Both the position numbers and the translations under genes were made by a program. The notes under the pieces were generated by a model. The model saw only the letters and a program-made list of their open reading frames with translations, made no database searches and was not told the DNA's origin. Below, piece by piece: positions 1 through 64,000 of a DNA stretch of 64,000 nucleotides. Origin of the DNA: Lacunisphaera limnophila (GTDB lineage Bacteria; Verrucomicrobiota; Verrucomicrobiia; Opitutales; Opitutaceae). The stretch lies in contig NZ_CP016094.1 in assembly GCF_001746835.1 (NCBI RefSeq), positions 1,612,001 through 1,676,000 of the forward strand, in the 5' to 3' direction. How positions within the stretch are numbered: position 1 is the first letter of the stretch; each line of letters begins with the position of its first letter.

Positions 1-1094
1 GTGCGGAGATACTCGGGGAAGGGGTGTTTCGCCGGGTCGGGGATGTACTCGAGCAGGCGGTTGGAGATGAGGTTGATCTCGACCAGCACGCGGCGGGTCT
101 GCTGGAGGAGGAGCAGGGTGTCGGGGTCCTGGATGAGATTCAGGCCATGGCCGATGCGGGAGGCGCCGAGGAGGAGGGTGTCGCGGACGTGCGAATCGGG
201 TCCGTCCATCTCGCCGCCGTGGATGGACAGGGCGAGGGTGGGGTACCGGCTGCGCAGCTCGCGGTACTTGGCGAGGAAGCGGGCGGGGTGGCCCTTGTTG
301 TTTTCCTCGATGCCGGCCATGTTGATGCCGACCCAGAGGTCGCGGTTGGCGTCGACGAACTGGTACAGGTTTTCCAGCTGGAATTCCGCGTTGGGCAGGA
401 AGCGCAACACGGTGGATTGGAAGCGCACGGTCACGCCGGTGGCGATGGCGTCGGGCTGGGCGAGGCGGGTGCGGAAATACGCGGCGGCGTCGGCGGGCGG
501 GATCGGCTTGCCCGCATTATCGGCGAAGCCCATCGCGCCTTGCTGGGTCTCGAGGTAGCGCATGCCCTCGGCGCCGTAGGCCTTGATGACCTCGACCAGG
601 ATCTCGCCGACCACGGTAAGATTCTGGTGCAACTGGCCCATGCGCGGCCAGATCCAGGTGAAGAATTCGTCGCGGCCCTCGCCGGTGCGGTCGAGGCGGA
701 GGGAATCGAGCCAGCCCTGTTTCTGCTCCGGCGTGAGGCGGTCGAGGCGGGTGTAGTCGGCCTGGAGCTCAGGGCTGAGGGCGTCGTAGCCGTGCTGGCG
801 GAGGGTGTGGTAGAGGATGAGCGTCACGCCGGTGCCGGGCACGGCGTGGAAGCGGGTGCGCGTGTAGAACGTGTCACCGCCGTTGCGCGCCGGGTCGGTC
901 GCGATGGCGTACCACCACTCGGGGAGGGCGGAGCCGCCGAGGTGGTTGTGCAGGTCGCCGCCCTTGGGCAGGGCGTAGAGGAAGGTGTAGAGCTGCGCCG
1001 GCGTGGCGGTGCGCTTGATCTCCTCAAAGCGGGGGGAGAAGGAGGCGGCCGAGGCGGAGGCGACGAGGCAGAGAAGCAGGCAGGGGATTCTCAT
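1..1094 (-). CDS. Secreted adenosine deaminase (3' end beyond window)
   Basis: Adenosine deaminase-like enzyme of the secreted growth-factor (ADGF/CECR1) type, expected to convert adenosine to inosine plus ammonia using a bound zinc. From the ATG at 1094 there is a short signal peptide (about residues 1-17) and then KGGDLHNHLGGS with the metal-binding HxH near 49/51. HGGE lies near 291-294 and SRIGHG near 311-316, all in the family order. The window edge removes the C-terminus, including the expected Asp pair, so integrity cannot be judged. It lies 131 bp downstream of the AzgA-type permease gene on the same strand, separated by an 81-bp palindrome. The signal peptide and neighbours argue for a periplasmic step of purine nucleoside salvage. 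Family call is firm; exact substrate is inferred. Confidence 0.88.
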   Translation of the reverse strand, partial: MRIPCLLLCLVASASAASFSPRFEEIKRTATPAQLYTFLYALPKGGDLHNHLGGSALPEWWYAIATDPARNGGDTFYTRTRFHAVPGTGVTLILYHTLRQHGYDALSPELQADYTRLDRLTPEQKQGWLDSLRLDRTGEGRDEFFTWIWPRMGQLHQNLTVVGEILVEVIKAYGAEGMRYLETQQGAMGFADNAGKPIPPADAAAYFRTRLAQPDAIATGVTVRFQSTVLRFLPNAEFQLENLYQFVDANRDLWVGINMAGIEENNKGHPARFLAKYRELRSRYPTLALSIHGGEMDGPDSHVRDTLLLGASRIGHGLNLIQDPDTLLLLQQTRRVLVEINLISNRLLEYIPDPAKHPFPEYLR

Positions 1095-1143
1095 GGGGCG
1101 AAGGTAGGCGAGTGGCGAGGGAGGCCGCAACGAATTGCTGGGC

Positions 1144-1224
1144 TGTAGGGCGGGGTCTCCGAACCCCGCCGCGAGCGCGATATCACATTCGAACCAAAGC
1201 GGGATTCGGAGATCCCGCCCTACA
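1144..1224. repeat. 81-bp palindromic element, copy 1
   Basis: Element bounded by TGTAGGGCGGGGTCTCCG and its complement (ends CCCTACA), with a central GATATCAC. It lies between the permease and the adenosine deaminase genes. It matches copies at 7844-7924 and 8873-8953, all exactly 81 bp. The long inverted arms could fold as a hairpin and might attenuate transcription between the two genes. The right arm of this copy has diverged slightly. Confidence 0.9.
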
Positions 1225-1225
1225 A

Positions 1226-2569
1226 TCAGAACAACCCGGCGAGGATGGCGCGGATGAGGTGGAGGCTGAAGATGAGGGCGAGGAGGTGCGTAAGGAGGGA
1301 GGTTTCCTTCATGCGGCCGGTGGCGATCCGGATGACGCTGTAAGCGATGAGGCCGAGGCCGATGCCCTCGGCGATGCTGAAGCTCAGCGGGATGCCGGCG
1401 ATGATGAGGAAGACCGGGGCGGTCTCGACGAAGTCGTCGAGCTTCATGCCGGCGACGGACTGGAACATGAAGATGCCGACGATCACCAGGGCCGGGGCGG
1501 TGGCCGCGGCCGGGATCGCCAGGATCACGGGGGTGAGGAACAGGGCGAGGAGGAAGAGGATCGCGGTGGCGGCGCCGGTGAGGCCGGTGCGCCCGCCCGC
1601 CTCGACGCCGGAGGCGGACTCGATGTAGCTGACGACCGTGGAGGTGCCGAAGAGCGAGCTGAGGATGGCGGCGAAGGAGTCGGCCACGAGGGCGCGGCCG
1701 GCCTTGGGTAGCTTGCCGTCCTTGTCGAGCAGGCCCGCGCGCTGCGTGACACCGATCAGGGTGCCGATGTTGTCGAACATGTCCACGAGCAGGAGCGTGA
1801 GGATGATCGGCAGGGCCTTGCCGAAGTCGTGCAGCAGCAGGTCGAAGTTGAGCTGAAACATCGTCGGCAGCGGCGAGGACGGCAGGGAGAAGAGCGAGCC
1901 CGGCATGGTCGTGACGGTGCCGCCCTGTCCGTTGGAGACGAAGAGGCCGGCGAGGGTGACGGCGAGGATGGAGAGGATGATCGCGCCGGGGACCTTGCGG
2001 GCGACGAGGACGGCGGTGAGGAGGATGCCGCCGAAGCAGAGGAGGACGGCCGGGGTGCCGAAGTCGCCGTGGGTGACGAAGGTGGCGGGGCTGGCCACGA
2101 CGATGCCGCCGTTCTTCAGGCCGATGAAGGCGATGAAGAGGCCGATGCCGCAGGTGATGGCGAGCTTCAGCTGGTGGGGGATGGCGGCGATGATCTTCTC
2201 GCGCACGCCGGTGACGGAGAGGGCGAGGAAGATGCAGCCGTTGACGAAGACCAGGCCGAGGGCGGACTGCCAGGAGACGCCGAGCCCGAGGCAGATGGTG
2301 AAGGCGAAGTAGGCGTTGATGCCCATGCCCGGGGCGAGGGCCAGCGGGTAGTTGGTCATGAACCCCATGATCAGGGTGCTGACCGCCGCGGTGAGCGCGG
2401 TGACCGTAATGAGCGCGGCCTGGGGCATGCCGGCGGCGGCCAGGATCGCGGGGTTGACCGCGAGGATGTAGGCCATCGCGGCGAAGGTCGTGAGGCCGGC
2501 GGAGAGTTCGCGGGCGACGGTCGTGCCGTTCTCCGGGAGCCGGTAAAGGCGGTTGAGCAGCGAGGTCAT
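1226..2569 (-). CDS. AzgA/PbuG-type purine base permease (NCS2 family)
   Basis: Inner-membrane proton-coupled transporter for adenine, guanine or hypoxanthine. The 447-residue product is the normal length for AzgA/PbuG and begins with the family-typical 'NGTTVARELSAGLTTF' segment. It is followed by about a dozen hydrophobic segments, the motif 'LALAPGMGINAYFAF', and the AzgA-branch signature FGTSTVVSYIESASGVEAGG followed by RTGLT. The start at 2569 overlaps the stop of the upstream nucleosidase gene as ATGA, so the two are probably translationally coupled. In this operon it would import the free bases released in the periplasm by the upstream enzymes. Family is clear; which purine it prefers cannot be read from sequence. 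Confidence 0.9.
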   Translation of the reverse strand: MTSLLNRLYRLPENGTTVARELSAGLTTFAAMAYILAVNPAILAAAGMPQAALITVTALTAAVSTLIMGFMTNYPLALAPGMGINAYFAFTICLGLGVSWQSALGLVFVNGCIFLALSVTGVREKIIAAIPHQLKLAITCGIGLFIAFIGLKNGGIVVASPATFVTHGDFGTPAVLLCFGGILLTAVLVARKVPGAIILSILAVTLAGLFVSNGQGGTVTTMPGSLFSLPSSPLPTMFQLNFDLLLHDFGKALPIILTLLLVDMFDNIGTLIGVTQRAGLLDKDGKLPKAGRALVADSFAAILSSLFGTSTVVSYIESASGVEAGGRTGLTGAATAILFLLALFLTPVILAIPAAATAPALVIVGIFMFQSVAGMKLDDFVETAPVFLIIAGIPLSFSIAEGIGLGLIAYSVIRIATGRMKETSLLTHLLALIFSLHLIRAILAGLF

Positions 2570-3402
2570 GGGGTGGCGGGCAAGGGAGGCAGATTTTGCA
2601 GGAAGCTGACAGTGAAAAGCGCGGTGGCGCGGGCGGCCATGGCGTAGAACGGCACGCCCTCGTAGGGGGCGTCGCTGACGACCCGGAAGGCGACGTAGCG
2701 GATACCGTAGGCGTGGGCGAGGGCGGCGATGTGGCCGGATTCCATCTCCTCGACGTCCATGCCGAAGGTCTTGGCGGACCACTGCACGCGGTCGAGTTCG
2801 AGGTTCACCTCGTGGGCCGAGCCGATGATGCCGGGGTAGACGCGGCCCATGGGATTGCGCGTGCGTTGGGCGACGGCGAGCGCGGCGGCGTCGCCCGCGA
2901 AGCCCGTGGGATAGGCGACGAGCTCACCGGTGGCGGGATCGCGGAGGCGCTGGGGCAAGGGCGTCCAGGTGAGGGCGTCGCTGCCGGCGCCGGCCGCGCG
3001 GACGGGCGTGATGAAGTTGCCGTAGTCGAGCGTGCGCCGGCCGATGATGATGTCGTGGAGCGAGAGGTAGGGCACCTGGGCGCCGCTGGTGCCCTGGTTG
3101 ACGATGAGCTTCGGCGCGAACTCCTCGATGCCGAGGATCGTGGCGGTCGTGCAGTTGAGGAGGCCCTGCCCGGTGAGGGAGATGGCGACGGAGTGCGAGC
3201 CGATCCGGCCGGTCCAGAAGGTGAAGCGGCCGAGCTCGATTTTCTGTGAGTCCTCGAGGGCCTCGAGGATGTCGGCGACCTCGGGACGTTCGGCGCCCTG
3301 CACGAGGACATCGACGGGGGCGGCGCGGAGGGCGGCCGTGAAGAGCAGGAGGAGCCCGGTCAGGATCAGGCGGGAGGGCCCGCCAAAGAAGGACAGGTTC
3401 AT
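2566..3402 (-). CDS. Exported nucleosidase/phosphorylase-like protein (PNP_UDP_1 fold), paralogue A
   Basis: A 278-residue member of the MTA/SAH nucleosidase and purine nucleoside phosphorylase superfamily, expected to cleave the N-glycosidic bond of a purine nucleoside or of MTA/SAH. Residues 1-27 form a signal peptide ending LRAAP. The core shows 'VNQGTSGAQ' (nucleoside phosphorylase-like loop), 'GSAHEVN', the ribose-binding stretch MDVEEMES and VVSDAPYEG, which carries the catalytic Asp. It overlaps its neighbours at both ends by ATGA (start 3402, stop 2566), so it sits inside a coupled operon. The signal peptide is unusual because most MTA/SAH nucleosidases are cytoplasmic. Whether it uses water or phosphate, and which nucleoside it takes, is not known. 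Confidence 0.82.
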   Translation of the reverse strand: MNLSFFGGPSRLILTGLLLLFTAALRAAPVDVLVQGAERPEVADILEALEDSQKIELGRFTFWTGRIGSHSVAISLTGQGLLNCTTATILGIEEFAPKLIVNQGTSGAQVPYLSLHDIIIGRRTLDYGNFITPVRAAGAGSDALTWTPLPQRLRDPATGELVAYPTGFAGDAAALAVAQRTRNPMGRVYPGIIGSAHEVNLELDRVQWSAKTFGMDVEEMESGHIAALAHAYGIRYVAFRVVSDAPYEGVPFYAMAARATALFTVSFLQNLPPLPATP

Positions 3403-4151
3403 GGGAGGACCTCCAGGAGTTGCAGCACCAGCGCGGCGGCTTCGCCGGGCTGACCGTCGATGACGCGCAGGCCGAAGGCGGGCACGCCAAGGAGCAGGGC
3501 GCAGCCGGCGACGTGGGCGGATTCGCCGTCCTCGGTGTCGGTGCGCCACTGGGTGCGAAGATAGGCGATGCGGTCGGCCTCGCGGTTGACCTGGTGGGCG
3601 GAGCCGAGCACGCCGGGGACGAGGCGGCCGCGGGGGGCGGTGAGCTTTTGAGCGGCGGCCAGGACGGCGGGGTCGGCGGGGAAGTGGGCCTGATGGGTTT
3701 CCTCTTCGCCCGGGGTCATCAGCGGGTGGAGCAGGGGGTGCCAGGTGAGGGGGGCGGTGCCGGTGCCGAGGTCGCGGTGCGGCGAGACCATGCCGTCGAA
3801 AGCGGCGAATTCGCGGCTGAGCACGACATCGCCGGCCTGCAGGGCCGGGTCGTGGGGCCGGGCGGCGCCGTAGGACACGACGAGGCGCGGGGCATAGCGG
3901 CGAATCGCGAGGGTGGTGGCGGCGACGGCGTTGAGCGGATCGCCCTCGGTGCGGGTGAGGACGACGCGGCGCGGGCCGAGAGTGCCGAGCCAGAACTGCC
4001 AGCCGGCGCGGGACTCGGTGCGGACGTCGGTCATTTTGGCCAGGAGGGGCTGCAGTTCCGCCTCAGTGGCGGCGGTGAACAGGATGTCGGCCCCGGCGGC
4101 CCGCAGGGTGACCACCAGCAGGACAAAGAGAGGGAGGAATGACCGCCTCAT
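3399..4151 (-). CDS. Exported nucleosidase-like protein, diverged paralogue B
   Basis: A 250-residue paralogue of the next gene downstream. It shares the signal peptide (residues 1-20), the order of strands, the 'VVSYGAARPHD' loop (equivalent to VNQGTSGAQ) and GSAHQVN (equivalent to GSAHEVN). The ribose-binding stretch has changed from MDVEEMES to DTEDGESA, while an Asp is kept in LRVIDGQPGE where paralogue A has VVSDAPYE. This suggests tandem duplication followed by specialisation on a different nucleoside, or partial loss of activity. Start 4151 overlaps the NUP gene stop and the stop overlaps the paralogue A start (both ATGA). The superfamily call is good; function beyond that is inference. 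Confidence 0.72.
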   Translation of the reverse strand: MRRSFLPLFVLLVVTLRAAGADILFTAATEAELQPLLAKMTDVRTESRAGWQFWLGTLGPRRVVLTRTEGDPLNAVAATTLAIRRYAPRLVVSYGAARPHDPALQAGDVVLSREFAAFDGMVSPHRDLGTGTAPLTWHPLLHPLMTPGEEETHQAHFPADPAVLAAAQKLTAPRGRLVPGVLGSAHQVNREADRIAYLRTQWRTDTEDGESAHVAGCALLLGVPAFGLRVIDGQPGEAAALVLQLLEVLP

Positions 4152-5227
4152 GGTTGGGGGGCGGCGGACGGGATCTCGGTCTCGTAGCGATCCCAGCCCT
4201 TCACCAGGGCATGGACGACTTGGGAGCCGACCGCGTGGGCGGCTTCGAGGGACGGAATAAAGGCGGAGTAGTGGCCGATGCCCTCGCCGGCGAGACTCTG
4301 GGCGGCGGTGAGGCCCGGGGGCTGCATGTCGTGGTTGCTGGCGGTGCGCAGAACGAGCACGCGGTTGACGTCGGCGCGGCCGGCGCGGGTCAGGTTGGTG
4401 AGGGCGCGGAGCGTGCCGGTGTCCTCCATGGCGGTCGTGACGTAGTTGCCGCGGCCCTCGGTGTAATAGGCGACCCAGTCGTTGGCCCACTGGTTGAGGA
4501 GTTTCCCGTGCCAATAGGTGCTGGAGGCGAGGTTTGAACCGATGAGGACGGAGGGGGGCTGGAGGGCCTTGGGGTGGTCCTGATAGCGGGCCCGGAAACC
4601 CTGCACGGACTCGGTGTCCTGCAGCGGGGTGTTCTTGGTGAGCGCATAGGCCCACTGCAGTAGGCCCGGGTTGAGGGCGTAGGCGTTGTCGACCCGTTCC
4701 GCGGCCGGTTGCATGGGGGTGGCGTAGGGGGTCTTCTTGCGGATGGGGATGTAGCCGGTTTTCCAGTCGGCAGGGATCTCGCGGGCGTCGATTTCGTGCC
4801 CGAGGTCACCCTCGACCGCGTAATCGGTCCAGACGGCGGAGCCGGCGGAGGCGTCGGCGGGGTCCAGGCCGGCAATGCCAGCCACGAGCCAGTAGCTTTT
4901 TGAGAGGTCAAAACGCGGGTCGAGGCCGAGGGCCATGATGCTGCTGGCGGCGTTGGTGTTGCCCATGCCCGTGACGATGCCCAGGACGGAGCCATCGGCA
5001 TTGGCCCGCAGGTCGCGGTAGCCGGCGGGCAGGGGGATGACGCGGTCGAGCTTTTCGCGCTCGACCCAGAATTGGAATTCGCCCGGGGCGTCACCTATGT
5101 CGTTGCCCTGCTCAAACATAGCAACGACGACGACCTTGGGTCGCAGGACCTCGGCGGCGGGGCAGGCAACGACGAGAGTGAACGCCAGGCTGGCCGCCAG
5201 GCGACGGAACGGGGGGTGGGTGACCAT
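4148..5227 (-). CDS. NUP-family purine nucleoside protein (periplasmic)
   Basis: Matches the NUP family (purine nucleoside permease, PF06516), soluble proteins related in fold to nucleoside phosphorylases. First gene of the leftward purine operon. I chose ATG 5227, not the in-frame codon at 5281, because MVTHPPFRR followed by a hydrophobic run gives a clean signal peptide (to about residue 24). Family landmarks visible are 'MFEQGNDIGDAPGEFQFW', 'GIVTGMGNTNAASS', 'WLVAGIAGLDP', 'TAMEDTGTLRAL' and 'RTASNHDMQPPG'. The family name implies transport, but there is no multi-span membrane region, so a periplasmic nucleoside-binding or cleaving role is more likely. 129 bp separate its start from the divergent TonB receptor gene, which suggests joint regulation. 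Confidence 0.85.
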   Translation of the reverse strand: MVTHPPFRRLAASLAFTLVVACPAAEVLRPKVVVVAMFEQGNDIGDAPGEFQFWVEREKLDRVIPLPAGYRDLRANADGSVLGIVTGMGNTNAASSIMALGLDPRFDLSKSYWLVAGIAGLDPADASAGSAVWTDYAVEGDLGHEIDAREIPADWKTGYIPIRKKTPYATPMQPAAERVDNAYALNPGLLQWAYALTKNTPLQDTESVQGFRARYQDHPKALQPPSVLIGSNLASSTYWHGKLLNQWANDWVAYYTEGRGNYVTTAMEDTGTLRALTNLTRAGRADVNRVLVLRTASNHDMQPPGLTAAQSLAGEGIGHYSAFIPSLEAAHAVGSQVVHALVKGWDRYETEIPSAAPQP

Positions 5228-5324
5228 GGGGCGGGCTTTAGCAGGGGGCATACCGGGGAGGGTGTTTTTTGTCGCCAACAAACCGGGAGTGGCGGTGGCA
5301 TATGGCGTGCTTATTACACAATGC

Positions 5325-5338
5325 TGGCGTCCACGCCA
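5325..5338. promoter_or_regulatory. Candidate operator palindrome before TonB receptor
   Basis: TGGCGTCCACGCCA is an inverted repeat with 6-bp arms and a 2-bp centre. It lies 18 bp before the receptor ATG, inside the divergent NUP/TonB promoter region. No regulator gene is next to it, so this rests on symmetry and position alone. Confidence 0.3.
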
Positions 5339-5356
5339 TCACCTCTAACACCTACC

Positions 5357-7711
5357 ATGAATACCAACTTGCTACGCACGTTGCTGTCCGGCCTTGCGCT
5401 CGCCAGCCTCACCGGGCCCTCGTTCGCCCAGACCACCCCGCCGGTGGACAATTCCCCGCCGACCGACGGCGAAGTCCTGGAGCTCGAACGCTTCAAGGTG
5501 ACCTCCGGCGTCGACGTCGAGGCGATCGTCCTGCCCATCGCCCGCCCGTTCAACTCGGTGTTCGGCACCGATGACAACATCGTCGACGTGCCGCGCAACG
5601 TCACGATCATCTCCCGCCAGCAGCTGAGCGACATCAGCATCGAGAGCGTGCTGGACTTCTCCAAGCTGACCTCCAGCGCCTTCACGACGACCAACTTCGG
5701 CGCGCCGTCCAACGCCAGCATCCGCGGCCAGTCGGCCGACGTGTTCCTGAACGGCGTGCGCTCGCGCATCACCTCCAACGGCAACGGTCTCCCGGTCGAT
5801 TTCAACTCGGTCGAGTCCGTGAACATCGTCAAGGGCCCCGCCACCGCGGTGCAGGGCGCCTCGATGTACGTCGGCGGCTTCATCGATCTCGTCTCCAAGC
5901 GCCCGTACTTTGACAAGACCAAGGGCTCGGTCAGCGCGACCATCGGCTCCTACAACACCAAGCGCTGGACCGTCGACGTCGGCGGCCCGATCTCCAAGGA
6001 GCTGGCGTACCGCGCCAGCTATTCCGGCGAGGACAGCGACGGCTACTACGTCAACGGCTTCAAGAAGACCCACTCCTTCTACGGCGCCCTGAGCTACCGC
6101 CCGAACCCGAACTACGAGCTGTTCGTGAACAGCCAGTTCTTCGTCGCCAACTACACCGAAAACTGGGGCATCAACCGCGTGACCCAGAACCTGATCGACC
6201 ACGGCCTCTACACCACCGGCATCAATATCAACAACGGCTCGGCTGGCTCGCCCTCCGACGCGCAGAACTCGTATCACGTCCAGGCCGGCGGCAACACCAT
6301 CGCCTGGGGCCCCGAGGTGAAGATCAACCGTCACACCCGCCTGCTCCGTCCGTCCAACGACTCCTACGGCGAGGAGTTCAACATCCAGGCGATCCAGACC
6401 CTCAAGCTCTCGGCCGAGATGAAGCTGAAGAACACCTCGTTCTACAGCCACACGGAGCGCGACACGATCAGCACCTACTACTACTCCGAGATCATCGATC
6501 CCTCCTACTTCATGGAGAACCGCACGGAGTTCATCTATGACAGCCCGAAGTTCACGGTGAACACCGGCCTGGACCTCCGCTACCAGCGCACCAAGGCCTA
6601 TGACGACTACTTCTTCGAGCCGGCCAACGTCTGGGACATCACCAAGGACGTGAACTTCATCAACGTCTACAACTCCGCCGCGTTCGTGAACGGCGGCCGC
6701 GGCTTCGCGGTCCCCGGCTGGCCCGGCCGCTTCGCCCAGCCCGGCCTCTTCAACGGTGACACCAACGACTCCAAGGGCACGACGATCGGGCCCTTCGCCC
6801 AGTCCACCTGGAACATCAACGACAAGTGGAGCCTCGTGACCGGCGTGCGCGTCGACTACTTCAAGGCCAAGGTGCGCGAACCGCTCCTGCCCCCGTTCGT
6901 GCGGGATGAGATGAGCGTGTCGCTGCCCAACTACAACGTCTCGCTGATCTACAAGCCCACGACGACCTCGAGCGTCTACGCCACCTACAACAACTCGAAG
7001 AACACCTCGGGTGCGGTCGGCAACGGCGGCGGCATCACCGGCTGGGACGGCAACAACTTCGGCCAGCTCGACAAGGAGCTCTTCCAGCAGCCCAGCGAGC
7101 TGTACGAAATCGGCACCAAGTACGCCCTCGCCGGCAACACCGTGTTCCTGAACTTCGCCGCCTACGACCAGAAGCGCACGGCCAAGAGCACCAGCTCCAC
7201 CGTCGTCCAGGAATACCACTACAAGGGCTTCGAGGCCGAGCTGAACTACCAGCCGAACAAGCACATCTACGCCACGATGTCGTACTCCTACATCGATGCC
7301 GAGGCCTCCGTCGGCTTCCAGTACGCGATGTTCGACCCGGGTGAGCTGCCGCCGGGCAACTCCACCAACGCGGCGATCATGTTTGGCAACACCGCCAAGG
7401 TCTCCGGCCTGCCCTCCCACCTGTTCAACGCCCTCGCCTCGTACTCGTTCGACAACGGCTTCTCGGTCAGCGCGAACGCCGTCCTCACGGGCGAAATGAA
7501 CAACAACACCGCCGGCAGCCTCGTCATCCCGTTCCAGTACACGATCGACGCCTCGGCCTCCTACGCCTGGAAGGACTGGAACTTCCGCATGCAGATCCTG
7601 AACGTCACCGACGAGGAGAACTGGTCGCCGCCGAACGCCGTTTACGGCAACGGCTCGATCCTGGCCCTCCCCGGCACCCAGGTCCAGTTCTCGGTCAAAT
7701 ACAGCTTCTGA
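5357..7711 (+). CDS. TonB-dependent outer-membrane receptor (purine locus)
   Basis: Outer-membrane TonB-dependent transporter of 784 residues. ATG 5357 gives a signal peptide to FAQ (about residue 25), then a short linker with 'VLELERFKVTSG', where related receptors of this phylum carry LELSPFVV. The plug contains 'RNVTIISRQQLSD', 'NASIRGQSADVF' and 'VESVNIVKGPATAVQGAS'. A long beta-barrel of alternating aromatic strands ends in the typical C-terminal Phe (VQFSVKYSF). It is divergent from the NUP operon and followed by a strong terminator, then by the SAM hydrolase and xanthine-type permease. The context suggests uptake of nucleosides, SAM or a related nucleoside compound, but barrel sequence alone does not show substrate; siderophore-type receptors look similar. 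Confidence 0.9.
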   Translation: MNTNLLRTLLSGLALASLTGPSFAQTTPPVDNSPPTDGEVLELERFKVTSGVDVEAIVLPIARPFNSVFGTDDNIVDVPRNVTIISRQQLSDISIESVLDFSKLTSSAFTTTNFGAPSNASIRGQSADVFLNGVRSRITSNGNGLPVDFNSVESVNIVKGPATAVQGASMYVGGFIDLVSKRPYFDKTKGSVSATIGSYNTKRWTVDVGGPISKELAYRASYSGEDSDGYYVNGFKKTHSFYGALSYRPNPNYELFVNSQFFVANYTENWGINRVTQNLIDHGLYTTGININNGSAGSPSDAQNSYHVQAGGNTIAWGPEVKINRHTRLLRPSNDSYGEEFNIQAIQTLKLSAEMKLKNTSFYSHTERDTISTYYYSEIIDPSYFMENRTEFIYDSPKFTVNTGLDLRYQRTKAYDDYFFEPANVWDITKDVNFINVYNSAAFVNGGRGFAVPGWPGRFAQPGLFNGDTNDSKGTTIGPFAQSTWNINDKWSLVTGVRVDYFKAKVREPLLPPFVRDEMSVSLPNYNVSLIYKPTTTSSVYATYNNSKNTSGAVGNGGGITGWDGNNFGQLDKELFQQPSELYEIGTKYALAGNTVFLNFAAYDQKRTAKSTSSTVVQEYHYKGFEAELNYQPNKHIYATMSYSYIDAEASVGFQYAMFDPGELPPGNSTNAAIMFGNTAKVSGLPSHLFNALASYSFDNGFSVSANAVLTGEMNNNTAGSLVIPFQYTIDASASYAWKDWNFRMQILNVTDEENWSPPNAVYGNGSILALPGTQVQFSVKYSF

Positions 7712-7728
7712 TTTCTGGCCATATCCCC

Positions 7729-7760
7729 AAGGCCGCCCCTCACCGGGCGGCCTTTTTTTT
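7729..7760 (+). terminator. Rho-independent terminator of the TonB receptor gene
   Basis: Perfect 10-bp stem AAGGCCGCCC/GGGCGGCCTT with a 6-base loop, running directly into eight T residues, 17 bp after the receptor stop codon. Confidence 0.93.
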
Positions 7761-7781
7761 GGACCGGTGCTTCGTTTGGGT

Positions 7782-7837
7782 GGGAGCGAGCTCGCTCGCG
7801 ACTCGACACCCCGGGTGTCGCGAGCAAGCTCGCGACT
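7782..7837. repeat. REP-like palindromic repeat (GAGC/GCTCGCGAC type)
   Basis: Nested palindrome: outer arms contain GAGCGAGCTCGCTCGCGACT and CGCGAGCAAGCTCGCGACT, inner arms CGACACC and GGTGTCG (7804-7820). It is adjacent to but distinct from the 81-bp element that starts at 7844. Intergenic REP-like units of this kind are usually scattered in a genome; only one clear copy is in the window. Confidence 0.7.
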
Positions 7838-7843
7838 GTCTTT

Positions 7844-7924
7844 TGTAGGGCGGGGTCGCCGAACCCCGCCTTCGTTCGACGGTGATATCACGTTCGAGGC
7901 GGGGTTCGGCGACCCCGCCCTACA
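7844..7924. repeat. 81-bp palindromic element, copy 2
   Basis: Arms TGTAGGGCGGGGTCGCCGAA and complement, perfect over about 27 bp per side, around a centre with the palindrome GTGATATCAC. Its asymmetric centre is the reverse complement of copy 3, so copies 2 and 3 flank the SAM hydrolase gene in opposite orientation. Confidence 0.93.
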
Positions 7925-7963
7925 ACCTGATCCCACGCCACTGAGCTATTTTATTTCCTCCCC

Positions 7964-8866
7964 ATGAAATCCCGCTCCCTGCTTCTGTTGCTCCTGCTCG
8001 TCACCGCCCGCCTGGCGGCCGGCCCCAACGCCATCGTCATCCAGACCGACTTCGGCACGAAGGACGGTGCCGTCGCCGCCATGAAGGGCATCGCCTTCGG
8101 GGTCTCGCCCGGGCTGCCGATCTTTGATCTCAGCCAGGATAATACGCCCTACAACATCTGGGAGGCGGCTTACCGCCTGAAGCAGACCGCCACCTTCTGG
8201 CCCGCCGGCACGGTGTTCGTCTCCGTGGTCGACCCGGGCGTCGGGACCGAGCGCTCGTCGATTGTGCTCCAGACCAAGAGCGGACATTTCTTCGTCGGCC
8301 CCGACAACGGCACCTGGACGCTGGTGGCCGAGGAACTGGGCGTCGCCGCCGTGCGCCGCATCGACGAGACGACCAACCGCCGGGCCGGTTCCGAGAAGAG
8401 CTATACGTTCCACGGCCGCGACATCTACGCCTTCGTCGGCGCCCGACTGGCCGCCGGCCTGATCCCCTACGAGCAGGTCGGGCCGCTCCTCGAGGCGAAG
8501 GTCGTGAGCCTGCCTTACCAGAAGGCCACCCGCGAGGGTGCCGCCCTGCTCGGCACCATCCCGATGATTGATTTCCACTATGGCAATGTGTGGACGAACA
8601 TCCCCGACACCCTCTTTGAGGCGCTGACGCCCGCGCCCCAGTTCGGCGAGACCTTTACCGTCACGATCTTTCATGACGGCAAGGAGGTCTGGCGCGGCCC
8701 CATGCCCTACGCCCGGACCTTTGGCGAAGTGCCCGAGGGTTCGCCGCTGCTTTACCTGAACAGCCTGCTCAACGTGGCCTTCGCCCTCAACATGGGCAGC
8801 TTTTCCGAGACCCACGGCCTCTCCTCCGGCGGCGCCTGGACCGTGCGGGTCGAGCGGGCGAAGTGA
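7964..8866 (+). CDS. Exported S-adenosyl-L-methionine hydrolase (DUF62 family)
   Basis: DUF62 enzyme (SAM hydroxide adenosyltransferase / SAM hydrolase, related to fluorinase and chlorinase), expected to convert SAM plus water to adenosine plus methionine. 300 residues, normal length. A Leu-rich signal peptide (residues 1-19, ending RLAAG) precedes the conserved 'IVIQTDFGTKDGAV'. The catalytic Asp-Arg-His set seen in archaeal and bacterial hydrolases is present: Asp near 90 and Arg near 97 in VDPGVGTER, and His near 150 in TFHGRD. PDNGTW is also conserved. The halogenase-specific insertions are not evident, so hydrolase is favoured over chlorinase or fluorinase. Export is unusual since SAM is cytoplasmic; here the enzyme could feed adenosine to the neighbouring deaminase. 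Flanked by inverted 81-bp elements. Confidence 0.88.
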   Translation: MKSRSLLLLLLLVTARLAAGPNAIVIQTDFGTKDGAVAAMKGIAFGVSPGLPIFDLSQDNTPYNIWEAAYRLKQTATFWPAGTVFVSVVDPGVGTERSSIVLQTKSGHFFVGPDNGTWTLVAEELGVAAVRRIDETTNRRAGSEKSYTFHGRDIYAFVGARLAAGLIPYEQVGPLLEAKVVSLPYQKATREGAALLGTIPMIDFHYGNVWTNIPDTLFEALTPAPQFGETFTVTIFHDGKEVWRGPMPYARTFGEVPEGSPLLYLNSLLNVAFALNMGSFSETHGLSSGGAWTVRVERAK

Positions 8867-8872
8867 GTTTCT

Positions 8873-8953
8873 TGTAGGGCGGGGTCTCCGAACCCCACCT
8901 CGAACGTGATATCACGGTCGAACGAAGGCGGGGTTCGGAGACCCCGCCCTACA
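8873..8953. repeat. 81-bp palindromic element, copy 3
   Basis: Arms TGTAGGGCGGGGTCTCCGAA and complement around GTGATATCAC. It starts 6 bp after the SAM hydrolase stop and ends 39 bp before the permease start, so it lies in the transcript between the two genes and could form a strong hairpin there. Confidence 0.93.
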
Positions 8954-8992
8954 CTTCCCGCCCTCTGGCCCGCCGCCTGCTGAACCGCCCCC

Positions 8993-10333
8993 ATGGACAT
9001 CCTACCCCCGCCGGCTGCGCCGGAGAAAAACACGACGATCCTCTATGGCCTGGAGGACAAGATCCCGCTCGGGCCCTCGGTGCTGGTCGGGGTGCAGCAT
9101 GTGTCCGCCATGGTGGTCGGTACGGTCACGCCGCCGCTGATCCTGGCGGGCGCCCTGAAGTTTTCCCCGGCCGACACCGCCTATCTCGTGAGTATCGCGC
9201 TGCTGGCCTCGGCTTTTGGCACCTGGCTGCAATGCCGCCGGCGCGGCCCGGTCGGGTCGGGTCTGCTGAGCGTCACGGGCACGAGCTTTGCGTTTCTCCA
9301 ACCGTTGTCACTGGCGGGCCAAGCCGGCGGGCTCGCACTCATGCTGGGCGTTTCGTGCGTGACGGCGCCGCTGTTGATTTTGCTGGCACCCTTCATCGCG
9401 CGCCTGCGGCGCGTCTTCACGCCGCTGGTCTCGGGGGTGGTGGTGCTGCTGATCGGCGCCTCGCTGATCCCGACCGCCTTCTATGGGTTAGCGACGCCAG
9501 TGGCGCCCGACGCGCCGCCGTGGCTGGGCCTCGTGGTCGGTCTGGTGGTGGTGGCGGTGATTGTCGGCGCGCAGGCCTCGGGCCGTGCCTGGGCGCGCAT
9601 CGGCGGCGCGGCGCTCGGTATCATCGCGGGTTGTGCCGTGTGCGGGTGGTTTGGCGGCCTGCGGGCGCCGGAGGCCGGTAGCGGCGCGTGGTTCACGCTG
9701 CCGCGGTTTTTCCCGCATGGGTTCGCCTTCGATTGGAAATTTGTGCCGCCGTTCCTGTTCATCACGCTGGTATCGATGCTGGAGGCGATCGGTGACATCA
9801 CCGCCACCTCGCAGCTCTCGGGCCTGCCGGGCAAGGGGCCCGACCATTGGAAGCGGATTTCGGGCGGGGTGCTGGCCGACGGCATCACGAGCACGGTGTC
9901 GGCGCTGTTTGGCGGTTTTCCCAGCGCGACCTATGCGCAGAACAACGGCGTCATCCAGATCACGGGCGTGGCGAGCCGCCGCGTCGGTTACGTGATGGCC
10001 GTGATCCTGGCCCTGCTCGGGTTGGTGCCGGCGGTGGGCCGCTGGATCACGGTGCTGCCGCCGCCCGTGCTGGGCGGGTTGGCGCTGATGATGTTCGGCC
10101 TCGTGGCGGTGGCCGGCGTGCGCCTGCTTTTCTCAGCGGGCCTCGGCCAGCGCGAGGGGGTGATCGTGGCCCTGTCGCTCGGCATGGGCCTCGGTCTGCC
10201 GACGCAACCCGCTCTGCTGGCGAGTCTCCCCGGCTGGTTGCACGGCTTGCTGGAGTCCGGGATCTCTGCCGGCGGGCTCACCGCGCTGGTACTGACGCTC
10301 GCTTGGCCGGGACCGGTGAGCGCGAAGGATTGA
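8993..10333 (+). CDS. Uracil/xanthine-type permease (NCS2, UraA/XanP branch)
   Basis: Inner-membrane nucleobase:proton symporter of 446 residues, the usual size. Landmarks are 'LYGLEDKIPLGPSVLVGVQH' at the N-terminus, 'GSGLLSVTGTSFAF', 'VSMLEAIGDITATSQLSG' and the branch signature QNNGVIQITGVASR. It belongs to the UraA/XanP/UapA branch of NCS2, distinct from the AzgA-type permease at 1226-2569, so the locus holds both major purine/pyrimidine importers. Long hydrophobic segments cover nearly the whole length. Given its neighbours, xanthine or uric acid is more likely than uracil, but this is inference from context. Confidence 0.9.
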   Translation: MDILPPPAAPEKNTTILYGLEDKIPLGPSVLVGVQHVSAMVVGTVTPPLILAGALKFSPADTAYLVSIALLASAFGTWLQCRRRGPVGSGLLSVTGTSFAFLQPLSLAGQAGGLALMLGVSCVTAPLLILLAPFIARLRRVFTPLVSGVVVLLIGASLIPTAFYGLATPVAPDAPPWLGLVVGLVVVAVIVGAQASGRAWARIGGAALGIIAGCAVCGWFGGLRAPEAGSGAWFTLPRFFPHGFAFDWKFVPPFLFITLVSMLEAIGDITATSQLSGLPGKGPDHWKRISGGVLADGITSTVSALFGGFPSATYAQNNGVIQITGVASRRVGYVMAVILALLGLVPAVGRWITVLPPPVLGGLALMMFGLVAVAGVRLLFSAGLGQREGVIVALSLGMGLGLPTQPALLASLPGWLHGLLESGISAGGLTALVLTLAWPGPVSAKD

Positions 10334-10365
10334 AATGGAGCCCGGGGGTTCTCGCCCCGCCTCTC

Positions 10366-10440
10366 AAACGTGGGGCCGAGCTTGCTCGATCCTATGGCGT
10401 ATCATGTCGCAACCTCAGGACCGACCAAGCTTGGTCCCGA
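10366..10440. repeat. Possible degraded REP-like region with GACCAAGCTTGGTC palindrome
   Basis: The gap between two convergent genes holds CCGAGCTTGCTCGATCC and a perfect 14-bp palindrome GACCAAGCTTGGTC (10423-10436). The GAGCTTGCTCG core resembles the REP-like repeat at 7782-7837 but the copy is too diverged to be certain. It could also serve as a bidirectional hairpin between the convergent permease and Rieske genes. Confidence 0.35.
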
Positions 10441-10458
10441 CGGAAACAAGGCCGGCTC

Positions 10459-11466
10459 TCAGGCGGTGAAGCCTCGGCCGAGCCCGAGCCGCGCCAGCTG
10501 GCGGCGGTATTCCACGGAGGTTCGGTCGGCCTTCACGTGGACTTCCTCGCCGAGGTCGATGGGCAGGTCCTCGGGATTCTGTCGCTCCACGATCCGCTGG
10601 TCCTCGGCGTAGACCTTTTGTTGAAAGGCGATCAGGTCCGCGACGGGCTGGTCGCGGTCGAAGTTGCGCGCGACCACCGCAAACACGCGGGTGCGGCGGG
10701 CCGAGACCGGACACGCGGCGTTGAACACCACAAGCCGGCCGCCGGCCGGAAAGTCGACGGACAGATGGGCGGTGAAGGGAAGATGCAGCTGGTAGATGCG
10801 CCGCCAGGTCTGTTGCGCGGCCGCAGGATCGCTCACGTTGCCCACGCGGCTGGCAAACTCGGCGCGCACCCCGCGGGGCGTCGCCTCAACCTCATAGCGG
10901 GGCACCACGGGATCGCTGGCGGCGAAGGTGGTGGGATGAACAAAGGTGAAATGCGCCACGTCGCAGAAGCTCTCGACCTGTCGGCCGGCTGACGCATCCC
11001 AGTCAAAGGGCGGCACGGTCACGATCTGGAACGCCGGGTCGACGTGCTCGGGGAAGTCCGGCACCGTGTCCGGTTGCGCCCCCGGATCGAGACTGACCCA
11101 GACAAGGCCGTGGCGTTCGCGCGCGGGAAAGACCCGGAGGGCCAGCTTGCCCGGGATCGGAGCGTTCGGATGGGCCGGGATGAGCGTGCAGCGGCCGGTG
11201 CCGTCATAGCGATAGCCGTGGTAGGCACAGGCGATGGCACCTTCCTGCATGCACCCGAGGCTGAGGGGCGCACCGCGATGCACGCAGAGATCGGCCGCAA
11301 CCGTGAGCCCGGTGGCGGTACGGTAGAGTACGAGATCCTGGTCCAGCAGGCGGGCGGCGAACGGCGCCGTTGCGGTCACATCTGCCGATAGCGCGACCGC
11401 ATGCCAGCAGCGTGCGAGCACGGTCCAGTCGGTGGCGGGAAACGTACAGTTCCGGGGCGGGGTCAT
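10459..11466 (-). CDS. Rieske non-haem iron oxygenase, alpha subunit type
   Basis: Two-domain Rieske oxygenase of 335 residues. The N-terminal [2Fe-2S] site is complete: Cys61-x-His63 (CVHRG) and Cys80-x2-His83 (CAYHG). The C-terminal domain carries the mononuclear iron ligands in [14 protein letters not shown] (His near 172 and 177, bridging Asp near 169). Size and layout resemble O- or N-demethylating enzymes such as vanillate or methylxanthine demethylases, more than the larger ring dioxygenases. No reductase gene is in the window. The start ATG 11466 overlaps the stop of a broken adenosine deaminase reading frame (ATGA), which ties it to purine metabolism. An N-methylpurine demethylase role is an inference from this setting; other substrates are possible. 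Confidence 0.82.
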
Positions 11467-11699
11467 GCGATTAACTCCATCGGCTCCTCGGGCGGCTTCG
11501 CTATCCAGGGCATCGCGACAAACACGGCGGCCATCGTGATGCAGGCGTTGTCCCAGAAGGGCGGGGGTGCGGCGAAGCGTTGGGGGTCCATCTTCTGCAG
11601 CAGCCCAAACGGACAGGCCCCCTCGATAGGGAGGTGGGTCTCGGTTTTGGGCAGGCGCAGGAGAAATTCCGCAAGGCCTTGCTCCGCAAGGTAAGGCAT
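11463..11699 (-). pseudogene. Truncated cytosolic-type adenosine deaminase remnant
   Basis: Short frame (about 79 residues from ATG 11699; a GTG at 11714 is also possible) that starts like the N-terminus of an adenosine deaminase: '[14 protein letters not shown]' corresponds to the usual LPK.E.H.HIEG. The second metal-binding His is replaced by Pro. The family's 'FWDNA' region follows near residue 50, and then the frame jumps to unrelated or C-terminal sequence ending EPMELIA. Most of the roughly 330-residue enzyme is missing, without a signal peptide. It reads as an internally deleted gene whose stop codon still overlaps the Rieske oxygenase start, preserving the ancient operon joint. Confidence 0.6.
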
Positions 11700-11714
11700 A
11701 AACGCAAGGTGCAC

Positions 11715-12061
11715 GAATCATGCCAGAGGGGGCATGGCCAGACGCTCCCGCGGCAGGTTCCCTGGGCCATAAAGCCTGGGCGAAGGAGGCTTGTCACCCG
11801 TCACCTCCCCGCGACACAGTCGCGCGACGCCTTGGGGGCCGGTAGCTTAACGGTTAAAGCAGGGGACTCATAATCCGTAGAAGAAGAATCGGAATTTGTG
11901 ATGAAGAATCGAAGTGATGATTCTGCCCATCAGTGATTTTCGTAGATCGATTTGCTTGTTGAGACAGCAGCCTCTCAAACAGTTTTGGCCACTTCTTGGC
12001 CATATTTGATCCGCAGGGCTCAAAAATGGGTGCATTGGGTGCACTTGGTAGACACCGGGGG
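11715..12061. other. Intergenic stretch with broken tRNA; no intact gene
   Basis: This gap separates the purine region from the next operon. It holds the tRNA 5' fragment at 11836-11876 and nothing else recognisable. After the tRNA break the sequence becomes more AT-rich. TGGCCA-CTTCT-TGGCCA near 11983-12002 could form a small hairpin. Confidence 0.6.
11836..11876 (+). tRNA. 5' fragment of a tRNA with CAU anticodon (Met or Ile2)
   Basis: GGGCCGG acceptor strand, TA at positions 8-9, D-stem GCTT/AAGC with loop AACGGTTA, A26, anticodon stem GGGGA, loop CTCATAA (anticodon CAT at 11869-11871) and TCC. Homology stops there: the expected closing of the anticodon stem, the T-arm and the 3' acceptor strand are absent, and unrelated sequence starts at about 11877. 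It is therefore a partial gene, either deletion debris or the left edge of an insertion. Confidence 0.65.
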
Positions 12062-13372
12062 TCAACCATTATTGAATTCGCTTTGGATGCTCTTCTGCAA
12101 CGGGCCTAGGCTGGCGCGTAGGGCTGCCGACGTTACATCCTTTTCCCAAAGGCTGATCACCAACGTGGCTACGCCGTTGCCAATCAAGTTGGTGATCGCG
12201 CGGCACTCACTCATGAAGCGATCGACGCCGAGCAGCAGCGCCATGGCTTCGACCGGGATGCCAGGCATAGCCGCGAGGGTGGCCGCGAGCGTGACGAAGC
12301 CAGCGCCTGTTACCCCGCTGGCTCCCTTGGATGTTAGCATCGCCACGCCGAGGAATGTGAGTTGCTGCCCAACACTAAGCGGGGTATTGGTGGCTTGGGC
12401 TAGAAACACAGCGGCCATAGCCATGTAGATGTTGGTACCGTCGAGATTGAAGCTGTAGCCCGTCGGAATCACCAACCCCACGGTGGACTTTTGGCAGCCG
12501 AGCGCCTGTAGCTTGGCGATCATGCCGGGCATGGCGGTTTCGCTGGAACTGGTGCCAAGCACGAGCAGCAACTCTTCCTTAATGAACGCGAGAAAGCGGA
12601 AGAGGGAGAAGCCGCACGCCCGCGCGATTCCGCCCAGAATCACGAAAACGAAGAAGCCCGATGTCACATAGAACCCCGCCATCAGGGCCAAAAGACGGTG
12701 CAGAGAACCCAGGCCGTAGCTGCTCACCGTGAAAGCCATCGCCCCGAAGGCCCCGACCGGGGCAAGCCGCACTATGATGGCCAGGATTCGGAATAGCATC
12801 GTCGAGAGGAGTTCGAGGCCGCGGATGAGCGGAGCGGATGGAGTCCCCATCCCTGCCAGCGCCAAGCTAGTTAAGAGTGCGACCAGCAGAACCTGCAGCA
12901 GGTCTCCGCCCACAAAGGCCTCGAAGATGGTCTTGGGGATAATGTTCAGGACGAAGCCCACGCCCGAGAGGGACTGGGCGTTTCGGGCAAACTCCCGGGT
13001 GGCATCGGGAGCCAACTGGGCCACATCCACATTGAACCCTTCACCTGGACGGAGGCTGTTGACGACGACCAGGCCTACGATGAGCGCCAGGGTCGAAACA
13101 ATTTCGAAGTAGACCAAAGTGCGCAGGCCGACACGACCGAGTTTTCGCATGTCGCCGACAGAACCGAGCCCGAGCACGATTGTGCAAAATACGATCGGCG
13201 AGATGAGCATCTTCACCAACTTGACGAAACCGTCGCCCAGGGGCTTCAGGTATTTACCCTGCTCTGGTGCCAGCCAGCCAACAATAATGCCGGCAGCTAC
13301 AGCGACAAGCACCTGCAAATACAGGGTCCGGTACCAAGGTGTCGGGGCGGAGGCGGGAGCTTGTGGGGACAC
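12062..13372 (-). CDS. dctA: C4-dicarboxylate:cation symporter, DctA type
   Basis: Inner-membrane symporter of the dicarboxylate/amino acid:cation (DAACS) family. Close to DctA over its whole length: 'LKPLGDGFVKLVKMLISPIV', 'RLAPVGAFGAMAFT', the re-entrant loop 'GTSSSETAMPGMI', 'PTGYSFNLDGTNIYMAMAA', 'SKGASGVTGAGFV' and 'LLLGVDRFMSECRAITNLIG'. The last contains the substrate-binding Arg and Asn typical of the C4-dicarboxylate branch. There is no ATG upstream of the first membrane span; GTG 13372 gives 436 residues, close to the usual 428, while TTG 13414 would add 14. Last gene of a leftward polysaccharide operon, where it may import dicarboxylates such as succinate or fumarate. Confidence 0.9.
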   Translation of the reverse strand: MSPQAPASAPTPWYRTLYLQVLVAVAAGIIVGWLAPEQGKYLKPLGDGFVKLVKMLISPIVFCTIVLGLGSVGDMRKLGRVGLRTLVYFEIVSTLALIVGLVVVNSLRPGEGFNVDVAQLAPDATREFARNAQSLSGVGFVLNIIPKTIFEAFVGGDLLQVLLVALLTSLALAGMGTPSAPLIRGLELLSTMLFRILAIIVRLAPVGAFGAMAFTVSSYGLGSLHRLLALMAGFYVTSGFFVFVILGGIARACGFSLFRFLAFIKEELLLVLGTSSSETAMPGMIAKLQALGCQKSTVGLVIPTGYSFNLDGTNIYMAMAAVFLAQATNTPLSVGQQLTFLGVAMLTSKGASGVTGAGFVTLAATLAAMPGIPVEAMALLLGVDRFMSECRAITNLIGNGVATLVISLWEKDVTSAALRASLGPLQKSIQSEFNNG

Positions 13373-13426
13373 GGAAATGCAATGCTTGGCTTGGGAATCT
13401 TGTCCTCTCGGCAAGCGACGCTCAAC

Positions 13427-14146
13427 TCACTGGGTGGGTTTTGGGTTGCGGGCGTGTGCTGCTGAAAGCAAATGGGGGCACAGCAGCGCGGCGAGCACCT
13501 TGTAGCCCGCCGCATTCAGGTGCAGTTTGTCCTCGGCGAAGAGCGCGGGCGAAGGCTTACCATCAGCGGCCAGAAACGAGGGATAGGTTTCGATGAACTC
13601 CAGCGCAGGCGTATGCCGGCAGAAGTTGGCGATAAGCGAGTTGGTCTCGCGAAACTTGTGGCGCAGGTGCCAGCGCTGGGGATTGTGGTAGATCCCGATG
13701 TAGCTGATGGGGACATCCGGCAAGGCGCGCCGCGTGTGTTCCACAAAGCGTTGGAAGTCGGCCAGCACTTGCTCCGGGGAATGGCCGTCGGCTAGGTCAT
13801 TGCCCCCGGCGAACAACACGATCTGCCGCGGCGCATAGGGAAAGGCGATGCGCTGGAGATTCAGAGTGACCTCCGCCAGCCGCGCGCCGCCAAAGCCGCG
13901 ATTGATCACCTCAAAACTGGCGAAGTCCTCCTGGAGGGTTACCCAAAGCCGGATCGTCGAGCTGCCGAGAAACAGAATCTGTCCAGGAAGCGGCCGTTGC
14001 GCGGCATCAGCCTCTTCATAGCGCATGATCTCGCTCGCAAAGCGCTGTGGGTCGCGCGGGAGCGGTTCGGCCCAGGTCGTGCTAGCCCCGCCGAGCAGAA
14101 GGAATATAATGTATATCCAGCGCTGGCGGAGGACGAAATAATTCAT
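13427..14146 (-). CDS. Exported SGNH/GDSL-type hydrolase
   Basis: A 239-residue SGNH hydrolase, probably a carbohydrate esterase removing acetyl groups from polysaccharides. Signal peptide to about residue 26 (TTWA). Block I nucleophile in LFLGSSTIRLW (Ser near 62), block II Gly in 'NRGFGGAR', block III in FAGGNDLADG and block V Asp/His in AEDKLHLNAAGY are all present, so the catalytic set looks complete. It lies 12 bp downstream of the SASA-type esterase gene and 54 bp upstream of dctA on the same strand, consistent with one operon. The exact ester bond cleaved is not evident. Confidence 0.82.
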   Translation of the reverse strand: MNYFVLRQRWIYIIFLLLGGASTTWAEPLPRDPQRFASEIMRYEEADAAQRPLPGQILFLGSSTIRLWVTLQEDFASFEVINRGFGGARLAEVTLNLQRIAFPYAPRQIVLFAGGNDLADGHSPEQVLADFQRFVEHTRRALPDVPISYIGIYHNPQRWHLRHKFRETNSLIANFCRHTPALEFIETYPSFLAADGKPSPALFAEDKLHLNAAGYKVLAALLCPHLLSAAHARNPKPTQ

Positions 14147-14158
14147 GACCGGAAGGTA

Positions 14159-16081
14159 TTAGCGTTGGGCCGGTAGTTCGGCCCGGAATGGTGCAGCCGG
14201 CAGTCCTTCCTGATTGATCAGGTTAGCGTCGGGATTGCGGGCCCACGCGTAGCGCACAGTCGTCGGGTGCGGGATGGCGCTCGATCTGACGACAACGCTT
14301 GCGCCCTCAATGGAGGCTTCGGCGGACACATAATCGCCGGCCGGGGTTTTCAGCTCGAAGCCGCGAATAGGTTGCCCATCGCGGGTCGAAAGGCCGCCCC
14401 CGACTTCTTTGAAGGTGATCCGCAAGCCGGAATCCGAGGACGCTAGACCGGCGAACATCGGGCCCGTCCAGATTGTGTCCTCGCCATACGCCACGTGGCG
14501 GGCCAACCGGTAGAGGCGTTCGCCGAACGGGCGCTTATCGGCGGGGTGAAGATCCGCTGGATCGCCGATGTCGAGCGTGACCGCAAGGCCGACATTGGTC
14601 AGCTGCGTTGCCATGGCCTGCGCCTCACGCAGTTCGGCCCAATCGTAGTCCGTCGTGCTTGGTAGTTGGACGATGAGGAAGGGGAAATCGCCCTGACCCC
14701 ATTGCCAGCGCCATTCTTGAATGAGGGCGGGAAGAAGGGTCTGATATTCCACCGGGCGGCCTGCGTTGCCCTCACCTTGATACCACAAGGCTCCGCGGAG
14801 GCCGTAACCGACGATGGGGGAGATCATGCCATTGAAGAGCGCCGTGGGTTCGCGCTGGTAGTAGCGTGGCACGATCAGCGTCGGCTCGAAACTGCCGTCG
14901 TATCGCCACGGCCCCAGCAGGGAAAGTTGCACCGAGCCATCAGCGGCGGTGAGCGTAGGTTGATCTTCACCCTTGCCCAGCTGGCCGGCCGACCATTCGG
15001 AGTAGAGCCGGATCGAAATGGAGTTGGCGCCGGCCCTGACGAGGCGGCCGGGCACGCGGTACTCGCGCACGCCGCTCCAACGATGCGAGCCCACGAGTAT
15101 CCCGTTGAAGTAGGTTTGGTCCCATTCGTAGCAGCGGCCGAGGTTCACGATTAGGTCCCGGCCGGCCGCAGCGGGCGGCACCTCGACGGACTTTCTCAGC
15201 CAGACGATGGCATAGTCGGGCAGTTTCATCGTGGCCGCGCTGAGGGGATAGTTGGCAACGGGCCAGGCCTGGTCATCAAAGTCAGCCCGGTGGGCGCCGT
15301 GCTGAACGCCAGCCGTGCCTTTCTCGAAAACGGCGTCGCGCTCGGCGTCAATGCGCAGAGAGGCCTGTTGTCCGGCTGCCCAGTCCTCGTTCGAGGCCAG
15401 GATGCTTTGCACCCGCTCGGAAAAGGCGGGCAGCACCGCAAGGCTCTGATAGCTTGTCCAGGCTTCCGCCGGCGTGCCGCTCCAAGTGGCGTTGATGATA
15501 CCGACCGCGACGCCGCGCTCGGCGTGCAGCCTGCGCGCAAAATGAAACGCCACGGCGGAGAATCCCCCGGCGGTCCCCGGCGAGCACATCTGCCACGCAG
15601 TTTGCTCCATCCGGTCGAGCCGCGTTCGGCTCACGACTTGGGGCACCCGGAGGTTGCGGATGTTTGGCAAGTCAGCCGCCGCGATGTCGGCCGCAGCACC
15701 AGTAGCCATGCTCAGGCGGAAATCCATATTGGACTGACCGGATACCAGCCAAACCTCACCAACCATCACATTGGTGAATGTTGTGGTATTCCGGCCTCGG
15801 ATCTTCATGCGGTGAGGTCCACCCGCTGGCAATGAGGGCAGGGTGATTTTCCAGCGACCATCCGTGTCGGTCCGGGTCTCGCTGGTGGTGCCGGCGATCT
15901 CGATGCGGACTAAAGCGCCAGGGGAGCTGCGGCCCCACACAGGATTCGGCTGATTCTGCTGCAGCACCATGTTGTCGCCAAACATGCCTGCGATTTCCCA
16001 TTTCGGGTCTTCGGGCGCTGCTGTCAGCAGACAAGTGATCGAACTCATGAGCAACAGGAGGTGAAAGAATGCGGGTTTCAC
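14159..16081 (-). CDS. Sialate O-acetylesterase-type (SASA) carbohydrate esterase
   Basis: Secreted esterase of the SASA family, expected to deacetylate sugars. From GTG 16081 the product has 640 residues; a TTG at 16120 would add 13 and overlap the upstream gene, and neither start shows a Shine-Dalgarno box. Signal peptide to about residue 21. N-terminal beta-sandwich, then the nucleophile in VSGQSNMDF (Ser near 117). In the middle (about 225-380) sits an inserted jelly-roll stretch ('WLRKSVEVPPAAAGRDLIVN') as in many long SASA enzymes. The C-terminal half resumes with 'NGMISPIVGYGLRGALWYQG' and carries the catalytic Asp/His in 'DPADLHPADKRPFGERL'. Operon partner of the beta-helix protein upstream. 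Confidence 0.85.
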   Translation of the reverse strand: MKPAFFHLLLLMSSITCLLTAAPEDPKWEIAGMFGDNMVLQQNQPNPVWGRSSPGALVRIEIAGTTSETRTDTDGRWKITLPSLPAGGPHRMKIRGRNTTTFTNVMVGEVWLVSGQSNMDFRLSMATGAAADIAAADLPNIRNLRVPQVVSRTRLDRMEQTAWQMCSPGTAGGFSAVAFHFARRLHAERGVAVGIINATWSGTPAEAWTSYQSLAVLPAFSERVQSILASNEDWAAGQQASLRIDAERDAVFEKGTAGVQHGAHRADFDDQAWPVANYPLSAATMKLPDYAIVWLRKSVEVPPAAAGRDLIVNLGRCYEWDQTYFNGILVGSHRWSGVREYRVPGRLVRAGANSISIRLYSEWSAGQLGKGEDQPTLTAADGSVQLSLLGPWRYDGSFEPTLIVPRYYQREPTALFNGMISPIVGYGLRGALWYQGEGNAGRPVEYQTLLPALIQEWRWQWGQGDFPFLIVQLPSTTDYDWAELREAQAMATQLTNVGLAVTLDIGDPADLHPADKRPFGERLYRLARHVAYGEDTIWTGPMFAGLASSDSGLRITFKEVGGGLSTRDGQPIRGFELKTPAGDYVSAEASIEGASVVVRSSAIPHPTTVRYAWARNPDANLINQEGLPAAPFRAELPAQR

Positions 16082-16100
16082 GGGTCGTAGGGGGCGTTGG

Positions 16101-17756
16101 CTACTGCTCGTAGGGTCCAATGTCGTTTGGTTCAGGAGGCAGGACTAAGTCCCTGAAGTCGTGCGCACTGGCACTGGAGTGACCGAGGAGCGACCGGTCG
16201 AGTTTCAGCGCAGCGTTGAGCAAGGGGGAGCCGGGCTGGGGCAGGAATGCCGTCATGGCGGACAACTCGGTCGTCCGGGTTGCCGCATGGCCTTGTTCGA
16301 GCGCGTCCAGTTTCGGATCAGCTTGGTGACCGACAGCCTGCCCATTGTGCGTCTCCGGGTTGCCTTGGGCCCCTCTCCATTCCGTCAGGGACGAGAATGA
16401 TTCCGTCCCCCAGCGCCACTGAGCCAAACCTTGCTTGGTCCAGTAAAGGTTGCCCTTGAAGATCACCTTGTCTGTGTGTCGGTCGATATCGATCAGCTTG
16501 GTGCCGCCGGTCCGGACAAACACATTATTGTAGAACGCGGCTTCGAGGGGCTTGGATTCAAAACCCATTTTCACCGCGCTGCCGGCAGTCTCGTCACAAA
16601 CCACCAGATTGTTGTGAAAGACTACATCGCGACAACTCGCGGCCGTCGGATTCCCGTTCCAAATTCCCAATCCCGACTGGCCCCGGGCCCGGCCGTCGTT
16701 CCAGCTGATGTTGTAGCGCACCGTAGCGTTGACGATGGGTGCAGCACCCTCGAACTCGCATACTAGATAGCCGTAACCCTCGTTGTTGTAGGAGAAACAG
16801 GATTGGATCACGCAGTTGGTGGAGCCACCATCAATGTCGAAGCCTCCGCCGTCCTGCACTCCCGGTGTGCTCTTCTGGTTGTAGACCAGGCAATGTTGGA
16901 TGGTCACGCTATCGGCCCCCCAGCACCAGATGCCTACTGGTCCGCCGCCGTCCCTGTCGTTGGTGCCACCGCCGTTGTCGTGGGCAACGCAGTGCTCGAT
17001 CAAGCCGCCTTTGGTACCCGCCATGATGATGCCCGAACCGGAATGCGGGCCCTTCAGCGTGGGATCTCCGTAGCACTGCGAAACGGTGGTGCGCAGGATC
17101 TGGAGATTGCGGTGGGATTGATTTTCCGCGCTGCCCGGCATGCGGCCAAAGCTGACAATGCCATCCGCCAGGCAGGACTTCACGGTGCAATCACTGATGA
17201 CCACGTCCGCAAAACCACTGTAGGAAGGATCGTCGGCCCCGATCGAGATGCCTAGGTAGAACCAGGTGACCAACAAGCCTTCGAATCGGAGCCCAGACAG
17301 CTTGCGGCCGTCCTTGAGGTCGCACCAAAGCGAAACGCCATCGCGCTCGGTGGCGTCGGAGACTTCGGGGCCACGGCCCAGCAGGTGGAGATTTCGAATG
17401 GTGATGCCGGCCGTGTTTTGGATGCTGATACCATGCTGGCCGCGGGGGGGCATGATGATGGCACGATCGGTGCCGCCAAAAATGTCGATGATGATGGGGT
17501 TGGCCGCAGTGCCTTGATCATCCGGCAGAAAAACCAATCCTGCATCCAGGAATTTATCCCCGGACATTAACCAGATCCGGTCGCCGCCCTGAAGCTTGAG
17601 TTGGTTGATTTTGGCCAGGGACCGCCAGGGCGTGGTCGATTTGGTCCCCGTGTTGCGGTCATCACCGTGGGTGGAACTCACATAGTATTCCCGGGCCGCC
17701 AGAGATTGGCCGGCAAGCACGAGGGACAGCAGTAACATTCCGCGGTGAATTTTCAT
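16101..17756 (-). CDS. Secreted right-handed beta-helix protein (polysaccharide lyase-like)
   Basis: A 551-residue exported protein with signal peptide to about residue 20, followed by 'YYVSSTHGDDRNTGTKSTTP', the opening typical of right-handed parallel beta-helix proteins with a DUF1565-like N-terminus. Repeated helix-turn strands such as 'TAGITIRNLHLLGRG', 'ADVVISDCTVKSC', 'DSVTIQHCLVYN' and 'CRDVVFHNNLVVCD' run through the middle, and a C-terminal 'PGSPLLNAALKLD'/'NDIGPYEQ' closes it. This fold occurs in pectate lyases, polygalacturonases and other polysaccharide-cleaving enzymes. No catalytic residues can be assigned with confidence. The context (esterases, sugar symporter) suggests attack on an acetylated, perhaps pectic, polysaccharide. 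Confidence 0.72.
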   Translation of the reverse strand: MKIHRGMLLLSLVLAGQSLAAREYYVSSTHGDDRNTGTKSTTPWRSLAKINQLKLQGGDRIWLMSGDKFLDAGLVFLPDDQGTAANPIIIDIFGGTDRAIIMPPRGQHGISIQNTAGITIRNLHLLGRGPEVSDATERDGVSLWCDLKDGRKLSGLRFEGLLVTWFYLGISIGADDPSYSGFADVVISDCTVKSCLADGIVSFGRMPGSAENQSHRNLQILRTTVSQCYGDPTLKGPHSGSGIIMAGTKGGLIEHCVAHDNGGGTNDRDGGGPVGIWCWGADSVTIQHCLVYNQKSTPGVQDGGGFDIDGGSTNCVIQSCFSYNNEGYGYLVCEFEGAAPIVNATVRYNISWNDGRARGQSGLGIWNGNPTAASCRDVVFHNNLVVCDETAGSAVKMGFESKPLEAAFYNNVFVRTGGTKLIDIDRHTDKVIFKGNLYWTKQGLAQWRWGTESFSSLTEWRGAQGNPETHNGQAVGHQADPKLDALEQGHAATRTTELSAMTAFLPQPGSPLLNAALKLDRSLLGHSSASAHDFRDLVLPPEPNDIGPYEQ

Positions 17757-17791
17757 GGCTTGGAAAGCGACGCTGCGGTATGGCTGCCCGG

Positions 17792-19192
17792 TTAGACGAC
17801 CCCGCGCCGGGCTTCCAATTGTCGGCGTACCTCCGCCGCACGCTCGCGCGAGAGCGGATACTTTTTCAGCATGATGATGCAGGCGACCGCCGCCAGGGCG
17901 GGAGCGACGGTCAGAAACAGCCGCATGGCGAGGATGGTGCTGGGAGACTGATCCGCCTTGAGCGCCACATCAAAGCCCACCCAATTCAGGACCAGGCCGG
18001 TGATCATGAAGGCGAACGAGGTCCCGGTCTTGGTCAGCCAGGAAAAGACTGCGCCGAAAAGACCCTCGCGGCGCTGGCCGCTGGCAAGTTCGTCCTCGTC
18101 ACAAATATCGGCAAACATGGATTGAACCACCATGGAGATGGCCACCCAGAGCGCGCCGCCGCCGAGCACCGGGTCCAGCACCACCCACCAGCCCGTGCCG
18201 GGCCGGAAAATCCACCAGCGCGCACAGGCGCCGACGATCAGCAAGCTCAGTACCGCGATCATGGTGGTTTCCTTGCCGATGCGCTTGGAGATGGCCGCGA
18301 GGATGGGAATCGAGATCAGGCCGACGATGCCGTACGACGAGGAGAGCACGCCTTTCCAGAACGAGCCCTGCACCAGGTCGCCATGGCAGACATAATAAAC
18401 CAGCAGGTAGTAATCCATGCTGCTGGCCAGCATGCCCACCATGTACGTGGTGACGACCATGGCGATGAGGTAGCGGAAGGGCCGGTTGGCAAACGCGGCC
18501 TTGATCGTGGGCCAGAAGCGGACTTTTTCCTGCTGGGCGGCCATGGTGGCGAACCGTTCCCGCCCCGCCAGTCCCGCAATGATTCCCGGCACCGCCAGGA
18601 AAAACACCGCCACCCCCCAAGCCACGGACCTCACGCCAATCATGGGGGTCGCGAAGATGGCAAGTTGCGACAGGGGAAAGACCCACGAGTAAGTCAGTTC
18701 ACCGAGGCGATTGAAGAAGGAGCTGAACCCCTGGACCCGGGTCCGCTCGTCATAGTCGGGCGTGATCTCGTAGGAAAGACTTTGCAGCGGGACAAAAAAG
18801 ACCGAGTGACAGAAGAAGAACAGGATCGAGGTCGCCACAAACCAGCTGAGTTGCCCCACCTGACTCCAGCCGGTCGGAACCATCCAGATAAGACCAAACG
18901 TCAAAGCCATGCCGATGGAGCCGATCACGATAAACGGCCGGCGCCGACCAAAGCGCGACCGGGTGTTGTCGGAGATGTTGCCGACAATCGGATCCACAAA
19001 GGCGTCGAGCACCCGGGGCAAGGCCAGAGCCAATCCGAGCCAAGCCGGATTCACACCGAGCGTCATCTGGTAAACCGGTGTCGCCATCGCCTGCACCCCG
19101 ATGGTGGAGTAATACGAGGCAAGGCCGCTCAATCCGAAAAGGGAAAGATAGCCAAAACTGAGGTGATCACGACTTGCCGGAGTGGGTTTCAT
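17792..19192 (-). CDS. GPH-type sugar:cation symporter (MFS, MelB-like)
   Basis: Inner-membrane glycoside-pentoside-hexuronide:cation symporter of 466 residues with about twelve hydrophobic spans. The N-terminal half carries the family's 'DAFVDPIVGNISDNTRSRFG' followed by RRRPFI, including the Asp residues used for cation/sugar binding in MelB. 'DYDERTRVQGF' is the other strongly conserved stretch. C-terminal 'FADICDEDELASGQRREGLF' is also typical. It lies 84 bp downstream of the alpha/beta esterase and 35 bp upstream of the beta-helix gene. It would import the oligosaccharides or uronides that these exported enzymes release; the sugar itself cannot be identified. Confidence 0.87.
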   Translation of the reverse strand: MKPTPASRDHLSFGYLSLFGLSGLASYYSTIGVQAMATPVYQMTLGVNPAWLGLALALPRVLDAFVDPIVGNISDNTRSRFGRRRPFIVIGSIGMALTFGLIWMVPTGWSQVGQLSWFVATSILFFFCHSVFFVPLQSLSYEITPDYDERTRVQGFSSFFNRLGELTYSWVFPLSQLAIFATPMIGVRSVAWGVAVFFLAVPGIIAGLAGRERFATMAAQQEKVRFWPTIKAAFANRPFRYLIAMVVTTYMVGMLASSMDYYLLVYYVCHGDLVQGSFWKGVLSSSYGIVGLISIPILAAISKRIGKETTMIAVLSLLIVGACARWWIFRPGTGWWVVLDPVLGGGALWVAISMVVQSMFADICDEDELASGQRREGLFGAVFSWLTKTGTSFAFMITGLVLNWVGFDVALKADQSPSTILAMRLFLTVAPALAAVACIIMLKKYPLSRERAAEVRRQLEARRGVV

Positions 19193-19276
19193 TGCGAATT
19201 GGTGCGGTAATCAGACGGGTTGGACCCGGCGGGGAAATCCAGGGGTCGCGACGCAGGAGGGATTTTTTAGACCGGG

Positions 19277-20197
19277 TTACTTGCTTGGGAATTCGGAGAT
19301 CAGCCTGTGGTGGTGGAGCCATTCTCCGACGCGGTGCGGCCAGCCGGAGGCGGGGCCATGGCCGAGCTCCATGCCAATACCATGCGGGCCGGATTCGAAG
19401 GCATGAAATTCCGCCGACACACCGGATCGGGTCAGGGCTTGGTACAAGAGGAGACTGTTCTCGATCGAAACCTCGGTGTCAGACTGAGTATGAACCAGCA
19501 AGGTGGGAGGAGTCGAGGGCGTGACTTGCAGCTCTGGTGACAGCAAGCGAAGCAGGTCGGGCGCGGGAGAGTCACCCAGCAGGGCCGTGCGGGATCCGAG
19601 GTGAGTGGCCCGGCCGCTCATGGTGATCACCGGGTACAGCAAAATCAGGAAATCCGGCCGGGCGCTCAATGCGTCGAGCGGATCTCCGGTGCGCCCGGCA
19701 GGGTGGTCGTAAAGGGTGCCGGCCGTGGCCGCCACGTGACCGCCTGCCGAGCTGCCTAGCAACCCGATCCGCAGTGGATCGAGGCCAAACTCCGCGGCCC
19801 GGGAGCGGACGAGGCGCACCGCCCTCAACGCATCCTGCAAGGCTGCGGGATGGCCGTATTCCTTCAGGCGGTATTTCAGGACAAAGGTGGTGATGCCGAG
19901 GCGATTAAACCACCTGGCATAGGTGTGACCCTCGAACTCCAGGGAAAGACTCCCGTAGCCGCCGCCGGGACAGATGATCAAGGCCGTGCCATTAGCTTGC
20001 CCAGCCTCAGGCCGACTGAGACTTAGCGTCGGAACCGTGACCTGTGTTAACCGACCTTCCACCAGCTGTTCCGCACCGAGGTCCGTCCGTAGATTCGGGA
20101 CACCCTCCGGCCACAGGGGAATGGCTTCAGTGGGGCGGTGTTCATCCGCGCGGCTGGAAACGCCAAGCATCAGCAGCAGAAGCAGACCAAATTTCAT
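19277..20197 (-). CDS. Exported alpha/beta hydrolase, acetyl-xylan-esterase-like
   Basis: A 306-residue alpha/beta hydrolase of the BD-FAE/acetylesterase type found in polysaccharide loci. Signal peptide to about residue 17, then 'AIPLWPEGVPN', the oxyanion-hole motif CPGGGY (near 76-81), nucleophile GSSAGGH (Ser near 150), and candidate acid and base in HTQSDTEV (Asp near 246) and SGPHGIGM (His near 278). The triad is complete. First gene of the leftward operon that runs to dctA, and divergent from the LacI regulator with 124 bp between. Probably removes acetyl or related ester groups from plant-type polysaccharide. Confidence 0.83.
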   Translation of the reverse strand: MKFGLLLLLMLGVSSRADEHRPTEAIPLWPEGVPNLRTDLGAEQLVEGRLTQVTVPTLSLSRPEAGQANGTALIICPGGGYGSLSLEFEGHTYARWFNRLGITTFVLKYRLKEYGHPAALQDALRAVRLVRSRAAEFGLDPLRIGLLGSSAGGHVAATAGTLYDHPAGRTGDPLDALSARPDFLILLYPVITMSGRATHLGSRTALLGDSPAPDLLRLLSPELQVTPSTPPTLLVHTQSDTEVSIENSLLLYQALTRSGVSAEFHAFESGPHGIGMELGHGPASGWPHRVGEWLHHHRLISEFPSK

Positions 20198-20321
20198 GAG
20201 ATTCGTGGGGTAGGACTAACAGACCATGCTGGCATCCAACCCCGGGTAAGGACAGTGGCGAAAAGGTTTAACTGTATAGCGATGACTTGCTCCAAGGCCC
20301 CGACCGTGTTTTGCCTGAGCC
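20198..20321. promoter_or_regulatory. Divergent promoter region between esterase operon and LacI regulator
   Basis: 124 bp between two divergent starts, so both promoters must lie here. A loose inverted repeat ACAGT-N14-ACTGT (about 20250-20273) surrounds GGCGAAAAGGTTTA and is the only candidate LacI site I see. Assignment rests on position. Confidence 0.4.
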
Positions 20322-21350
20322 ATGCGACGCGTGTCCATGCGGGAAATTGCGGCAGCCGCCAGGGTCAGTGTGATGACGGTCTCGCTCGTATTGCGCGAGC
20401 AAGGCCGGGTATCCGAGGCGATGCGGCAGAAGGTCAAGCAAACGGCCGACCAGCTGGGATATCGACCCGATCCCGCCCTTTCCGCCCTGATGACCTACCG
20501 GCATGAACGTCAGACTGTGCGCGACTACCAGACCCTCGCCTTTGTGAGCAATTTCTCCACCCAATATGGCTGGAAAGAAGAAATATACACCCGGCTCTAT
20601 TTCGAGGGCGCGGTCAACCGGGCGGGAAAACTGGGCTATCGTGTAGAGCCGTTTTGGATGAGACAGCCGCGCATGACGCCGGAGCGGGCGACACAGATCC
20701 TGGAGTCGCGGGGCATCAAGGGGCTGCTCGTGGCCCCGGTGCCGGCGGCAGTCGCCCGGCTGGAACTCGATTGGGAAAAATTTTGTGCCGTCTCGCTATG
20801 TCGCAACCTAGCCTCGCCTGACATCAATGTTGTCGATCACAATCACTATCAGAGCATGACCTTGGCCTGGAGGGAACTGCGGCAGCGGGGCTATCGTCGT
20901 GTGGGCTATGCCATCAAGGAGTATTCAGAGGAAATCGCGGGCCGGCTCTGGCTCGGCACCATGCTGATCGAGCAACAGCGCGATCTAGCTCAGCAAAAGG
21001 GCATTCCTCCGCTGGTGGCCCCGGTTTGGAATCGGAAAGTTTTCGCGGCCTGGCTAGCCCGATACCGGCCGGATGTCGTGATCTCGCCCGATATCGCCGC
21101 CTATCGCTGGCTGCAGGAACTCGGGTGGAAGATTCCAGACGATATTGGTTTTCTCTGGCTGGAGGCCGTGCCCGATGAGGGCATCACGGGTGTTTGTCAG
21201 CATTTTGAAAACGTCGGCATCGCTTCGGTCGACCTGGTGCATCTGGAACTGATCCGCAGCGCCTATGGCATTCCATCTGTCCGCCAGACCATCGGCATCG
21301 ATGGCAACTGGTATGAAGGCCGAACCCTGCGCCCCTCGGCCAGCGGATAA
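20322..21350 (+). CDS. LacI-family transcription regulator
   Basis: A 342-residue LacI/GalR-type regulator. The N-terminal helix-turn-helix is clear (SMREIAAAARVSVMTVSLVL, about residues 5-24), followed by the hinge region 'LGYRPDPALSALMTYR' and a periplasmic-binding-protein-like sensor domain ending EGRTLRPSASG. A second ATG at 20337 is possible, but the first gives the more complete N-terminus. It is divergent from the esterase-GPH-lyase operon, the usual arrangement for a local repressor responding to a released sugar. It shares its overall plan with the second LacI regulator at 57532-58569. Confidence 0.88.
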   Translation: MRRVSMREIAAAARVSVMTVSLVLREQGRVSEAMRQKVKQTADQLGYRPDPALSALMTYRHERQTVRDYQTLAFVSNFSTQYGWKEEIYTRLYFEGAVNRAGKLGYRVEPFWMRQPRMTPERATQILESRGIKGLLVAPVPAAVARLELDWEKFCAVSLCRNLASPDINVVDHNHYQSMTLAWRELRQRGYRRVGYAIKEYSEEIAGRLWLGTMLIEQQRDLAQQKGIPPLVAPVWNRKVFAAWLARYRPDVVISPDIAAYRWLQELGWKIPDDIGFLWLEAVPDEGITGVCQHFENVGIASVDLVHLELIRSAYGIPSVRQTIGIDGNWYEGRTLRPSASG

Positions 21351-21372
21351 GGCGGGCCTGTCGGAGCCAGCC

Positions 21373-23790
21373 TCAGAGGCGGTTGCGCAGTTCGGCGGGC
21401 AGTAAGCGGTGACTCAGTTGCGCCAAGCCCGGATCGGATATGGACAAGTCAAAGGCGCGGCAAAGGACCAGGAGTCGGAAAAGGGTGGCAGGGGTCAGGA
21501 AACGCAACTTCGCTTCGTCCAGCTTCTCGAGGCAGCGGGCCACCTCCTCCCGGGCAAGTTCCGGGCGTTCCCCCTGGGCCAGCACAATGGCCAGGCTGAC
21601 GCGGCGATCCCAGGCCAGGTTGCGGCTGGATCCACCCGCCAGATTTTCCATCAGTGTCTCGAAGATCTTGGTGAAGGCCGGCGGCCCGCCCCGGGCGCGT
21701 TCCACCTGGGCGAGTGCCACCAGCGCGCCAAGGTCCGCGGGGAATCGTTGGAGCGCCTGACCCGCGGCCGCGGCGAGTTCAAGCTGCTGCGTCTCCAGGA
21801 AATATTCTGCGGTCCGGCTTATGGCTGCGGCCGGATTTTCCTCGTCCGTCACTTCAAGAATGACGGTCCGATAATCCTCGAAACCGGGGATGCTGGGCAG
21901 CTGGTACGGCCGTGGCCTCAACCATGGCGGAAGGGCCCACCGATGAACCGCACTGATGAAGGTGTCCTCTGGTTTGGCGACCGACCAGCCGGCAAGCACC
22001 TCTAAATCATTGTCCCAAGACGGAAGGATAAGGTGGGTGACCCCGCGTTGATTGAGGAGTGCCTGCGCCTCATCGGCGGTGGTCGCGCTCACGATGCGAA
22101 CCGCAGCGGCCAGGCCATCGCGGTTTTCCCAGTTGACCGTGCCAAGGCCGCGCCGCCCGCTGTGAAAACTCAGGTTGGGAGACAGTCCCGGGGGGGCCAG
22201 AAACACGTTTTCCGGCGCGGTGTGGTCGGCCAGCCAATGCGCCAGCGATCGCTCAAGAAGCCCTTCCACCTCCAACCGGGTAAATTCCACCTCACCATCC
22301 TGGGTGGATGAGGGCTTGAGCAACGCCAAGCCCGGCAGGAGCAACAGGCCCACACCTGCGGGCCAATGCCAGGGCAGGCGGGAAGTGGTGCCGCGGAGCT
22401 GGACAGCCACGACCATGGCCACGAGCAGTGAGAGCAACATCAGGTCAACCAGAGCCCACCAAGCGAGTTGGGACAGGGCGATGAGCAGCGTCACCAGGAC
22501 AGGACCCAAGGCCAGCGCCAGGCTCATTCTGGCGGGGAGTGGCGTCCGGTGACTCGTGCACAACCAGATCGCCGGGCCGAGCAGCATGAGTGGAAGGCAG
22601 GTGGCGAGCAGTGCCGGGCTGAGTCCGTCGCGGCTAATCCAGGTGGCCATGCTTTTCGCCACGGTACCATTGGGCAGGAGAGTCAGTCGGGCGGCAGAGA
22701 TATCGCCGAAAAGCAGGGAAGGCGATTTACTCCAGTGCATGGCCAACGGGAGCGCGGCCAGCGATGCCAGGACAAGTAGCAGACGCGCAGCCTGCGTCCA
22801 GGACCGGCGGGTCTTCCGGGATTGAGGATGGGCCCAGGCGAACTCCAGCACTTCACCCAGTCCGAGCCAGGCGAGACCATAGAGCGGGTGTACGGCGTGC
22901 AGCTGGAAGTCGAGGTGCGCGGGATAATACTCAATCAGATAGGCAGCCAGGCAGGTGGCGGATCCGCTGAGGCTCCAGAGCCGCCACGGTGGCGTGACTG
23001 CGGCGGTGGGGTCAGGTGCATTGCCTCGGCGAGCGAGCCAAGCGGCCAGCAGACCACCTAACGCCAGGCCGATGAGCAGGAGCGCCGCGTGCGACGGGCT
23101 GATCCACAGCCCAAGTCCACTCGTGACCCCCGCCAGACAAGACAGCGACCGGGAGCTTGTCCCACGATGGAAAGCGGCGAGCAGCGGCAGGATGGCGCCC
23201 ACCGCCACCAGATTGGTCAGGTTGCGGTCATCCGGGGCCCCGGGCAGGAATCCGCCCGCCACCGGGTAGACCGTCACCAGCCCCAAGGCCAGCAGGAGGC
23301 ATGGCCACGCACCAAAATGGAATGCGACAAACAAGGTTGCCCCCATGAGCAGCACCAGGTGCAGTAGTGGATCCGCCCAAAGGGCCGCCCGCTCGGTGGC
23401 CTGCCCGAGCGAAAGTTTGGAGAGTGCGTGATCGCACCAGGCAAGCAGGCCTAGCCACCAGCGATAGGGGGACGCGGCATGGACCTCCCGGCCGAATGGC
23501 GCGTTCTCCGTGTCGATGTGCCGGATGCGCCACTCCTTGGTGGCAAGCATCTGCTGAGTTTCTGCGATCCACTGGTAACTGCGGTCATGGCCCTCGGGCA
23601 CGAGCAACCAACGTTTTCCTCCGGCATAGCCCGTCGGAGTAGTATCGTCTACCAGCGCGGCCTCGTGGTCGGTGTGCGTGACGGTTTCTACTCGTTGCAC
23701 CCGCTGGACGGTGCACCACAGCAGCAACCCGCCGGCTCCCAACATCGTGAGCAGCCAAGTGCGGAGGGGAAACAGGTGGGGTTTGTTCAT
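21373..23790 (-). CDS. Large polytopic membrane protein, GT-C/oligosaccharyltransferase-like
   Basis: An 805-residue protein not firmly recognised. One N-terminal span (about 9-26), an exported loop of about 100 residues, about ten further hydrophobic spans (about 130-490), then a soluble C-terminal half (about 500-805) that ends in alpha-helical, TPR-like sequence. The layout resembles GT-C glycosyltransferases of the STT3/PglB type: 'GAPDDRNLTNLVAVGA' sits where such enzymes have an acidic loop motif. 'WENRDGLAAAVRIVSATTAD' followed by 'LNQRGVTHLILP' recalls their post-membrane domain. The classical WWDYG motif is not visible. It starts 148 bp from a divergent CRTAC protein gene, which may be its partner or client. 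The glycosyltransferase idea is inference. Confidence 0.5.
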   Translation of the reverse strand: MNKPHLFPLRTWLLTMLGAGGLLLWCTVQRVQRVETVTHTDHEAALVDDTTPTGYAGGKRWLLVPEGHDRSYQWIAETQQMLATKEWRIRHIDTENAPFGREVHAASPYRWWLGLLAWCDHALSKLSLGQATERAALWADPLLHLVLLMGATLFVAFHFGAWPCLLLALGLVTVYPVAGGFLPGAPDDRNLTNLVAVGAILPLLAAFHRGTSSRSLSCLAGVTSGLGLWISPSHAALLLIGLALGGLLAAWLARRGNAPDPTAAVTPPWRLWSLSGSATCLAAYLIEYYPAHLDFQLHAVHPLYGLAWLGLGEVLEFAWAHPQSRKTRRSWTQAARLLLVLASLAALPLAMHWSKSPSLLFGDISAARLTLLPNGTVAKSMATWISRDGLSPALLATCLPLMLLGPAIWLCTSHRTPLPARMSLALALGPVLVTLLIALSQLAWWALVDLMLLSLLVAMVVAVQLRGTTSRLPWHWPAGVGLLLLPGLALLKPSSTQDGEVEFTRLEVEGLLERSLAHWLADHTAPENVFLAPPGLSPNLSFHSGRRGLGTVNWENRDGLAAAVRIVSATTADEAQALLNQRGVTHLILPSWDNDLEVLAGWSVAKPEDTFISAVHRWALPPWLRPRPYQLPSIPGFEDYRTVILEVTDEENPAAAISRTAEYFLETQQLELAAAAGQALQRFPADLGALVALAQVERARGGPPAFTKIFETLMENLAGGSSRNLAWDRRVSLAIVLAQGERPELAREEVARCLEKLDEAKLRFLTPATLFRLLVLCRAFDLSISDPGLAQLSHRLLPAELRNRL

Positions 23791-23938
23791 GGGGCGAGCT
23801 TGACGACAGGGCCGTCCAACGGGTCCGCACGCAAACTCAGGAAGTTCGGTGGATCAAGCTTAGTTCAAACCGATGCTCGCCGTCGCGCGCACTTGACTCA
23901 CCTCCGCAATCTCTGTCCAACGAGCGTCGTCCCGAGCC

Positions 23939-26900
23939 ATGAAATCTCGCTTCGCGCAGCCGACGACCCTGAAACTTCTGGTGAGACTGACGCCGAGTTT
24001 TCGTTTGATCCTCACCATGGTCTTCCCGGTCCTGCTGCCCGCGGCGACGCCGGCGGCCGGCATCAGCGAACAGGCCTTGGTGGCGCGGTCGGGCCCGCGC
24101 GGGGCCACGATGTTCCGGGCCATGCCGGCTTCGGAAACTGGAATCGTGACTGAGAACAACTATTCGGATCCGACAATGTGGGCTGAGCGGCACCGGGAAC
24201 TGGAGCTCGGCGCCCTGGGAACCGGCGTGGCCATCGGCGACTATGATGGCGATGGCCGGCCGGACATTTTCGTCGTGAGCAAGACCGAGGGTAGCCGGAT
24301 GTTCCGTAATCTTGGCGGATGGAAATTCGCGGACGTGACGGTGACGGCCAGAGTGGCCGATGTTGGCGAAGCGGCGGGTATCTGGAAGCAGGGCGTCACC
24401 TTTGCGGATGTGAACAACGACGGCTGGCTTGATCTCTACGTGTGCCGCTTCGCCGCGCCCAATCTGCTCTATATGAACCAAGGCGACGGCACTTTCCGGG
24501 AAGAGGCGGCGAGCCGCGGCCTGGCCGTCATGGACGCATCGGTCATGGCCGCCTTCTGTGATTTTGATCGGGATGGCTGGCTCGACGTTTTGCTCCAGAC
24601 CAACCTGCTCGACGAGATCAAGCACCCCCAGGGGCAGAGAAATTACCTTTTCAAGAACAAGGGTGACGGCATCTTCGTCGACGTGTCCGAGCCAGCCGGG
24701 ATCTCCGGCGAGGCGCAGGGACACTCGGTCGCGTGGTGGGATTACAACCACGATGGTTGGCCCGACCTTTACGTGGCCAATGATTTCGCGCCGGAGGACA
24801 AACTCTACCGCAACAATCGGGATGGCACTTTCTCGAATGTCATCGACCAGGCGGTCCCGCATACGCCGGCCTCATCCATGGGATCGGATCAGGGCGACAT
24901 CAACAACGACGGTCTGATCGATTTGCTGGTGGCGGACATGGCCGCCACCACGCACGAGAAGGATCATCGCGGCATGGCCGCCACGCGCGGAATGGCGGTC
25001 GACCCCGTCCATCCTTCCTTGGCGCCGCAATACCCGCGGAATGCACTGTATCTTGCCACCGGCACCGACCGATGCCTCGAAGCCGCTTATCTTACCGGAC
25101 TGGAGGCGACCGATTGGACCTGGTCGGTCCGCTTTGAAGACCTCGATAATGACGGGCGACTGGACCTGCACGTCACCAATGGCATGATCAATGAGTCGCA
25201 CAACTCAGACCTACTGGGGCGGTTGATGCTGGCCCAGAATCCGGCCGAGAAAGTGCGCATAACCAAGGCCAGTCCACGGCTCGTCGAGGAGAACCTGGCC
25301 TTTCGCAATCTCGGCGACCTGCGGTTCGAAAGCGTGGGATCGGTCTGGGGCCTCAATGAGCGCGGGGTGAGTTTTGGGGCTGCTTTTGGAGATCTTGATG
25401 GCGATGGCGACCTCGACCTGGTTTATGCCAACTATCAAAAAGGCGTGACCGTCCTGCGCAACGACGCGGAGACCGGTCACCGGGTAGTATTCGCCTTGCG
25501 GGGCACGCGATCAAATCGTTTCGGGGTGGGGGCCCGGGTGCGGATTGAAACCGAGGCCGGCGGCCAGGTCCGCCAACTCGTGCTCGCTCGCGGTGTGTTG
25601 TCGAACTCAGAGCCGGTGCTTCACTTCGGTTTGGGCGAGGAGGAACGGATCAATCGGGTCACGGTGGAATGGCCCAGCGGCCAGACGCAGGAACTCACCG
25701 ACCTGGCCGCCGACCGCAAATACACCCTCACCGAGCCCGCCGGCCCCGGCGAAACTCTGTTGGTGCAGAAGCCTGCGTCACGCGGACAATTCACCGATAT
25801 GAGCCAGGCGGCAGGTTTGTCGGTGCTTTCGCGGGAATTTATGTTCGACGAACTGGTCCAGCAGCCGCTGCTCCCGTCGAGGCAGAATCAGCGTGGACCC
25901 GGTCTGGCCGTGGGGGATACCCGGGTCACCGGGCGGGCGGATATCGTGGTGGGGGGCACAGCCCGCGATCCGGCCAAGTTGCTCCATGCTGGGAGCGATG
26001 GACGGTTCACGACGAGCGAGATCCCGTTCCTGGCGACAGTGGGCCCGCTTAGCGACGGGCCGCTCCTGCTGTTTGAGGCCAATGGCGACGGGCATCCGGA
26101 TTTGCTGGTGACGAAGGGCGGCAGCGCCCGGCCCGCAGGATCAGCAGAGTTTCAACCGCGTTTGCTCTACAACGATGGCACAGGCGTATTCCAACCGGCC
26201 CCCCCGGACCGCCTGCCCCCGTTGCCGTTCAGTGTGGGCGCGTTGGCGGCCGCGGATTTCAACCGGGATGGTCAGTTGGACTTGATCATCGGGGCACGCG
26301 TTTTGCCCGGACTCTACCCGTTAACGCCCCGTAGTGCGTTACTGGTGAATCGGGGCGGGCGCTTTGAGGATATAACGGAGATCATCGCGCCCGGTTTGCG
26401 TGAGGCCGGGATGGTGACTGCCGCGTTGTGGAGCGATGTTGATCGCGATGGCTGGCCGGACCTGCTGTTAACGATTGAGTGGGGACAGGTGTTATACTTT
26501 CACAACCGCGGTGGACAGGCGTTCGAAAACTGGACGGACCGGGCCGGGTTTGCCACCGGCGGCACGGGTTGGTGGAATTCGATTGCCGCCGCGGATTTCA
26601 ACAGAGACGGGCGGAGCGATTTCGTGGTCGGAAATGTTGGTCTCAACACTCAATACCGGGCCGATGCCACCCATCCGGCCCTGCTGTTTGCGGGTGATTT
26701 CAAAGGGGACGGCACGATGCAACTGGTCGAAGGATATTTTGAAAAGAACCGGATGTTGCCGAGGCGTTCCCGCAAGGCGCTGGGGGCGTCGATCCCGGCC
26801 ATTCTGAAGCGGTTAAATCGCAACGATTATTTTGCCCGCGCAACGCTGCCGGAGATCCTAGGGGATAAGGATCTTGCCGCGGCGCAGCGCTTTGCCGCCA

Positions 26901-27559
26901 CCGAGCTCCGCAGCGGGGTGTTCCTGAGCCAGCCCGATGAGACCTATCGCTTTACCCCCCTGCCCCGTCTGGCCCAGATCGCCCCCATCAATGGCTTGTC
27001 CGCGGGTGATTTCGATGGCGATGGCTGCGCGGACATCTATGCGGTGCAGAATTCCTTTGCCCCGGTGCCGGCCGTCGGGCGCATGGATGGTGGCTTGAGC
27101 CTGCTGCTCCGTGGAGACGGTGCCGGGCAATTTGCCGCCGTGCCACCCGGCGAAAGCCATTTGCTCGTGGCGGGTGACGCCAAGGCGCTGGCGGTCCTCG
27201 ATTTTGATCAGGACGGCTGGCCGGACTTTCTGATCACGCGCAATAACGGCACGACTTTGGCCTATCGGAACAACGGCCTGCCTGGAAGAAATTCGCTGTG
27301 CATTTCCCTCCGTGGCTCCAAAGGAAACCCTGCGGCAGTCGGGGCGCGGATTTCACTGCGGCTGTCCAATGGCCGCTGGCAATCCGCCGAAATCTATGCC
27401 GGATCCGGTTATTACAGCCAGTCAGCATCCTCGGTTTTCTTTGGCTGGCCCGAGGGAATTGTCCCTCAGGAAATTTCGGTCGTGTGGCCCACCGGCGATG
27501 TCACGAATTTGCCCGTGCCGAAGAATCCGGAAACCACTTGGCGCATTGACGCTCCTTGA
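23939..27559 (+). CDS. Exported FG-GAP/CRTAC protein with two ASPIC/UnbV modules
   Basis: A 1206-residue exported protein made of two consecutive CRTAC-type modules. Each has a beta-propeller of FG-GAP/VCBS repeats with calcium-binding DxDxDG loops, for example GDYDGDGRPDIFVV, ADVNNDGWLDLYVC, CDFDRDGWLDVLLQ, GDLDGDGDLDLVYA in the first and ADFNRDGQLDLIIG, SDVDRDGWPDLLLT, LDFDQDGWPDFLIT in the second. Each closes with an ASPIC/UnbV motif: TVEWPSGQTQEL near 575 and VVWPTGDVTNL near 1180. Most CRTAC proteins have one module, so this is a fused or duplicated form. Start ATG 23939 is followed by a signal-like hydrophobic stretch at about 20-40. Likely a cell-surface or periplasmic binding protein; its ligand is unknown. 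It lies upstream of a TonB receptor gene on the same strand. Confidence 0.8.
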   Translation: MKSRFAQPTTLKLLVRLTPSFRLILTMVFPVLLPAATPAAGISEQALVARSGPRGATMFRAMPASETGIVTENNYSDPTMWAERHRELELGALGTGVAIGDYDGDGRPDIFVVSKTEGSRMFRNLGGWKFADVTVTARVADVGEAAGIWKQGVTFADVNNDGWLDLYVCRFAAPNLLYMNQGDGTFREEAASRGLAVMDASVMAAFCDFDRDGWLDVLLQTNLLDEIKHPQGQRNYLFKNKGDGIFVDVSEPAGISGEAQGHSVAWWDYNHDGWPDLYVANDFAPEDKLYRNNRDGTFSNVIDQAVPHTPASSMGSDQGDINNDGLIDLLVADMAATTHEKDHRGMAATRGMAVDPVHPSLAPQYPRNALYLATGTDRCLEAAYLTGLEATDWTWSVRFEDLDNDGRLDLHVTNGMINESHNSDLLGRLMLAQNPAEKVRITKASPRLVEENLAFRNLGDLRFESVGSVWGLNERGVSFGAAFGDLDGDGDLDLVYANYQKGVTVLRNDAETGHRVVFALRGTRSNRFGVGARVRIETEAGGQVRQLVLARGVLSNSEPVLHFGLGEEERINRVTVEWPSGQTQELTDLAADRKYTLTEPAGPGETLLVQKPASRGQFTDMSQAAGLSVLSREFMFDELVQQPLLPSRQNQRGPGLAVGDTRVTGRADIVVGGTARDPAKLLHAGSDGRFTTSEIPFLATVGPLSDGPLLLFEANGDGHPDLLVTKGGSARPAGSAEFQPRLLYNDGTGVFQPAPPDRLPPLPFSVGALAAADFNRDGQLDLIIGARVLPGLYPLTPRSALLVNRGGRFEDITEIIAPGLREAGMVTAALWSDVDRDGWPDLLLTIEWGQVLYFHNRGGQAFENWTDRAGFATGGTGWWNSIAAADFNRDGRSDFVVGNVGLNTQYRADATHPALLFAGDFKGDGTMQLVEGYFEKNRMLPRRSRKALGASIPAILKRLNRNDYFARATLPEILGDKDLAAAQRFAATELRSGVFLSQPDETYRFTPLPRLAQIAPINGLSAGDFDGDGCADIYAVQNSFAPVPAVGRMDGGLSLLLRGDGAGQFAAVPPGESHLLVAGDAKALAVLDFDQDGWPDFLITRNNGTTLAYRNNGLPGRNSLCISLRGSKGNPAAVGARISLRLSNGRWQSAEIYAGSGYYSQSASSVFFGWPEGIVPQEISVVWPTGDVTNLPVPKNPETTWRIDAP

Positions 27560-27739
27560 TTCTGAGGGTGGGCAGGAATGCGCGGTGATCGCTTTCTGGG
27601 TCTAGCAGGCAGCGATGGGTGAAACAGAGACAGCCCTGCGTGCAACAGGGTGGTTGAGTGCAACCATTGGACGAAAAGATATACAATTAAAGCAAAGGGT
27701 CCGTTGCCGGCATTGCCCCAGGGTGTCACCAACTCGCCC

Positions 27740-27753
27740 CAGAAATCGATCAG
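27740..27753 (+). promoter_or_regulatory. Candidate operator, weaker match to CTRATATCRATYAG
   Basis: CAGAAATCGATCAG matches 12 of 14 positions of the motif found at 34517-34530 and 62159-62172. With the following TTC it shares ATCRATCAGTTC with the 34517 site. It lies 117 bp before the TonB receptor start. Confidence 0.35.
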
Positions 27754-27783
27754 TTCACCCCATTACCCCCCCGGTTGACTGTT

Positions 27784-27805
27784 CAGGCTCGATCCGTCGA
27801 GCCTG
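27784..27805 (+). promoter_or_regulatory. Perfect hairpin in TonB receptor leader
   Basis: CAGGCTCGA-TCCG-TCGAGCCTG: 9-bp perfect stem and 4-base loop, 65 bp before the receptor start, with no T-run behind it. It could be an operator or a leader RNA structure. Confidence 0.4.
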
Positions 27806-27870
27806 GATCGGAAACCCCAAGAAATAACCCTACCGGTTCTGCTTACTCGCAGGATCTCCACCGCAAAACC

Positions 27871-30858
27871 ATGAATCCTAACACCATGTCTCGTCGTTCT
27901 GTTCGCTGGTTGGGCCGAAGTCTGATGCTCAGCGTTGGCCTGATTTCGTTGCAGGCCCAGCAAGTCAATCAGAGCAATCCTGCCGAACAGTCGGGTCCCA
28001 CGCCGGCCAAACCGGTGGTCCTGGAATCCGCCAAACCCGATGAGGAAGTGCTGGTGCTCTCCCCGTTCGTTGTCGATGCCAGTCAGGATAAGGGCTATCG
28101 GGCGACCAGCACCTTGGCCGGCAGCCGCATCAACACGCAAATGAAGGATGTCGCCGCCCCGGTCACCGTGTTGACCAAAGAGTTTCTTGATGACTTGGGG
28201 GCGGTTGGAATCAACGATGTAATGAGCTATCTGGCGAACGGTGAAGGCACCGGTTCCTACACCCAGACCAATGCCGTGTTGGGAGCACCCTCAGACGAGA
28301 TCGTGCAGAATCCCACGACTGCGCAACGCGTCCGCGGCCTCCAATCCGCGGACATCACCCGCGACTATTACTACAGCCTTTCCAACGGTGTCGGGTTTGA
28401 TTCCTACAATCTGGATCAGGTCACATTGAGCCGCGGACCGAATTCAATCCTCGCGGGCCTGGGTTCACCGGCCGGTATCATCAACTATTCGCCGCAACAG
28501 GCGGGCCTAGGTCGGAACTCCACGGAAGTGAGCTATCGCTTCGGCAGCTGGGGTGACCAGCGCGCCACCTTGAACAGCAATCTGGTCTTGGCCGATGATA
28601 AACTGGCTGTGCGCGTTGCTGGTGCTTGGAGTGAAAAAGGCTACAAGCAGCAACCGGCGTTCAATAAAGACCAGCGGCTCTATTTCGCCGCCACTTTCAA
28701 GCCCTGGCAGAAGACCAGTGTGCGGGCTTCCTACGAACAGGTTGCCATCGACCGCAATCTGCCAAACACACTCACTCCGGAGGATGGGGTCACGCAATGG
28801 GTGAGCGAAGGTAAGCCGACGGCCTCTCCTCCGGCGACGCCCGCGTACAGTTTTCCCGCTTTTGATGGCGCTGGGCAGACGCTGATCTACAATACGGCGG
28901 GCGTGCTGGTCGGGGCCCAACCGATGAACGCCCCGAACAGCCGGACCTATGCCCAGAAAAATCTCACGGGGGTCAAAATTTGGACCCCGCTGCGCCTGAA
29001 CCACAACCGCTACCTCGACTTGGAGAACCTCAACACCAACGCCCAGTTTGCGGACATCACCTACAAGACCTACACGTTCTCCATCGACCAGGAAATCCTC
29101 CCCAATCTGAATGCGAATGTAGGATACACGCGGGAAGATATTGAGCAGGAGCGTATCGTGCTCTACCGCCCGCAGTACACGATTCTCAATATCGACGTCA
29201 ATACGACGACCCCGTGGGGTGCTCCGAATCCGTTCTTCGGCCAGCTCTACATGGATCAGCGCGGCTTGGACAACAAGAACACCTCGGACAACAAAAACGA
29301 AGTCATGCGCGGCACGCTGACCTATGACCTGGATCTCAACAAGCACAGCAAGTGGCTTGGGCGGTGGCGTCTGACGGGCTTTGCCGAGAGCCGGGAAACC
29401 AATTTCAATTCCTTTGGCTACACGACCAACGCCACGTTCAGTTCGGGTGCCGCGATGACCCAGCTCAATGCCAGGCACTACCTCGGTGGCTCCTTTGACA
29501 AGCCGGCGACTACGGTCCCCATCTATCATGGTCTGGTTTCGAGCGTGCCGCACGCCTACTTCGACTCGGCCACCAGCAGCTGGAAATCCGACACGCTGAC
29601 CAGCAGCTATGTTCAGGGTGCCAACAACAAGCGCCTGGACAAACTGGATACTTCAGCCGTGGTGTTGCAAACTTGGCTGTGGGACGACCGCATCGTGGGT
29701 CTCTTTGGCTACCGCAAGGACAAGAATGGCTCGGCCACCCTGACCAGTCAGGGTACACCGGTCAGTGCTTCGGCTGCTTTCCCGGCCTTGACGGAACTCA
29801 GCGGCACGACCCGCTCCCTGGGTGTGGTCTACCATGCCACCAAGTGGCTGAGCTTCCACTACAACAAGTCGGATAATTTCGTGCCCAACGCCGGCTCGAT
29901 CGACCTGTTGGGTAATCCCACGCCTTCGCCCACCGGCGAAGGTACCGATTACGGTGCTTCCTTCAACCTGTTCGACGACAAGCTGAACCTTAAACTCAAC
30001 ATTTATGAGCTGGAGTCCAAGGACGGCCCGGCTGGCAGTGACGCCTCCTTCGCGGGTTGGTGGTCGATGCCGTGGTTTGACACCGATGTCATGAAGGCCT
30101 TGGCCACCCAAGCCGGCAAACCGTACCAGCAGGGCATCCAGGCGGGATTGATCTATGGCGATCCCCGCCTAACCAATGGCTACACGGCCAACAGCATTTC
30201 CAAGGGCTTGGAATTGGAGGCAACCTACAACGTGACCAAGAACTGGCGCATCATGGGCAGCATCTCCAAGCAGGATGCCAAGCAATCCGGCGTGGCGGTT
30301 CCGCTGACCGAGTTCATCAACAAGCGCATTGAATACTATAAGGCTCAGGGGCTTTGGACCGGCGTCGTCGGGGCCGGCATCTGGGGTGCCGCCCAAACTG
30401 GCGAGCAACACTACAACCAGTGGGTGCTGCCGGGCGTCATCGCCTATCAAGCCAGCGACGGCAAGCCCTCGCAGCAGATCGCGGAATGGCACGCCAGTGG
30501 TCTCACCAACTACAGCTTCACTGAGGGCAAGCTGAAGGGCTGGGATATCGGCGGTGGCCTGCGCTACGTGGACAAGGCCGTCATCGGGAATCCCGCCTTC
30601 ACGAACGCATCCGGCGCCGTTACAGGACTGGACACGGCCAATCCCTACACCGAGGACAGCTATGTGGGCGTTGATGCGTGGATCGGATATTCCACCAAGT
30701 GGCGGGAAAAATATGATGTGTCGTTCAACCTCTACGTCTACGACCTGCAGGAAAGCGGCGGCTTCCGCGCCATCGGAGCCAATTCTGATGGCACGAGGGC
30801 GGTATTCCGCATTATTCAGCCGCGTAGCTTCTACTTCACTACCAAGCTGAAATTCTGA
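27871..30858 (+). CDS. TonB-dependent receptor, SusC-like, LSPFVV type
   Basis: Outer-membrane receptor of 995 residues from ATG 27871 (an ATG at 27886 is also possible). A signal peptide to QAQ (about residue 30) is followed by a linker with 'EVLVLSPFVVDASQDKGY', the hallmark of this receptor group in Opitutaceae-like bacteria. The plug follows ('GSRINTQMKDVAAPVTVLTK', 'LDQVTLSRGPNSILAGLGSP'), then a long barrel that ends in Phe (FYFTTKLKF). It is followed by a strong terminator and the GH42/esterase pair and preceded by the double CRTAC protein. Probably imports an oligosaccharide, possibly galactose-containing in view of GH42; no SusD-like gene is present. Confidence 0.88.
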   Translation: MNPNTMSRRSVRWLGRSLMLSVGLISLQAQQVNQSNPAEQSGPTPAKPVVLESAKPDEEVLVLSPFVVDASQDKGYRATSTLAGSRINTQMKDVAAPVTVLTKEFLDDLGAVGINDVMSYLANGEGTGSYTQTNAVLGAPSDEIVQNPTTAQRVRGLQSADITRDYYYSLSNGVGFDSYNLDQVTLSRGPNSILAGLGSPAGIINYSPQQAGLGRNSTEVSYRFGSWGDQRATLNSNLVLADDKLAVRVAGAWSEKGYKQQPAFNKDQRLYFAATFKPWQKTSVRASYEQVAIDRNLPNTLTPEDGVTQWVSEGKPTASPPATPAYSFPAFDGAGQTLIYNTAGVLVGAQPMNAPNSRTYAQKNLTGVKIWTPLRLNHNRYLDLENLNTNAQFADITYKTYTFSIDQEILPNLNANVGYTREDIEQERIVLYRPQYTILNIDVNTTTPWGAPNPFFGQLYMDQRGLDNKNTSDNKNEVMRGTLTYDLDLNKHSKWLGRWRLTGFAESRETNFNSFGYTTNATFSSGAAMTQLNARHYLGGSFDKPATTVPIYHGLVSSVPHAYFDSATSSWKSDTLTSSYVQGANNKRLDKLDTSAVVLQTWLWDDRIVGLFGYRKDKNGSATLTSQGTPVSASAAFPALTELSGTTRSLGVVYHATKWLSFHYNKSDNFVPNAGSIDLLGNPTPSPTGEGTDYGASFNLFDDKLNLKLNIYELESKDGPAGSDASFAGWWSMPWFDTDVMKALATQAGKPYQQGIQAGLIYGDPRLTNGYTANSISKGLELEATYNVTKNWRIMGSISKQDAKQSGVAVPLTEFINKRIEYYKAQGLWTGVVGAGIWGAAQTGEQHYNQWVLPGVIAYQASDGKPSQQIAEWHASGLTNYSFTEGKLKGWDIGGGLRYVDKAVIGNPAFTNASGAVTGLDTANPYTEDSYVGVDAWIGYSTKWREKYDVSFNLYVYDLQESGGFRAIGANSDGTRAVFRIIQPRSFYFTTKLKF

Positions 30859-30890
30859 CGCCACGGGTGTGGACCAGAGGTCTGGCGAAC

Positions 30891-30925
30891 AACCCTCTCG
30901 GTAAGACCGAGAGGGTTTGTTTTCT
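30891..30925 (+). terminator. Rho-independent terminator of the TonB receptor gene
   Basis: Perfect 12-bp stem AACCCTCTCGGT/ACCGAGAGGGTT with AAG loop, followed by TGTTTTCT. It lies 32 bp after the receptor stop and before the GH42 gene. Confidence 0.92.
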
Positions 30926-30974
30926 CCCAAAGCACCCACCAATCGATCACCCTTGTTCCTATGCCGAAACCGGC

Positions 30975-33020
30975 ATGACGTCCTTCCCGATGGTACATCA
31001 TCCTTTGAATTCCCGGCCCTTGCCCAAGCACATCGCCTATGGCGGGGACTATAATCCGGAACAGTGGGCCGAGGCGGTCTGGCAGGAGGATGTCCAGCTC
31101 ATGCGCGAGGCCGGAGTGAATCTGGTGACCGTGGGCGTGTTCAGCTGGGCCAAGTTGCAACCGAGCGAGCGGCGGTTTGATTTCGGCTGGCTCGACCGGG
31201 TGTTGGACCTTCTGCATAGCAATGGGATCGGGGTTTGCCTTGCGACCGCCACAGCGTCGCCGCCGCCTTGGCTTTCGATCCAGTATCCAGAAATCCTGCC
31301 GATCCTGGCTGACGGCGTGCAACTGCAGGCGGGGGCCCGGCAGCATTACTCCCCCAGCAGCAGGATCTATCGCAAGTTTGCCCAAAGATTGGTGACACGG
31401 ATGGCGCGCCGGTATCGCAAGCATCCTGCGCTGGTCACCTGGCACATCAACAATGAGTATGGCTGTCATGTGCCGGAGGGCTGCCATGGTCCGGATAGCA
31501 CCCTGGCCTTCCGGGATTGGTTGCGGGCAAAATACTCCACGCTCGATGAGTTGAACGAGGCCTGGGGTACCGCCTTCTGGAGCCAGCAATACGGCCGGTG
31601 GGAAGAGGTGCTCACTCCCAGGCGAGCTCCTTATCACAGCAACCCCACCCAATGCCTGGATTTCAAGCGATTCACCAGCGACGCATTTCTTGCGCTGTAT
31701 CGGATGGAATTGGGGATCCTGCGCAGAGCTACGCCGGACATTCCGGTTACGACCAACTTCATGGGCTTCTTCAAGCCGCTGGACTATCGGGCCTGGTCCC
31801 CGGAGCTCGATTACATCTCCTGGGACAGTTATCCGGATCCCGGCGACGAGGCTGCGGCGCGCCATGCAGCGGCGGCGGGGCATGACCTGATGCGGTCACT
31901 CAAACCGGATCGCCCGTTTTACCTGATGGAGCAGGCGACCTCCTATGTTAATTGGCGGCAGGTCAACCTGCCGAAGCGCCCGGGCCTGATGCGCCTGCAC
32001 AGTCTGCAATCAGTCGCGCGGGGTGGCGATGGCGTCCTGTTTTTCCAGTGGCGGCAATCCAAGGCCGGCGCGGAAAAATTCCACAGCGGCATGGTGCCGC
32101 ATGTGGCGATTGCCAAAAGCCGGGTCTTCGCCGAGGTGCGGTCACTCGGAGCCGAATTGAAGAAACTACAAGGCGTCACAGGATCGTTGGTCCGGAACCG
32201 CGTCGCGATCGCCTTTGACTGGCATGCGTGGTGGGCGGTGGAGCTGGAATCCAAACCCGGCCGGATTGACTATGCCGGTTGGACCAACCAGCTGCACCGG
32301 TGGTTCTACCAGCGGAACATTGGCGTGGATTTCGTCCACCCCGGCAGCGACCTGGGTTGCTATAATCTGGTGCTGGCGCCCGCGCTTTACCTGCTGTCGG
32401 CCAGTGACGCCGCCAATGTGGAAAAGCATGTGGCCGGCGGAGGCACTTTGCTCGCCACCTATTTCTCGGGCATCGTTAACGAGAGAGAGCAAGTCGTGAC
32501 CGGCGGCTACCCGGCCCTGCTCAGCAAGACCCTTGGACTGTGGGTCGAGGAATGGGTCCCCTACCCGGAAGGACGGGGCAACCAGGTGCGGTTTGGGGGT
32601 CAGCGCTACCGGTGCGACCATTGGTGCGACCTCCTGCACCTTGAGGGAGCCAAGGCGCTTGCGACCTATGCCGGTGACTACTTCGCCGGGCGCGTGGCCG
32701 TCACACAGAACAAGTTTGGCCGCGGCCAGGCCTTTTATCTGGGGACACGGCTCGATGTATCGGGCTTGGACCGGTTGCTCACCCTCGTGGGACGGGCCGC
32801 GGGCGTGCAGGCGGTGTTGCCTGCTCCGCCGAACGTGGAGATCACCCTGCGCGAAGGTGCGGCGGCGCGATATTTGTTTCTGCTCAATCATGGCGACAAA
32901 TCTGCCCGGATATCCCTGCAGGGTTTGCACGGACGGGAACTGCTGGAGAACCGTAAAGTGGCGGAATCACTGGTCGTGCCGCCGCTGGATGTCCGCGTGA
33001 TTCAGCTGCCTAAAAAATGA
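30975..33020 (+). CDS. Beta-galactosidase, glycoside hydrolase family 42
   Basis: GH42 enzyme of 681 residues with the full three-domain plan (TIM barrel, trimerisation/Rossmann-like domain, C-terminal beta domain). The N-terminus 'AYGGDYNPEQW' is the family opening. The acid/base Glu is in TWHINNEYG (near residue 160) and the nucleophile Glu in FYLMEQATS (near 318), the usual spacing. No signal peptide, so it is probably cytoplasmic and acts on imported beta-galactosides or galacto-oligosaccharides. ATG 30975 was chosen; ATG 30990 is an alternative. Its stop overlaps the start of the following esterase gene, so the pair is coupled. Confidence 0.92.
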   Translation: MTSFPMVHHPLNSRPLPKHIAYGGDYNPEQWAEAVWQEDVQLMREAGVNLVTVGVFSWAKLQPSERRFDFGWLDRVLDLLHSNGIGVCLATATASPPPWLSIQYPEILPILADGVQLQAGARQHYSPSSRIYRKFAQRLVTRMARRYRKHPALVTWHINNEYGCHVPEGCHGPDSTLAFRDWLRAKYSTLDELNEAWGTAFWSQQYGRWEEVLTPRRAPYHSNPTQCLDFKRFTSDAFLALYRMELGILRRATPDIPVTTNFMGFFKPLDYRAWSPELDYISWDSYPDPGDEAAARHAAAAGHDLMRSLKPDRPFYLMEQATSYVNWRQVNLPKRPGLMRLHSLQSVARGGDGVLFFQWRQSKAGAEKFHSGMVPHVAIAKSRVFAEVRSLGAELKKLQGVTGSLVRNRVAIAFDWHAWWAVELESKPGRIDYAGWTNQLHRWFYQRNIGVDFVHPGSDLGCYNLVLAPALYLLSASDAANVEKHVAGGGTLLATYFSGIVNEREQVVTGGYPALLSKTLGLWVEEWVPYPEGRGNQVRFGGQRYRCDHWCDLLHLEGAKALATYAGDYFAGRVAVTQNKFGRGQAFYLGTRLDVSGLDRLLTLVGRAAGVQAVLPAPPNVEITLREGAAARYLFLLNHGDKSARISLQGLHGRELLENRKVAESLVVPPLDVRVIQLPKK

Positions 33021-34003
33021 ATAGTCATCGGTCGCCTGTCTTCGGAAGGCGCGTTGGCGCGCTCCTTTTTACGGCGATTCTCGGCGCCTCCCAGTGTGCC
33101 CAGATTGCGACCGGCCACCCCGTGCATCGTCCCGGCCTGCCTCGCCTCGGTGCGGATCAGGTCGGGACGCCGGTAGTCCTGCCACAAGCGGTGCAGTTCG
33201 ACTTCACTTCGCGGCTGACTGGGCAGGATTACCGGCTGTACGTGTCCGTTCCGCCCCGGTTGCAGCCGGGCAAGCGTTACCCGGTGCTCTACGTGCTCGA
33301 TGGTTATTGGTATTTTCACGCCGCGGCCCGCAGTGTGCCGGCAGACCCGGGGGATCACCTGCAGCCGGCGATTGTCGTGGGCCTCGGCTATCCGACAGAC
33401 AAGATGGACGAGCTGCTCCGCCGCCGGACTTTTGACTTGGTGCCGCCTCCTCCCCCGGGCGGTGCCATGGCTGGAGTGGAACCGGGCACGGGCGGACTGG
33501 ATGATTTCATCCGCATGCTGCTCGAGGAGGTCAGGCCATTCGTGCAGGATCGCTATCCGGTTGATTCAGGCCGGCAGGCCATCTTTGGGATGTCCAATGG
33601 CGGTCTTGCGGTCTTGCGGATGCTTTTCCGTCACCCGCAGGCCTTTCAAACCTATATTGCGGCCAGCCCCGCCATCTTTCACCACAATCGGGTCATCCTG
33701 GCGGACGAGGCGAATTTCGGGGCGAAGCTACAGGCCCTGGAGACCACTTTGCGCGTGCTTATCACCACGGCCGTCGATGAGCAGTACCGGGGAACGGATC
33801 CAGTGCTGCTCGCGAATGACTGGCGCTTCGTGGACAATGCCGCCGAGCTCGCCGACCGGCTCGCCGGGCTGAATGTCGCCAAACTCAAGGTGACCTACAC
33901 GAGTTTTTCGGATGAAAACCACAAATCGGTCGCGCTATCGGCATTAAGTCGGGGCCTCAGATTCGCGCTTCAGACTTCTCAGGTGAAGAGCGATGGCCCG
34001 TAA
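33017..34003 (+). CDS. Exported esterase of the enterochelin-esterase-like (esterase D) group
   Basis: A 328-residue alpha/beta hydrolase of the PF00756 type. An N-terminal hydrophobic segment (about 13-30) suggests export. 'KRYPVLYVLDGYWYF' gives the strand and oxyanion region, FGMSNGGLAVLRM holds the nucleophile (Ser near 193), and SDENHKSV the C-terminal His. Related enzymes deacetylate or de-feruloylate sugars or act on siderophore esters. Its ATG overlaps the GH42 stop by four bases, implying a shared substrate, for example an esterified galactan or galactoside. Specificity is not visible. Confidence 0.75.
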   Translation: MNSHRSPVFGRRVGALLFTAILGASQCAQIATGHPVHRPGLPRLGADQVGTPVVLPQAVQFDFTSRLTGQDYRLYVSVPPRLQPGKRYPVLYVLDGYWYFHAAARSVPADPGDHLQPAIVVGLGYPTDKMDELLRRRTFDLVPPPPPGGAMAGVEPGTGGLDDFIRMLLEEVRPFVQDRYPVDSGRQAIFGMSNGGLAVLRMLFRHPQAFQTYIAASPAIFHHNRVILADEANFGAKLQALETTLRVLITTAVDEQYRGTDPVLLANDWRFVDNAAELADRLAGLNVAKLKVTYTSFSDENHKSVALSALSRGLRFALQTSQVKSDGP

Positions 34004-34015
34004 AGGCCACGGGCC
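33995..34015 (+). terminator. Possible weak terminator hairpin after esterase gene
   Basis: GGCCCGT-AAAGGCC-ACGGGCC, a 7-bp perfect stem overlapping the stop codon at 34001-34003. There is no T-run, so intrinsic termination is doubtful. Confidence 0.35.
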
Positions 34016-34192
34016 GGACTAAATACAGCCACCCTGAATAGATGTGGATGGGTGGTCTGCAGCTGTCTATCCTTGGCGGAGCAAGAGTGGTGTCCGACCA
34101 AGGACAAATATCTTAACAAGTATGGCTGAGAAGTCGGCGGAACGGCTGGCGTGCCAATTTTTTCCGCTCCCGGGAAATCGAAACGCAACCAA

Positions 34193-34330
34193 ATCTCCAC
34201 GCTGGTGGCCGCGATAGGCCGTTAGTAGCCTGTATTTGGACAATAAGTTTGGCTGCGAAAAACCGTAATGATTGGCCAATGCGACATCCTTGATCGGGGT
34301 TTCACCCATCCGTAGAACCCTTAAGATTGG
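34193..34330 (-). pseudogene. Remnant of an AraC-family regulator (HTH part only)
   Basis: Translating leftward from 34330 gives 'ILRVLRMGETPIKDVALANH' then YGFSQPNLLSKYR and YRGHQRGD. This follows the second helix-turn-helix of AraC regulators (P-I-K-D-V-A-L-A-x-x-x-G-F, then S/Y-F-S-K-x-F-R). Stops lie just upstream and the rest of the regulator is missing. The match is short and from reading by eye. Confidence 0.45.
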
Positions 34331-34516
34331 CCATCATTAACACGCGCGCCAATATGATTGGCCATGGTATTCTTCTTCTCGAGGGAAAGCTCAGAAACCG
34401 AATTGAATATAGGGAACTGCTTAGGCGGTTAAAGGTGTGAGTTATTCTGGGAACCGCCCGGTGCCCGTGGAATCGCGATTTATGCCTACTCAGAAAGCGC
34501 CGTTACCGAGATAAAG

Positions 34517-34530
34517 CTGATATCAATCAG
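34517..34530 (+). promoter_or_regulatory. Candidate operator CTGATATCAATCAG
   Basis: Inverted repeat CTGAT-ATCA-ATCAG, 162 bp before the SSS transporter start. It matches CTAATATCGATTAG at 62159-62172 at 11 of 14 positions, with the three differences all transitions, two of which compensate across the repeat. Confidence 0.45.
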
Positions 34531-34691
34531 TTCGTTTACCTGGCTGAGATAGAATTAATCCCTGATTTCCCCACGGAAGCGTACATGTGTAGTCGGATCG
34601 CCAAGTCATGCTACTGGTGCCTTCTGGCAAATAAAGGTTGTGGCTCGGCACATCATAGTTGTGCCTCAGGGATCCCCACGCCCCTCCCACG

Positions 34692-36458
34692 ATGCCTACC
34701 CTGCATTGGATCGATTATACGATCATTGGTTCATACCTGGCCCTCTCCTTGGGCATCGGCATAGCCATGACCCGGCGGGCCGGGCGCAGCACTGAGAACT
34801 ACTTTCTCGGCGGCCGCTCGATGCCCTGGTGGGTCAACGGCATCTCGCTAGCCGCCACGAGCTTTGCCTCGGACACGCCCTTGGTGGTTACCGAAATGGT
34901 GCGCGGCCGCGGCTTGCAACGGCTGTGGTGGCTGTTTGCCGGGGTGCTGGCCCTGACTGTGGCGGTTTACCTTTTTTCCCGGCTTTGGCGCCGGTTGGAA
35001 GCGATGACCGATGCGGAGTTTTGCGAGTTGCGCTACGACGGCCGGCCCGCGGCGGTTCTCCGCGGAGTTCGCGCCTTCATGAGCGGCGTGGTGGGCAATC
35101 TCATCACCATGGCCTGGGTAACCCTCGGCATGGCCAGCATCATCACGGTCATGATGCCCGTGGACAAATGGACCGCCGTCGGTCTCGCGATGGGCGTAAC
35201 CCTGATTTACACGATGTTCGGCGGCTTTTTCAGCGCCGTGCTGACCGATGTGTTCCAATTCGTGATCGCCGTCGGCGCCATGCTGCTGCTGGCCGTGATG
35301 GCCGTGTGGCAGTTTGGCGGCATGGCGGCCGTGCTGGACGCCGTCCGCGCCTCGCCCGCACATGGCGAGCGAACCTTGGCCCTCTTTCCGGACTTCACCC
35401 ATGGCAATCTCGATCTCGCCTGTTTCCTGATCCTGATCGGACTGTGGTGGACCGACTCCGGGGCCTATGTCACGCAACGCATGAGCGCCTGCCGCAACGA
35501 GCGGGACGCCGCGAAGGCCATGATGTTTTTCGCCCTCTGGCAGGCGATCCGCCCGTGGATGTGGGCCGTCGTGGCGCTGGTCTCGATTGCGCTGTTCCCG
35601 GTCCTGACCCCGCCGCTCAATGACACCTCGGCCTATCCGCTGGTCATGAACCATTATCTCGGGATCGGCCTGCGCGGCCTGCTGATCACCGCATTTCTCG
35701 GGGCCTTCATGTCCACCATCACCACCCAGCTCAACTGGGGGGCCTCCTACCTGATGCAGGATGGTTATTGCCGGTTTTTCCGCCCGCAGGCCCCGGAGCG
35801 CGAGCGCGTTTTGGTTTCCCGGGTGATGACCGTGGTGCTTGCCATCGCGGGCATCGGGCTCACTCCGCTGCTCACCTCCGTGACCGAGGCGTGGGAATTT
35901 CTCGCGCTGCTCATGGCGGGCGGTGGCATCATCGGCGTCTTCCGCTGGTTTTGGTGGCGGATGAACGCCTGGACCGAACTCACGGCCATGGGCTCCGGGC
36001 TGGCCTGCGCCCTGTTCAATATTGGGCTCCAGCTCATGGCCCCCCGCCTGCCCGTGTTCGGCCTCGCGTGGGCAGACTGGCGATTCGAACTGAAGCTCTT
36101 GTTGTTCACCGTGGTCGCTCTCACGGCCAGCGCGGCCGCCACCTACGCGACCCGCCCGGTCGCCATGGAAAAGCTTCGTACCTTCAACCGGAAGGTCCGG
36201 CCCGGCGGCTGGTGGGCCCCGGTGGAAAAAGGCGAGAATCTGAGCCAGTTGCCCCCGCCCGTCCTAACCCGGCGGACGGCGCTCGATGTTGTCGGCGGCA
36301 TGGCCCTGTGCCTCGGCACCACGGTCGGCATCGGCTTTGCGGTGCTCCTGCGCCCCGGTCTGTCCGCCCTGGCGTTCACCGTCGCCTTGGGGGGAGCTGT
36401 GGCGGTTTATCGCTGGTTCCAACGCGACAAACTCTTCACGGATGCCCGGACCCCTTGA
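34692..36458 (+). CDS. Sodium:solute symporter (SSS family)
   Basis: Inner-membrane Na+:solute symporter of 588 residues. N-terminal 'WIDYTIIGSYLALSLGIGI' and 'STENYFLGGRSMPWWVNGIS' are characteristic of SSS transporters. So are 'SLAATSFASDTPL' in the first core helices and 'LGAFMSTITTQLNWGASYLM' later, which contains the Ser/Thr pair used in sodium binding. About 13 or 14 spans are visible. ATG 34692 was preferred because the in-frame codon at 34659 adds only polar sequence. The stop overlaps the TTG start of a GH3 enzyme, so transporter and hydrolase are coupled: it probably imports a xylo- or gluco-oligosaccharide or glycoside that GH3 then splits. Confidence 0.88.
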   Translation: MPTLHWIDYTIIGSYLALSLGIGIAMTRRAGRSTENYFLGGRSMPWWVNGISLAATSFASDTPLVVTEMVRGRGLQRLWWLFAGVLALTVAVYLFSRLWRRLEAMTDAEFCELRYDGRPAAVLRGVRAFMSGVVGNLITMAWVTLGMASIITVMMPVDKWTAVGLAMGVTLIYTMFGGFFSAVLTDVFQFVIAVGAMLLLAVMAVWQFGGMAAVLDAVRASPAHGERTLALFPDFTHGNLDLACFLILIGLWWTDSGAYVTQRMSACRNERDAAKAMMFFALWQAIRPWMWAVVALVSIALFPVLTPPLNDTSAYPLVMNHYLGIGLRGLLITAFLGAFMSTITTQLNWGASYLMQDGYCRFFRPQAPERERVLVSRVMTVVLAIAGIGLTPLLTSVTEAWEFLALLMAGGGIIGVFRWFWWRMNAWTELTAMGSGLACALFNIGLQLMAPRLPVFGLAWADWRFELKLLLFTVVALTASAAATYATRPVAMEKLRTFNRKVRPGGWWAPVEKGENLSQLPPPVLTRRTALDVVGGMALCLGTTVGIGFAVLLRPGLSALAFTVALGGAVAVYRWFQRDKLFTDARTP

Positions 36459-38575
36459 CCGCGCCCCTTCCTTTTCGCAACGCCGACCTGCCGCTGGCCG
36501 AGCGGATCGAGGACCTGCTCGCCCGGCTCTCGCTGGCGGAGAAAATCGGGCAGTTGATGCACGACAATCCCGCGGTGCCGCGCCTGGGCTTGCCCGCCTA
36601 TAACTGGTGGAACGAGGGCTGCCACGGCGTTGGGCGCAACGGCCGCGCCACCGTCTTCCCCCAGGCCATTGCCCTCGGGGCCACGTTTGATCGCGAGTTG
36701 GTCCGCCGCATCGCTGACACCATCGCCACGGAAGCGAGGGCCAAGCACCACGCGGCCGCTCGGGCGCAGGACGGCGCGACCCAACAGTATCAGGGCCTGA
36801 CCTTCTGGGCGCCGAACATCAACCTCTACCGCGACCCGCGTTGGGGCCGCGGCCAGGAAACGTTTGGCGAGGACCCGGTGCTCACCGGCGAACTCGGCGC
36901 GGCTTTCGTCCAAGGCCTCCAAGGCGACCACCCCCATTACTTGAAAACTGCGGCCTGCGCCAAGCATTTGGCCGTCCACAGCGGCCCGGAATCCCAGCGC
37001 CACGGTTTCAACGCCCGGGTCAGCGACCGTGATCTGCGAGAGTCCTACCTGCCCCATTTCGAGCGACTGGTCCGGGCGGGGGTCGAGGCCGTGATGGGCG
37101 CCTATAATCGGACCAACGGCGAGCCCTGCTGCGCCAGCGCGAACCTGCAACGCATCCTGCGCGAGGAGTGGGGCTTTACCGGCCACTTTGTCTCCGACTG
37201 TGGCGCCGTGGATGACTTCCATCGCGGCCACCAAGTCACCCCCGGGCCGGTGGAGTCCGCCGCGCTCGCCCTGCACCATGGGTGCGATCTCAATTGCGGC
37301 TGCACCTACCATGACCTCGCCGAGGCGCTGCGTCGTCAGCTCGTGACCGAAGCCGAGATCGACCGCTCGCTCCGGCGCTTGCTGCGCACGAAATTTCGCC
37401 TGGGTTTGTTTGATCCGCCGGAGCGCGTTCCCGGCGCGACCACGCCCCTCGCGGTGGTGAATTCCGCGGCTCATCGCACCGTCGCCCGTCGGGCGGCGGT
37501 GAACTCCATCGTCCTGCTCAAGAACAACGGCCTGCTTCCCCTCGCTTCCTCGGTCCGCAACCTGATGGTGGTCGGTCCGGGCGCGGCCAGCGTGGATGCC
37601 CTGCTCGGCAATTATTTCGGCCTCAACCCCCAACTCGTCACCTTGGTCGAGGGTCTCACCGCACGGGCTCCCGAAGGCTGCCGGGTCGGCTACAGCCCGG
37701 GCTGCCTGCCCGACGATGCCAGCACCCCGCCGTCACCCGCAGCCATCTATGAGTGTTCCTGCGCGGATGTAACCATCGCCGTGCTCGGCACCTTGCCGGT
37801 CTACGAAGGCGAAGAAGGCGATGCTTTTGCCTCACGCGCCGCCGGTGATCGCCCGGCGATCGAGCTCAGCGAGAGCCAGCGGCTCTTCCTCGCGAAATTG
37901 CGGGCCAACCAGAAGCCCGTCGTGCTCATCCTCACGGGCGGCGGCGCCATCGCCTGTCCCGAGGCCCACGAGTGGTGCGACGCGATCCTGCACGTCTGGT
38001 ATCCCGGCTGTGAAGGCGGGCATGCCGTGGCGGAGGTGCTGTTCGGGGATGCCGAGCCCGGCGGGCGCCTGCCCGTGACTGTGCCGCGCGCCACGGTGGA
38101 TTTACCGCCGTTCGAAGATTACGCGATGGCCGGCCGCACCTACCGTTTCGCCACCAAGCCACCGCTCTACCCCTTCGGCTATGGCTTGGGTTACACGACC
38201 TGGGCACTGGCCGACCTCCTATGCCAGCCCGCGGCGGTCGGATCCGCTGAGCCGATTGAAGCCAGTGTGCTCATCCGCAACACCGGCACCCGCCTCGGCC
38301 GCACCGTGATCCAGTTTTATGTATCGCCTCCACCCGGCGGCGGCGGACCCGACGTGAAGCTGGTTGATTTCGCCACGCTGGAACTGGCGCCGGGCACCGT
38401 CACGCGCGTGGCCGGCCGACTGCCCGCAGCCACCTGGAGCGTGCATGGCGAAGACGGAAGGCCGCGGCATACCCCGGGTGATTGGCAAATCATCGCCGCT
38501 TTCGCCGCACCCGTGGACCGTGCCCGGGAATTGGGCGTGCCCGCCCCGCTGCGTAAACATGTAGATGTGACCTGA
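36455..38575 (+). CDS. Glycoside hydrolase family 3, beta-xylosidase type
   Basis: A 706-residue GH3 enzyme with N-terminal 'LPAYNWWNEGCHGVGR' and 'ATVFPQAIALGATFD', the pattern of the xylan 1,4-beta-xylosidase subgroup. The nucleophile is Asp near 248 in FVSDCGAVDD and the likely acid/base Glu lies in VYEGEEGD (near 453). 'KHLAVHSGPE' and 'GAYNRTNGEPCCAS' are also family motifs. A fibronectin-III-like C-terminal domain follows (about 600-700). No signal peptide. No ATG or GTG is available near the N-terminus; TTG 36455, overlapping the SSS stop as TTGA, gives a start right before the family's first conserved residues. Likely removes xylose from imported oligosaccharides. Confidence 0.9.
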   Translation: MTAPLPFRNADLPLAERIEDLLARLSLAEKIGQLMHDNPAVPRLGLPAYNWWNEGCHGVGRNGRATVFPQAIALGATFDRELVRRIADTIATEARAKHHAAARAQDGATQQYQGLTFWAPNINLYRDPRWGRGQETFGEDPVLTGELGAAFVQGLQGDHPHYLKTAACAKHLAVHSGPESQRHGFNARVSDRDLRESYLPHFERLVRAGVEAVMGAYNRTNGEPCCASANLQRILREEWGFTGHFVSDCGAVDDFHRGHQVTPGPVESAALALHHGCDLNCGCTYHDLAEALRRQLVTEAEIDRSLRRLLRTKFRLGLFDPPERVPGATTPLAVVNSAAHRTVARRAAVNSIVLLKNNGLLPLASSVRNLMVVGPGAASVDALLGNYFGLNPQLVTLVEGLTARAPEGCRVGYSPGCLPDDASTPPSPAAIYECSCADVTIAVLGTLPVYEGEEGDAFASRAAGDRPAIELSESQRLFLAKLRANQKPVVLILTGGGAIACPEAHEWCDAILHVWYPGCEGGHAVAEVLFGDAEPGGRLPVTVPRATVDLPPFEDYAMAGRTYRFATKPPLYPFGYGLGYTTWALADLLCQPAAVGSAEPIEASVLIRNTGTRLGRTVIQFYVSPPPGGGGPDVKLVDFATLELAPGTVTRVAGRLPAATWSVHGEDGRPRHTPGDWQIIAAFAAPVDRARELGVPAPLRKHVDVT

Positions 38576-38661
38576 CCGCCTGCAGGCTGCCCGACTGACG
38601 ACTTGCCCCTTCACTGTTCCTCGGCGAGCGGGTCAATTAGCGGCGATCAATATCTGGCTTC

Positions 38662-40164
38662 TTACCGGCCCGGCCGATTCCAGATCTTCAGGTTCCGGAA
38701 ACGCATCTTGGTTCCATACATGAGGCGCAGGGCCACCCGCCCCCGGTCGAGCACCGGGCCGCTGTGGGTGTCCGGATCGTCCATCATATCGAACACCCAA
38801 ACCCCGTCGATCGCGCCGCGCAGACGATTGCCTTCCTGCACGAAAAGCAGGCGATGCCATTCGTTGAGCGCCAGCGGCGCCTGGGAGGACATCGCCAGCG
38901 GCCTCATCCACGGGTTTTTCACCAGGACCTGCGTGGCCAGATCGCCGCGCACATCCACGGCGTGGCGGAAATATTCCCAGTGATAGTTGCGCACGCGGTC
39001 GGCAATGATGGTGTCCATCGAGCCGCTGGTGCGCGGGAGATGATCGGCCAGAAAATCCTCGCGCTGCATGCCGCTGGCTTGAACGACGAGCAGGGCCAGC
39101 CCCGTCGTCTGCTCCGGCCGGAACTCGAATTCCACCGCGAGGTCGCCCTCGAAAACGTCGGGACTCCAGAAATACACCCGCGACTCGGTGTTGACCGCAT
39201 CCGGCGTCTGCAGCAGCAGTCCTTCCGGTGTGATTTTGCGTTCCTTCAGCACGAACGGCTCCTGCATGCAGCCCTGCTGGTGCCAGCCGGTGAAGTCGCC
39301 GCTGCCTGTCAGGGCGCGATCGTAGGCGAAGTTCCATCCGGGGCCAGGCTGCCAATCCGCCGGCTGCGCGGGTTGCACGGTGAACAGGCGCCGGAGTTCG
39401 TCATTTACCGCGACACTTTTTGTCGTGGGGTCGGCGTCATACCGCCGGGCAATTTCAGCGGCGGAAATCTCCTCGGCCTCCGCCTCGAATCCGGCGAAGG
39501 CCATCGCGGTGTTGCCCAGATAGAGGGTGTCACCCGCGGGATCGCAGTGGAACGGATAACTTGTCGTGGCGCAGAGAATGCCATTCACATAAACGCGAAA
39601 CCGGCTGGCGGGCTTGTCCCAGGTAAACACCAGCTGATACCACGTGCCCCGGCGCAGCGGCAGATGCTCGACCGGCACATACGGCGTCACGCCGAAGTCA
39701 GCGGCCGTGTTGCCCGCCGCGCCCTGCTTGAACTTGGCGATCATCTGCGGGTGCCACTGACTCTGCCAATACCAGGCAAAGACTGACTTGGCCGGATCGT
39801 TGCCGGGCAGGCCATCCGACAACAGGGCATAGCGCTGCCAGTGCGGATCCTTGCGCGCGACATGCTCCAAGGGCGGCGAGACGGTCAAGGTCTCCAGGGG
39901 CGATACCCATAAGGTAAACGACCCGCGCTCGCCCTGCTGCACCGCACACGGAATCTGCAGTGAAGTGGACAGGCTCAGCGGCTGATACCCGCGCCGGCCG
40001 GCGATATCCACAAACCGATAGGGCCCGGCCACCACCGCCGGGCGATTCGCGGGGGTGGACAAGAAGTCGCCGGCCAGCGGCACCGCTATCCGCTCCGCGC
40101 CCGGAGCGACCGCGGTCAGGAGAAGAGCGGCGGCAACCATCAATCGCGAATCGCGGATGAGCAT
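38662..40164 (-). CDS. Exported two-domain concanavalin-like protein (LamG + DUF1961/YesU)
   Basis: A 500-residue exported protein, signal peptide to about residue 23 (APGAE). The N-terminal half resembles a LamG/concanavalin domain ('WYQLVFTWDKPASRFRVYVN', 'LYLGNTAMAFAG'). The C-terminal half fits DUF1961 (YesU-like) beta-sandwich proteins, with 'FEGDLAVEFEFRPEQTTGLA', 'NYHWEYFRHAVDVRGD', 'LNEWHRLLFVQEGNRLRGAI' and 'MRFRNLKIWN'. Such proteins occur in rhamnogalacturonan and other polysaccharide loci and are suspected glycan binders or lyases. Last gene of the long leftward run, 4 bp after the GH10 xylanase, so it probably acts on xylan-type material. Activity is not assigned. Confidence 0.68.
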   Translation of the reverse strand: MLIRDSRLMVAAALLLTAVAPGAERIAVPLAGDFLSTPANRPAVVAGPYRFVDIAGRRGYQPLSLSTSLQIPCAVQQGERGSFTLWVSPLETLTVSPPLEHVARKDPHWQRYALLSDGLPGNDPAKSVFAWYWQSQWHPQMIAKFKQGAAGNTAADFGVTPYVPVEHLPLRRGTWYQLVFTWDKPASRFRVYVNGILCATTSYPFHCDPAGDTLYLGNTAMAFAGFEAEAEEISAAEIARRYDADPTTKSVAVNDELRRLFTVQPAQPADWQPGPGWNFAYDRALTGSGDFTGWHQQGCMQEPFVLKERKITPEGLLLQTPDAVNTESRVYFWSPDVFEGDLAVEFEFRPEQTTGLALLVVQASGMQREDFLADHLPRTSGSMDTIIADRVRNYHWEYFRHAVDVRGDLATQVLVKNPWMRPLAMSSQAPLALNEWHRLLFVQEGNRLRGAIDGVWVFDMMDDPDTHSGPVLDRGRVALRLMYGTKMRFRNLKIWNRPGR

Positions 40165-40168
40165 GGGA

Positions 40169-41287
40169 TCAGGACCGGGGTTCGGATGCGACGGACAAGA
40201 CCGCGTTAAAGGCCGGCTTGGGCTGCAGGTTGCGATCAAAGAGCAGCGGATGATTGGTCCGGCCCTTGACCGGCCAGTTGTTCAGCCAGGATTTGCCGTC
40301 GTGCAGATTCCAAAACGTCACCCGGTCCACGAGGTCATGATGCTTGCGCAGCAGGGCGAACAGCCGCGCATATTGTTCGGCCTGCCGCTGAAGCAACTCC
40401 GGCGGGGCCACCGACCAGCCGAGATTGGTCGTGGTCGGTTCCTCTTTTTGGGCGGTGTCGGCACCCCACACACTGCGCTCCACCAGGTCGAGATCCAACT
40501 CGGTGATCATGACCTTGACCCCGAGCGCACGGAACGCGGTGAGCGACCGGTCAATGTCGTCGTAGGGAATGCGATCGAGCTGCAGATGCAGCTGCATCCC
40601 GATGCCGTCCACCCGGAGGCCGCGGGCCTGGAGGTCCCTGATCAGGCGGAGGGTTTTCTCGCGCTTGTGGGGATACTCGTTGCCGTAGTCGTTGAAATAG
40701 AGCTCGGCGTCGGGATCGGCCTCATGGGCAAACTCAAAGGCTTTCGCGATGTAGTCGTCGCCCACCAGCTGCTGCCACTTGTTGGGGCGAAGATATTCCT
40801 CCGGCTTGTCCGAAAGGCCCTCGTTGACCACGTCCCAGCCCTTGATCCGGCCCTTGAAATGTCCGACGACTGCGTGGATGTGCGCGCGCAGGCGCTTGAG
40901 CAGCAACTCGCGTGCGGCCGGCTTGTCGCCGTCGAGAAAGAACCAGTCGGGAGTGCTCTGGTGCCACGCCAAAGTATGGCCGATGACCGGCAGATTGTGC
41001 TGCTGGGCGAACGCGACCAGCGCGTCCCCCTCATCAAACGTGAACACCCCTTCCTGCGGCTGGACCCGGGCAGGCTTGAGGTTGTTTTCCGAGGTGATGA
41101 CGCTGAACTCCCGGTGAATGAGGGCCCGTTCCGCCTCGTTGAAACTGCTCATGCTGCCCAGCGCGACCCCGACGGCAAAATCCGCCCGGAACGCGTCCTT
41201 AAGGGTGACCGGTTCGGCGGCGAAACCCGGTAGGGCCAGGGCCAGGACGAGGAGACAGGTCGGGAATGATCGATGATCAGGATTCAT
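40169..41287 (-). CDS. Endo-1,4-beta-xylanase, glycoside hydrolase family 10
   Basis: Exported GH10 xylanase of 372 residues. ATG 41287 gives a signal peptide to about residue 24 (PGFAA). The TIM barrel contains 'SENNLKPARVQPQEG', 'GHTLAWHQSTPDWFF', the acid/base Glu in WDVVNEGLSD (near 156), 'GIGMQLHLQL' and the nucleophile Glu in MITELDLDL (near 263). 'TFWNLHDGKSWLNNWP' near the end is also diagnostic. All catalytic residues are present and the length is that of a single-domain enzyme without carbohydrate-binding module. Would cut xylan backbone outside the cytoplasm. Sits with a SGNH hydrolase upstream and a DUF1961 protein downstream. Confidence 0.95.
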   Translation of the reverse strand: MNPDHRSFPTCLLVLALALPGFAAEPVTLKDAFRADFAVGVALGSMSSFNEAERALIHREFSVITSENNLKPARVQPQEGVFTFDEGDALVAFAQQHNLPVIGHTLAWHQSTPDWFFLDGDKPAARELLLKRLRAHIHAVVGHFKGRIKGWDVVNEGLSDKPEEYLRPNKWQQLVGDDYIAKAFEFAHEADPDAELYFNDYGNEYPHKREKTLRLIRDLQARGLRVDGIGMQLHLQLDRIPYDDIDRSLTAFRALGVKVMITELDLDLVERSVWGADTAQKEEPTTTNLGWSVAPPELLQRQAEQYARLFALLRKHHDLVDRVTFWNLHDGKSWLNNWPVKGRTNHPLLFDRNLQPKPAFNAVLSVASEPRS

Positions 41288-41342
41288 GTTGGTTGAGGTT
41301 AGGCTGCGGGCACGCAGAGGTTGTCGGTTCAGCGAGCAAGTT

Positions 41343-42014
41343 TCAGAGGGCGGCGGCTTCGCGCCAGGCTTGGGCCATGAGCTGGTGGCCCAAGGGCGAG
41401 GGATGCACACCATCGGCGGCCAGCTCGGCCGCGGAATAGCGCTGCCGGGCCACCTCAAACATTGCCTGGTAAGGCACAAAGGCGGCGCCAAATTCCTGCG
41501 CCAGTTGCCGCACCACTCCGGCCCGCTCGTGCAGCTCAGCTAGCCAGGCGTCCTTGAATTCACCGCCGGGCAGCGCGAACGGTTCCCCGAGCACCAACCG
41601 AACTCCGGGGCGGACGTGGCGGGTCTCCACTAGAATCCGGCGGTAATGTTCGGCATACCGGACCACCGGGATGCCGTTGCCATTCAGATGCTGATGCCAG
41701 GTATCGTTCACCCCGACCAAAATGCTGACCAGGTCCGGCTGGAGCGCCAGGGCGTCCGGGGCCCAGCGCGCCTGCAGGTCGCTGCTGCGGTCGCCGCTGA
41801 TGCCCCGATTGAGAAACCGCCAGCCGGCGCCGGGATTTTCCGCCAGCAGATCCCCGGCCAGGCGCCCGACATAGCCGGCCCCGAGGGCCGCCGGATCGTT
41901 GGGGCCGGGACGCGTGCGGTCGCGCAGGCAGTCGGTGATGGAATCGCCTTGGAACAGCAGCACGGCGCCGCGGGGCATTGGACTGGGTCGTTTCGGAGCC
42001 GAGACAACGGTCAT
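41343..42014 (-). CDS. SGNH/GDSL hydrolase, cytoplasmic
   Basis: A 223-residue SGNH hydrolase without a signal peptide. Block I LLFQGDSITD (Ser near 25), 'NRGISGDRSSDL' (block II), VGVNDTWH (block III Asn) and 'AADGVHPSPLGH' (block V Asp and His) are all intact. The sequence is of the type found in xylan and pectin loci as oligosaccharide acetylesterase. Start ATG 42014 overlaps the stop of the 402-residue Tat protein gene as ATGA. Likely deacetylates imported xylo-oligosaccharides before further cleavage; the substrate is inferred from GH10 and GH3 nearby. Confidence 0.83.
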   Translation of the reverse strand: MTVVSAPKRPSPMPRGAVLLFQGDSITDCLRDRTRPGPNDPAALGAGYVGRLAGDLLAENPGAGWRFLNRGISGDRSSDLQARWAPDALALQPDLVSILVGVNDTWHQHLNGNGIPVVRYAEHYRRILVETRHVRPGVRLVLGEPFALPGGEFKDAWLAELHERAGVVRQLAQEFGAAFVPYQAMFEVARQRYSAAELAADGVHPSPLGHQLMAQAWREAAAL

Positions 42015-43219
42015 GGCGGGAGAGAAGGCTTATTTTGGGGCTGCCAGAGGGACTGGAAATAGCGGCCGGATTCACTGAGGGAGCCATCGGGCCGGATCAG
42101 CCAGAAGCCGCGCAGGTGCTGCGGGTCGGTGATGGGCGGCGCCGGGTGCGGGGCGGTGCGCGGGTCAGGTTCGTTGCAGTAGAGCTGCCACTGCGAAATA
42201 TAGAGCACCCGCGCCGCCAGCGCCGCGCCGAGCAATTCGTCCCAGCGCTCGGTGATTCTCTCCGGGTGAACGTTCTCCGGGATGCCGATTTCCCCGAGAT
42301 AGACCGCCCCGGGGCCGAAAAGCGCACCCGTGCGCGCAAAGCGCCGGATGGTCTCGATCGCGCGGACCAGCGTGGGGCCATCCTGCATGGCATCGTAGCA
42401 GCTGTAGGAAACCAGGTCGACCTCGACGAGCGGCAGGACGTGCTCCGTCAAGGTCGGAATGCCTTTCCAGGCGTCAGCGACCCGGTTGACCTCGACCGCA
42501 TGCACCACCCGCAGCACAGAGCCGGCCGGGGCCGCGGCGCGCGCCCGGTTCACGCCCTCTTGGCGGGCGGCGAGCCGGCGCGCGTAACGCGTGCAGCGGA
42601 CCTGCCAATCGGGCGGTGGTGTGTCCCAGAGCACGCCGGTCCCACGCAGCTGCCAGTCTCCTTCCCAGTTCTGCAGGATGATCGTCAGGGGCCGGTCGCC
42701 GTGCGTCGCATAGAGATAGTGGACCAGTTCCTCCCACTCGGCGGTGATGTGCGCATAGAACTCCGGAGGTTGCTCCGCATTCCAGCCGCGTTCGCCGGGG
42801 CTGTGGGCGTTCAGCATCAAGGTCGTGAACGGCAGCCGGAACACGGTTTGCCAATAGGGACTGGCCGCGAGGTCCCGCAGCGTCTTCATCGCCGGCCAGT
42901 CGCTGTTCCAGGCATTGTCACGCGCGGCGCGCCCGGGCTCGAACCAGAACTTCCCCACCCGCGTCCCCAGTTCGAGCATCTTCTCCGCCCCTTCGATCAG
43001 GTTGGGTTTTGTGGTCAGGAAATACTGCCCGTGCACCAAGGTCGTGCCGATCATATCGCGATACTGCTCGCGCCGCTCGGGGTGGCGCGAAGGGCTGGCG
43101 CTGGTATCCCGCCCGGCTTCCGGCTGTTCCGCCGCGGCCAGGCGGGCGGCCAGGGCCAGGGCCGGCAAGGTGCGCAGGAATTCCCGGCGGGATTGGGGCG
43201 AAAAAGCAGGGGACGTCAT
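42011..43219 (-). CDS. Unrecognised Tat-exported protein, possible TIM-barrel hydrolase
   Basis: A 402-residue protein with a twin-arginine-type signal (SRREFLRTLPALALAARLAA, residues 10-29). I do not recognise its family. Segments such as 'RVGKFWFEPGR', 'PLTIILQNWEGDW', 'VLRVVHAVEVNRVADAWKG', 'VEVDLVSYSCYDAM', 'AVYLGEIGIPENV' and 'VLYISQWQLYCNE' recall the strands of a TIM-barrel glycosidase. The Glu residues in QNWEGDW and LGEIGIP could be the acid/base and nucleophile, as in clan GH-A enzymes. Coupled (ATGA) to the SGNH hydrolase downstream. It may be a new or remote glycoside hydrolase; that is inference from pattern and place. Confidence 0.55.
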   Translation of the reverse strand: MTSPAFSPQSRREFLRTLPALALAARLAAAEQPEAGRDTSASPSRHPERREQYRDMIGTTLVHGQYFLTTKPNLIEGAEKMLELGTRVGKFWFEPGRAARDNAWNSDWPAMKTLRDLAASPYWQTVFRLPFTTLMLNAHSPGERGWNAEQPPEFYAHITAEWEELVHYLYATHGDRPLTIILQNWEGDWQLRGTGVLWDTPPPDWQVRCTRYARRLAARQEGVNRARAAAPAGSVLRVVHAVEVNRVADAWKGIPTLTEHVLPLVEVDLVSYSCYDAMQDGPTLVRAIETIRRFARTGALFGPGAVYLGEIGIPENVHPERITERWDELLGAALAARVLYISQWQLYCNEPDPRTAPHPAPPITDPQHLRGFWLIRPDGSLSESGRYFQSLWQPQNKPSLPP

Positions 43220-43342
43220 GCTAACTCCGTCCCAAGGTTGCCGGGCTTTGTGCCCGTGATGCGGACAAACGGTGTGGCGCCCGGGTTGCGGCGGAAGCCC
43301 GCGGGCCCGTGAGGCAAAGCAGCGCGGCTGGGTTGAGCGGGT

Positions 43343-44329
43343 TCATGGTGTGATGGATTCGGTGGCAGCGAGCCCCGCGCGGAGTTCTGCCAGCATTTTG
43401 GTCGTCTCGATGGAGGGGTCGTAGCCCGGACGCCCCATGGCCAGCGTCTCGATCGGCACATAACCGCGGTAGCCGGACCGGCGGATGATGCCGACGAGTT
43501 TGGTCATGTCGGTCTTGGGTGTATGGGTCGCGCTGCCGGTCGTCTCCTTGATCTGCCAGTTGACCGCGTAGGGGGCAACCAGGGCGATATCGGCATAGGG
43601 ATCAGCGGTCAGATATTTGCCGGTGTCGACGAGCGCGGCGCAGGCTTCGTGGTCCACGCGCTGCAGCAGGCTGAGGTGCTGCGCGCCGGTGTTGATGAAA
43701 TCCCCGTGATTCTGCACGGCGATGATTACGCCATATTTTTTGGCGTGCTCGGCGCATTCGCGCAACGCATCGGCCAGCCAGTTTTCGACCGTCTCCCGCG
43801 GGGCGTTCTGAGCCGCCTGTTGCCAGTTTTTGAAGGGCGACTGGGAATCGGCGAAGGCGCGTACTGTGGGGGCGCCCAGTTTCGCGGCAACTTCGATCCA
43901 GGTCTTGAGGCGGGCCACCCCCTCGGCGCGGATGGCCGGATCGGCGGCGACGAAATCATTGCGCACGCCGGTGCCACTGATCCCCAGGCCCAGATTGAAG
44001 GCATGCCGTTTGAGCCGATATAGGTAGCTGTCCTCCGGCGCCAGGGGATAGCCCGGAAAGAAATAGCCGGTGAGGTCTACGGCATCGAAGCCGGTTTTGG
44101 CACAGAAATCACAGACGCCGAAAAGATCGATGCCCTGGGTCGGGTCCTTTGCGTTGGCGTTCAGCAGTTCGAGGAACGAAAAGGCATTGAGCGAGGTGCG
44201 CAGGTGCGAGCCGCCGACCCGGCGGGGCCGGGTGAAGGCCGCAAAGGCGGGCGATACGCCGCCGGCAACAAACAGGGGCAGGAGTGCGGCTTGCGTGAGA
44301 AACGTGCGCCGCGTGGACGAGGTGTTCAT
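43343..44329 (-). CDS. Tat-exported sugar isomerase/epimerase-like TIM barrel protein
   Basis: A 328-residue protein of the xylose isomerase-like TIM barrel superfamily (AP endonuclease 2 fold). It has a twin-arginine-like signal (STRRTFLTQAALLPLFVAGG, residues 5-24) ending near FAAF. The barrel shows 'GFDAVDLTGYFFPG', 'GISGTGVRNDF', 'VIIAVQNHGDF' (His ligand), 'AALVDTGKYL', 'INWQIKE'-like VNWQIKETT and 'GYRGYVPIETLAMG' with the metal-binding Glu. These proteins occur widely in Verrucomicrobia and Planctomycetes, often exported, with unknown substrates. Gap of 123 bp to the unrecognised Tat protein gene downstream and 161 bp from the ABC exporter upstream. Confidence 0.75.
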   Translation of the reverse strand: MNTSSTRRTFLTQAALLPLFVAGGVSPAFAAFTRPRRVGGSHLRTSLNAFSFLELLNANAKDPTQGIDLFGVCDFCAKTGFDAVDLTGYFFPGYPLAPEDSYLYRLKRHAFNLGLGISGTGVRNDFVAADPAIRAEGVARLKTWIEVAAKLGAPTVRAFADSQSPFKNWQQAAQNAPRETVENWLADALRECAEHAKKYGVIIAVQNHGDFINTGAQHLSLLQRVDHEACAALVDTGKYLTADPYADIALVAPYAVNWQIKETTGSATHTPKTDMTKLVGIIRRSGYRGYVPIETLAMGRPGYDPSIETTKMLAELRAGLAATESITP

Positions 44330-44490
44330 GAAGATCGTTTTCGAAGTGAAGCTCCGGCTCTGTCGCCCAAACCAAAGCCGAGGGAAGACTGGGGTGGCCC
44401 GGCTGGCGCCCGGAAAGGTAACGGCCGGCTCCGGGCCTGCGCGAGGCCACGCGCACTGTTACCGATTACCCGGAAGAGTGGCATCATGGG

Positions 44491-46251
44491 TCAGGCGTGA
44501 TCCCGGAACTGGAGGGCGTGAAGATGGGCATATAGGCCGCCGCGTTGCTGCAACTCCTCATGGCTCCCCTGCTCGACCAGCCGGCCAGCGTCGAGCACGA
44601 GAATCTGATCCGCATGCCGCACCGTGGCCAGGCGGTGGGCGATGCTGAAAACGGTGCGCCCCCGGGCGATCTCCCGCATGGACGCCTGAATGAGCTGTTC
44701 GGATGCCGCATCGAGGGCACTGGTGGCCTCGTCGAAGATCAAAATACGCGGATTGGTCAGCAGCGCGCGGGCAATCGCGATGCGCTGGCGCTGACCGCCC
44801 GAGAGCTGCGCACCGCGTTCGCCCACGACGGTGCTATAGCCGTCGCCCAGTTGCAAAATGAAGTCATGCGCGTTCGCGATCTTGGCCGCCGCCACGATCT
44901 CCTCGCGCGTCGCGGCGGGGCGGCCATAGCGCAGGTTGTCCTCGATGGTGCCGGAAAACAGAATGCTCTCCTGCGGGACGAGGGCGATGTGCCGGCGCAG
45001 CGAGGCCAGAGAAACGTCCCGGAGATCGTGGCCATCAAGCAGCACGCGGCCGGCGGTGGGCTCATAAAACCGGGCGAGGAGTCCCACCAGCGTGGATTTA
45101 CCCGATCCACTGGGGCCCACGATGGCTACCGCTTGGCCGGGCGGGACGGTGAATGTCACCTCGCTGAGCGTCGCGGGCCGGCCATTGCGCGAACGGGGAT
45201 CGTAGTTAAAGTCAACCCCCTCGAACCGGACCTCGCCCTTGATCTGGTCCAGCGACTGCGCCCCGGGTGCATCCATGACATCCGGGGTCAGGTCCAGCAG
45301 TTTGAATACATTTTCCATGCCCGTGAAGGCGCGATGAAAAATCCCGGCCATGTCCACAAAGCGGACGATGGGAGGAAACACGAGCGCCAGGTAAGCGTTG
45401 AAGGCGACCAGCGTCCCCACCGCCATTCGCTCCTGCAAAACCAGCCAGCCGCCGTAACCAAGCACGATGGCTCCGCCCACGGCGGCCAGGGTTTCGGCGA
45501 CGACGGAGAGCAGGGTGTTGCGCATGACCACGCGGGAATAGTTGAAGTAGTCCTCATTAATGCCGCTCGCGAAGGCCGATACTTCGTCGGCCTCGCGGCC
45601 AAACGCCTTGATCACGCGCGGATTCGCCACCTTCTCATGAAGGAAGCCCACGACGATGTCCCAATGCTGGCGGTGAGTCCGACTCTCCCCTTGCATCTTC
45701 TGCCGGTGGTGCAGGTAGTTGAACAAAAACAAGGGCAGCACCAGACAGGCCGCGAGCGCCAGCTGCCACTCGATCAAAAACAGAAAACCCAGCACTGCCA
45801 CCACCATCACCGTGTCCGCGATCAGGTTGATCAGAATGCCATTGGTCAGGTTGTAGAGTTCGCCCGTGTCCTGGCAGATACGTGAGACGGTCTCGCCGGT
45901 CTGGGCGGAATCGTAATAGCGCAGCGAGACGGTTTGCAGGTGGGCGAAGAGCCGGATACGCAAATCGCACACGAGCCGCATCGTGACTTTTTGCAGCAGG
46001 CGGTTCCGGAACAGGGTGAGCAGCCCACGTGTGGTGAGCAGGAGCAGCGATACGCCCACCAGCACTAGCAGCAACTTAACGTCTTGGTGGGGCAGGGCTT
46101 CATCGAGCAGCAGCTTGAACAACCAGGGCGTCGGCAGTGCCAAGGCAGTCGCCAGCACCATCAACGCGGCCCCGAGACCCAGCCGGCCGGCAAAAGGTCG
46201 ACAGAGGGCCAGGGTGCGGACGATCGTGCCGCGACGGTCGGAAGAATTCAT
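44491..46251 (-). CDS. ABC exporter, MsbA-like (fused membrane and ATPase domains)
   Basis: A 586-residue half-transporter with an N-terminal six-span membrane domain and a C-terminal ATPase. Walker A is GPSGSGKST (near 381), the signature LSGGQRQRIAIARAL, Walker B ILIFDEATSALD and the switch His in FSIAHRLATV. 'RYYDSAQTGETVSRICQDTG' is a coupling-helix stretch typical of lipid or drug exporters. Start ATG 46251 gives MNSSDRRG; the in-frame codon at 46293 lies inside the upstream gene. It is the only ABC transporter in the window and an odd member of a sugar-degradation run. Substrate unknown; it may simply share orientation with its neighbours or export a lipid or peptide. Confidence 0.85.
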   Translation of the reverse strand: MNSSDRRGTIVRTLALCRPFAGRLGLGAALMVLATALALPTPWLFKLLLDEALPHQDVKLLLVLVGVSLLLLTTRGLLTLFRNRLLQKVTMRLVCDLRIRLFAHLQTVSLRYYDSAQTGETVSRICQDTGELYNLTNGILINLIADTVMVVAVLGFLFLIEWQLALAACLVLPLFLFNYLHHRQKMQGESRTHRQHWDIVVGFLHEKVANPRVIKAFGREADEVSAFASGINEDYFNYSRVVMRNTLLSVVAETLAAVGGAIVLGYGGWLVLQERMAVGTLVAFNAYLALVFPPIVRFVDMAGIFHRAFTGMENVFKLLDLTPDVMDAPGAQSLDQIKGEVRFEGVDFNYDPRSRNGRPATLSEVTFTVPPGQAVAIVGPSGSGKSTLVGLLARFYEPTAGRVLLDGHDLRDVSLASLRRHIALVPQESILFSGTIEDNLRYGRPAATREEIVAAAKIANAHDFILQLGDGYSTVVGERGAQLSGGQRQRIAIARALLTNPRILIFDEATSALDAASEQLIQASMREIARGRTVFSIAHRLATVRHADQILVLDAGRLVEQGSHEELQQRGGLYAHLHALQFRDHA

Positions 46252-46279
46252 CAAGGGAAAGGCCGGGGCTTCGCGCCGT

Positions 46280-47710
46280 TCACGCCGACGCACTGATGTC
46301 TTTCAGGTCCGCGCGGGCGGATTCGTAGCTGGTGGCGTAGGCTAGCGCCGCCGGATCGGGGGTGCGACCCTGCAACCGACACCATTCGGCATAAAGGGCG
46401 GGCCACCAGTTCTCGTGTGAGGTCAGGCCACGATCGCGATAGCTGCGCCAGTCGATCAGCACGCGCGACCAGCAGGCATCCCCGTATTCCACCGCCTGCT
46501 TGGCGTCACCGATCGCCTTGACATACCAGTCGCGTCCGATGCGGGCGTGCAGCACCTCGTCGGCCCAGTCGTAATCCTGGATCAGGGCGGAAAAGGCATC
46601 GCCCGACGCCTGGCCGACCTCCCATTCGAAGCGCTTGCCGGTCTTGGGCATCAGGCCCTGCTCGATAAAATAGAGCACGGCGTGACGCTCCAAGGGCTGC
46701 AGCTGGGTATTAAGGGCGAGCGACCAGGTGAAATTCACCCGGACCAGTTTCCGCCAGTCGAGCCCGGCCCGCAGGAAGCCGATCTCGCCCATCATGGCAT
46801 GGCGGGCCTCATCCCAGAGCTGGCGGGTCAGATCGACGGTATACTCCCACGGCTTGCCCTTGGTCTCACCGATGATCGACGCCATCATCTCCGGCACATC
46901 GATCTCCCGGAGCCGCTTGTAATACATCATGAGCGGCTTGGCCTCCACCGGCATCGCCAGATCGTAGAGGAAAACCTCGGCATGTACGCCCATGTTGTAG
47001 GGATCGGAAAAACGCTCGTCGCGCTGCGGCACATAGTCAGGAAGGCGCGGGAGGGCGGAAAACTGGCGCTGCACCACCCCCGGCACCTCGGGCTGACTGC
47101 CGTCTAGCCCACCGGCCTGCGCCAGCAGTTCCTCGAGCAATGCGACCCATGGCTTCAGGGCGGCGAGCCCGGCGGCCGGCAGCATGGCCGGCACAGCCTG
47201 GGCACCATAGGCAATCATCTCGTCGACCTCAATCAGAGCAAAGCGGCACAGCCGGAATGAGGGATGGTCGACCAGGCGGTTGGTTTCTGCCAAGTGGCGC
47301 TGCAGGGCGACACGCAAGGCGGGTAACGCCTGCTCATATAGGCCGACCAGCAGCGCTCCGGTATTCGGGGCCGCCAGAATCTCATCGAAGAACGCCTCCA
47401 AGGCCGGGTGCGGCACGACATCAAGCCCCAGCGGCGGCTCGCGCATCTCCCCCACCCGCTGGCGCCAGGCCGCGGCATGTTCGGCGCAGTAATGGGCGTG
47501 CAGGCTGAAACCCATCTTGAGCTCGTAGACGGGCTCCGCCGCCAGCCGCTGGATGAAGATGCCGTGCAGCCGCCGGAAGGCCCAGTGGTGGCGCTTGAGC
47601 CGGGCCACGCAATCGTCGATCGACAGCCCGAGCTGCATGGCCTCGGCGAACGAGGCAATACCGGCCACCGGGGGGAGGTTGTTAAACGAACGGTAGTCGG
47701 TGATATTCAT
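46280..47710 (-). CDS. Ferritin-like (possibly di-iron) protein of unknown function
   Basis: A 476-residue soluble, mostly helical protein with no signal peptide. It contains paired Glu/ExxH elements in the order expected for a ferritin-like four-helix bundle. A first Glu/His set lies in 'HYCAEHAAAW' (near 74-83) and in 'ALIEVDEMIAYG'. A second set lies in 'LWDEARHAMMGE' (DEARH, near 310-315) and 'YDWADEVLHARIGRDW' (EVLH). DEARH is the strongest signal and is the pattern of ferritin-like domains of the DUF455 type. A di-iron oxidase or hydroxylase role is therefore plausible but not shown. It lies 28 bp upstream of the ABC exporter gene. Nothing in it connects directly to polysaccharide breakdown. 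Confidence 0.6.
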   Translation of the reverse strand: MNITDYRSFNNLPPVAGIASFAEAMQLGLSIDDCVARLKRHHWAFRRLHGIFIQRLAAEPVYELKMGFSLHAHYCAEHAAAWRQRVGEMREPPLGLDVVPHPALEAFFDEILAAPNTGALLVGLYEQALPALRVALQRHLAETNRLVDHPSFRLCRFALIEVDEMIAYGAQAVPAMLPAAGLAALKPWVALLEELLAQAGGLDGSQPEVPGVVQRQFSALPRLPDYVPQRDERFSDPYNMGVHAEVFLYDLAMPVEAKPLMMYYKRLREIDVPEMMASIIGETKGKPWEYTVDLTRQLWDEARHAMMGEIGFLRAGLDWRKLVRVNFTWSLALNTQLQPLERHAVLYFIEQGLMPKTGKRFEWEVGQASGDAFSALIQDYDWADEVLHARIGRDWYVKAIGDAKQAVEYGDACWSRVLIDWRSYRDRGLTSHENWWPALYAEWCRLQGRTPDPAALAYATSYESARADLKDISASA

Positions 47711-47728
47711 CGGAGGCGGCAGGTTAGA

Positions 47729-49114
47729 CTATTCCGGGGCCACATAACCAGCCTGTCCGCCGAGCTGTTGCCAGCGGCGGTGGACGAAAAGCCCCAGCCC
47801 GATCGAGATGACCGCGAGGAGGCTACCGGCAAGGAAGGTGTAGCGATAATCGCTTCCCAGCCGGTCGAGCGCCGCCCCCAGCACGGGACCGAGGACCATG
47901 TTCATAAAGGCTGCGATCAGTCCCGCGGCCGCGGCAAACTGCGCAAACTTCAGCTTGGGGAAAAGCATCTGCGCAATCGCCGCCGTGCCGGTGAAAAACG
48001 TGCCCGAGAGGATGCCGTGGGCGAGAAAGACCAGGCCGAATGACTTGGGATCATGCATCCACTGGAACCCGGCCAGCATGACGATCGCGTAGAGCAGCAG
48101 CGCCCCCAGCCCGACGCGCAGCGGATGAAACCGGTCCGCCAGCCAGCCGAGCGGAAAGGCCAGGCAAAAGGAGCAAATGAAAGTCACCACGAGGTATTTG
48201 CCGTAGGTTTCCATCGTCAGCCCGTAGCTTTTCGCCGCGTAGATGGCGAACAGGTTGACCGGCACGAAGACCGTGTTCGCCAGTCCGATGAAAATGAAGA
48301 CCCAGAGGTAATACGGCTTGGAGAAACAATCGCGAAAGTAGTCCCCTATCGCGCCCAAGACAGGATTGGTCCGCGCAGCCGCGGCCGGCGGCGGATAATC
48401 GCCCTCCTTCACCCGCAAGCACATCACGGTGAATCCGACCCCGTAGATGAGGCCGATGCTGGCCAGAATGATCGAGTAGTTTTCCTCCGCGTGGCCGATG
48501 ATCTTGTAGTTGAAAAGAATTCCCGCCCCCAGGCCCACGGCGCGAAACAGGCCGTAGAAGCGGCCCAGCCATTCCCGCGGCACCACATCGTTGATCAGGC
48601 CATTGAACACCGCGTTTGAGATGACCACGCCGATTTCGAACACCATCCAGAACAGGCCCATGGTTAGCAGTATCGTATGGTTGACCGTGGCGGGATTGCC
48701 GCCGAACCACTGGTGGAGCGCCGCGCCCAGCCGCGGACTGAACGCGAGTCCGATCATGGCCAGGGTGACAAACGGGGTGGGCAGCAGCAAAAAGGGGATC
48801 CGTCGTCCCCGACGGCTGCGGTGGCGGTCGCTCCAGTAGCTCACCGTCGGGCCGGCGATCAGGATGACCGTCCAGGGAATGGTGAGCAGGAAGATGCCGG
48901 TGACCAGGTCCGACGCCTCGTATTTCTTGAGCATCAGCTGCGTCACCGGCGCCGCAGACCGCTCTCGCATCATGTAGGCGAAATCGCCGAAGAGGAGCCA
49001 GACAAAGAGCAGCGCGAGGCCGCCGGCCGAGTAGGTCAGGGTACCAACCGACCAGATTTTTTTGCCGCCGGCAAGGGAGACGGGGGGCGGGTTGGGGGAT
49101 GAAGGGGTAAGCAT
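47729..49114 (-). CDS. MFS transporter, SLC45/sucrose-permease-like
   Basis: Major facilitator superfamily transporter of 461 residues with twelve spans. 'YWSDRHRSRRGRRIPFLLLP' is the loop 2-3 signature of the SLC45/sucrose and GPH-related branch, and 'AVFNGLINDVVPREWLGRFY' is the matching conserved stretch in the first half. 'FAIYAAKSYGLTMETYGKY' begins the second half. It is expected to import mono- or disaccharides with protons. It lies 23 bp downstream of the 2-hydroxyacid dehydrogenase gene and 18 bp upstream of the ferritin-like gene in the leftward run. Mannose- or xylose-containing sugars are likely from the neighbours. Confidence 0.82.
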   Translation of the reverse strand: MLTPSSPNPPPVSLAGGKKIWSVGTLTYSAGGLALLFVWLLFGDFAYMMRERSAAPVTQLMLKKYEASDLVTGIFLLTIPWTVILIAGPTVSYWSDRHRSRRGRRIPFLLLPTPFVTLAMIGLAFSPRLGAALHQWFGGNPATVNHTILLTMGLFWMVFEIGVVISNAVFNGLINDVVPREWLGRFYGLFRAVGLGAGILFNYKIIGHAEENYSIILASIGLIYGVGFTVMCLRVKEGDYPPPAAAARTNPVLGAIGDYFRDCFSKPYYLWVFIFIGLANTVFVPVNLFAIYAAKSYGLTMETYGKYLVVTFICSFCLAFPLGWLADRFHPLRVGLGALLLYAIVMLAGFQWMHDPKSFGLVFLAHGILSGTFFTGTAAIAQMLFPKLKFAQFAAAAGLIAAFMNMVLGPVLGAALDRLGSDYRYTFLAGSLLAVISIGLGLFVHRRWQQLGGQAGYVAPE

Positions 49115-49137
49115 ATCAAACGGGTAAGCAAAAAGAG

Positions 49138-50163
49138 CTAGGCCATGCTCGCCACCCGGGCCTTATCCAGTGCAAAACGCAGCGGCTGCCCGGTCCGGTA
49201 ACGGTCAAGTTCCTCCAGCACGACCCGGCCCACGAGGGCGATCTCGCGGTGGCGGGCCCCGGCGATATGCGGCGTCAAAATCACGTTGGGCAAAGCGCGC
49301 AACGGCGAATCCGCGGGCGCCGGCTCCGGGTCGGTCACATCCAGCAGTGCGGTCAGGTCGGCACGCTCCCGCATGACGGCCACCAGCTCGGCCTCGCGCA
49401 CGATGGCGCCCCGCGCGGTGTTCACGAAAGACGCATGCGGTTTCATCAGCCGCAGGTGTTCCGCCCCAACCAGCCCGATCGTCTGCGGCAGCAGCGGGGC
49501 GTGCAGTGAGACGACGTCACTCCGGGCGAATAGCGCCGGCAAATCCACCAGCTCGACCCCCAGCCGGGCGGCCTCTTCGCTCGTGACCGTGGGATCGCAG
49601 GCCAGAATCGTGAGCTCGTGGCGCTGGAGTCCCTGGACCACCAACCGCCCGACGCTGCTGAGACCGATGATGCCGACGGTGGCCGCATGCACCCCCGAGG
49701 AGGCAGTATCGGTCAGGTAGGCCCAGTCGGCCTCGCGCCGCCGCAGGTAGAACCAGGTTTGCTTGAGCGCGAGGATGATCATCGCCTCGGCAAAGGTCGC
49801 CGTGGGCCCGGCGTTCGCGCTGGCGGCACTGGAAAGCAGAATGCCCCGCCGCCAGAACTCATCCGTCACGAAGCCGCGCACCGATCCGGCTCCGTAAAGC
49901 ACGACCCGCAGCCGGGGCATCGCGGCGAGTAATTCGCCGTCGAGCAGGGGTATGCCCCAACTGCCTACGAGCACCTCCACCCCGGCCAACCGCTCGCGCT
50001 CGGTGGGCCAGTCCGCGCCGGTGAAGGGCCCGGCCAGAATTTCCACCTGTTGCTCCAACCGGCTGCGCGCCGCGGGTGGGAAGAGCCAAGGCTGCAACTC
50101 GGCCCGGAAGGCCAGCGCGGCCCCGGGGCGACGGCCTGGAGAAGTTGTGTCGTCGGGGCTCAT
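49138..50163 (-). CDS. D-isomer-specific 2-hydroxyacid dehydrogenase
   Basis: A 341-residue NAD(P)-dependent dehydrogenase that would interconvert a 2-keto acid and a D-2-hydroxy acid. The catalytic set is complete: Arg in NTARGAIV, Glu in DVTDPEPAPA and His in LTPHIAGARH. The nucleotide-binding loop reads GIIGLSSVGRLV, with Ser at the second Gly of the usual GxGxxG, a variant seen in some family members. No signal peptide. Start 50163 overlaps the sulfatase stop by ATGA. In a sugar locus it may act on a uronate- or glycerate-derived keto acid; this is inference. Confidence 0.85.
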   Translation of the reverse strand: MSPDDTTSPGRRPGAALAFRAELQPWLFPPAARSRLEQQVEILAGPFTGADWPTERERLAGVEVLVGSWGIPLLDGELLAAMPRLRVVLYGAGSVRGFVTDEFWRRGILLSSAASANAGPTATFAEAMIILALKQTWFYLRRREADWAYLTDTASSGVHAATVGIIGLSSVGRLVVQGLQRHELTILACDPTVTSEEAARLGVELVDLPALFARSDVVSLHAPLLPQTIGLVGAEHLRLMKPHASFVNTARGAIVREAELVAVMRERADLTALLDVTDPEPAPADSPLRALPNVILTPHIAGARHREIALVGRVVLEELDRYRTGQPLRFALDKARVASMA

Positions 50164-51512
50164 CTATTCGGCGCCGCTGGGGTTTTCCTGGCGACGGCCG
50201 CCGCGAGGCGAGACTGCAGCTCCGCGACGAGCGCGGCGGCGGTCGGTTCATCGGCGAGGTTTTTCATCTCGTGCGGGTCAGCGCGGAGGTCGAAGACTTG
50301 GGTCCAACCCGGCTGGTCCGGGTACGCGACGATCTTGGCGGTCTCCGTGCGGACACTCTGGATGTCATGCGTGACCTCGGGATACTCCGGGTCGCGGTAG
50401 TTCTCGTAGAAAAACTCTGTGCGCCAGCCGGCCGGACGTTCGCCGCGAAGGAGCGGGGCAAAGCTGCGACCCTCCTGAGCCCACGTGAGCGGCACCCCGG
50501 CAACCTCCAGAATCGTGGCCGGAAAGTCGATGTTCAGCGCGAGCGCGTCGACGACCGTGCCGGGCGCCACCGCGCGGGGGTAGCGGACCAGCAGCGGGAT
50601 TCTGATGCTTTCCTCGTAGGCGGAACGCTTGTCGCCCAGGCCGTGCTCGCCGAGGTAGTAACCGTTGTCGCCGGCGTAGATGATGAGCGTGTCATCAGCG
50701 AGGCCTTGCTGCTGCAACGCCTCGAGGAGGCGGCCGATGTTGTCGTCCACGCCCTGCAGGCAGCGGAAGTAGTTCAGGCGATCCTCGACAAGCGGGTTCC
50801 ACGGCTTCGTGCGATCAGCCCACTCGAACGGCGGGTAGGCGCGGAAGCTGACCGGCGCCGCGATGCGCGTGTCGGCGTAGCGTGCCGCGTGGCGCGGGGC
50901 AGGCGTGCGGTTGTCGTGCGGCGACTTGTAGCCGATGAAAAGCGCGAAGGGCTCGGTGCGGTGGCCAGCGATGTAGTCGATCGCGTGGGTGGTGGTGACG
51001 TCGTCGACCCACCCCTCCGTCTCAACCCAGCGGCCGTTCTGCAGGAAGCGGCAGTTCGGGTAGATGCCTTGGTCGATGAAAGTGAAGACGTGGTCGAAAC
51101 CCGGCCGGTCCTCCTGCTTGCCCATGTGCCATTTGCCGAAATACCCGGTGCGGTAACCAGCGGTCCGCAGCGCGTGGGCCCAGGTGTCGGTCGAGACGAA
51201 CGGCGTCTTGTTGTCCCGGATGCCGTGCGCATGGGTGGGCCGGCCGGTGAGCATCGAGGCGCGGCTCGGCGAGCAGAGCGAATGCGTGACGAACGCGTTG
51301 CGGAAACGGGCCCCCTCTGCCGCGAGCCGGTCGAGGTTCGGGGTCTGGAAGAAGGGAAACCGGGCCCGGTCTCCCTGCTCACGCTGCACGACACCCAAAG
51401 CGTCGAAACGCTGGTCGTCGGTAACGATCACGATGATGTTGGGGCGGCGTTCGGCGGCGCTGGCCGCGACCGACAGCCCCGCCAAGACCAACAGTGGTAG
51501 GAATCTCTTCAT
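50160..51512 (-). CDS. Exported sulfatase (formylglycine type, family S1)
   Basis: A 450-residue sulfatase with signal peptide to about residue 21 (ASAAE). 'RRPNIIVIVTDDQRFD' carries the first metal ligands (two Asp), and HSLCSPSRASMLTG holds the C-x-P-x-R motif with Cys near 80, the residue converted to formylglycine. 'GYFGKWHMGKQE' and 'IYAGDNGYYLGEHG' supply the later metal and sulfate-binding residues. The active site is therefore complete. It implies that the target polysaccharide or part of it is sulfated. No formylglycine-generating enzyme is in the window. It overlaps both neighbours (GH2 upstream, dehydrogenase downstream) by ATGA. Confidence 0.92.
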   Translation of the reverse strand: MKRFLPLLVLAGLSVAASAAERRPNIIVIVTDDQRFDALGVVQREQGDRARFPFFQTPNLDRLAAEGARFRNAFVTHSLCSPSRASMLTGRPTHAHGIRDNKTPFVSTDTWAHALRTAGYRTGYFGKWHMGKQEDRPGFDHVFTFIDQGIYPNCRFLQNGRWVETEGWVDDVTTTHAIDYIAGHRTEPFALFIGYKSPHDNRTPAPRHAARYADTRIAAPVSFRAYPPFEWADRTKPWNPLVEDRLNYFRCLQGVDDNIGRLLEALQQQGLADDTLIIYAGDNGYYLGEHGLGDKRSAYEESIRIPLLVRYPRAVAPGTVVDALALNIDFPATILEVAGVPLTWAQEGRSFAPLLRGERPAGWRTEFFYENYRDPEYPEVTHDIQSVRTETAKIVAYPDQPGWTQVFDLRADPHEMKNLADEPTAAALVAELQSRLAAAVARKTPAAPNR

Positions 51513-53494
51513 GCTGATTTTCCGGATGGGGCGTGAAACACCTCTGCCACGGCGTGCGCGGCGGGCTTTAGGGTGTGGTCGAACTCCACGATCGACGTGT
51601 TGGCGAGGCAGGGAAACGCATCGTGGCCCATCCAGATCAGAAATCCGCCGCACCGCGGAAATTGCGCCTTCTTGGCGCGCACGGCGAAGGCTAATTTTTC
51701 GGCCTGTTCTTGCTGCGTGTAGGCAACGTAGGCGGCCAGGGCTTCATCGTCCTTCATGCCCACGAACCGGGGGCCCAAGCGGTCCGCTTGCGTCCACCAA
51801 CCGGACGAGTGCCGCCAGAGGGCATTGCCGAGCGGCCAGGTGGGTTCGCCGCCCGCCTGCCGGCGGATGAGGGCAAGGCTGCTCGCTCCGGCCACACCGG
51901 TTTCCCCGCGAAACAGCGCATCGTCGTCCCGCCAGTAGTTTTCCCAGTCGCCGGGTTGCGGGTGGCCGTCGAGGCCCCAGGGCCCGTGGACCTCGTGATG
52001 CAAACCCTGCCCAAACTCCGCGCGTTCCGAGTGAAACCGCGGGCCGTAGGGCGAAGTGGGGAGAAAGCGGCGCGCCGGGTCCTCCGCGGTCACCAAAGCC
52101 GCGAGGGCGGCAAGCACCGGGTGCGCCAGCGTCAGCGGGATCCGGCGTTTGCCTCGGGGATAAATCTCATCGACATGCAGTTCGTTGCCGCCGCACCACA
52201 TGAGCAGGCAGGCGTGGTGCTGGCGCGAATGGATGAAGTGCCGCGCCACGGCGCTGAGTTCGGTGATGAACGCGGCATCACTGGGTGGGTTGCTGTCAAT
52301 GCCCGAGGAGGAAAGCGGAAACTCCTGCCAGACCAGCAGGCCGGCCCGGTCGCAGGCCGCGTAGAATTCCGGCGATTCCAGATGTCCGCCGCCCCACACC
52401 CGGAGCAAATTGCAGCCCAGCTCGCGGTAGATCGCCACCAGCCGTTCGCTTTCCTCGCGCGTCGTGTCCAGATAACACATCCGCACCGGCGTCCAATTGA
52501 CGCCCTGCAGGAAGATCGGCCGGCCGTTCACGACACAAAGCCAGGGCAACGCGTCGGCGGGCGCTCCTTCGCAAGGCCGCCACTCGATGTGCTTGAAGCC
52601 GATCTCCCGGGTCCAATGCGCGACGATCCGGTCGGCACGGGTGGCCGTGATTTCCAGCGCGTAAAGCGGCTGGGGGCCCTCGCCCTGCGGCCACCACAAC
52701 TCAGGGTTCGCCACCTCGAGCGACAGGCGCTGCTCCCCCCCCGCCAGCTGGGCTTGGGTGGAAGCAACCGCCCGGCCCTCCCGGCGCAGGACCGCCGCAA
52801 TGTTGGTTTCTCCTTCCCTCCCGGCGGAATCGATGGTGAACGCCACCATCCCTTGGTGGAAGTCAGCCGAAACCGTCGCCGCCGTGCCAAGGAGCAAGGG
52901 GCAGGCGGACCGCTCCTGCCGTTCGAGCGTCAGTCGGCCACTGGCGCCGATCGGAACAACCCGCACGCACCAATCCCAGCTGAAGTTGTAGCGCGGTTTC
53001 AGGTCGCGGGCCAGCGAGGTGTATCCCATCTGACCCTGCCCCTCCGGCGGCAGGGCAAAGACCAACGCGAGTTGATGCGAACCCGGCTGGGCCAGCTTGG
53101 CTCCCAGATCAATCCGCACCGGCTGATGGGCCCCGCTAAACTCCCCGACCACCGCGCCGTCGAGCAACACCCAGCCGTGGTGGTCAAGCACGTCGGCGCA
53201 GAGCACGACCGACATTCCTTCGTCCAGCGTCAGGGTCGGTAGCGGCGCGGAAAACTTCCAGTGCCGGTGCTCGACCCACTCGATGGCGAGCGAATTGCGG
53301 CCGACGTGCCAGTCGGGAATTTCCCCGGCCCGGCGCAGGTTTTCCTGCACACTGCCGGGCAGCCGGGCTGGAAACGGCCCGTGATCAGGCAAAAGAAACC
53401 CGCCGGTCTCGGCCGACTTCCGCAGCTTCCAGGCAAAAGGCCGCCAGCCGGTGAGGGTCCAGGCGAGGGTGGAGAGATCAAGCAACGGGGCCAT
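51509..53494 (-). CDS. Beta-mannosidase-like glycoside hydrolase family 2
   Basis: A 661-residue GH2 enzyme of the beta-mannosidase subgroup. The N-terminal jelly roll contains 'DWHVGRNSLAIEWVEHRHWK' (mannosidase pattern), then a beta-sandwich ('NPELWWPQGEGPQPLYALEI') and a TIM barrel. The acid/base Glu lies in LMWCGGNELHVD (near 438) and the nucleophile Glu in FRGETGVAG (near 531), 93 residues apart as in characterised mannosidases. The C-terminal Ig-like domains common in this subgroup are short or absent, which fits the modest length. No signal peptide. It would remove terminal beta-mannose from oligosaccharides next to GH5 and GH130 enzymes. Confidence 0.88.
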   Translation of the reverse strand: MAPLLDLSTLAWTLTGWRPFAWKLRKSAETGGFLLPDHGPFPARLPGSVQENLRRAGEIPDWHVGRNSLAIEWVEHRHWKFSAPLPTLTLDEGMSVVLCADVLDHHGWVLLDGAVVGEFSGAHQPVRIDLGAKLAQPGSHQLALVFALPPEGQGQMGYTSLARDLKPRYNFSWDWCVRVVPIGASGRLTLERQERSACPLLLGTAATVSADFHQGMVAFTIDSAGREGETNIAAVLRREGRAVASTQAQLAGGEQRLSLEVANPELWWPQGEGPQPLYALEITATRADRIVAHWTREIGFKHIEWRPCEGAPADALPWLCVVNGRPIFLQGVNWTPVRMCYLDTTREESERLVAIYRELGCNLLRVWGGGHLESPEFYAACDRAGLLVWQEFPLSSSGIDSNPPSDAAFITELSAVARHFIHSRQHHACLLMWCGGNELHVDEIYPRGKRRIPLTLAHPVLAALAALVTAEDPARRFLPTSPYGPRFHSERAEFGQGLHHEVHGPWGLDGHPQPGDWENYWRDDDALFRGETGVAGASSLALIRRQAGGEPTWPLGNALWRHSSGWWTQADRLGPRFVGMKDDEALAAYVAYTQQEQAEKLAFAVRAKKAQFPRCGGFLIWMGHDAFPCLANTSIVEFDHTLKPAAHAVAEVFHAPSGKSA

Positions 53495-53499
53495 GGGTT

Positions 53500-54513
53500 T
53501 CAGGATTTCTGCAAAAGGTTCAGCAACGCACGATCAAGCGGACAGCCATGCCAGTCCTCGTAAACCACATCCGATCGCGTGGAATCAAGTACGCCGAATG
53601 AGCCGCGAAAATTCCACAGCGCCCAGCCACACTCAAACTCCCGCAACACCGCGAACAGGTCAGCCAGCCAGCGCAAGAAAACCGCATGGGAAGTCCGGTG
53701 CCAGGCACCCAGTTCACCGCAGAAAACCGATCCACCTGAGACGGCCAAGGCCCGCCACGGGGCGAACCGCGCCCGCAGCGTCTCCACGTTCGCCTCGGTG
53801 CCATCTGTCAGAGTCATCGGCCAGTCGGGCCGGGCAGTGGGCTCACCCGCCCACCAGGCGAGATGATGGGTGACCTCATGCGGCCAGTATCCGCGGCAAC
53901 CCTGCGTCACCCCCAGTGGTGTCAATCCCGGAACGGGCGTGGTGCCCGCATCAATGCCATCAGCGATGATGCACCGTTTGGGACTGACTTCACGGATAGC
54001 CGCGACGGCAGCCCGCACGACGCGCTCGTATTGCGTCGCGGTGCAGCGTACCGGTTCGTTGACCAGATTGAACTCAAGCACCGCCGCGCTGACGCCGGCG
54101 TAGCGTCGCGCCAGGGTGCGCCAATGATGGACGAAACAAGCCAGGGCCTCGTCGTCCTGCCAGAGGTCGAACGGATCCGGCTGCGGCAGCGGATTGATGA
54201 CAAAGCCCGGGGCGTGGTGCAGGCAGAGCCCCAGCCGCAGGCCATGCCGCTGCGTCCACTCGACGGCGGCATCCAGCGGCGCCAAGCCGCTCTCCTCGAT
54301 GGTGAAGGGTGCTTCCACTTTTGCCCACCAGCGGTAACTTAAGGGCAGCCGCACAAAGTTGAATCCCCATCCGGCAATCCATTCGAAATCAATCTCCCGA
54401 AAGCAGCCGCGGGGACCACGGATCATGTCGGCCCAGCGCAGGTCATCCGGCCCGAGAAACATTTCGGGGAGATTGAACCCGCGGCGCCGCGGGGCGTGGG
54501 ACAAAGCGGTCAT
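53500..54513 (-). CDS. Glycoside hydrolase family 5 (cellulase/mannanase fold)
   Basis: A 337-residue GH5 TIM barrel without a visible signal peptide. 'GFNLPEMF', 'WIAGWGFNFVRLPLSYRWW' and 'GLRLGLCLHHAPG' are the opening strands. The acid/base Glu is in EFNLVNEPVRC (near 153) and the nucleophile Glu in VFCGELGAWH (near 267), with 'ECGWALWNFRGSFG' closing the barrel. The closest pattern is the exo-acting or glycosidase-like GH5 group, not large secreted cellulases. It ends 5 bp before the GH2 mannosidase start, so an intracellular role in mannan or glucomannan oligosaccharide breakdown is likely. ATG 54513 was chosen because the frame upstream lies within the preceding gene. Confidence 0.86.
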   Translation of the reverse strand: MTALSHAPRRRGFNLPEMFLGPDDLRWADMIRGPRGCFREIDFEWIAGWGFNFVRLPLSYRWWAKVEAPFTIEESGLAPLDAAVEWTQRHGLRLGLCLHHAPGFVINPLPQPDPFDLWQDDEALACFVHHWRTLARRYAGVSAAVLEFNLVNEPVRCTATQYERVVRAAVAAIREVSPKRCIIADGIDAGTTPVPGLTPLGVTQGCRGYWPHEVTHHLAWWAGEPTARPDWPMTLTDGTEANVETLRARFAPWRALAVSGGSVFCGELGAWHRTSHAVFLRWLADLFAVLREFECGWALWNFRGSFGVLDSTRSDVVYEDWHGCPLDRALLNLLQKS

Positions 54514-54515
54514 GG

Positions 54516-56420
54516 TCAATCTGGCTGGATCCGGACTGTAATCGTGGCGCGGAGCACGGGTGCGTCCAAGGCCAGGCCCAGGCGGGTCGGCTGGCGCTTG
54601 CCAGGCAGATCCTCCTGCAGCAACTCGGATCGCAGCTTCCAAGAGCCACCTTCGACGTTGACCTCGACCCGCACGGCCGAGTCTCCCTCACCGACAGTAA
54701 GCCGGCCCGGCTTTTTCTCGCGCCATTTCTCGAAGGTGATCAGCGCCGTCTCAAACGCCGCGGGCGCGGAGAATTCCACCGTGTCCCTGACGATGATCTC
54801 CGCCTTCGGCGCCCGGCGCAGGGTGAAGGTGCGGACAAGCGACTTGAGCGCCGGCACCTCATAGCCTCCCGAGAGATCGAGCACGACGGTATCCTCCTTT
54901 TCGCTGAAGGCAGTCGAGATGACTTTCGCCGCGAATTCCCGTCCCGGTTGCTGCAGCTGCCCCGCCACCACCGGGACGGCGTGGCCGTAGGAGCTGAGCA
55001 CTTTTGAAACATACCGGTCCGGCCCGAAGGTGCGCTTAGTGTAGACCTCCAGCCCCGGGTCCACCAACACCGCGCGATCGCCGGCGGCGACGACGAATGA
55101 ACCGAGGTCGTTGTGGTTGTGGTTCTCGGCGTTATGGCCGCCCTTGATCGCCGCACCGAAATTCGGCGTGGCCCGGCCGGTGTAGACCTGCGCGTCGGCA
55201 AACCAGTAATGGTTGGCATTGATGCGGGGGGCGGGGGCGGGCGGCAGGCCGGCCGTCGCCAATGGCAGGAAGACCTTCATCGCCGCTTCGTAGGTTTGCA
55301 GCGATTTCAGGTCGTTCACCGTCAGATTCCATACCTTCATGCCCAGGGGGGTGGGATAACCCTGCCGGACGGCGAGCGCCCCGAACCAGCTCGACGGCCG
55401 GTCCTTCACGTCCATGTCGGCAAAGGCCGGATAGATGCCGGGGAGAATTTGAAATCCCGCCGGATAGGCCGCCACCCGGAAGGCGTGGTCGCCGGACAAG
55501 GGGCGCACGCGGCCACCCGTGGCCGTCGCCAATGTTTCCGAGACCATGGCGAAATGACCGAACCCATAATTCCAATAGCCAATGCCCTCGCTGCAGTAGC
55601 CGTCGGCCGCAAAGCCCCGCAAATAATACTCCAGGTTAAGCGCGGCAAAACCGATGACCTCCGCCCGCTCGGCGCGGGATTCGAGCGTGGCAAGTGCGAC
55701 GCCGACCACGCCGGCGTGGCACACGGCATTCCAGTTGTTGTCGGCCTGATTCCACCACATGCCGTCGGTGTCGGCACTCTTCTCTCCGTGGACGCGTGCG
55801 AGGAAAGGCGCAATCACGCGGCGCTTCAGCTCGGCGCGGATCCGGTTGTGCAGTTCTGGGGGCAATTGGTCGGCGTGCCAGTAGGCGATGGTGGCAAGGG
55901 ACCATCCCTTCATGGCCACCATCAGGTCCACCTCGGTCCAACGGCCCTCAAAATTATTCAGCTTGGGATCGTGCGCGGGGAGCACCCAGGTTTTTTCAGC
56001 GAGGATCGCCTCCACCTGTTGCACCAAGGCCGGCAGGAACCGGCCCTGGTGTTCCACCCCCTCGGCCCATGCCAGAAGATTCAGCCGGGCCATCCGGCGC
56101 AGGTTGGCCTGTTGGAAGTCGGTGCGGTTGCCGTCTCGGGTGTAACGCAGATAGAGGTCGTCGGAGAGTTCCGGCACCGGCTGTTCCCGTTCCTTCAGCG
56201 CGGCCGCGACGAGCTCAGCGGCAGGGATCGTGGCGGCCGCTTTGGCCCACAACGCGCGATCCGTGGCCGGCGCACCCCAACCCGTCGGTTTTTCCGGCAA
56301 AGCCGCGGTGACCGCCTCCAGCCATCGGGCCTCCGGCACGAACCGGGACGCAACCGGCGCAACCGCTGCTCCCGCAACGAGGGCAGAGCTGAGAAAAAGC
56401 ATGATGGCAGGGTGTTTCAT
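54516..56420 (-). CDS. Exported heparinase II/III-like polysaccharide lyase
   Basis: A 634-residue exported protein. Start ATG 56420 gives a signal peptide to about residue 20. An all-alpha toroid comes first ('VDLMVAMKGWSLATIAYWHA', 'GMWWNQADNNWNAVCHAGVV', 'YCSEGIGYWNYGFGHF'), with the Asn, His and Tyr residues used in lyase catalysis. The heparinase II/III beta-sandwich follows, with 'GGHNAENHNHNDLGSFVVAA' and 'VLVDPGLEVYT' containing the second His. This plan fits alginate, heparin or other uronate lyases; the exact PL family is not assigned. It implies uronic-acid-containing substrate beside the mannan enzymes. Two bases separate it from the GH5 gene. Confidence 0.82.
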   Translation of the reverse strand: MKHPAIMLFLSSALVAGAAVAPVASRFVPEARWLEAVTAALPEKPTGWGAPATDRALWAKAAATIPAAELVAAALKEREQPVPELSDDLYLRYTRDGNRTDFQQANLRRMARLNLLAWAEGVEHQGRFLPALVQQVEAILAEKTWVLPAHDPKLNNFEGRWTEVDLMVAMKGWSLATIAYWHADQLPPELHNRIRAELKRRVIAPFLARVHGEKSADTDGMWWNQADNNWNAVCHAGVVGVALATLESRAERAEVIGFAALNLEYYLRGFAADGYCSEGIGYWNYGFGHFAMVSETLATATGGRVRPLSGDHAFRVAAYPAGFQILPGIYPAFADMDVKDRPSSWFGALAVRQGYPTPLGMKVWNLTVNDLKSLQTYEAAMKVFLPLATAGLPPAPAPRINANHYWFADAQVYTGRATPNFGAAIKGGHNAENHNHNDLGSFVVAAGDRAVLVDPGLEVYTKRTFGPDRYVSKVLSSYGHAVPVVAGQLQQPGREFAAKVISTAFSEKEDTVVLDLSGGYEVPALKSLVRTFTLRRAPKAEIIVRDTVEFSAPAAFETALITFEKWREKKPGRLTVGEGDSAVRVEVNVEGGSWKLRSELLQEDLPGKRQPTRLGLALDAPVLRATITVRIQPD

Positions 56421-56431
56421 TCGAGTTGTTC

Positions 56432-57535
56432 TCAGTGGATTACTCCGATCAAGCCGATCGTCGTGACCGTGCCGCAACCCCCTGCGAACGGCGCCGACAC
56501 CGATTCCAGCTCGCACAGGTGTTCCCCCGGAACCAGCTCATCGGAAATCATGGTCGGCCGGAACCAGCCGCTGTCACCCGCCCACGCCGGTCGGTCGCGC
56601 TGGGTCGTCTGCCAGGCTCCGCCATCCACGCGATAACGGACCTCGCCCGAAAGCCGGCCAAAATCAAACCCGAGCACCAGCCCGCGCCCGGTGAAGGTGA
56701 ACTTTAACCCCGCCCCCGGCACGGTGCTGTGCAACGCGCGGTTCATGCCCAGACAGGTGGACCAGCGGCGGAGGGTCCAGGGACCGGAGCAAGCCGGTTT
56801 CTCCAGGGGCAGCTGGCTTACGGTGTCCCAGCAACCCGGATGAAGGGCCGGCAGCAATGCGCTACGCGGCCCAGTCTCCGGCGTGCAAATCCACTCCTTT
56901 TCGCAAAAGGCGATGACGCTCTGCGCGTAACTGAGGCTGCCGCGACTCTCCGGGTGCAATCCATCGGGCAGCCACTCGGCCCAAGTCATGAGCCCTTGGG
57001 TCACTTCCTCCCAGCCATGGAGGCCCGCCCAGACCGAGCCGACGCCGTAGTGCTCCGCGAGGGCTTCAAACTCGGCGATGGAAGCCGGAACGCGACCCGC
57101 CTCCATGTCGGCCTGCATTTCCGGACAGAAAGTGTGCACCAGAACGACATCACAGCCGGCGGCCAAGAGCTGACGCAGCAGGCCCTCGCGGGTCCGCCCT
57201 CGCCGGGCCGGGGGCTGGCCGACGTCATTGACGGCGTACTCCACAAAAACGAGGTCGCACCCATGGGCGAGAATGTCGGGCGCGGCGCGAAAAACCGCCA
57301 GGTCGCTGCCCGTGGCGCCCAAGGCGGCGTTCTCCACGATGGCGCGCACACTCGGGGCCCACTGTCCAAGCCATGCGAGCCACGCCTCGGGCCAGCGCGT
57401 CCCGGTCTTTGGAGCCGTAATGGAACCACCCAGAAAACCGACCCGCAGCGTCCCGGCGGCCAGGGCGGCGTGCGCTCGGGCCAAGGGCCGCCGATGCCGA
57501 GCCACCGGACCAGGATTCACGGGTGGTAAAGTCAT
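56432..57535 (-). CDS. SGNH/GDSL hydrolase with extra C-terminal beta domain
   Basis: A 367-residue hydrolase: N-terminal SGNH domain (nucleophile in VGFLGGSIT, Ser near 38; 'ENAALGATGSD' block II; 'EYAVNDVGQPP' block III Asn; 'LPDGLHPES' block V Asp/His). It is followed by a C-terminal beta-sandwich of about 130 residues ('LKFTFTGRGLVLGFDFG', 'GEVRYRVDGGAWQT') that may bind carbohydrate. No signal peptide is evident. ATG 57535 overlaps the stop of the LacI gene (ATGA), so hydrolase and regulator are coupled. Probably a deacetylase for mannan- or xylan-derived oligosaccharides. Confidence 0.8.
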   Translation of the reverse strand: MTLPPVNPGPVARHRRPLARAHAALAAGTLRVGFLGGSITAPKTGTRWPEAWLAWLGQWAPSVRAIVENAALGATGSDLAVFRAAPDILAHGCDLVFVEYAVNDVGQPPARRGRTREGLLRQLLAAGCDVVLVHTFCPEMQADMEAGRVPASIAEFEALAEHYGVGSVWAGLHGWEEVTQGLMTWAEWLPDGLHPESRGSLSYAQSVIAFCEKEWICTPETGPRSALLPALHPGCWDTVSQLPLEKPACSGPWTLRRWSTCLGMNRALHSTVPGAGLKFTFTGRGLVLGFDFGRLSGEVRYRVDGGAWQTTQRDRPAWAGDSGWFRPTMISDELVPGEHLCELESVSAPFAGGCGTVTTIGLIGVIH

Positions 57536-58569
57536 GATCGCGTGGGACGCCGCAAGGTGCGGCCATCGTTCCATGTGAAGGATTGCACCAGCGTCGTCGT
57601 CGGCGTGGTCGGTGCACCGCGCTCGTTCGTCTCGATCATTCGGATCAAGATATTCGCGGCCGTCGCCCCCACAGCGTCGGAATTGATCTGCAGGCCGCTC
57701 AAAGTTCGCGTGGGATGGTCCTTGTAGAAGAAGGCGATGCCCAGATCGCGGGGCACACGTAATCCCAACGTGCGGGCAAAGGCCGGCAAGCGATCCTCCT
57801 CGGTCAGAACGACGTCGGGACGCTCACGCCGAACCCACTCTGCAAAGAGCCTCTCATCCCAACGATCCTCCGGCAAAATCAACGGGGCGACCTCTTCCCA
57901 TTCGGGCCTCAGGCGGTGCTGGACCAGGAACACGCCGAGCCGGCTGTGATGGGTCCTCACGTCCTGGGAGGCGCGGAGGACGAGGCCGGGGCGGCGATAG
58001 TTCCGTCGACCAATCTCCTCCAGAACCCGTTCGATACCGAAGGCATGGTCATCCACCACCCGGCTGAGTACGGGCCGGGCGAGTGAATAATCCAAGCTCA
58101 GGGCACTGAACTTACCCCACTCGATCTCAAGCGAAGGATAGTCCACGGGCAGGGGAGCAAAAAGCAGCCCCTGCACGTTCTGGGTCCAAAGGATTCCGCT
58201 CATGCGTTGGGCCGTGACCCCGGGTTCCCGCAGCCACACCGGCTCGCAGACATAGCCGCGGTCCAATGCAGCCTGTCGTGCACCTGCAAAACAACCGGCA
58301 GAGTATGCGCTTTCCCGCCATTCGTTGCGCTGTGGAAAGGCGGTCAAAAAAGCAATCTTGGCGCGGAAGGTACTCTTGTGCCGCCGGTGCCGCTGCGCCA
58401 TCAGCGCAGAAATCATTGGATCGGGGCGGTAATGCAGCCGTTTGGCGGCCGCACGCACCAGCCGAATCGTGGAGGTAGACACTTCGGGGCTGTTGCGCAG
58501 GGCAAGCGACACGGCGGTTTGGGACAGCCCTGTGTCCCGGGCGACGTCTTTTTGGGTGACCATGACCAT
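57532..58569 (-). CDS. LacI-family transcription regulator of the mannan locus
   Basis: A 345-residue LacI/GalR regulator. The helix-turn-helix is 'VTQKDVARDTGLSQTAVSLA' (about residues 4-23), with hinge 'LHYRPDPMISALMAQRHRRH' and a sensor domain ending 'WNDGRTLRRPTRS'. ATG 58569 (MVMVTQ) or 58563 (MVTQ) are both possible; longer upstream extensions run into the neighbouring gene. It sits between GH130 and the SGNH hydrolase on the same strand and is thus part of the operon it may control. The operator candidate at 62159-62172 lies within the same locus. Confidence 0.88.
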   Translation of the reverse strand: MVMVTQKDVARDTGLSQTAVSLALRNSPEVSTSTIRLVRAAAKRLHYRPDPMISALMAQRHRRHKSTFRAKIAFLTAFPQRNEWRESAYSAGCFAGARQAALDRGYVCEPVWLREPGVTAQRMSGILWTQNVQGLLFAPLPVDYPSLEIEWGKFSALSLDYSLARPVLSRVVDDHAFGIERVLEEIGRRNYRRPGLVLRASQDVRTHHSRLGVFLVQHRLRPEWEEVAPLILPEDRWDERLFAEWVRRERPDVVLTEEDRLPAFARTLGLRVPRDLGIAFFYKDHPTRTLSGLQINSDAVGATAANILIRMIETNERGAPTTPTTTLVQSFTWNDGRTLRRPTRS

Positions 58570-58616
58570 GTGTGGACCCAGCCAGGCGGGCGGCGCAAGC
58601 TGGGACGCGATCGCCT

Positions 58617-59651
58617 TTAAACCGGTTGGGCGAGCAAGTGCTGCAACAAATCGTCCAGTGGCGTGGTAGCCAGACCGCAGACCACGTCGCCACCACCGTA
58701 GTAGAGGTGGTAGACGCCATTCAACACAGCATGGCCACACGGGAAACAGACCCCATTGTAGAGACCCTTCGTTTCCCATTCGGCCGTTGGTTCGTAAATC
58801 GAACGGCGCGTGCGATGCGTGACCCGGAAAGGGTTTTCGAGATCTAGTAGCATTGCCCCGAGCCGGTAATGCTTGTCTGGGCCAACCGCGTGATAGATCT
58901 GCAACCAGCCGTGTGGGGTCTTGAGCGGCGGATTGTTCGCGCCCACCTTCAGCTCCCAATCCTGCTCGGCCTTGGCCAACAGCTTGAGCTGCTTCCACCC
59001 CAACACGTCATCGGTCGCCGCGATCCAAATCGCGGGCTGGTCGTTGGGAAATCCGGAACCATGCCATTGCATAGGACGATGGATCGTGACCCATTTGCCC
59101 CCCACCTGCTCGGGAAAGATGATCACATCGCGCTCGTCGAGGGATGGATCTGTGAGGCGGCCGGCACGAATCCATGACTTGAAATCCTTTGTCAGAAAAA
59201 GATGGGTCGACGTGAGATTCTGCCTGAGGGCAACCGGGAAGTGGGTGGGAAAAGTCCGGTGGATGCGGGTGGCGAGGGAGGGCTCGTCCCAGTATTTCCC
59301 GGGCGGAAACGGCCGCGAGGCAACCGTCACATAGTACCACTCACCGATCTTAATGATACGTGGGTCCTCAAGGCAGCCCCCGTCGGGGGTGAACGGAATG
59401 GGTGAAGCCACGGGGTGGCCGCTGTCTCGGGTAAAGTGAACGCCGTCCTTGGAACGGGCCAGACCCAGGTGGACGACATGGTCGGCGTCATTGCCGGCGG
59501 CACGATACAACAACAGCACCTCATTGCTGGACGTGTCATGCCAGGCGGCGGGGTTCGTGGTCACCAGTGACTCCCAGTCCGCGGCGGAATTGGGTGACAG
59601 GATCGGATTGGCCGGATGACGGGTGAGTTGAAAGTCAGCGAGCGGTGCCAT
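58617..59651 (-). CDS. Glycoside hydrolase/phosphorylase family 130 (mannoside phosphorylase type)
   Basis: A 344-residue five-bladed beta-propeller enzyme of family 130, which contains beta-1,4- and beta-1,2-mannoside phosphorylases. 'LSPNSAADWESLVTTNPAAW' is the opening, GGCLEDPRI holds the catalytic Asp (near 96), and 'DVIIFPEQVGGKWVTIHRPM' and 'YHLYYGGGDVVCGLA' are family landmarks. No signal peptide, fitting a cytoplasmic enzyme that splits mannosyl linkages, releasing mannose-1-phosphate if it is a phosphorylase. Some GH130 members hydrolyse instead, and the phosphate-binding residues were not checked. First gene after the TonB receptor terminator and, with the GH2 and GH5 enzymes, the best evidence for a mannan locus. 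Confidence 0.85.
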   Translation of the reverse strand: MAPLADFQLTRHPANPILSPNSAADWESLVTTNPAAWHDTSSNEVLLLYRAAGNDADHVVHLGLARSKDGVHFTRDSGHPVASPIPFTPDGGCLEDPRIIKIGEWYYVTVASRPFPPGKYWDEPSLATRIHRTFPTHFPVALRQNLTSTHLFLTKDFKSWIRAGRLTDPSLDERDVIIFPEQVGGKWVTIHRPMQWHGSGFPNDQPAIWIAATDDVLGWKQLKLLAKAEQDWELKVGANNPPLKTPHGWLQIYHAVGPDKHYRLGAMLLDLENPFRVTHRTRRSIYEPTAEWETKGLYNGVCFPCGHAVLNGVYHLYYGGGDVVCGLATTPLDDLLQHLLAQPV

Positions 59652-59677
59652 GGTATTTTTTGAGGGGCCTATTGCAG

Positions 59678-59714
59678 AAAAACAGGCGGAACACGGCCCC
59701 AACCGTGCTCCGCC
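59678..59714 (-). terminator. Rho-independent terminator of the last TonB receptor gene
   Basis: Read leftward: GGCGGAGCACGG-TTGGGG-CCGTGTTCCGCC (12-bp stem, one G-T pair) then TGTTTTT. It lies 24 bp after the receptor stop and ends 26 bp before the GH130 start. Confidence 0.9.
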
Positions 59715-59738
59715 CGATTTTTATCTACCTGTTCTGAC

Positions 59739-62060
59739 CTAGAACTTGTAATCAGTGCTCAGACGGATCGTGCGGTATTCACCATACGTGAAGCCCTCGG
59801 TGACATAGTTCTTGTCAAAGAGATTGCCCACGTTGAGCCGCACCACGATGGCGTGCTTGTTGGCCAGCTTGAATTCCTTGGCCGCAGTCACCCAGTGCAC
59901 CAGATACTCGTCACTGCGCCGCGTCAGCGAGTTCAAGCCATTGTTCAGGTCGAGGATGGTGTCGTTCTTGTAGGTGAAACCATAACCGAGCCGGAGGCCG
60001 GCAGCCATGCCACCCTGGACCGTGTAACTCGCGGAGAACGTGCCGGATTTCTCGGGCGCCCGCGGCAACTCGCGACCGATCTTGAACTGCTCGGTGGCGC
60101 TCGCGCCGGTGATCTTGCCATCGTAGAAGGCCCAGCCCACGCGCAAATCGAGCGCTTTGGTCGGCTTGTAGGTCGCTTCAAATTCGTAGCCCTTGCTCTC
60201 CTCACCGGGCGAAAGCACGCCATAAGTGCGCGGGGGGACCAAGGACTGATCGTTGAACTGGCGACCCACGTTGGTCCGCTTCTGGGAGAAGACAGTCAGG
60301 GTGGTCCTCAGCGCGGGGTTCCAGACCGATTTGATGCCGCCTTCAAGGCCTTGAGCCTCCTGCGGAGGGAGAAACTCATTGTTGATATCGAGCAGGAACT
60401 GCGGCGCGTAGCTGGTGCTGTAGTTGGCAAAGAGCATGTGCTTCTTGGCCTTGTCCACCAAGGCGCCCACGCCGACTTGATAGATCGGGGTGGAGGGGAG
60501 TTCGATTTTGACCTTGGTCTGATGGTTGTAGTTTTCAATCAACTTGCCGCGAGCGTAGCCCAGTAACAGCTGGAAGCGATCATCGTAAGCCGAGAGAACC
60601 TCGCTGATGCGCGTATTGCTCCAGGTGCTGGTGAAACGCTGGGGTCCGCGGAATAACCGCCAAGGATTGTTGGGGTCGACCTGGGTGGGGATCGAGTTGG
60701 CGTTTCCCCCCAAGGTATTGGTCGGATCGATGGAGTTGGTGATGTAGTTGTTCTTCGGGAACGGGACATAGTCCGAAGCCACCGTGTCGCGGGTCGCCAG
60801 ACGGGTGACCGGGTCGTAGCCGACATTCAACGTGAACAGGTTCAGGGTCGCGCCGTTCTGGAAGGTGCGCCACTCCTTGAAGAAGTAGTCGTTGGTATTC
60901 CATTCATAACCAATCACGGTGCGCGACTTGATCGGGCCAAAATCATACTCGGCGAGCAGGTCGCCCTTATAACCACTGATCTCGTTGCCATCCTGTTGCT
61001 CCACGCCGAAAAATGGCGTCGGCGTCACGCGGAAAGGGTCGCCGCCGCCCGGGGTCACCTGATCGCGATCGCGGTTGTTCCGGGAATAGATGCCGCGGAA
61101 GGTGATGTGGTCCGTCAGCCGCGACGTCAGATCGACGGTCCAGTTCGTCATCGTGTTGTTGGCGCTGGAGAAGGGACCAAAGGTGTAGTTGGTCTCCCGC
61201 CCGAGCCCGCGCTTGTTCTTGTCGACGACTTCCGTCGTCTGGCCGGGTGGCACCCACACGATGGGTTGGAGCGCGCCGAAGCCGGTCTCAATTTCCAGGT
61301 ACTCATACTCGAACGTGAGTTCCGTGTTCGGGAATATGCGCCAGAGCGCCGAGGGGTTGATCGAAACCACCTGGTTCGAAAACCACTTGGAATCCCGCTC
61401 ATTGTAGGTGTAGGACATCGGCAGGCGGAAGCCCAGCTTGCCGGGCACCAGCGTGATGTCGAAATCGGTCTGGGCCCGGTAGAACGAGTAATCGCCCATG
61501 GAGGCCGTCGCGACACCGCGGACTCCGGTCTCGCTCCGGAGGCGCGGACGCTTGGTGATGAAGTTGATCACACCGCCCGGGTCATTCTGCCCATAAAGAA
61601 TCGAATTGGGCCCGCGGATGATCTCCACGCGGTCGACTCCCGTCATGTCGTAGAGCCGGCCACCCGGGGCGAAGCCGTTACGGCGAGGCAGCACGGTAAA
61701 CCCGCGGTTGGCATACTGCTGGTTGCCGCCCGCTCCCTCGGAGGTCTGGTTGTTCTGCGCCGCCAATCCCGGGACTATTTTGGTCAGCTGATCGCCGTTG
61801 AGGACCATCAAATCCTTCATCATCTCGGCACTGAAGACCGAGATGCCCATGGGGGTCTTTTCCAACGGCCGGGATACCAAGGTACCGGAGGTGGATTCAG
61901 TGACATCAGAACCCTCCGTGCTCGTCACGACAAAGGGTGAAAGCTCGAGGATTTCTTCACTGGTGGCGGGGCTGGCCGCCGGCGCAGTTTGCGCCAACAG
62001 TGCACCTGAAGTAAAAGCGGACAGTAAGCCCGCGGTGATAAACCTGCGTGATGATTTCAT
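59739..62060 (-). CDS. TonB-dependent receptor, LELSPFVV type (mannan locus)
   Basis: Outer-membrane receptor of 773 residues. Signal peptide to LLAQ (about residue 24), linker 'EEILELSPFVVTSTEGSD', plug with 'RPLEKTPMGISVFSAEMM', 'ANRGFTVLPRRNGF' and 'VDRVEIIRGPNSILYGQNDP', and a barrel that ends in Phe (YRTIRLSTDYKF). It heads the leftward run of mannan/xylan genes but is separated from them by a terminator, so it can be expressed at a different level. No SusD-like protein accompanies it. Likely imports oligosaccharides from the target polysaccharide; siderophore-like uptake cannot be excluded from sequence. Confidence 0.9.
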   Translation of the reverse strand: MKSSRRFITAGLLSAFTSGALLAQTAPAASPATSEEILELSPFVVTSTEGSDVTESTSGTLVSRPLEKTPMGISVFSAEMMKDLMVLNGDQLTKIVPGLAAQNNQTSEGAGGNQQYANRGFTVLPRRNGFAPGGRLYDMTGVDRVEIIRGPNSILYGQNDPGGVINFITKRPRLRSETGVRGVATASMGDYSFYRAQTDFDITLVPGKLGFRLPMSYTYNERDSKWFSNQVVSINPSALWRIFPNTELTFEYEYLEIETGFGALQPIVWVPPGQTTEVVDKNKRGLGRETNYTFGPFSSANNTMTNWTVDLTSRLTDHITFRGIYSRNNRDRDQVTPGGGDPFRVTPTPFFGVEQQDGNEISGYKGDLLAEYDFGPIKSRTVIGYEWNTNDYFFKEWRTFQNGATLNLFTLNVGYDPVTRLATRDTVASDYVPFPKNNYITNSIDPTNTLGGNANSIPTQVDPNNPWRLFRGPQRFTSTWSNTRISEVLSAYDDRFQLLLGYARGKLIENYNHQTKVKIELPSTPIYQVGVGALVDKAKKHMLFANYSTSYAPQFLLDINNEFLPPQEAQGLEGGIKSVWNPALRTTLTVFSQKRTNVGRQFNDQSLVPPRTYGVLSPGEESKGYEFEATYKPTKALDLRVGWAFYDGKITGASATEQFKIGRELPRAPEKSGTFSASYTVQGGMAAGLRLGYGFTYKNDTILDLNNGLNSLTRRSDEYLVHWVTAAKEFKLANKHAIVVRLNVGNLFDKNYVTEGFTYGEYRTIRLSTDYKF

Positions 62061-62158
62061 GTGGGGTTAGGGGTAAGGCTCTTCACCCACTGACGGACTA
62101 TCAGGTGAAGTGATGAGCTGAAGTAGCGAGCATCCCTTGCCTCGCAACCTCTCCGAAA

Positions 62159-62172
62159 CTAATATCGATTAG
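62159..62172. promoter_or_regulatory. Candidate operator CTAATATCGATTAG
   Basis: Inverted repeat CTAAT-ATCG-ATTAG in the divergent region between the TonB receptor (start 98 bp away) and the ThuA-like gene (92 bp away). It resembles 34517-34530, and more weakly 27740-27753. Confidence 0.45.
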
Positions 62173-62264
62173 CTTGTCCTCGCCCGCGCCGTGCACGGGG
62201 CCCTTGTCTTGCGTCAGCGCGCATTACTGTTGCCCCAGGCCCCCACTGGGACATTCCACCTGCG

Positions 62265-62918
62265 ATGGCCATGTACCCTTCCCGCGTCTTGGTATTTTGC
62301 GACGATCGGTATCACCCTGCTTCATTGGTGCGTGCAGGACTCGCTTTTCTGAATGATATCTACCGATTTGATTGGGTCGAGGATCCTAGAAATCGGGATC
62401 CGGCCAGCTTAGCCAACTACGGTGTGGTCGTGCTCGCGAAATCAAATCACTGCACGAGCGCTGACCACGCTCCGTGGACTGGTCGCGGCATTGAGGAGCA
62501 GTTGGATCGATATATCCAGGCAGGAGGTGGACTTGTCGCCCTCCACTCGGGCACTGCCGGATACCAAGGTGTCTCGTCCATCAGGAGTTTCCTGGGCGGA
62601 GTTTTCACCGGACATCCTCCCCCGTGCGAAGTGCAATTCCAGCCCGAGGGTAGTCATGAAATCCTGAATGGAATCCACGAGGATTTCTCCATCGATGACG
62701 AACACTATCAGATGGAGATGGACGATCCGGACGTTTCGGTCTTCCTGCGTTCGAAATCAGCATGCGGCACTCAACCCGCCGGCTGGACCCGTTCGCACGG
62801 TCAAGGTCGCGTATGTGTTTTGACCCCGGGTCACACTGCAGCGGTTTGGCATCACCACGCCTACCGGCAACTGCTGCATAACTCCATTCGCTGGGCAGCA
62901 AATGATGCGCATGACTGA
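62265..62918 (+). CDS. ThuA-like domain protein
   Basis: A 217-residue protein of the ThuA-like (trehalose utilisation, class I glutamine amidotransferase-like) fold. 'RVLVFCDDRYHPASLV' opens the domain, 'GGGLVALHSGTAGY' corresponds to the nucleophile-elbow region, and 'DEHYQMEMDDPDVSVFLRS', 'GRVCVLTPGHTAAVWHH' and 'LLHNSIRWAAND' follow the family order. In ThuA-like proteins the catalytic Cys of amidotransferases is normally lost, as here (ALHSG). These proteins are common in sugar loci of Verrucomicrobia, with little known about activity. Divergent from the TonB receptor, sharing its 204-bp promoter region. ATG 62271 is an alternative start. Confidence 0.8.
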   Translation: MAMYPSRVLVFCDDRYHPASLVRAGLAFLNDIYRFDWVEDPRNRDPASLANYGVVVLAKSNHCTSADHAPWTGRGIEEQLDRYIQAGGGLVALHSGTAGYQGVSSIRSFLGGVFTGHPPPCEVQFQPEGSHEILNGIHEDFSIDDEHYQMEMDDPDVSVFLRSKSACGTQPAGWTRSHGQGRVCVLTPGHTAAVWHHHAYRQLLHNSIRWAANDAHD

Positions 62919-63168
62919 TCGCATATTCGATAATGGCGCCACTTCATAGCTCCGGGCAACGAGCACATACTTTGACGTTACGGCGCTACTCCAAGAGCGC
63001 GCACCCAGAAGAGCGCAAGAGAAGTTAAACGTTTGATCGGTCGCATCGAACGCAGCCGCGCGTAGATTACCTGCTCATGTCCGTTTCGCAAAAGCCCTGA
63101 ATCCTTATTTCGGAGGCCACCCCTCGACGCCCATTACCAGTGATGAGAAGGAGCTGTTTTGCAGCTGG

Positions 63169-63684
63169 GTGCGTAATAATCCCGGGATCACGTCAGGCGA
63201 GATTTCTCACCCTGTTCCTGAGCGGCGGACCGAAATTATGCTCTTCATGCTCGCCAAAGGGGAAGTCTTTACCCCTTGGAGCGAAGCGAACGTCGATAAA
63301 CCGGAGGCTATACGGCTTTTTCCGTCCGCTCAGGACGAGGAAGCATTTCGACAATACCTTGACCGCAGCCGAAAGCGGCCAACGGATTTGTCTGAACTCG
63401 GTATTCGCTTAAAACCGGGTGTGTTGGTTGAATTCGACGGCGTCGATTATACGGTTACACGCCTATCTCCTAGCATGGTTAGCCTTCGGGCTGAGGACCA
63501 GGAGGAACGCACGCTTTCCTATCAAGCGTTACTCGATCTTAAGCCCTGTGTTGGGCGCAATTTCGGCGCCGAGAAGACATTTGAAGCCCTATACCGCGAA
63601 GCCCCGTTTAAGCATCGTGAGACCTATTTACGACCAATTGAGGCAGGAAAACGAATGATCTTCGTATTTCGAGAAGGATTGTGA
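63169..63684 (+). CDS. Hypothetical protein, accessory-type region
   Basis: Unrecognised protein of 171 residues from GTG 63169. The frame is open back to 63037, and an out-of-frame ATG at 63077 (MSVSQKP, then stop) would give a natural N-terminus if one frameshift near 63095 were undone ('ALNPYFGGHPSTPITSDEKE'). The gene may thus be frameshifted or simply start at GTG. A middle stretch 'KPGVLVEFDGVDYTVTRLSP' looks like a small beta-barrel and is followed by helical sequence. There is no signal peptide and no neighbour of known function. Base and codon use look less GC-rich than upstream, consistent with transferred DNA. Confidence 0.5.
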   Translation: MRNNPGITSGEISHPVPERRTEIMLFMLAKGEVFTPWSEANVDKPEAIRLFPSAQDEEAFRQYLDRSRKRPTDLSELGIRLKPGVLVEFDGVDYTVTRLSPSMVSLRAEDQEERTLSYQALLDLKPCVGRNFGAEKTFEALYREAPFKHRETYLRPIEAGKRMIFVFREGL

Positions 63685-63875
63685 CACGGGGGCCGGACGG
63701 GACCTCGCCATTCACAACGGCCAAGGTAACGGATCTCATTTGCGACGTAGCTAGAAGTTTCTAACGCGCGACCGAAGAGATTGTTTACGTCATCATAAGC
63801 AATTTCGCACAGCCGCCAGTCGCTTTGGCTTGTAATGCGAACCCAATAGAATCCAGGAGTACGAGGAATCTTCAT
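63624..63875 (-). CDS. Small hypothetical protein with PGFYWVR motif
   Basis: An 83-residue leftward frame beginning 'MKIPRTPGFYWVRITSQSDW' and continuing with CEIAYD and 'EIRYLGRCEWRGPVRPP'. The pattern PGFYWV plus a Trp-containing strand and a final Ile-Gly-x-(x)-Pro region is common in short proteins of phage, plasmid and island regions, whose function is unknown. It overlaps the end of the rightward hypothetical gene by 61 bp, so the two are convergent. The C-terminal 15 or so residues may be read-through past the usual family end. Confidence 0.5.
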   Translation of the reverse strand: MKIPRTPGFYWVRITSQSDWRLCEIAYDDVNNLFGRALETSSYVANEIRYLGRCEWRGPVRPPCHNPSRNTKIIRFPASIGRK

Positions 63876-63902
63876 AATAGTTGGTATAACGGAGCGCAGC
63901 TA

Positions 63903-64000
63903 GTGCACACCACCCTGCTGCCGGATGCCCTCAAGGGCAAGATTCGCAAAAGCTACGAGGAGGCGGTTACGCAGCTTTCTGCGCCAGCAGACTCGTCCCA
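63903..64000 (+). CDS. Start of an unidentified gene cut by the window edge
   Basis: From GTG 63903 the frame reads 'HTTLLPDALKGKIRKSYEEA' and on to the window end. The text is too short to identify; a vague likeness to the N-terminus of DinG/Rad3-type helicases (ALKGKIRKSYEEA) is only an impression. There is no ATG nearby, so the start is uncertain. Confidence 0.3.
   Translation, partial: MHTTLLPDALKGKIRKSYEEAVTQLSAPADSS

Follow-up and report, generated by a model that had tools for sequence, protein, structure and literature searches.

A gene cluster of Lacunisphaera limnophila is likely to take up exogenous purine nucleosides and turn them into ammonia and glyoxylate, the cargo of its outer-membrane receptor being the part that we infer. 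We also lean towards the view that this receptor represents a verrucomicrobial clade dedicated to purine nucleosides and bases, which would supply a line of exported deaminase and nucleosidases, a pair of base permeases and ring degradation, with SAM and methylpurine branches as add-ons. The initial annotation of the window (the whole 64,000-nucleotide stretch analysed) had proposed a TonB-driven nucleoside/SAM scavenging pathway. Its core gained support from purine neighbours and from predicted export of the enzymes, its nucleoside cargo stays a deduction, and SAM as the main cargo fared poorly.

Results

Gene calling and Pfam searches reproduced all nine genes claimed within 11.7 kb, and 9 of 9 proteins reached the Pfam gathering scores. 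Five lie on the reverse strand at the window's left edge: a predicted exported adenosine deaminase-like protein of 465 residues (ADA; 1..1094, continuing to -303 outside the window; PF00962), an AzgA-type NCS2 permease, predicted to import adenine, hypoxanthine and guanine (1226..2569; PF00860), two predicted exported nucleosidases of the MTAN fold, A (2566..3402) and B (3399..4151), both matching PF01048, and a predicted exported NUP protein, a putative purine-nucleoside nucleosidase or phosphorylase (4148..5227; PF06516). Every junction of AzgA, nucleosidase A, nucleosidase B and NUP is a 4-nt overlap. The forward strand carries the TonB-dependent receptor, predicted to take up purine nucleosides or bases (5357..7711), a predicted exported SAM hydroxide adenosyltransferase (DUF62; SAM hydrolase; 7964..8866) and a xanthine/urate-type NCS2 permease (8993..10333), and a Rieske oxygenase, a predicted cytoplasmic methylpurine N-demethylase (10459..11466; Rieske and VanA_C Pfam domains), follows on the reverse strand. 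At gathering scores, Rfam gave no match in the window and just two tRNAs in six loci, and riboswitch control was dropped on this result; no regulator was identified for the purine locus.

Export was called with a home-made signal-peptide rule rather than SignalP; the home-made rule gave a false positive on xanthine dehydrogenase. The rule agreed with the signal peptides previously reported for ADA, both MTAN-type proteins, NUP and the SAM hydrolase; it missed that of the receptor, which is visible by eye, and found no export signal in the Rieske protein. Among relatives, with members of E > 1e-30 excluded, it called 18/21 ADA, 21/25 NUP and 8/9 SAM hydrolase proteins exported, versus 3/30 adenine deaminases (AdeC). 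A periplasmic rather than cytoplasmic location of the enzymes is thus predicted by this rule.

The initial annotation had called the locus complete, which did not hold: the window edge cuts the ADA gene, and purine-ring genes lie directly upstream, outside the window (1597051-1611576 of the same genome, G000). They encode XdhC, xanthine dehydrogenase, PuuD, UraH, UraD, AllB, allantoate amidohydrolase, ureidoglycine aminohydrolase and malate synthase. Curated cut-offs were reached for XdhC, XdhA, UGHH, AllB, allantoate amidohydrolase, UraD, UraH and malate synthase A. The PuuD-type urate oxidase among these genes matches Pfam Urate_ox_N; its coding frame is split, with the cytochrome c part in a different frame. 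A Pfam search found no PF01014 elsewhere in the genome, which ruled out a classical uricase there and left PuuD as the sole urate oxidase found. XDH, urate oxidase, UraH, UraD, AllB, allantoate amidohydrolase and UGHH, whose joint presence was taken to mark the ring-degradation pathway, all occur together; for the step from ureidoglycolate to glyoxylate, no gene was identified for the locus. Because most of the purine-ring pathway adjoins upstream, the window genes are the import half of a purine locus of ~26 kb. The pathway as first drawn ended at base import; the genes next door, invisible from the window, encode a pathway that can degrade the base.

The receptor matches the Plug (PF07715) and barrel (PF00593) families over their cut-offs. 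Its AF2 model (mean pLDDT 81.7, with a low-confidence N-terminus) gave 413 PDB matches at E<=1e-3, and the best 50 of the 413 are TonB receptors. By Foldseek, siderophore receptors are the nearest folds, sharing about 12-17% identity with it, so the fold does not name the cargo. That the protein is an iron-siderophore receptor adjoining purine genes by chance would fit these fold matches and the best NCBIfam match, Fiu, although that score is far below its cut-off (51.7 vs 686 bits), as is that for MxcH (17.5 vs 925). We regard this explanation as highly improbable, since the neighbours of its relatives, described below, argue for purines, and no iron-uptake gene was recognised by eye among the neighbour clusters listed.

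The receptor loci compared were the best 80 of 141 relatives, one of which (L151) lies on the same contig as another (L094); 20 control receptors were hand-picked from a receptor list. A purine family named in the window occurred within 3 kb of 55/80 receptors and of 1/20 controls (Fisher 1.5e-7). With a wider set, to which AdeC, IunH and PurE (seen in the first regions) and the upstream guaD, XDH, uraD and puuD were added, the counts were 67/80 and 2/20 (Fisher 9e-10); both Fisher values overstate independence, because the species are related, and absences in the receptor loci are lower bounds, because many contigs are short. Any match to the purine set was present in 4/20 control loci, and one control receptor (L208) adjoins a nucleoside-hydrolase-like ORF. 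The controls thus ruled out a receptor with random neighbours, and the main objection raised in advance, that its homologues might mostly accompany other cargos, was not borne out. When 885 neighbour genes were clustered without a gene list, AdeC (30 loci), AzgA (30), NUP (23), ADA (21), XanP (16) and the exported nucleosidase (12) outranked every other neighbour cluster except the receptor. XanP lies downstream on the receptor strand in 21/22 instances and AdeC upstream on that strand in 25/30. AdeC and ADA co-occurred at chance level (62 loci of at least 12 kb), which ruled out AdeC as a replacement for ADA. Among relatives within the order, inspected in a first round, 7/18 have NUP, adenine deaminase, ADA/AzgA or a nucleoside hydrolase nearby; with PurE counted, 9/18 have a purine gene nearby and 9/18 have none. 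Several records of receptor relatives are named after lakes or ponds.

The association is bounded in the receptor tree. Twelve of the 80 receptor loci show no purine gene, and seven of these 12 form one nested clade; one tree row (L094_g) is labelled 'none', although an adenine deaminase, itself below its NCBIfam equivalog cut-off, adjoins that receptor. Two homologues at 28% identity, on Pseudoalteromonas plasmids (2/5 listed were inspected), adjoin other genes and no purine genes. Because the nested seven and these two lack purine neighbours, the purine association belongs to the receptor clade and not to all relatives. Conversely, an AdeC-ADA-AzgA-NUP module stands without a receptor of this family in the fetched stretches of four f8 genomes.

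The same neighbourhoods bear on whether the cargo is mainly free bases (adenine, hypoxanthine, xanthine), with the exported nucleosidases an add-on in some lineages. The most frequent neighbours include genes whose products handle bases (AzgA in 37/80 receptor loci, AdeC in 30/80, XanP in 21/80), 32/84 labelled tree rows have base genes without NUP or ADA, and the small share of AdeC proteins predicted to be exported points the same way. However, a receptor clade of 22 rows has NUP or ADA in 19, several of them as a TonB-NUP-ADA-AzgA run, and the MTAN-type cluster lies near 12/80 receptors. We therefore consider a mainly free-base receptor unlikely, and nucleosides, probably together with bases, remain our preferred cargo.

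The enzymes of the predicted periplasmic line match their families to different depths. ADA scored 109.9 bits against PF00962, over the cut-off, and retains HxH49, HGGE292, GHG315 and TDD373, which we take to be its metal and catalytic motifs; it fell below the NCBIfam equivalog TIGR01430 (121.3 vs 216.55), and its substrate is therefore not certain. In 11/11 genomes with a full-length ADA of this exported type, a nucleosidase-type gene adjoins it or lies no more than ~3 kb away, which supports the initial annotation. The nearest solved chain of both nucleosidase A (7e-42) and nucleosidase B (3.2e-32) is 5b7g, identical in sequence to 5b7q, which is titled a periplasmic MTA/SAH nucleosidase of 'Aerom...' (Aeromonas). 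Nucleosidase A keeps ME220 and SD243, and at these motifs nucleosidase B has the altered GES209 and RVID229; NCBIfam equivalog cut-offs were not reached by the MTAN proteins.

NUP matches PF06516 with 379.8 bits against a cut-off of 27. Its AF2 model (mean pLDDT 87.9) is a globular alpha/beta protein, and MTAN or futalosine hydrolase chains fill ranks 1-48 among the 50 Foldseek matches listed. This soluble nucleosidase-type fold ruled out a membrane permease; by its model, NUP is a soluble nucleosidase-fold enzyme, predicted to act as a nucleosidase or phosphorylase. Membership of the Pfam family 'purine nucleoside permease' (PF06516) is clear, whereas the protein described here combines that fold with a predicted export signal. 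PMC9815663 already places NUP in the purine/uridine phosphorylase superfamily. Its residue motifs are ME267-268 and SN297-298, and the Ser-Asn stands where MTANs have Ser-Asp, an equivalence that rests on motif order matched by eye and on the fold, because profile alignment of NUP with MTANs gave no significant match, with or without one wrong fragment (L139). Phosphorylases specific for 6-oxopurines provide the analogy for reading this substitution. By that analogy, the Ser-Asn would make inosine and guanosine the preferred substrates, in keeping with ADA acting before NUP.

The SAM hydrolase exceeds the cut-offs of SAM_HAT_N and SAM_HAT_C and falls below the NCBIfam equivalog cut-offs (127.1 vs 350 and 101.2 vs 470). 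In alignment, its VVDPGVGTER88 and TFHGRD148 segments match 2zbu but not 2q6o; score and length mark 2q6o as a near-twin of the chlorinase 2q6i. The residues of these two segments presumably have a hydrolase-type role and differ in the chlorinase group. SAM, methylthioadenosine or related nucleosides could be the receptor's main cargo, as the window encodes both this enzyme and MTAN-type nucleosidases, all predicted to be exported, and the SAM hydrolase gene lies downstream on the receptor strand in 9/9 loci that have it. We judge this very unlikely: the gene was unseen near 71/80 receptors, some on short contigs, and no purine gene was recognised around a 67% orthologue in another genome (G066), with a search set that then lacked adenine deaminase. 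The SAM step was the weakest part of the original proposal, given a SAM hydrolase in 9/80 receptor loci. Purine nucleosides remain the preferred cargo, with SAM as a possible accessory source.

The two NCS2 permeases proved, as annotated, to be of separate branches. The nearest solved chain of the AzgA-type protein is the AZG1 adenine/guanine permease (2e-62), and that of the second is a uric acid-xanthine permease (4.9e-40), which we take to be UapA. The latter permease reached the NCS2 superfamily model TIGR00801 (314.1 vs 291.8) and fell below PbuX TIGR03173 (363.9 vs 414.15). The Rieske protein has the Rieske and mononuclear iron motifs, and its nearest solved chains, over residues 19-327, are NdmA (1.6e-54) and NdmB (3.5e-41). 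In distinction to these methylxanthine demethylases, its closest solved relatives, an ADA-like deaminase adjoins in 4/10 orthologue regions inspected. An unrelated bystander was dropped as an explanation given the NdmA kinship and these deaminase neighbours, and the enzyme probably demethylates methylated purines.

Discussion

The locus suggests a route from exogenous purine nucleosides to ammonia and glyoxylate. The TonB receptor would carry purine nucleosides, and probably bases too, across the outer membrane. As their families and export signals suggest, ADA would convert adenosine to inosine in the periplasm, NUP and nucleosidase A would release the base from inosine, guanosine or adenosine, and the SAM hydrolase would supply adenosine where SAM occurs. 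Judging by the nearest solved relatives, AzgA would be the importer of adenine, hypoxanthine and guanine, and xanthine and urate would enter through the second permease. The base would then be degraded by the upstream enzymes, from xanthine dehydrogenase/XdhC, PuuD, UraH, UraD, allantoinase, allantoate amidohydrolase and ureidoglycine aminohydrolase to malate synthase, with methylated purines probably entering through the Rieske enzyme.

Clusters of purine catabolism genes (xdh, uraH, uraD, puuD, allB, allantoate amidohydrolase and UGHH) are of a known kind; here the same enzymes are joined to an outer-membrane receptor and predicted exported nucleoside-splitting enzymes. Likewise, 5b7g/5b7q is the closest solved relative of nucleosidases A and B, whereas here the two are linked to AzgA and NUP by the gene overlaps, with a receptor nearby and with altered motifs in B. 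Purines are small, and their entry is usually thought to occur via porins; our search of open-licence PMC literature found no TonB receptor for purine nucleosides among the results listed. The Rus locus of Bacteroides thetaiotaomicron reportedly contains SusC/SusD and a nucleosidase. PMC12596196 describes this locus (BT2803-2809) as a ribose utilisation locus, with nucleosides in its scheme. Both are single utilisation loci, but Rus is described there for ribose, whereas the present locus would target the purine ring and includes genes for base permeases and ring degradation; the nine proteins scanned gave no Pfam match to SusD.

If this reading is true, the locus would be a purine counterpart of a polysaccharide utilisation locus, and a likely cargo would be named for a whole clade of so far unassigned TonB receptors. 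The Pfam name 'purine nucleoside permease' would become a testable enzyme activity, and environmental data would gain a genomic marker of purine-nucleoside scavenging. An energy-driven purine receptor across many species would suggest competition for trace nucleosides as a source of nitrogen and carbon.

Organization of the locus and its upstream neighbors

In the window (bases 1612001-1676000 of a single-contig genome of 4.2 Mb), our gene calls reproduced all nine genes of the initial annotation, including the TonB receptor, the adenosine deaminase (ADA), the nucleosidases, NUP and the permeases. The genes form two divergent sets meeting at 5228-5356. Each junction in the run AzgA, nucleosidase A (MTAN A), nucleosidase B (MTAN B) and NUP is a 4-nt overlap. 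On the opposite strand, 252 nt separate the receptor from the SAM hydrolase and 126 nt separate the SAM hydrolase from the xanthine-type permease (XanP) that follows it. By eye, similar GC-rich palindromic repeats (gtagggcggggtc...) lie between genes at 1143-1227, 7836-7925 and 8874-8955. The locus had been described as complete, which did not hold, as ADA crosses the window edge and purine-ring genes lie just upstream, outside the window.

From far to near, the genes leading toward ADA encode XdhC, a 1258-aa xanthine dehydrogenase (XDH) with both subunits fused, ureidoglycine aminohydrolase, allantoinase, allantoate amidohydrolase, 5-hydroxyisourate hydrolase, OHCU decarboxylase, malate synthase A, a cytidine-deaminase-fold deaminase, the PuuD membrane domain and a signal-peptide protein. 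Curated cut-offs were passed by XdhC, XdhA, UGHH, AllB, the allantoate amidohydrolase, UraH, UraD and malate synthase, and the cytidine-deaminase-fold protein would, judged on position only, be a guanine deaminase. The PuuD-type urate oxidase (1608596-1609797 of the source contig G000:C1, outside the window; 8596-9797 of the fetched region L003) has its membrane and cytochrome c domains in different frames, the latter directly following the former and giving a weak Pfam match below the cut-off. Urate_ox_N occurs once in the genome, no PF01014 uricase was found in it, and PuuD is the sole urate oxidase found there. Because the cytochrome c part is out of frame, the urate oxidation step may be broken, or else the sequence may contain an error. 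The signal-peptide protein between puuD and ADA (573 aa; G000:C1:1609855-1611576; L003:9855-11576) has no Pfam match.

Enzyme identities and export signals

The nearest solved relatives of the SAM hydrolase belong to the DUF62/chlorinase group, and the protein keeps the residues at which the chlorinase group differs. For both nucleosidases the closest solved chain is 5b7g; 5b7q is the same protein, and its title (breaking off after "Aerom") says periplasmic. ADA matched solved adenosine deaminases weakly (3.4e-19). The nearest solved relatives were AZG1 for AzgA (2e-62), a uric acid-xanthine permease (UapA) for XanP (4.9e-40) and, for the Rieske protein, NdmA (1.6e-54), with NdmB second.

A sequence search of the PDB, extended to E 1, found nothing that matched NUP. 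Its structure model (mean pLDDT 87.9) points to the nucleosidases, with MTAN or futalosine hydrolase chains at ranks 1-48 among the 50 matches listed. Met267-Glu268 and Ser297-Asn298 did not vary across 26 aligned NUPs. MTANs carry Ser-Asp at the place of Ser297-Asn298, an equivalence drawn by eye since hhalign gave no significant match between NUP and MTAN. In other phosphorylases, Asn gives a preference for 6-oxopurines. A second NUP copy (G000:C1:495349-496386), 47% identical and with one in-frame stop, is possibly a decayed gene.

Signal peptides were called across relatives with a home-made rule, excluding members with E above 1e-30. The rule was positive for ADA (18/21), NUP (21/25), the SAM hydrolase (8/9), the receptor (66/83), MTAN A (2/5), MTAN B (1/1), adenine deaminase (AdeC, 3/30), the second amidohydrolase (0/8) and the Rieske protein (0/2); it gave one false positive, on XDH, and missed the window's own receptor.

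Purine genes lie near the receptor in most of the loci compared

An alignment search of genome contigs yielded 141 receptor relatives, and we retained the 80 best loci; as controls, we used 20 regions around other TonB receptors from the same and related genomes, one of which (L198) had its own receptor scoring under the search threshold. The proposed purine association was borne out by this comparison: a gene of the wide purine set (the families named in the window plus AdeC, the nucleoside hydrolase IunH, PurE, guaD, XDH, uraD and puuD) lay within 3 kb of the receptor in 67/80 loci versus 2/20 controls, and anywhere in the region in 68/80 versus 4/20. Among loci of at least 20 kb, the fraction was 31/36. 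With the window-named families only, the counts were 57/80 in the region, 55/80 within 3 kb and 25/36 in the longer loci, versus 2/20 and 1/20 in the control regions and within 3 kb. The two control receptors with a purine neighbor within 3 kb, L202 (G028:C7; AzgA) and L208 (G066:C22; a nucleoside-hydrolase-like ORF), are perhaps further purine receptors.

By family, the 80 loci contained AzgA (37), AdeC (30), NUP (25), ADA (22), XanP (21), SAM hydrolase (9), MTAN B (6), MTAN A (5), IunH (2) and Rieske (2). Clustering of 885 receptor-neighboring genes, called without a preset gene list, placed AdeC (30 loci), AzgA (30), NUP (23), ADA (21) and XanP (16) as the largest clusters right after the receptor, followed by an MTAN-type cluster (12 loci), whose shown members start with a signal-like stretch. 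Next came a GTP-cyclohydrolase-II-like gene (11 loci) and an amidase-type gene (10); the former lies at a median of 148 bp from the receptor in its 11/80 loci (L166:8117-9751 and 10 more). MAGs of Lacunisphaera and Opitutus (L123, L128, L131, L120) hold the closest copies of the complete arrangement.

Full-length exported-type ADA occurred in 11/103 genomes of the order, our own included. NUP lay within about 3 kb of it on the same contig in ten; the eleventh genome, G063, has a PNP_UDP_1 gene adjoining ADA. In four f8 genomes, AdeC, ADA, AzgA and NUP stand together, with no receptor of the family within the ~20 kb fetched. One genome (G047) has four tandem NUP genes adjoining ADA (L237:5262-9565).

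Rieske orthologues (E 1e-20 or better) were found in 11/103 genomes, at 14 places besides our own. Ten of these regions were fetched: an ADA-like deaminase adjoins in four, a transporter in three (the one checked belongs to SSF by Pfam) and an 8-oxoguanine-deaminase-like amidohydrolase in one (495.9 bits, below the 532 cut-off), XdhC/XDH-like genes lie ~7 kb away in one, and the last had no informative neighbor. We infer that the enzyme acts on methylated or otherwise modified purines. The Rieske-ADA pair is accompanied by a membrane-like protein (L228:6034-7755, L231:7966-9540) that has no Pfam match and may be a purine permease from a family not yet named.

The purine link marks a receptor clade

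In a tree of 85 receptors, a nested clade of seven (L159, L162, L163, L164, L167, L171, L180; four titled palsa or bog) had no purine neighbor and may have changed cargo. Among 18 first-round relatives of the order, for which some neighbor names were assigned by eye from sequence, seven had NUP, adenine deaminase, ADA/AzgA or nucleoside hydrolase nearby, a further two had a PurE-like gene, and the remaining nine lacked all of these. The PurE-like genes (by eye; L104:8012-8509, L105:11330-11854) hint at common control with purine synthesis. Two receptor homologues of 28% identity on Pseudoalteromonas plasmids adjoin other genes, and siderophore receptors are nearest in fold. The purine link is thus the mark of a receptor clade, and a purine cargo is predicted.

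Searches of open-licence PMC papers listed none on a TonB receptor for purine nucleosides. Published work covers the Rus locus (PMC12596196), nucleoside drawdown by marine bacteria (PMC8027193), a P. aeruginosa isolate that grows on adenosine (PMC6555301), a lumen-proteome study with a "purine nucleoside permease" among its tabulated proteins (PMC7880944) and a phosphorylase superfamily that counts NUP as a member (PMC9815663).

Working model

Gene content, order, overlap, family membership and recurrence are established at the sequence level. Nucleosides would cross the outer membrane via the TonB receptor and would be deaminated and then split to the base in the periplasm, and the base would be imported by AzgA or the UapA-like permease. 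Inside the cell the ring would be opened, with the end product, glyoxylate, passing to malate synthase.
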